From: Kiritimatiellia bacterium
GTDB taxonomy: Bacteria; Verrucomicrobiota; Kiritimatiellia; RFP12; JAAYLN01
Direction of reading: 5' to 3'
Assembly (NCBI GenBank): GCA_028718445.1
Contig: JAQULY010000003.1
Location: 1-35,088 of the forward strand
DNA length: 35,088 bases
In this document: piece after piece, positions 1 to 35,088 of the stretch
Numbering within the stretch: position 1 is the stretch's first letter
Layout: every line of letters starts with the position of its first letter
Made by a program: the position numbers and the translations under genes
The notes under the pieces: generated by a model
Told to the model about the DNA's origin: nothing
Database searches by the model: none
The model's input: only the letters and a program-made list of their open reading frames with translations

Positions 1-29
1 CGCCTTCGCCCAAAGCTGCGAGGGCCTTC

Positions 30-1172
30 TCAGAAGCTGTCCCTGAGCCTGACAAACTCGTCCAGCATCGCCATGAAATTGTCGTACGTTGTGTTCATGG
101 CGACCGAATGACTGGGACCGAGGATGAACCCACCCCCGGGAGCACCGCGCTCCATGGCGGTTCTCACAGCGTTCCTGACGTCTTCAGGGGTGCCGACAAT
201 CAGCGCCTCCACGGGAACACCACCCCAGAATGACAACCGGTCGCCAAACATCTGCTTCAATTTCCAGACCTCCATTCCGGCGGTCGTCTGAAGGGACTGA
301 TAGCAGTCAATTCCCGCCTCGATGAACATCTCCATCAAGGGAATGTTGTTGCCGCAGTTGTGGAATATCACCTGCGGCACGGATTTCTTCACGTGAGCGA
401 TCCTCTCTCTCAGGAAGGGGAAACACAACTCCTTGAACATTTGTGGCGACACCCAAGGTCCAGTCGTGCCGGCCATGTCTTGTTCCATGAGCACACCGGG
501 AACGTCCGGTCGGATGAAATACTTGTCGCGCATGTTCTGGGCCGCCACGGACTGCCGATTGGCCGCCACGATGACCTCCGGCTGGGAAGCGTACAGCATT
601 AGTCCGTTTTGCATACCATCCAGAAAGGTCAGGGCTGTGATGCCCCCCGTGGTGCCTGCAACGTAACGATCCTCTCCAAGTTGTTCCACGACGTAGTCAA
701 GGACTTCAAAAATGGACGGATCGGGCGGTGTCACCTCAAGGGGATCGCGAAAATCATCCACCGAATACGTGGTCTGTCCTTGCTGCGGATCGTAAACGCA
801 CTGGATTTCGTTGGTTTGCGGCACAGCCTGGTAAATCCGCCCCGTGCGGTCCTCCCATCGGAGTTCAGCGATCCGCTTGGGCGGGTCGGGATCGTAGTCC
901 GCCGGGGGGAGGAGTTGAGCCTCTTTGGGAAGGAGGATGTCGGCACAATCAATCTTGCGGTAGAAAGCTACCGTGTCTTCCTTCAGGCCCTTGGCCACCT
1001 CATCCCGTCGTCCTTCCCAGAGCGCAACTTGGATCTCGATCTTGTTGCGCACATAGGTGGGATGGCCGAGAACCCGTGCCACCGTGTCATGGTCAACCGC
1101 ATAGAACCCGAGCGGAACGCGGTCCACCGGCGCCCGCGCGATAGCCGCGGTTACTCGTTCCTTGGAATTCAT
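30..1172 (-). CDS. Uroporphyrinogen decarboxylase (URO-D) family protein, probably methyltransferase-like rather than HemE
   Basis: 380 aa ORF; N-term 'MNSKERVTAAIARAPVDRVPLGF', 'VIFHNCGNN' and 'LSFWGGVPVEALIVGTPEDVRNAVR...GGGFILGPSHSV' resemble the URO-D/MtaA-like superfamily; sits at the end of a glycan operon, not with haem genes. Confidence 0.85.
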   Translation of the reverse strand: MNSKERVTAAIARAPVDRVPLGFYAVDHDTVARVLGHPTYVRNKIEIQVALWEGRRDEVAKGLKEDTVAFYRKIDCADILLPKEAQLLPPADYDPDPPKRIAELRWEDRTGRIYQAVPQTNEIQCVYDPQQGQTTYSVDDFRDPLEVTPPDPSIFEVLDYVVEQLGEDRYVAGTTGGITALTFLDGMQNGLMLYASQPEVIVAANRQSVAAQNMRDKYFIRPDVPGVLMEQDMAGTTGPWVSPQMFKELCFPFLRERIAHVKKSVPQVIFHNCGNNIPLMEMFIEAGIDCYQSLQTTAGMEVWKLKQMFGDRLSFWGGVPVEALIVGTPEDVRNAVRTAMERGAPGGGFILGPSHSVAMNTTYDNFMAMLDEFVRLRDSF

Positions 1173-1252
1173 GTTTTCTCTCCATCAGCCGAACAGTGTT
1201 CTTGAGTGTTCTTCATGGCGGGGGATGGGGACATAGAGACTGTGGCGAATCT

Positions 1253-3823
1253 CTATTCGCGGCGAAGCCGCGCGACCGGCTCTGTCTCCAGCGCCGCAAG
1301 GAGCAGCGGCAGGTGTTGGAGCGCGTTGCCGGTGCGGTAGGGCATGCAGCGATGTTCTTCGTTCCAGTTGCCGTCCTCCACGGCGCGGCCGGTGCGGTCC
1401 TGTGCCGCCAGCGCCACGTCCAGCACGCGCCGCCCCCTTTCGGCCCAGTCCCCCGCGGGATCAATCCGGATCAGGTGTGCCAGGCATTCGGCCGTTTTCG
1501 GAAGGCCGACGAAATCGCCCACCAGCACGCGGCAGGCGCCAAATGCCAGCAGGGCCGGCCGGGAGTCGGCTTCCACATCCGGCGGCGGCTCCAAGGCTTC
1601 CAGATCGGCGGTGCTCCACCGCACCGCCCGCTTGAGCGCCGCGAGATAGCGTGCCTCCCCCGTCGCCTGATACAGCCTGAGCAGAGCCATCTGGCAGCCG
1701 CCCTCCGAGTAAGAATCACCGCGTGCCAGCCGACCGTCCTCGTTCTGACGGCGGAGGAGTTCCTCGCCGCTGCCTCGCGCGGCTTCGAGGTACCGCTCAT
1801 CGTGAGTCTCCAGGTAGGCGGCTGCAAGCTCCCATGCGGACCGGAACAGATAGCGGGGGTGAACGGTCTCTTTGGCCACGCCCCACAGCCGGTATCCCTG
1901 CACGGCGGCGCGGGCCAGATGGTCGGCGATCAGCCGCGCGGCCTCCAGTGCCCGCGGGTCGCCCGTGACATGGTAGAGGTCGAAGAAGCCCGAACACCAG
2001 TTGTGGTCAATGTCGAAGCCGGCCCCCGACTTGCGGTGGTGGCCTTCCTGGTGCGCGACCAGCCCCGGACCCGTTTTCCCGTCGGACAAGCGGATGAAGT
2101 CCACCTCCATGTTGTGATGCGCCGACGACAGAAACGCATCGAGCTGCTCGCGCCGGCCCGTTCTCATGAACTGCACGTAGTACCCGCGATGCGTGTCGCG
2201 CTCGTTGTTGTTCCACCAGCCGGCGCGGGGATGGCAGCGGCTGAAAAAGCCGCCGTCCTCGCGCTTGCGCAGGCGCCCCTTGGTGGCTTTGCCCAGTCGG
2301 ACGGTCTGGTAGTGGCGCTGCAGGTCGCCGTAGTCCAGTTCGCCATAGGACCGGTAGAGCCGCTGCATGCGCCGGTCCCACGCGAAGGCGCGGTCAAGCA
2401 TCGTCTCGAAGGGCTGCAGCGTGCCGGAGGCGGGCGGCGCGAGGGGCCCCAGCACGCCGGCGCAGTCGGTTTGGGCGGGGTCAACCCAGGCCAGGGGCGG
2501 CGCGGACCGCTGCGCGTGCCAGGCCCTGCCCTCCGGGGACGCCCCTCCGCCCGTGAATTCCAGGCTGAACGTGTGCGTGCGGCCAATGCCAGCCACCAGC
2601 GCGAAAGTGCCGCGCGACGGCGACGCGCCGGTGAACGACGGAAACGGCATCAGGCACTCGTAGCCTTCCTCGCGCCAGCGCTTGCGCGGGTCGGGCGGTT
2701 CGGGATCGTGGGGGAGGGCGAGGAACGCCGGCAATGCGCGTTCGGGCCAGACCGCGAAAGCGACGGAGTGCTGGCTAATCTCGATTTCCTTGGGGAACGA
2801 TGCCCAGAAGTCCGCCATCCGCCAGAGGATCGCGCCGCGCTGGCCCTGGAGCGAGACCCAGCCGGGAGCGTGGTCGCCGCGCGCGCCGCTGCTGGCGACC
2901 GGATAGATTCCGTAGCCGGGCTCGTCCTGGTACAGGTTGAACGCGTCGTGCGCCGTCTGGAGAAGGAAGTACCGGCTGTCGGGGTCTATCTGATCGTCAA
3001 ACACGTCGTCGAACCCGCAGCCGACCGCGAACCGCGGGAGCGCATCCGCCGGTGCCTTGCTCTCCCCGGGGCCCATGTGCCCCGCCACGTAGCGCGGCCG
3101 CATATCGCACGTGCGGTCAACCTCGAACGGGTGCGGTAGTTCCCAGCGCAAGTCCCTGAAAAACAGTTCCGGCACGTCGCCGGAAGCCGTGTAAGTGACC
3201 GTGGCCTCCACGCGCGCCGTGCCGGCGAAGAAAACCAGCCGCGCGTCCACAAGGAGCGGGGCATTCTCGACGCCCTGGCGCCGCAGCAAGGCGCGCTGCC
3301 GCACAAGCGCGCGATAGGGACCGCGCTCCACCAGCTCGACTTCAGGCGATGTGTCCGCGGCGCTGGAAAACACACGGTCCTCCGCGTCCTTGAGCTGAAA
3401 GCCCCCCTGCCCTTCCCGAATGAGGTCCGTGCCGCCGATCTGCGCGCGGTCAATCAGCGTGCCGCGCTGCAGGCTCACGCGGAAGATGGCCACGCCGGTG
3501 TCGATCTCGATGTGCGATCCCTTCCTCTCGGTTACGACAAGCGCCTGCGCGGCCGACTTGGCTTCGCCCGGTTCCAGAACGACAACGCCCCGCTTGAGAT
3601 CCTCCGGCCCGACCGGGAACGTGACCGAGCCCCACCGCGACGTGTCGTCGGGCCAGACGCCCAGTTCGCGCACCTGCGCCACCACGGCATCCTGGTGGCG
3701 CCGCACGCGCAGCGGGGTGTCGAAGCGAACGTCGCCGCGCGCGAAGGGAACGCCGACGGACACGATTTCTTCCGTCGCGGACGTCACCGCCCCGGAAGTC
3801 AGGAAAAGTTGAATGGGATTCAT
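1253..3823 (-). CDS. PcRGLX/YetA-like (exo-rhamnogalacturonan lyase-like, PL26-type) protein
   Basis: 856 aa ORF; N-terminal beta-rich region followed by an alpha/alpha-type region ('GGWWNNNERDTHRGYYVQFMRTG...DIDHNWCSGFFDLYHVTGDPRALEAA'); no signal peptide. Family call is from memory of the architecture, not a search. Confidence 0.55.
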   Translation of the reverse strand: MNPIQLFLTSGAVTSATEEIVSVGVPFARGDVRFDTPLRVRRHQDAVVAQVRELGVWPDDTSRWGSVTFPVGPEDLKRGVVVLEPGEAKSAAQALVVTERKGSHIEIDTGVAIFRVSLQRGTLIDRAQIGGTDLIREGQGGFQLKDAEDRVFSSAADTSPEVELVERGPYRALVRQRALLRRQGVENAPLLVDARLVFFAGTARVEATVTYTASGDVPELFFRDLRWELPHPFEVDRTCDMRPRYVAGHMGPGESKAPADALPRFAVGCGFDDVFDDQIDPDSRYFLLQTAHDAFNLYQDEPGYGIYPVASSGARGDHAPGWVSLQGQRGAILWRMADFWASFPKEIEISQHSVAFAVWPERALPAFLALPHDPEPPDPRKRWREEGYECLMPFPSFTGASPSRGTFALVAGIGRTHTFSLEFTGGGASPEGRAWHAQRSAPPLAWVDPAQTDCAGVLGPLAPPASGTLQPFETMLDRAFAWDRRMQRLYRSYGELDYGDLQRHYQTVRLGKATKGRLRKREDGGFFSRCHPRAGWWNNNERDTHRGYYVQFMRTGRREQLDAFLSSAHHNMEVDFIRLSDGKTGPGLVAHQEGHHRKSGAGFDIDHNWCSGFFDLYHVTGDPRALEAARLIADHLARAAVQGYRLWGVAKETVHPRYLFRSAWELAAAYLETHDERYLEAARGSGEELLRRQNEDGRLARGDSYSEGGCQMALLRLYQATGEARYLAALKRAVRWSTADLEALEPPPDVEADSRPALLAFGACRVLVGDFVGLPKTAECLAHLIRIDPAGDWAERGRRVLDVALAAQDRTGRAVEDGNWNEEHRCMPYRTGNALQHLPLLLAALETEPVARLRRE

Positions 3824-3839
3824 GGGAAGTGCTCCTTGC

Positions 3840-4667
3840 TCACTCGTTGAGCCGCAGAACCCGCCAGCGCCAGTAGTCCTGTTCCAGCAGGTTCACCTCG
3901 CCCACGAAGAAGGCGCGGTCCTGCGGATTGCGGCCCAGCAGGCCGGGCAGCTTTCGGAGGCGATCATCGATACGGTCGCAGAGGGGATCCCCCCGACGTC
4001 CCGCCGCGCCGGCCGACCATTCACGGCGGATGTCGTCGTAGCTTTGCCGCTTGGCCTGGTACTCAGCCTCCGTCGGCACGGGAACGGGGTTCGTCCGCGA
4101 CAGCCGCACGTCGTCGATGAGCAGGCACACTGTTTCCCCTGCCACGCCATTCAAGATGCGCGCCATGAAGCCGCGCGCAATCCGATCCGTAAGGACGCCC
4201 GAAAGGTCCGTGGTGTAAAGGTAGTGCCATCCGTCATTACTATCTGCGCGCTGCGCAATGTTGGTCCACCCGACAAGGCGGGAATTGTTCCCGCAGAGAA
4301 GGAAGATACCGAGCCCGGGGCCGTGCGAGGTCTCGGGATCCTGTTCAGCGAACTTGAACCAAGCCGAGAGATACACCGGACCCGACGGCAGCGTGACCGG
4401 CTCAGGGAAGAGAAAGTTGGGATAAAAGAAACCGTCCTTGAGGAGATCGGCGCGGAAGAAGAACGCTCCGCTTCCTTCCAGGCCGCTGGTCGGGGCGATG
4501 CCGGTCTCCGTTGCGATTTTGAAGGCATCGCCAGCGATGTTCGGCAAGGACAAAAGCGAAAGCGCGTCGCCGGGCCGTTCGAACCCGTTCGAGTAGATGA
4601 TCGCGTCATTGGTGCCCGCGGACACGGCGAGCGCTGCCATCAGCGCTGCCCCTGTCGCGGCTACCAT
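3840..4667 (-). CDS. Secreted LamG/concanavalin-like hypothetical protein with helical C-terminal tail (paralog of 8287-9297)
   Basis: Signal peptide from ATG at 4667 ('MVAATGAALMAALAVSAG'); a TTG at 4679 would overlap the upstream TGA. Shares 'LLIDDVRLSRTNPVP' and '...QDYWRWRVLRL' with the 336 aa paralog. Confidence 0.7.
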   Translation of the reverse strand: MVAATGAALMAALAVSAGTNDAIIYSNGFERPGDALSLLSLPNIAGDAFKIATETGIAPTSGLEGSGAFFFRADLLKDGFFYPNFLFPEPVTLPSGPVYLSAWFKFAEQDPETSHGPGLGIFLLCGNNSRLVGWTNIAQRADSNDGWHYLYTTDLSGVLTDRIARGFMARILNGVAGETVCLLIDDVRLSRTNPVPVPTEAEYQAKRQSYDDIRREWSAGAAGRRGDPLCDRIDDRLRKLPGLLGRNPQDRAFFVGEVNLLEQDYWRWRVLRLNE

Positions 4668-4675
4668 TCTGGTCT

Positions 4676-7600
4676 TCAAGGCGTTTCTCCGCTGTGCCCG
4701 ACCACATGGAATTCCATCTCGGCTTGCATGCCCGTGGCGGCATCGCGCGCGACAATGCGCCAAGGTCCGACCTGCTCGCTTAAGCAGAAGAATATCTCGA
4801 TGCTTGCGCGCCCGCCGGGCGCCAGTACGTCCTGGTGGTAATGGCGCGCTTCGAGTTTGTCAGGTCCGAACAGCATCACGGAGAACACGTGCCGGCCGGG
4901 CTGCTGCTTCGATTCGGTGGTCAGAATGGCGCTGAACCTGACGGAGTCGCCCTGCTTGACACGGGCCGGTCCCGTCAGCGCGAGTCCGGCGACCCGGTAA
5001 GGGAGGAGGCTGATCAGCCGGCCCCGGTTGGCGGTCAACGCGATTTCCGCCGTATCCGCTTCGCCCAGGTAGGACGCCTGCCTCGCGTCATAAAGATGCC
5101 CTGTCCGGAGGAAGCGAAAGCGACAGGGCTTGCTTTCCCGGTCCAGGAGAAGTGCGTATTCATTGGCGCCGTCGCGGTAGTGTCCGAAGCGCTTCACGGA
5201 CGCCGCGAGTGCCGGCGTCACACCGGCGGCGGACAGGGCCGCGTCAAACGCGCGCGCGAAGCCCGGGCGCCGCTCTTTGTTGTAGCGCAGCGAGCCGCTG
5301 GCCGTGTTGAGCAACAAGGCGGCGCCCTTGCCGGTTTGCTTCCGCTCGTCGCGCGTGCTATTCCCGTCGGCCACCACGGCGGTATCGAACAGGTCGTCCA
5401 GCTGTCCGCGCTCCAGTTTCTTGCCATGCTGGTCCATGATGCCCGGCCGCACGTCCGCGACCAGCATGCCGCCGCCGGCGACATACTGCCGGAGATGTTC
5501 CGCCGCCGCCGGAGAGAGTAGCGTCACGGCGGGCAGCGCGATCAGCTTGTAGCGCGCCAGTCCCTCGCCGCCCGCGTCCATCTCGTCGTGAGGCACGAGG
5601 ACGTTCTCGATCGATCGCTCCCAGCAGAGATCCCGGAAGGCGTCGTAACAGTCCAGGTGTTCGTAGTTCTGGCCCAGAATCCGCGGCCCGTGGCGGCTGG
5701 GTTCGGAGAACACGATGCCGACCTCGGCCGGCACGCGTTCAGCGTTGAAGATCAGCTTGTCCAGTCCCCGCCCGATCTGGTCGAATTCGTGAAAGAACTC
5801 CTTCACGAAGGCGTACCAGCGCACGTCCGGCGTGATGTAGCCCTCCAGGCTGCCGGGCCGGCTGACTTCCCACCCGCCGAACCGGGCGCCGTTCAGGAAG
5901 GTGTCCCAGAAATAATAGGTCTGGCCGGCCCCGCGCTCCAGCGACCAGGCCCAGGCGGCGAACCCGCCTTTCAGCGCCTGGGGGAGATCGAGACTGCGCA
6001 TCAGTTCGGCGGAGATGTTCCGTTTGGCCGTCGGTGCCAGCAGCATCATTTGGACATGGCGGAGCACCGCCAGACTCCCGTTGACGTCCTGCATGTAGAT
6101 GATTCCGGCCCTTCCCGCGGGATCGATTTCGTTCGCCCACCGGACTTGGTCTCCGTAGAAGGCGCCCCAGTCCTCAGCCATATGCAGCTTGTGGTCAACC
6201 CAGCGCGGGTACTGCCCGTTCTTCCGCGCCATCGGGAAGTCGATGGGCGTCGCCTCCGCCCAGTTCGTGACGACGCAGCCCCATGACGCGCCGAGTTTCT
6301 CCAACGTTCCATACTCGCGCTGGAGCCACGTGATGAACCGCGCGTTGCAGTGCGGACACATGCAGGCATCGCTGTTGCCGGGCGAGAACTCGTTCTCGTC
6401 ACCGAGCGAGTAGGCGCCCCCGAACGGTTTCAGGGCGCGTACGGCCATCTGGATGCGGTCGCGGATCTGCTCCCGGATGGCCGGATCGTTGAAGCATGGC
6501 GTGTTGACATTGTTGTCCAGCCGGGTCTGGGCGTGGAAGTGCGCGATGCGGTAGTAGCAGCCCAGATTGTGGCGCGCCGAGGCGCGGGCCTTGCGCAGCA
6601 GGGGGAGGTCGGACTTCAGGTAGTAGGGATTCACACCGACACAGCTCATTTCGACATACCGCTGGTCCGACTTTTCCAGCAGAAGGCCCTCCGCGCGGCC
6701 GATGGGAGTGGGATCCGCGCCGCCCATCCCGATGGGATACCATTCGTCGGCGTCACCCAAGGGAAGCCGGACGGGGAGTTCCACGACGCCTCGGTCCACG
6801 AGACGCTCCCCCTCGCGCCAGTCCGCGACCACGGTGAGCCAGCGGCCGATCCGGTCGCGATGCGCGTAGGTCCACTCGCACTCGGTTTGCCCCTCCCGCA
6901 GGGGAACGGTTTCATCGCACAACAGCCGGTCGTAATTGCCGATCGCGCGCACCTGCAGCGACGCGCCGGCAGGTGCGCCCCCCGCCAGCTCGATGCGGAC
7001 CGCCAGCGTTTCGCCGGGCGCCAGGCTGTCGCGGTCGGCGGCCACGCGGGCAATCCCCCGGTTGCCAGTCACGTCAAACGCTGTCGATCCCCAGTTCACG
7101 GTATTGCCGCCGTCCCGGATCCAGGCATCAACAAAGTACGGCCCTATGGGAAGCGAGGGCGGCAGCGCCAGGACGGCGGCGCCCTGTTCCAAGGGCGTGG
7201 AGTCCTTGTGCAGGACTTTGCCGTCGCCAAGACCGCCGCGCACGGCCCAGTCCACAACCAGGCCGGCGGCCGCCTCAGCGGGACGGACATGCAGCGCGAC
7301 CGTGCTCCCCGCCAATCCATCCAGATCGAACCGGTTGGTCGCGACGCCGGCCGCGTCCCGCATGACGAACCGGTCCAGCAAGACCGACGGCATGCGGTTC
7401 CCGGCCCACAACGCAACCTTGGCCACCAAGGAGTAAGCGTACTCGAACTCCACGGGTTCCGGCTCCCCGGCTCCCGGCCGCTCCGGCGGGACGGCGCTGG
7501 GTTTTGGCAGCGGCGGGGTGAAGCGTCCGTCAGGGAACGAGCCGTAATGCGGAAACAGCTCGCTCAGGATCGCGATTCGCCCCTTGCCAAAGGTGCGCAG

Positions 7601-8290
7601 ATTGATCTTCTTCTCGAACGACTCAATGGAGGAAATCCCTTCCCACGCCCTCAGCCGGTCGAAAGGCACACCCACTGAAAGGAAATGATCGGGGGCGGAT
7701 GCGGCCACGCTCGTCTTCCGGAGCAGAAGATCGACTTCGGGAAGCTCCGAAGAGTAGGTAACAGGCGCGGAATCGCCGGTGTGGTTGTACCTGTTGATGA
7801 TAACCATCCCGGCCCCGTCATGCACCTTTCTGAACAGCCTGTAAATCACTTCGTCAGGGTAAACACGGAAGATGGTCGTCGCCCCCATGAGGATCACATC
7901 GAGATCGTTGGTGATGACGCGGTTGAACTCGGCAAGCTTCACATCCGGCTCGTCGCCCACATAGTTGAAGATCGTCGTACTGGGCGGGAAACCCCATCCG
8001 TAAAGGTAGGGATTGATGAACTCGTAGGCCAGGTCGAGGCGTTGCGCCAGCTCGATCAGGTCGCGCTGGTAGTAGCGGCTGTCGATGGACAGCGCGCGCA
8101 GCGGCCCGCCAACCAGCGGCACGCCCCACGCGACGTGCGGCGTCACAAAATCCCTGGTCAGTTGGTTCCATTCCGGATCGGTCGGACGCGAAGCCGCAGG
8201 GCACAGGGCCGCCGCTCCCCATGCGGTCATGAGAATCGCGGTCTTGAAAAGAGCTTGGAAAGCGGTGGCGGGGGATTTCGACGTTTTCAT
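4676..8290 (-). CDS. Large secreted GH42-like (beta-galactosidase-type) glycoside hydrolase
   Basis: 1204 aa with signal peptide; 'SLGDENEFSPGNSDACMCPHCNARFITWLQREYGTLEKLGASWG' matches the GH42 pattern around the acid/base Glu and CxC..C motif; C-terminal part resembles a trimerisation (glutamine-amidotransferase-like) region plus a beta domain. Confidence 0.75.
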   Translation of the reverse strand: MKTSKSPATAFQALFKTAILMTAWGAAALCPAASRPTDPEWNQLTRDFVTPHVAWGVPLVGGPLRALSIDSRYYQRDLIELAQRLDLAYEFINPYLYGWGFPPSTTIFNYVGDEPDVKLAEFNRVITNDLDVILMGATTIFRVYPDEVIYRLFRKVHDGAGMVIINRYNHTGDSAPVTYSSELPEVDLLLRKTSVAASAPDHFLSVGVPFDRLRAWEGISSIESFEKKINLRTFGKGRIAILSELFPHYGSFPDGRFTPPLPKPSAVPPERPGAGEPEPVEFEYAYSLVAKVALWAGNRMPSVLLDRFVMRDAAGVATNRFDLDGLAGSTVALHVRPAEAAAGLVVDWAVRGGLGDGKVLHKDSTPLEQGAAVLALPPSLPIGPYFVDAWIRDGGNTVNWGSTAFDVTGNRGIARVAADRDSLAPGETLAVRIELAGGAPAGASLQVRAIGNYDRLLCDETVPLREGQTECEWTYAHRDRIGRWLTVVADWREGERLVDRGVVELPVRLPLGDADEWYPIGMGGADPTPIGRAEGLLLEKSDQRYVEMSCVGVNPYYLKSDLPLLRKARASARHNLGCYYRIAHFHAQTRLDNNVNTPCFNDPAIREQIRDRIQMAVRALKPFGGAYSLGDENEFSPGNSDACMCPHCNARFITWLQREYGTLEKLGASWGCVVTNWAEATPIDFPMARKNGQYPRWVDHKLHMAEDWGAFYGDQVRWANEIDPAGRAGIIYMQDVNGSLAVLRHVQMMLLAPTAKRNISAELMRSLDLPQALKGGFAAWAWSLERGAGQTYYFWDTFLNGARFGGWEVSRPGSLEGYITPDVRWYAFVKEFFHEFDQIGRGLDKLIFNAERVPAEVGIVFSEPSRHGPRILGQNYEHLDCYDAFRDLCWERSIENVLVPHDEMDAGGEGLARYKLIALPAVTLLSPAAAEHLRQYVAGGGMLVADVRPGIMDQHGKKLERGQLDDLFDTAVVADGNSTRDERKQTGKGAALLLNTASGSLRYNKERRPGFARAFDAALSAAGVTPALAASVKRFGHYRDGANEYALLLDRESKPCRFRFLRTGHLYDARQASYLGEADTAEIALTANRGRLISLLPYRVAGLALTGPARVKQGDSVRFSAILTTESKQQPGRHVFSVMLFGPDKLEARHYHQDVLAPGGRASIEIFFCLSEQVGPWRIVARDAATGMQAEMEFHVVGHSGETP

Positions 8291-9297
8291 GGCAGACTCC
8301 CCGTGATGTCAAGGACCTTCAATCTCCAGTACCGCTGCTTGAGGTCGTGCAACCGGGACACAAACGACGCCGAGGCATCCGCAGCGTCGTCAGCTTCGGC
8401 CCGTTCGCCCAGGACCTCGACCTCGTCGGCGAGAGCGGCATTGGCCCGCCGGTCCGCCTCAGCGGCATCCCTGACGGCCAGCGATCGGAATTCCGGCAGG
8501 ATCGTCCGGCAAGCCGCGTGAGCGGCGCGGATCTCGGCGGCCCCGAGGGGTGGAAGGGGATTGGCGCGCGTCAGCCGGATATCGTCGACCAGCAACTCCA
8601 GGTTGCGCCCGGCCGTTACGTTGTTCAGGTGCATTGTCACCGCGTAGACGCACTTGCCCTCGGCCTCGATGCGCACCAGCTTTCCGTCCTTGCGTGGGGC
8701 CCGTTGCGCCGCTGCCATCATGTCCGCGTTGACGTCCGGCGACCAGAGGTACACCCAGCCGCTGTCCGTTTCCCGGTTGAGGTGCGTGGGCATCGTGTAC
8801 CCCTTGTACACCCGGAGGCCTTCTTCGTCAGCAACCGGCGAGAAATCGGGCCGCGTGTGCAGCCGCCCCATGAGTGGATTCGAGTCGTTCGGAAATTCCC
8901 CCCACAGGAGCAGGTACGGGCGGATGGACGCTTCCGGATCCTTGTCCAGGATGCGGACCCATCCCGAAAGGTAAAGCGGCGCGTCCACGCACAGCGGCGC
9001 GGGGAGGTAAAACGTCGGCAACGCGTAGCCGTCCTTCCCGAATTCCAGCACGAGGCGCAGGACATGGGTTCCCGAGGGCGCGTCGGCCCGCTGTTCGACG
9101 GCTTGGTGCACGATGCGCGGTGCGCTGCTTCCCATGAATCCCATGCCGTCCGGCTTCTCCCCGAACGCGAAACGCGGACGGTCCGCGGCCGATTCGAAGT
9201 CCGCTCGGAAGAGAACCGTCGAGGCACCAACGCCCGCCCGCGCGATCAGCATTCCCGCGCACATCACCGCCCGCATCAGGCATACTCCTGCGCTCAT
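8287..9297 (-). CDS. Secreted LamG/concanavalin-like hypothetical protein with helical C-terminal tail
   Basis: 336 aa, signal peptide 'MRAVMCAGMLIARAGVGAS'; 'LLVDDIRLTRANPLPPLGAAEIRAAH...LKQRYWRLKVLDI' parallels the 307 aa ORF; 4-nt ATGA overlaps with both neighbours. Confidence 0.7.
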   Translation of the reverse strand: MSAGVCLMRAVMCAGMLIARAGVGASTVLFRADFESAADRPRFAFGEKPDGMGFMGSSAPRIVHQAVEQRADAPSGTHVLRLVLEFGKDGYALPTFYLPAPLCVDAPLYLSGWVRILDKDPEASIRPYLLLWGEFPNDSNPLMGRLHTRPDFSPVADEEGLRVYKGYTMPTHLNRETDSGWVYLWSPDVNADMMAAAQRAPRKDGKLVRIEAEGKCVYAVTMHLNNVTAGRNLELLVDDIRLTRANPLPPLGAAEIRAAHAACRTILPEFRSLAVRDAAEADRRANAALADEVEVLGERAEADDAADASASFVSRLHDLKQRYWRLKVLDITGSLP

Positions 9298-10538
9298 GAC
9301 CGCTTCTCCCGCCGCTTTCGTGTGCCGCCCTTCCTCGCAGGAAGGGGAAGGGCGCAGTTCTCCGGAGACGATGTCCGTTGCGTCAAGTTCGCATGGTCAA
9401 ACGACGCGCGCACCTGTCCCGGCGTTTCCCCGAAGCGCGTTTTGAACAGGTGGTGCATCTGTTGCCGGTCCGTGAATCCGCTTTTGTAGCAGATCTCCTT
9501 AAGCGACCCTTCGCGCGAATCCTGCCGGAGGAGGTTCATCGCGCGGCGGAGCCGCAGCTCATCCAGGTATTGTCTTGGCGAGAGACCCAGTCCGCGCCGG
9601 AACATGCGTTCCAGCGTCCGTCGGCTCAGATGCCAGCAGGCCGCCACCTCCGCCATGCTCCGGATCTCGCCCAGGTGGTTTTCGACATGCTCGCAGATGT
9701 CCCGCAACGGTCTGGACGCCACTGCCAGAAGGTCTGTCGAGCGGCGTTGGACGACACCCAGCGACGGCACCAGCCAGTCGCCGTCCCCTGCCCGTTCTCC
9801 GTCCAGAAGCGACGCCAGCCGCCGCGCCGCCTCGTAACCCAGGCCCTCCCAGTTCACGGCGATGCTGGAGAGCGGCGGCGAGGTCTCCTCGCAAATGTTC
9901 GTTTCGTTGTCCGTCCCCAGCACCGCGACATCCGAGGGAACGCGCAGACCGTCCCGCCGACAGACCTCGAGGACTAACCCGGCTTGCGGGTCCGCGCAAC
10001 AGTAGACCGCCGCCGGCTTCGAAAGCCTTCCCAGCCACAGCGACAGCTCCTTGGTCTCCCGAGCCCACTGGCCGCCCCGCAGAAGGCTTCCCGGAAGGGC
10101 GTGGAAGGCGCACGGATGGCCGGCCTGTCTGAGACGCCGCGCGAACCCCTCGTGCCGCAGGCGGAAACCCCAGTGCCCGGCGATTCCCACATACCCGAAG
10201 CAGCTAAACCCCTGCTGTAGAAAATGCTCCGCGGCGATCTGGCCATCCCGTCGTTGGTCCACCCGGACGCGCGGGAAGGACTGCCGTTCGAATGCGGCCG
10301 AAATGTTCACCATAGGAACCCCTATGCCCTTTGCGGCCGCCAGCTCGGAACGGCGGTCCAGAAAGGCAATGACACCGTCAACCCTGACCTCGCTCAGCTC
10401 GCCCAGTTCCAGGGAACGGGCCGCGAGGAAATACGGCACGAACCAATCCGTGCGTTGCCGCGCAAAGCGCAACATGCCCCGCCGGATGAGCCCGTAGCGC
10501 GGAATCAACGTGGGGTAGCAAAGCACAACGGTCTTCAC
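9294..10538 (-). CDS. XylR-like transcriptional regulator (LacI-type sugar-binding domain plus AraC-type HTH)
   Basis: 414 aa, GTG start with GAGGG upstream; 'VRVDQRRDGQIAAEHFLQQGFSCFGYVG' (periplasmic-binding-like) and C-terminal AraC HTH 'MAEVAACWHLSRRTLERMFRRGLGLSPRQYLDELRLRRAMNLL'. Confidence 0.92.
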   Translation of the reverse strand: MKTVVLCYPTLIPRYGLIRRGMLRFARQRTDWFVPYFLAARSLELGELSEVRVDGVIAFLDRRSELAAAKGIGVPMVNISAAFERQSFPRVRVDQRRDGQIAAEHFLQQGFSCFGYVGIAGHWGFRLRHEGFARRLRQAGHPCAFHALPGSLLRGGQWARETKELSLWLGRLSKPAAVYCCADPQAGLVLEVCRRDGLRVPSDVAVLGTDNETNICEETSPPLSSIAVNWEGLGYEAARRLASLLDGERAGDGDWLVPSLGVVQRRSTDLLAVASRPLRDICEHVENHLGEIRSMAEVAACWHLSRRTLERMFRRGLGLSPRQYLDELRLRRAMNLLRQDSREGSLKEICYKSGFTDRQQMHHLFKTRFGETPGQVRASFDHANLTQRTSSPENCALPLPARKGGTRKRREKRS

Positions 10539-10548
10539 AGGGAAACCC

Positions 10549-10564
10549 TCAAAAGGCCTTTTGA
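10549..10564. promoter_or_regulatory. Perfect 16-bp palindrome TCAAAAGGCCTTTTGA in the leader of the XylR-like gene (candidate operator or attenuator)
   Basis: Read directly; ends 11 bp upstream of the GTG start and overlaps its GAGG Shine-Dalgarno. Confidence 0.5.
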
Positions 10565-10595
10565 CGCATTAAGATAATGGATTGTCGCAAATTCT

Positions 10596-10612
10596 ACAAT
10601 GGCCGTCATTGT
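10596..10612. promoter_or_regulatory. Inverted repeat ACAATG-N5-CATTGT in the divergent intergenic region (candidate operator)
   Basis: Read directly; overlaps the -35 of the candidate plus-strand promoter. Confidence 0.45.
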
Positions 10613-10637
10613 GCCCGGCAAGGCTTACCTCTAGACT
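10609..10637 (+). promoter_or_regulatory. Candidate sigma70-type promoter TTGTGC-N17-TAGACT for the beta-helix/rhamnosidase operon
   Basis: 17-nt spacing; ~75 bp upstream of ATG 10714; hexamers only partly match consensus. Confidence 0.35.
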
Positions 10638-10713
10638 ATGGCTTGATGAAAGGGCCGTTGCCGCGCGTCGCGGTTCAAAGGCCGTCCGGAAAAAAAACGC
10701 AAGAAGGTGCCAC

Positions 10714-12165
10714 ATGTACCGTATGCAGAGAAGACTGGTGTTCGCTGCCGCAATCCTGTTCGCCGCAGCGTCCGCGCGCGCCGCCGACTTCTACTTCCGG
10801 CCCCGCATGCACGGCACGTATGACGCCAAGAGCTGGGAGAACTCGGGCGGCATGTACCTGGACACCCCTCAGGATAAGTATGACAGCGTGGGAAACAAGC
10901 TGTTCCGGATCTGCGACAACTACTACGGCGATGGCGACGGCCCGCACAACTTCTACTTCGCCGAAGGAACCTACGACCTGAGTCTCGGACGCAACGGGGC
11001 TCAGTATAATGCCCTCGGTGTTTACAGCAACGCCGGCGGCACGGTCTCCACGCCCACTTTGTTCAGCGGCGGCTGGTACACGAACGCGCTCGGAGAATGG
11101 CTGCGCGACCCGACCAATCACCCCCCGATCATAGACTGCAAAAACGCCAGCCGGGCCTTCAGTTGCTTCGTGGACAACCTGGTTCTCGACGGTTTCCGTT
11201 TCGTTAACTCGAAGGGCGTCGTTTACCTCAGCGAGAAACCCGAACAGGAAAATAACAGCGACGTCGCGGGCGTGCTCACGATCGGCAGCAACATCACGGT
11301 CCGCAACTGCTGGTTCATGAACAACCAAACCAACACCGTCGGCGTTGGCCGCCAGATCGGTGTGGGACAGGGCTCGAAGCAAGGCACTTCCGGACCGCGG
11401 ACCGACCGCTCGCCGGCGCCGGACATCACTGTTGAGAGCTGCATCTTCTCCAACTGGACGCTTCGTACGGAGGGCTATACGACCCTGTTCCTCAACATCA
11501 CCAACCTGACCGTTCGGAACTGCTCGTTTCTGGACCTTGATATCGGTGGTGGAGGCAATTGCCTGAACATTTACGTATACAACTTCACGCTGGAGGACAG
11601 CGTGATCGAGGGCGGAGTCTACAGGGATTATTATGGCGCCATCGGTGAGCACGGGAACCCGCGCATAGAACGCTGCCGCATCCAGAACATTACCGGGGCC
11701 GATGCGATCAAAAACATATCGAGCGATAAATCGATCGAGGTCGTCAACTGCCTGATCACCGGCAATGCCCAGCGTGGGATTCACACGCACAACGGCAACA
11801 TCCGCATCGTCAACTGCACCGTCGTCGGCAACGCCCTTGGGGATGTATACGCCGGCTATTACGACGCGACCTGCATCAACTGCATCGTCAGCAACGCCAC
11901 TGACCGCGGTTTGGCCGGCAAGGTGAAAGCCACTTATTCCATGACGTATACTGGCGTCGCGGGCGATGGGAATATCGCATGGCATCCGACGTGGGAGCCG
12001 GGCACGTACCGGCTCGTGGCTGGGTCTGCCGGCTTGAACGCAGGCACCACGGCGGGGGCTCCGGCCACGGATATCGAGGGACTCTCGCGCCCGCAGGGCA
12101 AGGGCATCGACATGGGTTGCTACGAGCTCTTCGTGCCGAGCGGAACCGTCCTGCTCATCAACTGA
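10714..12165 (+). CDS. Secreted right-handed parallel beta-helix (pectate-lyase-superfamily-like) protein
   Basis: Start reset to ATG 10714 (AAGAAGG upstream), giving signal peptide 'MQRRLVFAAAILFAAASARAA'; repeated short beta-helix coils ('ITVRNCWFMNN', 'LTVRNCSFLDLD', 'IRIVNCTVVGNALGD'). Confidence 0.8.
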   Translation: MYRMQRRLVFAAAILFAAASARAADFYFRPRMHGTYDAKSWENSGGMYLDTPQDKYDSVGNKLFRICDNYYGDGDGPHNFYFAEGTYDLSLGRNGAQYNALGVYSNAGGTVSTPTLFSGGWYTNALGEWLRDPTNHPPIIDCKNASRAFSCFVDNLVLDGFRFVNSKGVVYLSEKPEQENNSDVAGVLTIGSNITVRNCWFMNNQTNTVGVGRQIGVGQGSKQGTSGPRTDRSPAPDITVESCIFSNWTLRTEGYTTLFLNITNLTVRNCSFLDLDIGGGGNCLNIYVYNFTLEDSVIEGGVYRDYYGAIGEHGNPRIERCRIQNITGADAIKNISSDKSIEVVNCLITGNAQRGIHTHNGNIRIVNCTVVGNALGDVYAGYYDATCINCIVSNATDRGLAGKVKATYSMTYTGVAGDGNIAWHPTWEPGTYRLVAGSAGLNAGTTAGAPATDIEGLSRPQGKGIDMGCYELFVPSGTVLLIN

Positions 12166-12170
12166 GATAT

Positions 12171-14321
12171 ATGCTGGAAAACATCACCGCACTACCCCCG
12201 ACCGGATTGCTCTGCGACCTGCTGGAATTCCCGGAGCGGACGCGATTGACCAACCCGTGCCCGAACTTCGGGTGGGTGGTGCGCGATGCGGCGCCCAATG
12301 CTCGCGCGACGGCCTACCGGATTCTCGTGGCAACCCGCGCCGACCTGCTGCGACGGGAGACAGGCGACCTGTGGGATTCCGGGCGGGTCGCCTCACCGGC
12401 GAATCGGCGGAGGTTCGCGGCCTCTCTCAACGTGCCGTATGACGGCAGGCCGCTGCGGTCCAACCGCACCTATCACTGGCAGGTGCGCACTTGGAACCAC
12501 CGAGGCGAGATCAGTCCATGGTCCATGCCGCAGAGGTTCCGCACGGGGCGGTTGGCGACAACCGCCGTCACGGCTGGATACCTGCCGGAACAACACTGCT
12601 TCACGCCGCTCGAAGTGGTGGCCGTGGCGCCCGGCCACACGTTCATTGACTTCGGCAAGGCCGCGTTCGGCACCATCGAGATCGTCCTGACCTGCCGCAA
12701 AGCGGGAACGGTGGAGGTTCATCTGGGCGAGGTTCTCAGCGGCCCGCATGCGCTGAACCGCGAACCGGGCGGTTCGCGGCGCTACCGGATGGTCCCCGTC
12801 CGCGTCGCGGCAGGCACACGGACCTACCGGGTCGCGCTTCCCAAGGATGCGCGCAACACCGGCCCCAGCGCCGTGCGCATTCCGGCTCGCCTGGGTGTCG
12901 TCATGCCGTTTCGCTACGCCGAGATCGTGGGCCGCCACCGCCTCCCGCGGCCCGATGAGGTCCGTCAGATCGCTCTGACATATCCCTTCAACGACCGGGC
13001 GGCGTCATTCGGTTCCTCCTGCCAGGTCTTGAACGATGTCTGGGACCTATGCCACCACACGATCAAGGCCACCAGTTTCGCCGGACTGTACGTCGACGGT
13101 GATCGCGAGCGCATCCCCTATGAGGCGGACGCCTACATCAACCAGCTCGGTCACTACGGCTGTGACCGCGAGTTCTCGCTGGCCCGCCGGACGCACGAGT
13201 ACCTGATCACGCACCCGAACTGGCCCACCGAATGGCTGATGTTCTCCGTGTTGCTGGCCTGGGCCGATTATGAATACACGGGCGACCTTCGTTCGCTCGC
13301 TCGCTTCTACCCGGATCTGCAGGCGAAAACGCTCACGGCCCTGGCCCGACCCGATGGCCTGATCAGCGTGGCCGAGCATCCGCCGACAGCCGAGTTGCTC
13401 GCGGACCTGCACTACACGCTGGAAACTCCGATCCGTGACATCGTCGACTGGCCCCCTTGCGAACGCGACGGCTATGAGTTGGTCGCCGTGAACACGGTCG
13501 TCAACGCACTGCACTACCGCGCCCTCACATGTATGCGCCACATCGCCCTCGTCCTGGGCAAGCGGAACGACGCGCGCCGCTATGCAGCGAGACGCGCACG
13601 TGTCCGCGCCGCCATCCTGTCAAAGCTGGTGGACAAGTCACGACGGCTGTTTGTGGACGGGCTTGGCAGCGTGCACAGTTCGTTGCACGCCAGTCTGTTC
13701 CCGCTGGCCTTCGGACTCGTGCCTGCGGCGATGCGCCCTGACGTGCTGGCCTTTATCCGAAGCCGGGGCATGGCGTGCAGCGTCTACGGAGCCCAGTTCC
13801 TGTTGGAGGGACTGTACGAAGCCGGTGAAGCCGACTATGCCCTGTCGCTCCTGACCGCACGTACCGAACGCAGTTGGAGCCACATGATCTATGAGGTGGG
13901 TTCGACGATCGCCTTGGAGGCGTGGGACAATCGCTTCAAGCCGAATCAGGACTGGAACCACCCCTGGGGCGCCGCTCCGGCGAACATTATTCCGCGCTAC
14001 CTGATGGGTGTGCGACCGCTCGAGCCCGGGTTTGGGCGCATCCTCATCCATCCCCAGCCGGGATCTCTCGACCACGCCACGATGACCGTGCCCACCATTC
14101 GCGGCCCGGTGTGTGTCGGCTTCCGCCAGGAGCCGGGACGCGCTTTTCACATGGAGGTAGACCTTCCCGCCAACACCGTGGCGCGAGTCCTATTGCCACG
14201 CCTGAGGGCGGGTAAGAAGGCCGTGCGCTTCGATGACCGCGCCGTCCGTGCGGCAACGGCCGGTCGCTGCCTGGCCATCGATCCGGTTGGATCAGGCCGG
14301 CATCGCTTCGAGGTTTCATGA
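12171..14321 (+). CDS. Alpha-L-rhamnosidase (GH78-like), apparently cytoplasmic
   Basis: 716 aa from ATG 12171, 5 nt after the upstream stop; 'FGWVV...ATAYRILVATRADLL...LWDSGRV', 'RTYHWQVRTWNHRGEISPWS', 'DGDRERIPYEADAYINQLGHYGCDREFSLARRT'. Confidence 0.88.
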   Translation: MLENITALPPTGLLCDLLEFPERTRLTNPCPNFGWVVRDAAPNARATAYRILVATRADLLRRETGDLWDSGRVASPANRRRFAASLNVPYDGRPLRSNRTYHWQVRTWNHRGEISPWSMPQRFRTGRLATTAVTAGYLPEQHCFTPLEVVAVAPGHTFIDFGKAAFGTIEIVLTCRKAGTVEVHLGEVLSGPHALNREPGGSRRYRMVPVRVAAGTRTYRVALPKDARNTGPSAVRIPARLGVVMPFRYAEIVGRHRLPRPDEVRQIALTYPFNDRAASFGSSCQVLNDVWDLCHHTIKATSFAGLYVDGDRERIPYEADAYINQLGHYGCDREFSLARRTHEYLITHPNWPTEWLMFSVLLAWADYEYTGDLRSLARFYPDLQAKTLTALARPDGLISVAEHPPTAELLADLHYTLETPIRDIVDWPPCERDGYELVAVNTVVNALHYRALTCMRHIALVLGKRNDARRYAARRARVRAAILSKLVDKSRRLFVDGLGSVHSSLHASLFPLAFGLVPAAMRPDVLAFIRSRGMACSVYGAQFLLEGLYEAGEADYALSLLTARTERSWSHMIYEVGSTIALEAWDNRFKPNQDWNHPWGAAPANIIPRYLMGVRPLEPGFGRILIHPQPGSLDHATMTVPTIRGPVCVGFRQEPGRAFHMEVDLPANTVARVLLPRLRAGKKAVRFDDRAVRAATAGRCLAIDPVGSGRHRFEVS

Positions 14322-14455
14322 ACGCCCGCCCTGCCAGGTTCAGACTAGAATCTAGAATATTCAGGTTCAACCACGACAACCGCCCGACCGCCATCGCCGT
14401 CTCTGGCTGTGACGACTTCACCTGCGACAATGACGCCTTCGGCCGCTTCGCGTGA
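14318..14455 (+). CDS. Hypothetical 45-aa micro-ORF overlapping the rhamnosidase stop (ATGA)
   Basis: ATG at 14318 overlaps TGA at 14319-14321; reads MNARPARFRLESRIFRFNHDNRPTAIAVSGCDDFTCDNDAFGRFA*. Confidence 0.25.
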   Translation: MNARPARFRLESRIFRFNHDNRPTAIAVSGCDDFTCDNDAFGRFA

Positions 14456-14651
14456 TCGGCCGCGCCCGGTGACAGCCGGAAGGCGACAACAATCAACAAC
14501 GGCCTTGCGTCGGTTGGGACTGTGTGATAGAGGCAGGGCATCGCAAGGCGAACTGTGCACCTGGCGGGACGAGCGAAGGTGACTGTGTCGCGATCCACAC
14601 GTATGCGCTGGTGGACAACCACAGGCTCGTTTCAATATTGAGTGTCAAGAC

Positions 14652-15515
14652 GTGATCCTGCTGCTCCTGACATCCTTGGTATGGGCGTTTTCTTTCGGAC
14701 TGATCGGCAACCGTCTGGCCGGGCTGGATCCGGCCGTCGTGGCCGTGGTGCGCCTGTCGCTCTCGCTGCTGTTCTTCGCCCCCTGCGCCTGCCGCGCGGG
14801 CATCGGTATGGCGACGGCCGTGCGGCTGTTGCTGCTGGGTGGCGTGGAGTTCGGCTTGATGTACGTGTTCTACACCTCCGCCTTCACTTGCCTGCCGTCG
14901 CACCTGGTGGCGCTGTTCACCGTTACCACGCCCTTCTATGTGGCGCTGCTGGCCAACCTGGGCGCCCCGCGGCGCGCCGCGCGTCCGCTGCTGGCCGCCG
15001 GTCTGGCGGTGGCAGGCGCGGCGATCGTGCGCCGGCAAACGCTCGACGCCACACATCTCTGGACCGGTTTCGCCTTGGTGCAGGCCTCGAACCTCTGCTT
15101 CGCGGCAGGACAGCTCGGTTACCGCCGTCTCATGCTCCATACCGGCGAGTTGCGCAACGCGCCCGCCATGGCCTGGATGTATGCTGGCGGAGTCATGGCG
15201 GCGCTGCCGTTCGCCGTCATCGGCTGGCGCGCCCACGGTTTCGCGCCGGACTGGCCACAGTTGGCCGTGCTGGGCTATCTGGGCATCGTCGCCTCGGGAA
15301 TCTGCTTCTGGCTCTGGAACAGCGGCGCCCGCCGCGCTCATTCCGCCACGCTGGCCGTCATGAACAACGCCAAGATACCGCTGGGCGTGGCGGCGTCGCT
15401 GCTGGTGTTCAGGGAGCCCACCGACCTGAGGCGCCTGGTCGCCGCCGCCGTGCTGATGGCCGTGGCCGTGGCGCTGTGCGAGCTGCCGTTTGCCACGCTC
15501 CGCCCAAACCGCTAG
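14652..15515 (+). CDS. EamA/DMT-family transporter
   Basis: 287 aa, multiple hydrophobic helices in two EamA-like repeats ('LLLLTSLVWAFSFGLIGNRLAGLDP...', 'YLGIVASGICFWLWNSGARR'). Confidence 0.88.
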   Translation: MILLLLTSLVWAFSFGLIGNRLAGLDPAVVAVVRLSLSLLFFAPCACRAGIGMATAVRLLLLGGVEFGLMYVFYTSAFTCLPSHLVALFTVTTPFYVALLANLGAPRRAARPLLAAGLAVAGAAIVRRQTLDATHLWTGFALVQASNLCFAAGQLGYRRLMLHTGELRNAPAMAWMYAGGVMAALPFAVIGWRAHGFAPDWPQLAVLGYLGIVASGICFWLWNSGARRAHSATLAVMNNAKIPLGVAASLLVFREPTDLRRLVAAAVLMAVAVALCELPFATLRPNR

Positions 15516-15555
15516 AATCCCGACGAACTGTGTTCAGCGCTTCCCGGAGGAAAGC

Positions 15556-16878
15556 ATGGCGGGCATTTTCAAGGCATACGACATACGCGGCATCTACGGC
15601 CGGGATCTGACCGACGATCTGGCCGAAAGGATCGGCCGCGCCTACGCCACCTTCACCGGCGCCAAGCGCGTGGTGGTCGGCCGCGACGTTCGTCCCCACT
15701 CCACGCCGTTGTTCGCGGCACTGACACGCGGTCTAACCGCACAGGGCGTCGCCGTCATTGACATCGGGTCGTGTTCCACCCCCATGTCCTACTTTGCCAA
15801 CGGCCATCTCGGCGCCGACGGCAGCATCATGATCACCGCCTCGCACAATCCCGGCGAGTGGAACGGTTTCAAGCTCTGCCGCGCGGCGGCCGTGCCGATC
15901 AGCGGCGCCACCGGCATTGCCGACATCGAGCGCATCGTCACCGCCGGACACTTCGCGCCACAGGCAGCCCAAGCCGGCCGCGTCACCACGCATGACATTC
16001 TGCCGGCCTATGCCGCCCATGTGGCGGGCTTCGCCCATGCCGCCGGCAAGCCGCGCGTGGCTGCGGACATGGCCAACGGCATGGGCATCTGGGAGGCCCG
16101 CACACTGGCACCGCTGTTGGATCTGGATGTGCTCTACGGCGAACCGGACGGCCGCTTCCCCAATCACGAGGCCAATCCCCTCAATACCGCCACGCTCGCA
16201 GACCTCCAGGCGAAGGTGCGCGGCGGAAAATACGCCTTCGGCGTCAGTTTTGACGGCGATGCCGACCGCGCCGGTTTCGTGGACGAGCGCGGCGTGATCG
16301 TGCCGATGGATTTCGTTACGGCCCTGATCGCGCAGGACCTGCTGGGCGCGCGCAAGGGCGTGATCTTCTATGACCTGCGCAGCAGCCGGGTGGTTCCCGA
16401 GACCATCGCCGCCGCCGGCGGCACCCCCATGATGAGCCGTGTCGGCCATGCCTTCATCAAGCAACAGATGCGCGAGCACGACGCGCTGTTTGCTGGCGAA
16501 CTGAGCGGCCACTACTACTTCCGCGACAACTTCACCGCCGAGAGCTCGGCCATGGCCGTCCTCTGCCTCGCCAACATCGTCAGCCGCGCCGGCCGGCCGC
16601 TGTCCGCGCTGGTCGCGCCGTTGCGCAAGTACCATCAGAGCGGCGAGATCAACACCCACGTGCAGCGCGACCCGCAAGCAATCCTGGCGCTCATCAGGCA
16701 GAAGTACGCCGCGGGCCAGTTGAGCGAACTCGATGGCGTCAGCGTTGCCTTTCCCGACTGGTGGTTCAACGTGCGCTGCTCCAACACCGAACCGCTGGTG
16801 CGCCTCAACCTGGAGGCGCGCACAGCCGCACTGATGTCGGCCAAGCGCGACGAAGTCCTCGCTCTGATCCGCGCGTGA
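15556..16878 (+). CDS. Phosphomannomutase/phosphoglucomutase
   Basis: 440 aa from ATG 15556 (CGGAGG upstream); 'FKAYDIRGIYG', catalytic 'ITASHNPGEWNGFK', metal loop 'DGDADRAGFVDE', 'GELSGHYYFRDNF'. Confidence 0.95.
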   Translation: MAGIFKAYDIRGIYGRDLTDDLAERIGRAYATFTGAKRVVVGRDVRPHSTPLFAALTRGLTAQGVAVIDIGSCSTPMSYFANGHLGADGSIMITASHNPGEWNGFKLCRAAAVPISGATGIADIERIVTAGHFAPQAAQAGRVTTHDILPAYAAHVAGFAHAAGKPRVAADMANGMGIWEARTLAPLLDLDVLYGEPDGRFPNHEANPLNTATLADLQAKVRGGKYAFGVSFDGDADRAGFVDERGVIVPMDFVTALIAQDLLGARKGVIFYDLRSSRVVPETIAAAGGTPMMSRVGHAFIKQQMREHDALFAGELSGHYYFRDNFTAESSAMAVLCLANIVSRAGRPLSALVAPLRKYHQSGEINTHVQRDPQAILALIRQKYAAGQLSELDGVSVAFPDWWFNVRCSNTEPLVRLNLEARTAALMSAKRDEVLALIRA

Positions 16879-16902
16879 CGCGGCACACCCCTGGAACGCA
16901 CG

Positions 16903-18084
16903 ATGCACAATCACGACACCTACGACGCCACGCTGGCCGCCTTCCGCCGCTGCTACGGACGCGCGCCGGAGGTCGTGGCCTACGCCCCCGGCCGTGTCGA
17001 GGTACTCGGCAACCATACCGACTACAACGAGGGTTACGTGCTGTCGGCGGCCATAGACAGCGGCACCTTCTTCGCCGTCGCGCGGACAGACGCCCCTGAC
17101 TGCCGCCTGACGGCCGGCGACCTGATGCGCGAAGTGCGCTTCCCCGTGGACCGCCCCGAGCCCCGCCGCGACGACGGCTGGGCCAACTACTGCCTGGGCG
17201 TGCTCGCCGGGCTGCGCCGCCATGACGCCGTGCGGAGCGGTTTTGACGCGCTGTTCCTGGGAAACATACCGCTGGGCAGCGGCCTGTCGAGTTCCGCGGC
17301 GCTGGAGGTCTCCACCGGACTGGCCCTGGCGCGCCTGTACGAGATCGAGATTGACGCGCTGTCGCTGGCCAGGATCGGCCAACGGGCCGAGCATCTGTAT
17401 GCCGGCGTGAAATGCGGCCTGCTGGACCAGATTTCCGTCCTGTTCGGAAGGCAGGACATGCTGGTGCACACTGACTTCCGGACGCTCGACGTGCGCACCG
17501 TCCCGTTGGGTCGCGAGATCGCGCTGCTGATCTGCAACACCCACGTCAAACATGCCCTGGTGGACGGCGAGTACAACCGGCGCCGAGCCGACTGCGAGCT
17601 GGCGGCGGCGCACTTCAGCCGCGTGCTGCCACACCCCGTCACCGCCCTGCGCGATGTCACCTGGACCGAGTGGGAGCAGCAGCGCCAGGGACTCGATGAG
17701 CGCGCGGCGCGCCGCGCCGCACACATTATCGGCGAGAACGAACGCGTGCTCGAAGGCGTCCACTGCCTGGCCGCGCGCGACCTGGCGGGTTTCGGCCAAC
17801 TGATGTTCGCCTCCCACGACAGCTCGCGTAACTACTTCGAGAACTCCACGCCCGAGCTTGACCACCTGGTGGACGCCGCGCGCGGCATCCCGGGCGTGTT
17901 GGGCGCGCGACTGACCGGCGGAGGGTTCGGCGGCAGCGTGGCGGCGCTGACGCGGCTCGATGCCGCCGCGGCCGCCGGCCAGGCGCTGGCCGCCGCCTAT
18001 GCCGCACGCTTCGGCGACCCCTGCGAGGTGCGGACCATCTGCCCGAGCGACGGCGCGCGCATCGTCATGCCCGCGCGCCAATAA
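16903..18084 (+). CDS. galK: Galactokinase
   Basis: 393 aa; 'APGRVEVLGNHTDYNEGYVL', GHMP motif 'IPLGSGLSSSAALEVS', 'ARLTGGGFGGSVAAL'. Confidence 0.92.
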   Translation: MHNHDTYDATLAAFRRCYGRAPEVVAYAPGRVEVLGNHTDYNEGYVLSAAIDSGTFFAVARTDAPDCRLTAGDLMREVRFPVDRPEPRRDDGWANYCLGVLAGLRRHDAVRSGFDALFLGNIPLGSGLSSSAALEVSTGLALARLYEIEIDALSLARIGQRAEHLYAGVKCGLLDQISVLFGRQDMLVHTDFRTLDVRTVPLGREIALLICNTHVKHALVDGEYNRRRADCELAAAHFSRVLPHPVTALRDVTWTEWEQQRQGLDERAARRAAHIIGENERVLEGVHCLAARDLAGFGQLMFASHDSSRNYFENSTPELDHLVDAARGIPGVLGARLTGGGFGGSVAALTRLDAAAAAGQALAAAYAARFGDPCEVRTICPSDGARIVMPARQ

Positions 18085-18096
18085 CTGCTGACTGCC

Positions 18097-19491
18097 ATGC
18101 AACGCACACGTATCCGCGCACTGCTATCGTCACCGCCCGCCGGCGCAGATGTCACCGCCGCCGGCTGGGTGCGCACGCGGCGCGACGCCAAGGGCGGTTT
18201 CTCGTTCATCGAGCTGAACGACGGTTCCTGTCTCGCAAACCTGCAGGTCGTCGCCGGCCAGGATCTGCCCAACTACGCCGGCGACGTGCAGCGGCTGCAC
18301 CCCGGCGCGGCCATCGTGGTCGAAGGCCCGCTGGTGGCCTCGCCCGGCAAGGAACAGAACGTCGAGCTGCGCGCCCGGACACTGCGCGTGCTGGGCTTCT
18401 GCGATCCGCTGGCCTACCCGCTGGGCAAGCAACGCATCGGGCTGGACCGGCTGCGCGAACTGCCGCACTTGCGCGCCCGCACCAACACCTTCGGCGCCAT
18501 GTCGCGCGTGCGCAACCGCCTGGCCCAGGCGGTGCACGAGTTCTTTCAGTCGCGCGGCTTCGTGCTGATGCACACGCCCATCATCGCCACCAGCGACTGC
18601 GAAGGCGCCGGCGAAATGTTCCAGGTCACAACCCTGGACCTGGACAACCTGCCCCATTTGGATCGAGGCGGCGTGGACTATACTCACGACTTCTTCTCAC
18701 GCCGCACCTCGCTGACGGTGAGCGGGCAGATCGAGGGCGAGACCTATGCCTGCGCCCTGGGCGACGTCTACACCTTCGGGCCGACCTTCCGCGCAGAGAA
18801 CTCCAACACTCGCCGCCACCTGGCCGAGTTTTGGATGGTCGAGCCGGAAATGGCCTTCGCCGATCTCCAGGACGACGCCGTTGTGGCCGAGGCCATGCTG
18901 AAGCACCTCTTCGGCACGGTGCTGCGGGACTGCGCCGAGGACTTGGCATTCTTCGAGCAGCGCGTGGCGCCCGGCGTGGTGGCGCGTCTGCAAAGGCTGG
19001 CGGACAAGCCCTTCGCCGCCATGGAATACTCCGAAGCGGTGGCGCAGCTGCAGCGGGCCGACTGCGCTTTCGAACACGCGCCGGTCTGGGGAACCGACCT
19101 GAAGGCCGAGCACGAACGCTATCTGACCGAGAAGGTGACCGGCGGCGAACCGCTGGTTGTGCTCAACTATCCGGCCGAGATCAAGGCTTTCTACATGCGC
19201 CTGAACGACGACGGCCGCACCGTGGCCGCCATGGACATCCTGCTGCCCGGGGTTGGCGAGATCGTCGGCGGCAGTCAGCGCGAAGAGCGGCTGGAGCCAC
19301 TGCTCGCCGCCATGCACGCACGCGGCCTGAACCCCGACGACTACGCGCACTACGTGGATCTGCGCCGCTTCGGCAGCGTGCCACACGCCGGTTTCGGCAT
19401 GGGCTTCGAACGGCTGGTCCAGTTCTGCACCGGACTCTCCAATATCCGCGATGTTATCCCCTACCCCCGCACGCCTCGCGGCAGCGAGTAA
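18097..19491 (+). CDS. asnS: Asparagine--tRNA ligase
   Basis: 464 aa class II aaRS; 'LRARTNTFGAMSRVRN', 'TSLTVSGQIEGETYACALGDVYTFGPTFRAENSNTRRHLAEFWMVEPEMAF', 'GFGMGFERLVQFCTGLSNIRDVIPYPR'. Confidence 0.95.
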   Translation: MQRTRIRALLSSPPAGADVTAAGWVRTRRDAKGGFSFIELNDGSCLANLQVVAGQDLPNYAGDVQRLHPGAAIVVEGPLVASPGKEQNVELRARTLRVLGFCDPLAYPLGKQRIGLDRLRELPHLRARTNTFGAMSRVRNRLAQAVHEFFQSRGFVLMHTPIIATSDCEGAGEMFQVTTLDLDNLPHLDRGGVDYTHDFFSRRTSLTVSGQIEGETYACALGDVYTFGPTFRAENSNTRRHLAEFWMVEPEMAFADLQDDAVVAEAMLKHLFGTVLRDCAEDLAFFEQRVAPGVVARLQRLADKPFAAMEYSEAVAQLQRADCAFEHAPVWGTDLKAEHERYLTEKVTGGEPLVVLNYPAEIKAFYMRLNDDGRTVAAMDILLPGVGEIVGGSQREERLEPLLAAMHARGLNPDDYAHYVDLRRFGSVPHAGFGMGFERLVQFCTGLSNIRDVIPYPRTPRGSE

Positions 19492-19503
19492 CGAGACAGT
19501 AAT

Positions 19504-20916
19504 ATGACGACACTTACCTTCCACGGCGCGGCACGCACAACGACTGGCTCCATGCACCTGGTGGAGACCAACGGCCTGCGTATCCTGCTCGACTGCGGCC
19601 TCTATCAGGGACATCGTAAGGAGGCCTTCGAGCGCAACCGCAAGCTGCCCTTCGATCCCGCCGGGATCGATGTGGTGATCCTGTCGCATGCGCACATTGA
19701 CCACAGCGGCAACCTGCCCACCCTCGTCAAGCACGGTTACCGCGGCCGCGTCATCTGCACGCCGGCCACGGCCGAGTTGTGCGCCATCATGCTGCGCGAC
19801 TCCGCCTTCCTGCAGGCCCAGGACGTCAAGTTCGTCAACAAGAAGCGCCACGCGCAAGGCCAGCGACCGTTCGAACTGCTGTATGACCAGGAGGACGTGG
19901 AGCGACTGCTACGGCACATCCAGCCGGAGCCGCTGCACCAGGAGATCCGTCTCGGCGAGGGCGTCTCGGCGGTCCTGCACGAAGCCGGCCATATCCTGGG
20001 ATCGGCCATCGTGCAGCTCGACGCGCGCAATAGCGCCGGACGGCCGTGGCGGCTGGTTTTCAGCGGCGACCTGGGACAGAAGCAGCAGCCGATCATCCGC
20101 GACCCGGCCACCGTGACCGGCGCCAACGCGCTGCTTATAGAGAGCACCTACGCCGATCGCGATCACCCCTCCCAGGAGGACGTCATGGGCCGCCTGAAGG
20201 GCTTCATCGAGGACATCCACCAGCAGCATTCGCGCCTGATCATACCGGCCTTCAGCGTGGGCCGGACACAGACGACGCTTTACTACCTCAACAAGCTCAT
20301 CGAGCAGCGGCGCATCCCGCCTACGACAGTATACGTTGACAGTCCTCTCGCCATGCGTGCCACCGAAATCTACGCCAGCCATCGCGAGTGCTACGACGAC
20401 GAAGCCGCCGACATGCTGCGCAAGGGCGACGATCCCCTGAAGTTCCCCGGTCTGCGCTTTACCCACAGCGTCGAGGACAGCATGGCGTTGAACGAGCGCC
20501 CCGGACCGTTCGTGATCATCTCCGCGTCCGGCATGTGCGAAGGCGGACGCATCGTGCATCACCTGCGCAACAACATCGCCGACCCGCGCAACATCGTGCT
20601 GATCGTGGGGTTCCAGGCCGAGAACACGCTGGGACGGCGGCTGGTGGAACGGCAGCCCGTTATCCGCATTTTCGGCGAGGAACTCCCCCTGAACGCGCGC
20701 GTGCATACGATCAATGCACTGAGCGCCCACGCCGATCGCGGCGGCCTGATGAGCTGGTTCGACGCGGTCAATTCGCCCGCGCTGTCAAACGTCTTCGCCG
20801 TCCACGGCGATGAAGCGCAAGCCACGGCCATGACCGAGTTGCTGAAGGCGCACGGCGCGCGTGGCATCCTGGCGCCCGTGTCCGGACAGCGCGTCGTCGT
20901 GAACCCGGTGTCGTAA
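19504..20916 (+). CDS. MBL-fold / beta-CASP ribonuclease-like metallohydrolase
   Basis: 470 aa; 'LSHAHIDHSGNLP', 'HEAGHILGSAIV', 'VFSGDLGQKQQPIIRDP', 'IPAFSVGRTQTTLYYL', 'SASGMCEGGRIVHHL'. Confidence 0.92.
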   Translation: MTTLTFHGAARTTTGSMHLVETNGLRILLDCGLYQGHRKEAFERNRKLPFDPAGIDVVILSHAHIDHSGNLPTLVKHGYRGRVICTPATAELCAIMLRDSAFLQAQDVKFVNKKRHAQGQRPFELLYDQEDVERLLRHIQPEPLHQEIRLGEGVSAVLHEAGHILGSAIVQLDARNSAGRPWRLVFSGDLGQKQQPIIRDPATVTGANALLIESTYADRDHPSQEDVMGRLKGFIEDIHQQHSRLIIPAFSVGRTQTTLYYLNKLIEQRRIPPTTVYVDSPLAMRATEIYASHRECYDDEAADMLRKGDDPLKFPGLRFTHSVEDSMALNERPGPFVIISASGMCEGGRIVHHLRNNIADPRNIVLIVGFQAENTLGRRLVERQPVIRIFGEELPLNARVHTINALSAHADRGGLMSWFDAVNSPALSNVFAVHGDEAQATAMTELLKAHGARGILAPVSGQRVVVNPVS

Positions 20917-20922
20917 ACCGGA

Positions 20923-20951
20923 TTGTCACCACCAGGCCGTCGCGGTATAGT
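20923..20951 (+). promoter_or_regulatory. Candidate sigma70-type promoter TTGTCA-N17-TATAGT for the ABC ATPase gene
   Basis: 5/6 plus 5/6 consensus matches at 17-nt spacing, ~70 bp upstream of ATG 21022. Confidence 0.55.
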
Positions 20952-20989
20952 TAATGCTTTACGCGATCGGGCGTTACGTGTGTGGCGCA

Positions 20990-21003
20990 GCCGGCATGCC
21001 GGC
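20990..21003. repeat. 14-bp perfect palindrome GCCGGCATGCCGGC in the ABC ATPase leader
   Basis: Read directly; downstream of the candidate promoter and just upstream of the GGGAGG Shine-Dalgarno. Confidence 0.5.
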
Positions 21004-21021
21004 AGAAAGGCGGGAGGAACG

Positions 21022-22125
<1,104 letters not shown>

Positions 22126-22162
22126 CGGCCTGGGCGCCGCCAGCCAGCACGAGAAGTTGTCT

Positions 22163-22465
22163 ATGGCCGTCAACTACATGCGTTTCGTCGTTCGCTGCGT
22201 GCTGGTCTTCGCCGTGATCGTGGCCGTGGCGGCCAGCGTGCTGATCTTCCCTCCGGTGATACGCAGATGGCGAATTCTGATTCAGAAGCGGGATCAGGTT
22301 GTCAAGTCCACGCTGGCCAAGCAGGAGGAGTTGGCCGGTATCAAGCGCCGCCAGTTGCGTTTTCAGGAAGATCCCGAGTTTGTGGAACGGGTCGCCCGGC
22401 AAAACCGCCGTGTCCGGCCGGGCGAGATCATCTTTATCTTCGATACTCCGCCCGAGGAGGAGTGA
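22163..22465 (+). CDS. FtsB/DivIC-like (septum formation initiator family) small membrane protein
   Basis: 100 aa; one N-terminal TM helix, coiled coil 'QKRDQVVKSTLAKQEELAGIKRRQ', C-terminal 'EDPEFVERVARQNRRVRPGEIIFIF'. Confidence 0.7.
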   Translation: MAVNYMRFVVRCVLVFAVIVAVAASVLIFPPVIRRWRILIQKRDQVVKSTLAKQEELAGIKRRQLRFQEDPEFVERVARQNRRVRPGEIIFIFDTPPEEE

Positions 22466-23081
22466 CCGCCTGTTCCGGCGCGGCGGCCGCCTTCAGCAGC
22501 AGATCGTGCCATGCGGCGGCCGCGGCGGCCAGAGCCCGTCCGCGGTGCGAGATCCGGTTCTTGGCTTCCGGCGCCATGACGGCAAAGCTGTCGTTCGATC
22601 CCTCCGGCACGAACAGCGGGTCGTAGCCGAAACCGCCGCCGCCGCTGGGCTGCAGGGCAATGCGGCCCTCGCAGCGGCCGTCAATCAGCCAGTGGCGTCC
22701 ATCCGGCGCGCACAGCGCCAGCACACACCGGAATCGCGCGCGGCGGTCGGCCACGCCCTCGAGGGCGCGCAGGAGCTTGCGGTTGTTGGCGGCATAGTCC
22801 GCGGCAGGACCGGCGTAGCGGGCCGACATTACGCCGGGCGCCCCGCGCAAGGCGTGGACTTCCAGGCCGGAGTCATCGGCCAGTGTCCACAGGCCGCTGG
22901 CCTCGCACAGCGTGCGCGCCTTCTTGAGCGCATTGCCTTCGAACGTATCCGCATCCTCCTCGACCTCGTCCGGCAGTCCCGGAACGTCGTCCGCGCCCAG
23001 CAACTCCATACCGGGCAGGGCCAGGATGGCTTTGATCTCGGCGAGTTTGTGCGCGTTACGCGTGGCTATCAGGAGTCTCAT
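22434..23081 (-). CDS. rdgB: XTP/dITP diphosphatase (Ham1/RdgB family)
   Basis: 215 aa; 'LLIATRNAHKLAEIKAIL', 'EDADTFEGNALKKAR', 'LADDSGLEVHALRGAPGVMSARYAG', 'GFGYDPLFVPEG'. Overlaps the converging FtsB-like gene by 32 bp. Confidence 0.95.
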   Translation of the reverse strand: MRLLIATRNAHKLAEIKAILALPGMELLGADDVPGLPDEVEEDADTFEGNALKKARTLCEASGLWTLADDSGLEVHALRGAPGVMSARYAGPAADYAANNRKLLRALEGVADRRARFRCVLALCAPDGRHWLIDGRCEGRIALQPSGGGGFGYDPLFVPEGSNDSFAVMAPEAKNRISHRGRALAAAAAAWHDLLLKAAAAPEQAVTPPRAEYRR

Positions 23082-23186
23082 TGCCCGGAGTGTCGCACGC
23101 CCCGCCCGCCGCCGTCAACCGGGACGGAGGAGACCCTAAACTGCGGAAGTGCGCGCTACAACATGCACGCAGACGCGCGCCACCGC

Positions 23187-23269
23187 GGCCCGCGTGGAAG
23201 CGGGCCCTCCAGATGTTAATACAATCGCCCGTTGAAGTATCCGCTGGAGGGCCGGTTTCCACGCCGGCC
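23187..23269. repeat. REPIN-like element: two inverted REP-like hairpins separated by 31 bp
   Basis: Left arm 23187-23212 GGCCCGCGTGGAAGCGGGCCCTCCAG; right arm 23244-23269 CTGGAGGGCCGGTTTCCACGCCGGCC; arms are 23/26 complementary and each contains its own perfect hairpin. Confidence 0.7.
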
Positions 23270-23389
23270 TTATCCCGCGCGAATCAAACGCATGGCGCGG
23301 CGCACGCGAGGTGGCAACTCTCGCAGTTTTGGCAGGAGACCCGGCGACGTAGGGAACGATATCTGAAACTCGACGCGGCTTTCCCGCCT

Positions 23390-24145
23390 CTAAGGGCCCA
23401 TAAGCCTGGCGAGGGTCGGCTCAATGGCGTCGCAGAGGACGCGGCAACCGGTCGCGTTCGGATGCAACCCGTCGAGAAAGAGATCGCGGCGGAACTGGCC
23501 GGCGGCGTCATGGAAGGCGGAACCGACATCGAGGAAGGTCACGCCATCCTTGCCGTTCAGTGCGGTGCTTAGGCGATTGACCTCCACCAGTTTGGCCGGC
23601 TGGTTCGCATGTGGGAGAATTCCCAGCAGCAGGATATTGGTGGTGGGCAAGCGCCTATGAACTTCGGCGCAGATGGCGGCAATGCCTGCCGCGATTTCCT
23701 CCGCGGTATTGAGCCCGAGGTTATTGACGCCGATGAGGATGACCGCCGCCTTGGGCGCGATGCCGTCAAGTTCGCCGTTCCGCAGCCGCCAGAGAACGTT
23801 CTCGGTCCGATCCCAGCCAAAACCCAGATTTACGGCGTTACGTTTGCCGAAGTACTGCGTCCACACGTCCGGCGCCCGTGCGATTCGATGCTTCGGCTCG
23901 CCACCCCAGTAGTGGATGATGGAATCGCCGATCAGGATCAGGTCCGGCTTTTTCTCTTTCAGGCAAGCCAGCACCTCCTGATGCCGAGTCGGCCAGTCAT
24001 AGATCTGCGGTTCGCGATTGTGCGTCACCGGGACGATCGCGGTATTCGTCGGCATCACTGGCGCAGGGAGAGAAGCCGTCGGCGCGCCGACCGCTAGGCA
24101 GAATGACGTTCCGGTCCAGGCGATCACTGCAAATGCGATTCTCAT
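23390..24145 (-). CDS. Secreted SGNH/GDSL-family hydrolase (esterase/acetylhydrolase-like)
   Basis: Start reset to ATG 24145, giving signal peptide 'MRIAFAVIAWTGTSFCLAVGAP'; 'DLILIGDSIIHYWGG', 'AAVILIGVNNLGLNT', 'DLFLDGLHPNATGCRVL'. Confidence 0.88.
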   Translation of the reverse strand: MRIAFAVIAWTGTSFCLAVGAPTASLPAPVMPTNTAIVPVTHNREPQIYDWPTRHQEVLACLKEKKPDLILIGDSIIHYWGGEPKHRIARAPDVWTQYFGKRNAVNLGFGWDRTENVLWRLRNGELDGIAPKAAVILIGVNNLGLNTAEEIAAGIAAICAEVHRRLPTTNILLLGILPHANQPAKLVEVNRLSTALNGKDGVTFLDVGSAFHDAAGQFRRDLFLDGLHPNATGCRVLCDAIEPTLARLMGP

Positions 24146-24165
24146 GGGAATCTCCAATCTGCGCC

Positions 24166-25513
24166 TCACTGTACAGAATTTCCGCGATCTTCGCACAGTC
24201 TAATAGATCTCGCGATACCCGCGAGTCGGGAGCCGTTACGTGAATGCAATGTCGCGATATCGTTTTCGCTGACAATATCCTCGATCAGGTCGCCTTGAAT
24301 GACGCGATAAAGGGACTCGAAATTGGATTTTGCCTGATAAAGTTGCAGCAGGCTCCGATTGTCCTGCCGTTCTTCCCATTTTGAACGGGCGAGATCGAAC
24401 GACTCCTTTGCGCTTTTCAGTCGGGTCGATCTTTCGTCCGATTCCGGGAAACACGGCAACCGAAACTCCGGCAGGGCGGGAGGAGGAAGCCGCAGGGATA
24501 AAACGGACTGAAGTTCAGCTTCCACCTCTTGCCGCTGGGACAAAAACCGATCGATGGCCAGCACATAGGCTTCGTCAACCCAGTCGCCCAGCACGGCAAC
24601 GACACGGGTGGATGCGTCAGGCGGACGGATTTCGATTTTCACGCTGGAGCTTTCGGAACCACCCTTTTCGCCCTCCAGGATGACGTTTTCCGTTGTTTCC
24701 CTGGCCGGCGCCAGCACGACGCCCGCCGTGTTTTGCCCATGCCGGTTGAACAGGGTGAAACGCAGGGAGTCGTTCGTCGTGAAGCTGTGCGTGGCTCCAT
24801 CTAAAGGAAGCCGACGACCCGCGGCGTCGAGCCAGCGCTCGCGCCACCATTGCCCTCGGGCGCTGTAATCAAATGGATGGCAGGAGAACACATAGGTCAG
24901 GCGTTCGACTTGCCGATTGACCGGGGGCTGATATTCGAGATTGAGTCCGAACCGATCCAAGTTCCCGCGCCAGCCGATGAACCGCGCCTTCAAAAGACCT
25001 CCCGCGGCATCTCTCCAGAAGGCCTCCGCGACAATGCGGGAGGGCGTCGCCTCCCGTATTCCCGCGTGGACGAGTTCCCCGGAGTGGGTGGGCGATGGCA
25101 GGGATTCGGCATCGCCGGTCAATCGGATGTCGGCGTCGAGAAACGACCAGGAACTCCAGTTCGACAGTGCGTACCCGGCCGTTTTTTTCCCCATGATGCC
25201 GGTGGAACTGTCCCCCCACTTTTGTTGCTTGGGCGGAAATCCGGTCGCGGGGTCGAGTCGCTGTGTCGCCGTGAAACCAAATGCGCCGAACCGAAGGACG
25301 GCTTGGCGCTCGGTGAATCCGCTTCGATCCGCCGCGTCGCGCCCCCCCCGTCCCTTCGATGACCGTGGAGGAGAAACGCTCGCTTGCGACAAAAGAGGTG
25401 TCGCCAGTCATGAAGGCTTGTTCGTTGTCCTGCGAATGCCCGGGCGCCGCCCAGGCGAACAGCAGAGCGGACACAGGCAAATGCCATAGCATCGTTCGCT
25501 TCGTCGGGATCAT
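24166..25513 (-). pseudogene. Secreted hypothetical protein interrupted by a -1/+2 frame offset at a G8 tract (frameshifted, phase-variable, or sequence error)
   Basis: ATG 25513 encodes signal peptide 'MIPTKRTMLWHLPVSALLFAWAAPGHSQ'; its frame degrades after the C8 (plus) / G8 (minus) run at 25342-25349 while the 408 aa ORF frame continues. A 7-G tract would join '...STVIEGTGG' to 'RDAADRSGFTERQ...' giving ~448 aa. Confidence 0.75.
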
Positions 25514-28500
25514 GGCAGCGCCTCCGTTCCATCCAGGTCGACGGCGATCGTCGCGCGTCTTCCAGAAATCACATCCGTGGCGATAAACGTCCATCGGCCG
25601 GGGGCGTCGTCGAAGGCAAACGTCAGCGGAACCGTCTCCCTCTTGCCAGCCTGGAGTTTGAGCACCTTGCGAAAGGGATAAAAGGCGCTTCCGTCCGGTT
25701 GAATCGCCTCGAGCCGGATGACATGCAGGCCGCGTCTGCCCGTCGAGGCCCCCACGTCGATCTTCAAGGCGATGGTCTGCCCCTGCGCGAGCCGGGAGGC
25801 GTCCGAAGCCAGTTCGACGCCCGTGACGGAATAGGGCAGCAACGCATAGGCCCGGTGGCCGCGGCGGGGGATGTCGTCCTCCAACCGGGAAACCTTCCCC
25901 AAATACCGCTGTGAACGGATCTCGTAGACATGCAGGGGGGCGGGCAATGTCAGTTCGAAGGGTCGGCGGGAGCCGATGAAATCGCCGCTTCCGAGCTCGG
26001 CGACGCCGACAAGATAACCTTCCCCCATCCGGAACGGGCTGATCTCAAAACCTGGAGTCTCCTCCCCCTGACTGGCGCCGTGAAGGGCGACCGGGACGTT
26101 GGCAAGCGCCAGCGCCTGCTTGACAACGCCATGCCAGGCCCGCCAGAGTTCTCCGCCTTCAACGCGGTATCCGTTGTAGGCGGAGAAGGAGGCGTTCAGC
26201 AGAACGGCCGCGCCCTTGCCATGTCGATTGAGCAGCAGGGCCTGCGCGCCCTCCACCTCGCCGAAGGAACTGGCCGTGGTGGCCCGGATGCGCGGATCGG
26301 CCAGCACCTTGCCGAAGTCCAATGCAGGGCCGACGTCCGAGAGCGGCCTCCCCGACAGCGTGCCGCGAACCCGGCGTCTCTTTTCCGATGCATCCGTCGT
26401 GACGCCGAAAACATCGTCAAGCGCGGGCGCCTGGCGCAGGTTGCCATTCGGAAGCCGCCTGCCTGGATAAATGTCCGCGAGAACGACTCCGCCAGCCTGA
26501 ACGAATGTTCGAATGGATTGGGGTTCCTTCTCCGAGAGACTGTGAGAGCTTGGCAGGACCAGCAGTCTGACCGGCGCATCGACCGGCAGACCCGAGGCAA
26601 GTTCGTCGGAGGTGATGAAATCGGGATTGACTAGGTGATCCTGCAGGGCCGGAAGAAAGGCGCGCATGCCCTCGTATTCCGTGGAAATCGGTTGATCCGC
26701 CTTTTCCAATCTGTCGCAGATCGCCGAGGTTTCGCTGGCCAGCAGCGCAACGGGATCGAAAACCCGTTGCGCGGATGTGAACAACTCCCCAATCCCCGAG
26801 GACAGCTCCTCGATCACCTCCGCTTGATAGAGCGCGTGATGATCCGAGAGCCGGATGCCGCCCTGAATGCCCGGGCCGGGAGCCAGTATCCAGTAGTAGA
26901 TGCCATTTCCTCCTGCAAACAGCACCTCCCAGATTTGCGCCCGGCGTCCATGCATCCTGTTGGGCTTGCCTCCATAGGTGCCAAGGCATGAGCCAAAATC
27001 CCCGTCTTTGCGCATGCGGCCTCGCGCCACGCCCAGCTTGAGGGCGAGGTTGTCGTGATACGGGGCGAAATAATTGACGGCGTCCGCCACGGCGTAGAGG
27101 GAATCGCCGTAGAGGCCGGCATCGCTGCCGACGACAAGTTCGGGGTCTATGCCGCCGGCCGCTTCGTCGGCCCATTTCATGTACGTCGTCCATCGTTCGA
27201 TGAGAAAACGCCGAGCATCGATCCAGGGCGCCGTCGTCCCTTGGGAAAAGGCCGCTTTGATCGACGTCGGCGTGATGGCGCCCCAGGGATTTCTCGAAAG
27301 GGCGTCTCCCTGTTCCGACATGAAAGCCCGCGCGTCGGCCCGCGGGGCGTCGTTTCCCTTCCTTCCAAGTTCCTCGATCATCTCCGGCTCGATGGCGCCG
27401 AATTCCCGCATCGATCCAGGGGAAGGCGCCGCGTTCAGCTTCCAGGCCGTCGCGGTCTCGGCGATGCCGCCGTATTTCCGCCGCAGCCATTCGTGAAACG
27501 CAAGGATGGCGTATGGATCCGAGGGGAGCGTGTTACCGGATTCAGGCTGCTGGAACGCCTCGTTCCAGCCCCATGCCTTGAGCGTCTCCTCCAATCCCCC
27601 ATACTCGTCTGCCAGCCATTTGTGGAAACGCGCCGTCGTGTAGGCCCCGGGAGGAAGTTCTTCCGCAGCCCCCGAGTCATCTGTCAAATTGAAGCCGCGA
27701 AGTCCGTATCGCCGCAAGCTCGACGCCTGGAAGGCGCTCCCGGCGCGCAGCTCCTCCTGAACGGAAGGCTCCTCCCAATCGGAGATGTGGTCGCGCGTCC
27801 AGTCCCTTTGCGAGGGACTGACCATTTTCAGAAAGGGGTGCATCTGGATGTCGCTCCAGGCACAGGTCTCAGCCTGAATCGGATCGCCGGGAGAATAAGG
27901 GCGGTTTGCGAGAAAGCCCAGACGCCTGAGAAATTCCAGGCGGGCGGCCAGTTCCGGCCCCGGGAACCCATGGCCAAGCCCGTGCGTCAAGGTTCCGAGA
28001 ACGTGAAGTCCTCCGCGCTTCGACCGTGGCTGGGGCCGGATCTCGGTCACATGGCTTTGCGAGGCGATCCTCCCATGCGCGTCGACAAGCTCGGCATGCA
28101 GCGTCCAGATCGGCCCGTCAAGTCCACCCGAGGAGAAGTCATAGTGAACCTCGTCCGCACCCGAAGCGCCCTCCAGGCGCCCGACCTCCCGCCAATGGCG
28201 GTCGACCAGACGAATGCGGATGCGCGCGTCGGGGGGCATGTTGGGAACCGCGACGACGCCGGAGACGGCCGCGTCCCAATCGATTCCATCCGGGTGGTCC
28301 GATGCGATCCGGGGAGGGTCGACATGACGGTCGACGAACATGAATGAACTGCCCCAGTCGACCGTCCTGCCGCCTGCGTCCTCCACCCAGACGTCGAGAA
28401 AGCGGCGCCCGGCGTCCTTGAAGGCGATCCCCGGAACGGGGAGCCTTGTGTCGCCCCCGGCCAGATCCAGGACGATCTCGCCGCCATCGGATGCGCAGCC

Positions 28501-29478
28501 CCAGGTGTCCCGGATTTGCCACCGCAACGCGCCGGCGAATTTCCCGGAGGCGCTCAGGACGATCTCGGGTGCGCCGCCATCGCCCTTTCCACGCGGCTGG
28601 ATCTCGCCGATCCGGCAGGCGGGGACATGCCCCGAGGCCGCCAGGATCAGCTTGGCCACGAGACTGCAATGATAATCCGCCTCGACCCACATGTCCCGTG
28701 AAAGCGCAATGCTGGGAAGCAGGGTGCGGCACCACGCGTTGCGCGCCCAGTGCGATTGCGTATCACAAAAGACGACCCGCCCCTTCCCGAAATCGGCAAT
28801 CGACGTCTTGCCGTAGGCATACGGCTTGACGACGGGCGCATAATTCAAGTTGCCATGCCAATAATTGTACGTCAGATACACAGTTCTTTTCGAGGTTGTC
28901 CATTGCCGCAGCCCATCGCCGGGAATGCCGGGAACTTGAAGGGGAGCCTGATCGAGACCGAGGAACGACGGTGTCAGAATGGTTTCGGGATCGAACAGGT
29001 CGATGACCAGCAGGCCGGCGCCGTCCGCCTTGACGCGGCGGAGGATCTCGTACTTGACATCGTCCGGGATGCGCGCGGAGTTCACGCGGGAAAGCACGAA
29101 GCAATCAAACCTGGGGCGACTCGCGAGCGCTTGGGCGAATTTCTCCCGTCCTCCGGAGAACGCATAATCGGCGAGGATCACGGCGTCGATGGGGAACTCG
29201 AGGTTCAACGCATGGATCTTGTCCTCCGCAAAGTCGTTTGTGATGAACAGGACGGTGGGCTTCCGGCCGGCGAAGGCGGTCCGCACAAGCTGCAGTCGCC
29301 GCGGCCAGACCGTCTCCAGCCATTGGCATCCATCCGCGAGTCGCGGCCCGCCTTCGGTCGATTCCGGCGCATCGTAGCCCACGGGAAGACGGGGCGTGAG
29401 AAGGATCGGCTCCCCGCGTCCCAAACCGATGCAGAGGAATGAGCAGCAGACGATGATCGCGCGTCTTGCGAAGGTCAT
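25510..29478 (-). CDS. Large secreted GH42-like / beta-galactosidase-trimerisation-domain protein, possibly catalytically divergent
   Basis: Start at ATG 29478 with AGGAG 9-10 nt upstream and signal peptide 'MTFARRAIIVCCSFLCIGLGRGEP'; C-terminal layout parallels the 1204 aa protein ('LLPYSVTGVEL' vs 'LLPYRVAGLAL'; 'SQRYLGKVS' vs 'QASYLGEAD'). Stop overlaps the next ATG (ATGA). Confidence 0.65.
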   Translation of the reverse strand: MTFARRAIIVCCSFLCIGLGRGEPILLTPRLPVGYDAPESTEGGPRLADGCQWLETVWPRRLQLVRTAFAGRKPTVLFITNDFAEDKIHALNLEFPIDAVILADYAFSGGREKFAQALASRPRFDCFVLSRVNSARIPDDVKYEILRRVKADGAGLLVIDLFDPETILTPSFLGLDQAPLQVPGIPGDGLRQWTTSKRTVYLTYNYWHGNLNYAPVVKPYAYGKTSIADFGKGRVVFCDTQSHWARNAWCRTLLPSIALSRDMWVEADYHCSLVAKLILAASGHVPACRIGEIQPRGKGDGGAPEIVLSASGKFAGALRWQIRDTWGCASDGGEIVLDLAGGDTRLPVPGIAFKDAGRRFLDVWVEDAGGRTVDWGSSFMFVDRHVDPPRIASDHPDGIDWDAAVSGVVAVPNMPPDARIRIRLVDRHWREVGRLEGASGADEVHYDFSSGGLDGPIWTLHAELVDAHGRIASQSHVTEIRPQPRSKRGGLHVLGTLTHGLGHGFPGPELAARLEFLRRLGFLANRPYSPGDPIQAETCAWSDIQMHPFLKMVSPSQRDWTRDHISDWEEPSVQEELRAGSAFQASSLRRYGLRGFNLTDDSGAAEELPPGAYTTARFHKWLADEYGGLEETLKAWGWNEAFQQPESGNTLPSDPYAILAFHEWLRRKYGGIAETATAWKLNAAPSPGSMREFGAIEPEMIEELGRKGNDAPRADARAFMSEQGDALSRNPWGAITPTSIKAAFSQGTTAPWIDARRFLIERWTTYMKWADEAAGGIDPELVVGSDAGLYGDSLYAVADAVNYFAPYHDNLALKLGVARGRMRKDGDFGSCLGTYGGKPNRMHGRRAQIWEVLFAGGNGIYYWILAPGPGIQGGIRLSDHHALYQAEVIEELSSGIGELFTSAQRVFDPVALLASETSAICDRLEKADQPISTEYEGMRAFLPALQDHLVNPDFITSDELASGLPVDAPVRLLVLPSSHSLSEKEPQSIRTFVQAGGVVLADIYPGRRLPNGNLRQAPALDDVFGVTTDASEKRRRVRGTLSGRPLSDVGPALDFGKVLADPRIRATTASSFGEVEGAQALLLNRHGKGAAVLLNASFSAYNGYRVEGGELWRAWHGVVKQALALANVPVALHGASQGEETPGFEISPFRMGEGYLVGVAELGSGDFIGSRRPFELTLPAPLHVYEIRSQRYLGKVSRLEDDIPRRGHRAYALLPYSVTGVELASDASRLAQGQTIALKIDVGASTGRRGLHVIRLEAIQPDGSAFYPFRKVLKLQAGKRETVPLTFAFDDAPGRWTFIATDVISGRRATIAVDLDGTEALP

Positions 29479-29491
29479 GGAGCGGCTCCTG

Positions 29492-29539
29492 CTATGCATC
29501 CGCGAACCAGGCGTAGGGGTCGTCGTGTTTGTCGGTCAT
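29492..29539 (-). CDS. 15-aa candidate leader peptide MTDKHDDPYAWFADA upstream of the 1329 aa GH42-like gene
   Basis: ATG 29539 to TAG 29492-29494; its stop overlaps the alternative ATG at 29499 and lies 13 nt before ATG 29478; weak purine-rich SD. Confidence 0.25.
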   Translation of the reverse strand: MTDKHDDPYAWFADA

Positions 29540-29580
29540 TGCGTCTTTTCTGCTGGTTGTATCTGGATGGGTGCTACGGA

Positions 29581-32208
29581 TCATGGCGCGAGCCTGACTT
29601 CGCCGAGCCGGTCCACTTCGCGCACCGTGCAGTAGGAGACCCAGGTGTCGATGCCATAGGGGCCTTCGCCTGCGAGCTTAGAATTGCTGGTGCGCAGGAT
29701 GTTCATGTAGATCGTGTCGCCCGGCTTGATCGGCTGGTCCACCAGCGTCGCCAGGGGCCAGGAGAGCCGTGTGACCCAGCGCTTGCCGGTGGTATCGGCC
29801 ACGGCGCGGATGCCGGTCTCGTTCATGGGAACGTATTGCCGCCAGTTGATTTCACCGTAGGAAAGCGCCCTCGTCTTTCCGGTGATCCCCACGGCGTACT
29901 GCCGGAAGGGCTGGGCGCGTTGACGGGCGAAGAGCGGTTCCCAGATATCGGCGGGGAACACATCGGCTGTTTCGATGAGTTGCTCCTTGGCGACGTTCTC
30001 TTCCGTCAGTTCCAGGTAGAAGAACTCGCCGTCGTGGCAGGCCCGGCCGCGAAAGATCCGTTTCGAGGGCTCCTTGCCGCCGCGCGCATACCACTTGTCG
30101 CCAAGGTCGCCGGCCTTGTCCCAGGCGACTTTGGCGGGATCGCCATTTGCCGCCGGCACGCGCACGGCCGTGACGGACGGGATCGGCGTACGCATCCGCT
30201 CCACGTACGTTTGGCGCCCGGTCTGCATGTAGCTCCATACGCCCTTGTCCCACAGCTCCACCCGCTTGGCGCTTTCGCCCGCGGCCTTGCCGCGCGCTTC
30301 GTCCAACAAGGCGCCCAACTTCGCCATGGTCTCGGCATTCCCCATGTACTCCCAGGCGATGGCCACCGTGTAGCCGCCCCCGTAGGGCTTTCCTCCGACC
30401 TCGGGCAACACCGACGGATCCATGAAGCGGCTCTCAGCCAGGTCATACCAGGCGCGCATGGGTCTGGCGGCCGGTCCGTAGGCGGCGAAGTAGTCGCCGA
30501 GCAGCGCGTCCACGTCCAGCGTCGGGTCGTCCATGAGCTTGTACGTCAGGTAGTTCTCCACCTCGCCGTTGAAACCGCAGTGGAAGATGCCCTGGACTCC
30601 GAGCTTGTGGAAGTAGTCGAACTGCCGTTTGATCTCATGTGCGAAGAAGCCTGGGAAGCAGTGGAACCTGCCGTTATTGGCGGTTTCCAGCGGAAACGTG
30701 TTGTAAAGCCACAGGTACATGGGGACGTCGGGTTGCTTGTCCCGCCACTCCTGAAGCCGCGCGAGCTGCTTCGCCAACCCCTGCCTCCCCGCGCCGCCCG
30801 AGCGGTTGGCGGAAACGCAGAAATGCACCACCACGTTGCTTTCCAGGCCAAATCCCGCGGGCAGTCCCTCGTGGGTCATGTAGGCCAGTGTGGAGATGAA
30901 CTTGCCGGGATGCGTCTTCGCAACCTCCTTTGCCACGGCGTTGACGAAGCGGAACCAGTAGGTGCTGTGCTGGCTCCTCTCGGATTCGCGCGCCGGTTCG
31001 TAATGTGGCGCGCAGATCGCGCAGCGGCAGAACGAGGCGTTGTCCATGGGCTCCAGGGCGAAGAAGTCCTTTCCCCATCGCCGTCCGCCGACATCGAAGT
31101 AGTGGCGGGCGTCCTGGACCACCTGGGCGATCGTGGCGGGGTTCCCGTAGCAGAGCTGCGGGGGCTCGGCCTCCCCATAGCCCTGTGCGAAGTATTCGGG
31201 GCGGTAGCTCTCGAACCCCTTCCGGTCCTTGTGGAAGAAACGGTCATAGTAGTTGTAGAAGGAATGGTTGCACTGGCGATCGTCGCCGCCCGCCTTCATG
31301 TGGTACTGGAACAGGAGATTCTGCGCGCGCAACGCCGACTTGAAACGCGCGTCGGGATAGACCGCTTTCAGCAGCGGATAGGCCGCCGCCATGTAGGCCT
31401 CGGCCTGCTCGGTCTTCCCGCGCCAGAGGCCGCCGCCATACTGATAGTCCGCGGCATCGCCATGTCCCCGCCCGTTTCCCGAACTTCCCGCCGCAAGCCC
31501 GCCCCGGAACGCCATGAAGGGGCGCCGCCGGATCTCCTCGCCCTTGACCGTCAGGGTCGCGGTGCGCGGACTGAGCGTGCCGAAGTCGGTGGGATTGATC
31601 CAGCGCACGCCGCAGTACTTCTCCAGTAAGTCGTAGACGGCGTGCATCGTGCCCTGCGTCTCGTACAAGGACACCCAGGTGTCGCTGGCGTTGGGGTTGG
31701 TCAGGTAGTCGTAGTCCACCGGCCCCCGGTCGTCCTTGTCGCGACCCATGAGCACAAGCGTGTCGGGCAGGAACCGGATCAGGTACCCCTGCGGTGCGAA
31801 ACCGTCGTTCGCGAGCCCCAGCGCGCGCGTGGCGCCGCTCTCGCCGACCAGGATGCGAACGCCGGGAACGGTCGCGTCCTCGGCGACGATCGGCAGCGTG
31901 GCACTCGTCATCAACCGCACATGGTGCTGAAGCTCGAATGCCGCCAACTGCGCCGCGCGCGTCGGCTGCGTCGCCAGCACGATAGCCGCCGCCGTGGCAC
32001 CGTCCTTGACCAACGTCAGATCCAGCGGCGCGGCGCTGGCAAGTCCGACGTCCATCACCAGAAGCGAGCCCGCCATGGCCGCTCCCACGCGCAAGCCCGT
32101 TCGTCCGTGTATGCTTGTCATATCGTCCCGCCGATCCAGAAGCTCCTGTAGAACGGGAGCCGCGTCCCGGGCGCCGTCCGCGACCTCGGCCAACAAAGAA
32201 TGGTCCAT
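29581..32208 (-). CDS. Secreted DUF4838-type (alpha-glucuronidase/GH-like) protein
   Basis: Start at ATG 32208 has strong AGGAGGG SD (alternative ATG 32121 starts exactly at a signal peptide); 'AAFELQHHVRLMTSATLPIV...ILVGESGATRALGL', 'GTMHAVYDLLEKYCGVRWINPTDFGTLSP' match the DUF4838 organisation. Confidence 0.8.
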   Translation of the reverse strand: MDHSLLAEVADGARDAAPVLQELLDRRDDMTSIHGRTGLRVGAAMAGSLLVMDVGLASAAPLDLTLVKDGATAAAIVLATQPTRAAQLAAFELQHHVRLMTSATLPIVAEDATVPGVRILVGESGATRALGLANDGFAPQGYLIRFLPDTLVLMGRDKDDRGPVDYDYLTNPNASDTWVSLYETQGTMHAVYDLLEKYCGVRWINPTDFGTLSPRTATLTVKGEEIRRRPFMAFRGGLAAGSSGNGRGHGDAADYQYGGGLWRGKTEQAEAYMAAAYPLLKAVYPDARFKSALRAQNLLFQYHMKAGGDDRQCNHSFYNYYDRFFHKDRKGFESYRPEYFAQGYGEAEPPQLCYGNPATIAQVVQDARHYFDVGGRRWGKDFFALEPMDNASFCRCAICAPHYEPARESERSQHSTYWFRFVNAVAKEVAKTHPGKFISTLAYMTHEGLPAGFGLESNVVVHFCVSANRSGGAGRQGLAKQLARLQEWRDKQPDVPMYLWLYNTFPLETANNGRFHCFPGFFAHEIKRQFDYFHKLGVQGIFHCGFNGEVENYLTYKLMDDPTLDVDALLGDYFAAYGPAARPMRAWYDLAESRFMDPSVLPEVGGKPYGGGYTVAIAWEYMGNAETMAKLGALLDEARGKAAGESAKRVELWDKGVWSYMQTGRQTYVERMRTPIPSVTAVRVPAANGDPAKVAWDKAGDLGDKWYARGGKEPSKRIFRGRACHDGEFFYLELTEENVAKEQLIETADVFPADIWEPLFARQRAQPFRQYAVGITGKTRALSYGEINWRQYVPMNETGIRAVADTTGKRWVTRLSWPLATLVDQPIKPGDTIYMNILRTSNSKLAGEGPYGIDTWVSYCTVREVDRLGEVRLAP

Positions 32209-32248
32209 GCTACCCTCCTGTCGTATCACGGTATGCGACTCGGGCTAA

Positions 32249-33514
32249 TCACCGGACGACGATCGCCAGTCCAGGGGCAGGATCCCCGTTTTGCGGAAGA
32301 AGGGAACCGGTCCCTTCCAAATAGGCGCCGAGGTTAGATGGCGTGTATAATTTCCCTTTAACCTGCAACTCGCCGTTCACATAAAGTGTCCCGACAACCA
32401 GCGGCGCGCCCGTGAAATCGAGCTTCAGCTTGGTGCCCGGAACGAGCCGAACGGCTGTCGCATCGGAAAGCGCCTCGCGATGGGTCACGCTGAGAATCCC
32501 CTCCTCGACAACCGTCGCCCCGCTGAACGTGTTGGTTCCGGAAAGCGTCAGCGTGCCCGCCCCACGTTTCGTCAGACCGCGGGCGGCGCCGCCTTCAGCA
32601 ATCGCGCTGCTGACTGAAAGATCGTGCTGGACGTTCCAGACCGAGTTCGCGAAGAGCTTGAGATTGGTCAGCGCGATGGCGTAGGTGCCGGTTGATCCCT
32701 CCGTGGTCACGCCCCCGCCTCCCAGCGCGAGACTTCCTCCGCCGTCGTTCAACGTGAAATCCCCCGCGCGGTTGATCGTCATGCCATACCAGACCAGGTC
32801 GCCATCGATGGTGGCGGCGTCTCCGCCGCTGCCAAAGGCGCCCCCGTCCGTACCGTCATTGAGCGGACTCAATCCGTTCAACCAGTTGTTCGTTAAGCCG
32901 ACGGATAGATTGGTTCCGCCTACCCCGGTCCAGACGGCGTAATCGCGGACGATGGACACGTCGTCAACCAAGAATACGGATGGGTTCGAATAACTGTCCT
33001 GTTTAACGGACAGCCAGAAGACGCGTGTTACGTAATTTCCCGTGAGAAACGTCCGCTTCCGGCTTTCCCAGCCATTCCCCCAGGGCCAATAGTATGCTGC
33101 ATAAGCGCCTAGGCCGGGGCTGCGCCACTCGCTCTGCATCAGCGGGTTTTCTGCATTGGGAATGCTGCAGGAGCGATTGAACATCCAGGAAACCGTGTAG
33201 TAGCGATTTGATGTCGTGGGGACTTCGTACCAGATGGCGGTCCAGACGGAAATCGAGGAGTTGAGCTGGAAGCAGTTGGTTCCCGCATACGGATTCAAGG
33301 TGTTTCGCACGTGAGATCCGCGCCCTGCATTCCCATCGCGCGCCCAGCCCGTCGGCATGTTCGCCTGTGCATAATAGGGCGTGTCGGCCGCGGCGTTGGT
33401 CCAGTTCTCGAAACCGGGATCCACGACCAGATTGCTTTGGCCCGGGGCGGGGAGATGCAGCAGGCATCCCACGCTGACGACGACGAGTGACAATGCGATC
33501 GGTTTGCTGTTCAT
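32249..33514 (-). CDS. Secreted protein with carbohydrate-binding-like N-terminus and autotransporter-associated beta-strand (PATR-like) repeat
   Basis: Start reset to ATG 33514 (GAGGTCAAGG upstream), signal peptide 'MNSKPIALSLVVVSVGCLLHLPAPGQ'; 'GLTKRGAGTLTLSGTNTFSGATVVEEGILSV' is the typical repeat. Confidence 0.85.
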   Translation of the reverse strand: MNSKPIALSLVVVSVGCLLHLPAPGQSNLVVDPGFENWTNAAADTPYYAQANMPTGWARDGNAGRGSHVRNTLNPYAGTNCFQLNSSISVWTAIWYEVPTTSNRYYTVSWMFNRSCSIPNAENPLMQSEWRSPGLGAYAAYYWPWGNGWESRKRTFLTGNYVTRVFWLSVKQDSYSNPSVFLVDDVSIVRDYAVWTGVGGTNLSVGLTNNWLNGLSPLNDGTDGGAFGSGGDAATIDGDLVWYGMTINRAGDFTLNDGGGSLALGGGGVTTEGSTGTYAIALTNLKLFANSVWNVQHDLSVSSAIAEGGAARGLTKRGAGTLTLSGTNTFSGATVVEEGILSVTHREALSDATAVRLVPGTKLKLDFTGAPLVVGTLYVNGELQVKGKLYTPSNLGAYLEGTGSLLPQNGDPAPGLAIVVR

Positions 33515-33559
33515 CCTTGACCTCACTTCTTGTCTGTGTGTGTTGACTGTGGCGTTCAC

Positions 33560-33586
33560 GAAAACAGCCGAAAGCGTTTCTGTTTC
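33560..33586. promoter_or_regulatory. Nested dyads upstream of the autotransporter-repeat gene (GAAAGCGTTTC core inside AAACAG-N12-CTGTTT)
   Basis: GAAAGCGTTTC at 33570-33580; AAACAG 33562-33567 and CTGTTT 33580-33585; resembles LacI-family operators. Confidence 0.35.
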
Positions 33587-33591
33587 CTGTC

Positions 33592-34662
33592 TTAGTCTGG
33601 AGCTAAGCGGGGGGCGATGCGTTCGACCCGAGGCGGAAGCGCGGGATTGCGAAGACGTTCCATGAAAACCGCCACGCCGGCTTGAGCCAACGCGAGGATG
33701 TCGACCTCGAACCGGAGAACGGGGATCGAGAAGACCAAGGGATTCTGGACATGTGTCAGCACAGCGACCCTGGGGCGGTATTCTCCCGCATCCCGGATGT
33801 GCTGCGTGAATCCCGCTCCGATGTAGTCGTCGAACACAATGAAGCCATCGGGACGCCGATGCGCCGGGAGGCGAAGCACCCTCTTGGCCAAGGCACGCCC
33901 ACCCCGCAGAAAAAAGTCGCTGTCCAGCTCGGTGCTTGAACGATCCAGGGAGACGGACAGAGGTGCCTCGTCTTCGGTTTGCAGAAGAAAGTCCTGTGTC
34001 GCGTTTCCTTTTTGGAGCCTGGCAACCTGCCTGCATCCGCGGGCGCGCAACGTTTTCCCGGCCTCGTCCCGCATGGCGTCCATGTCGATCACGGCGCTAT
34101 TTCTCGGCCTCCAGAAAAAGACACTCAAAGGCATACCCGGGGCGACGTCGTCCCAGCCCTTCGGATCGAATTCGCCCAGACTGATCGCGCCGTCAAGTGT
34201 TCCCTTCTTGGCGTCGGCTACGCAGTCCGGATAATCCTCCGCGATGCGACCAGTTTGCCTATGGTGAAAATAGATCCGCGGCAGGCAACCCGCTTGAGTC
34301 AATTCATATTGGATGTAGGCGACAAGCAGACTCTCAAACGGGCATGCCGCGTGCATGTCCCTGATATTTTCAAGGATGGCGATCCGCCACAGAGATCCCG
34401 TGTAGGCGTTGGGGTTCAGCACGAACACGCCGCTTCTGAGACGACGCTCCAGGGCGCCTTCCTCCGCCAACCGGTCCAGCGCCGGCATGAGCGCGTTGTT
34501 GCTCATCCCCAGCGTTGCGGCAAGCCTGCGCAGCGGGGGCAGCCGTTCGCCGGGCTGCATGTCCCGCACCCAGATTGTGCGCAAAATGGCTTTGCAGGCG
34601 CGTTCCACCTGGGTAGTTCCCGCGTTGCGCCCCGAAAAAATATGAGCTGAATCTGCTCTCAT
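33592..34662 (-). CDS. GntR-type HTH regulator with LacI/periplasmic-binding-like effector domain
   Basis: Winged helix 'KAILRTIWVRDMQPGERLPPLRRLAATLGMSNNALMPALDRLAEEGALERRLRSGVFVLNP' then sugar-binding-like domain 'DGFIVFDDYIGAGFTQHIRDAGEYRPRVAVLTHVQNP'. ORF track starts at 34680, but that ATG lies inside a candidate promoter. Confidence 0.85.
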   Translation of the reverse strand: MRADSAHIFSGRNAGTTQVERACKAILRTIWVRDMQPGERLPPLRRLAATLGMSNNALMPALDRLAEEGALERRLRSGVFVLNPNAYTGSLWRIAILENIRDMHAACPFESLLVAYIQYELTQAGCLPRIYFHHRQTGRIAEDYPDCVADAKKGTLDGAISLGEFDPKGWDDVAPGMPLSVFFWRPRNSAVIDMDAMRDEAGKTLRARGCRQVARLQKGNATQDFLLQTEDEAPLSVSLDRSSTELDSDFFLRGGRALAKRVLRLPAHRRPDGFIVFDDYIGAGFTQHIRDAGEYRPRVAVLTHVQNPLVFSIPVLRFEVDILALAQAGVAVFMERLRNPALPPRVERIAPRLAPD

Positions 34663-34673
34663 CAATGAGAACA
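34654..34673. promoter_or_regulatory. 20-bp palindrome TGCTCTCAT-CA-ATGAGAACA, candidate autoregulatory operator
   Basis: 8/9 arm complementarity; overlaps the -10 and expected TSS of the candidate GntR-gene promoter. Confidence 0.5.
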
Positions 34674-34699
34674 GTACCATGCCAGCTCCGCCGTGTCAA
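34671..34699 (-). promoter_or_regulatory. Candidate sigma70 promoter TTGACA-N17-TACTGT for the GntR-type gene
   Basis: Perfect -35 (34694-34699), 17-nt spacer, partial -10 (34671-34676), minus strand. Confidence 0.5.
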
Positions 34700-34735
34700 G
34701 CCCCCGGAGAAAGCCTGTCATGTGATTCTCAAGAG

Positions 34736-34766
34736 CAGTTCGGGCACGCGAAGCGCGCCCGAACTG
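34736..34766 (-). terminator. Stem-loop, likely terminator or processing hairpin downstream of the second DUF4838 gene
   Basis: Perfect 10-bp arms CAGTTCGGGC / GCCCGAACTG with 11-nt loop containing CGC-GAA-GCG; no clear U-tract on the minus strand. Confidence 0.45.
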
Positions 34767-34899
34767 ATCCTTCTAGTCTGACACATTGCAGCCTACGCGC
34801 AATGGCCGCAGTCGATGAGTCCGACGCTATTTGCGGGAAACACGTCCAGGCGGGCGGAGACGTGAATGGCGGATGGACGGAAGCGGTGGGCGCCTTGAA

Positions 34900-35088
34900 T
34901 CACGGCTCCAGCTTGACTTCTCCCAGCCGGTCGACTTCCTTCACCGTGCAGTAGGAGACCCATGTGTCGATGCCGAAGGGCCCTTCGCAGGCCAGGGTCG
35001 GATTGCTGGTGCGCAGAATGTTCATGTAGATCGTGTCGCCCGGCTTGACCGGCTGGTCCACCAGCGTTGTCAGGGGCCAGGAGAGACG
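34900..35088 (-). CDS. 3' end of a second DUF4838-type paralog (truncated by the window edge)
   Basis: Minus-strand translation RLSWPLTTLVDQPVKPGDTIYMNILRTSNPTLACEGPFGIDTWVSYCTVKEVDRLGEVKLEP*; about 53/62 residues identical by eye to the C-terminus of the 29581-32208 protein. Missed by the ORF track because no start codon is in the window. Confidence 0.9.
   Translation of the reverse strand, partial: RLSWPLTTLVDQPVKPGDTIYMNILRTSNPTLACEGPFGIDTWVSYCTVKEVDRLGEVKLEP

Follow-up and report, generated by a model that had tools for sequence, protein, structure and literature searches.

An inverted hairpin doublet resembling a REPIN lies inside a probable miniature inverted-repeat element of a Kiritimatiellia genome

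Results

The hairpin doublet between rdgB and a GDSL-lipase-like gene

The window, i.e. the whole stretch of DNA that was analysed, comprises 35,088 nucleotides from the draft genome of a Kiritimatiellia bacterium. A gap of 308 bp separates rdgB from a GDSL-lipase-like gene and is gene-free, as had been noted in a sequence-only reading of the window. The gap contains two arms of 26 bp, which are complementary at 23 of 26 positions and each carry a local hairpin, just as that reading described them (Table 1). The arms differ at positions 5, 14 and 16. Positions 5 and 16 pair with each other within each arm's own hairpin, as C-G on the left and G-C on the right, so that the proposed compensatory change is genuine, and by the difference at position 14 the right arm loses the seventh base pair. 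The module has the layout stem-GTGGAA-stem'-CCTCCAG, followed by the spacer and then the mirror image. A 97-nt stretch folds far more stably than shuffled sequences, with z-scores of -6.9 for RNA and -4.9 for DNA, and its predicted fold is a single long hairpin formed from arm to arm.

Table 1. Features at the locus, in positions of the window
Feature	Position	Strand	Description or basis
RdgB/Ham1 XTP/dITP diphosphatase gene	22434..23081	-	Pfam PF01725, TIGR00042
Left flanking duplication AGGAGA	23128..23133	.	sequence; repeats 23334-23339
Complete 200-bp element (family A MITE)	23134..23333	.	nine-copy alignment and genome search with consensus
Left terminal inverted repeat CCCTAAACTGCGG	23134..23146	+	alignment; the next 11 bp of the other copies are deleted here
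Left arm	23187..23212	+	hairpin GGCCCGC-GTGGAA-GCGGGCC (23187-23206) and foot CTCCAG
Spacer between arms, 31 bp	23213..23243	.	period fixed at 50 bp between copies
Right arm	23244..23269	-	foot CTGGAG and hairpin GGCCGG-TTTCCACG-CCGGCC (23250-23269)
Right terminal inverted repeat GCCAAAACTGCGAGAGTTGC, minus-strand reading	23314..23333	-	pattern search
Right flanking duplication AGGAGA	23334..23339	.	sequence
GDSL-like lipase/acylhydrolase gene	23390..24196	-	Pfam PF13472

Doublets are dispersed within larger elements

Searching the 5.7-Mb draft genome for the arm pattern, at most two mismatches being allowed, yielded 57 matches versus 13 for the reversed control, and the arm recurs as inverted doublets with a fixed period of 49-50 bp. 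Near-exact matches in the window are restricted to the two arms themselves, in line with the earlier remark that no second copy was noticed there. In family A the doublet consists of one GCG arm and one ACC arm 50 bp apart, in family B of a CCC arm and a CCG arm (GTGTAA loop) 49 bp apart. A sample of 101 contig stretches, covering 1.7 of the 5.7 Mb, contained 11 strict doublets, and all 11 are located inside elements of families A or B. Thus, inverted doublets are dispersed as anticipated, but free doublets are absent from this sample and singlets are few, and the doublet, sitting within a larger dispersed element in every case, cannot be regarded as the mobile unit.

Alignment of nine family-A copies showed that homology extends 60-70 bp past each arm and then ends abruptly. 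The arm coordinates given in the sequence-only reading were therefore correct, but the element had been delimited too short, as homology between copies spans positions 23134 to 23333. Members of family A are 200-210 bp in size, a full copy measuring about 210 bp. Using a 210-bp consensus we detected ten copies or large parts of copies in the genome, six with identities of 93-99%, the window copy with 91%, and three that are older or incomplete with 81-89%. The termini are inverted repeats, CCCTAAACTGCGAGAGTTGC and variants, and a terminal-repeat pattern of this type matched the genome 42 times versus 0 times for the control. The short non-coding unit hence carries terminal inverted repeats (TIRs) at both ends, the left one being partly deleted in the window; this copy is old and, with its left end damaged (about 11 bp lost), probably immobile now. 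A third family, C, has ends as in family A and a different interior with its own hairpins in a related layout.

The many dispersed copies are mostly intergenic. By a crude gene call on the 101 contig stretches (1.7 Mb) 86% of the DNA is coding, versus 13%, 1% and 7% of family A, B and C sequence, respectively, confirming that the doublet elements lie mostly outside genes; such a strongly extragenic position is the usual location of MITEs. Short dispersed repeats are very abundant in the source genome (G000) and include several further families with inverted ends; in the same contig stretches, 184 segments measure 40 bp or more and have no fewer than six relatives. Family-C MITEs are themselves interrupted by two different multi-copy elements, always at the same point, namely the foot TTGGAG belonging to the right hairpin, in four cases (C9, C181, C176, C481; L342-L345) and two cases (C59, C140; L089, L129), respectively. 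One of these inserters begins the ORF MPQQ.SRLF...VVSCYEAGRDGFWIDR, which has an IS110-like look, yet gave no family-model match; the targeting of hairpin feet in family C recalls the insertion of IS110-type elements into REPs (PMC1525189). A test for 4-mer enrichment before perfect hairpins returned only GC-rich noise.

Target duplications and empty sites

In addition to AGGAGA in the window, flank repeats were found as GCCCGG at C359, TGGCGC at C503, and 5-bp repeats at further elements. The best single offset for 6-bp repeats is common to four elements and that for 7-bp repeats to three, whereas shuffling the right flanks 200 times gave at most 2 and 1; several family-A copies (C127, C194, C36) have no flanking duplication. 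The family-C element in C235, bordered by CC-CTAGAC and GTCTAG-GG, lies inside a dispersed repeat of about 400 bp, family D, and its joined flanks are matched by some twenty other family-D copies. Comparison with the one empty site inspected in detail shows that ACTCA (5 bp) was duplicated, with one copy now reading ACTAA. Family B likewise has the look of an insertion: in most of its copies, as read by eye without a control, it splits the family-D end GGGTCAG-TGAGATG and has TCAG on either side. Target-site duplications as expected for a MITE are thus present as AGGAGA in the window, at several other copies, and, as the empty sites show, at a copy of the sister family. In the stretches examined, the copies of family A yielded no empty site of comparable clarity, and target duplication by family A is deduced from the shared ends and its own flanking duplications.

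Y1 genes are not associated with the element

The doublet had been proposed to be a REPIN mobilised by a RAYT enzyme. Seven Y1_Tnp matches are present in the genome, and the four proteins that were scored against NCBIfam REP_Tyr_transpos reach 48-54 bits, below the cut-off of 80. Hence, RAYT-like Y1 genes do exist as suggested, but none is flanked by the hairpin: the flanks examined (those in C86 being short) contain neither a GGAGG-foot hairpin nor the element beside any of the seven genes, and blastn of the element against the Y1-gene flanks gave no match. Four Y1 genes possess unrelated inverted repeats of their own. These RAYT-like genes (L031 in C339, L033 in C443, L034 in C41, L037 in C39) have inverted repeats of 22-30 bp, CAGGGTCAGACCTAGAACCTAG, GGGGTCAGCCCTCGAAATAA and GGGTCACGTCTCAACATTCAACA, and by sequence would fit the TIRYT type. 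The ends of family D, GTAATGGGTCAGTGAGATG (L185:16050-16454, L165:7761-8200, L183:17488-17727), have GGGTCAG in common with the inverted repeats of the Y1 genes, and family D may be mobilised by those Y1 enzymes. The ends of the window element differ from the Y1-gene TIRs.

REPs that border classical RAYT genes have a GT(A/G)G head (PMC2817692), and in a REPIN the doublet is the replicative unit (PMC3116915). The foot of the doublet is CTGGAGG and neither a GT(A/G)G head nor a CGTC tag, GTGG occurring in the hairpin loop only; the doublet is not dispersed as a unit with singlet remnants, and no cognate RAYT gene flanked by a REP was found among the seven Y1 matches in the flanks examined. Neither property holds here, and family A is very probably not a REPIN. 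What stands of the proposal is that inverted hairpin doublets with compensatory stem changes are dispersed, mainly outside genes, in a genome with Y1 genes. The mobile unit is a different one, and mobilisation by a RAYT is not supported, as the copies end in TIRs with target duplications of 5-6 bp, which RAYTs are not known to generate.

The terminus recurs in a second genome

The arm pattern stayed near control level across 58 relatives. The terminal repeat is numerous in only two of 388 sampled genomes of the phylum, the source genome and G011, a genome of the same order, where 37-38 matches lie on different non-coding interiors; three other genomes contain a single match each, with one mismatch. 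The two genomes have in common the terminus and not the hairpin core, which is expected if one transposase type serves both sets of MITEs. In the G011 loci L296-L331 the terminal repeat sits on two other non-coding interiors, one of which is near-identical among copies and broken at contig ends; this suggests recent activity. Many G011 contigs break inside the repeats. No transposase between such ends was found in the source genome or in the G011 loci read, both assemblies being fragmented. The only exact TIR match in the genome contig set is coding and a chance match (L139); viral contigs contained no exact TIR and seven arm-pattern matches. The 5-bp duplication and the terminus CC(C)TAAAC hinted at an IS1380-type transposase as parent, which we rejected, as only a remnant with other ends was found. 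This IS1380-like remnant, at 8323-9460 of L179 (G000:C41), matches PF13701 below the cut-off and is an insertion beside the tail of a Y1 gene, and its ends are unlike those of the window element.

Constraint on the hairpin module

Among 12 distinct arms of families A and B 90% of the stem cells are paired, double changes in stems number 14 versus a shuffle mean of 6, and sliding the stem partner abolishes pairing; the rows being related and hand-chosen, these values represent support, not a probability. The stems of the module vary by compensatory substitution, and loop GTGGAA and foot CCTCCAG are constant. Pairwise divergence among family-A copies amounts to about 4% in the arms, 11% in the spacer and 14-20% in the outer parts, with the left outer value inflated by broken copies. 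The arms are the best-conserved part of family A, and the stems covary between families A and B. Judged by this pattern of variation, something acts on the hairpins, the candidates being transposition, RNA structure and gene conversion.

Discussion

Our data make it very likely that the window element is a decayed copy of a non-autonomous MITE of 200-210 bp with a REPIN-like double-hairpin core, moved by a putative DDE-type transposase. This interpretation is based on abrupt shared ends, dispersed copies, TIRs and flank repeats beyond those of shuffles, together with the family-C empty site, the termini in G011, the extragenic bias and the confinement of doublets to families A and B. The ends and duplications indicate that transposition probably occurs in trans: an IS-type (DDE) transposase encoded elsewhere would recognise CCCTAAACTGCGAGAGTTGC at each end and insert the element through a 5-6 bp staggered cut. 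The moving unit would be the whole TIR-bounded element and not the double hairpin, which constitutes a constrained internal module, is able to fold when single-stranded or transcribed, and may assist transposition or dampen what the insertion does to neighbouring genes.

A true REPIN, i.e. an inverted REP doublet moved by a RAYT (Y1 HUH) transposase, would account for the fixed spacing, extragenic location and compensatory stems of the doublet, its conserved foot and loop, the superior conservation of the arms within family A, and the weak REP_Tyr_transpos matches of the Y1 genes. We consider this very improbable, as in the 1.7 Mb doublets are present only within larger TIR-bounded elements, homology ends at TIRs with target duplications, the Y1 genes lack an adjoining hairpin or element in the flanks examined while four have unrelated inverted repeats, and the copy number is merely in the tens. 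It is also improbable that the elements are composites in which a once-mobile REPIN-like double hairpin was captured by two MITEs (A and B) and is now cargo: the 1.7 Mb contain no free copies of the core, both families are equally derivable from a single MITE with diverged ends, and family C has a related layout with its own hairpins, even though families A and B, with their different termini, agree in the hairpin-loop-foot layout, are spaced almost equally and have weakly similar spacers (129 of 5000 shuffles were as good). That the double hairpin is a unit functional by itself, swapped among MITEs whose termini are unrelated, for instance as a single-strand signal for a second, Y1-type enzyme, appears rather doubtful to us; if true, these elements would have two layers of mobility or control.

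Finally, a local cis-acting RNA element of rdgB, a leader structure or a terminator, would suit a position 52 bp upstream of the start codon and a strong RNA fold. Such a role is extremely unlikely, since the same element is found at many unrelated loci, a scan of the window against Rfam matched nothing, and the doublet has neither an intrinsic terminator nor a promoter-like site.

Inverted palindrome doublets alone are thus insufficient for calling REPINs, as the lookalike studied here proved to form the inside of a miniature transposon with TIRs. Within the MITE interpretation, a hairpin module that is common to two families differing in their ends, and that shows compensatory change, provides a testable case of structure maintained within MITEs.

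Like REPINs (Bertels and Rainey 2011, PMC3116915) and RAYT-associated REPs (Nunvar 2010, PMC2817692), the doublet is an extragenic pair of inverted palindromes with fixed spacing and compensatory stems; unlike these it is embedded in TIR-bounded elements and, in the 1.7 Mb, never free, and it differs from REPs in its foot (CTGGAGG instead of GT(A/G)G), in having no adjoining Y1 gene and in its few copies. As in TIRtrons (TIRYT; Di Nocera 2013, PMC3733652), Y1 genes of the genome are flanked by TIRs, two of these genes with a GGGTCAG/GGGGTCAG motif resembling the published GGGGWSAS, but these TIRs are unrelated to the ends of the window element. Family A is most similar to the prokaryotic MITEs Correia/NEMIS, ERIC and QMITE2 (reviewed in PMC10969869), which are likewise non-coding elements of about 200 bp with TIRs, short target duplications, intergenic position and strong stem-loop transcripts. 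In contrast to those, its termini and sequence are new, and it contains a conserved inverted hairpin pair whose layout is common to a MITE with different ends. Family A is therefore a new family of a common class of mobile DNA, and the hairpin pair inside it is unusually well kept.
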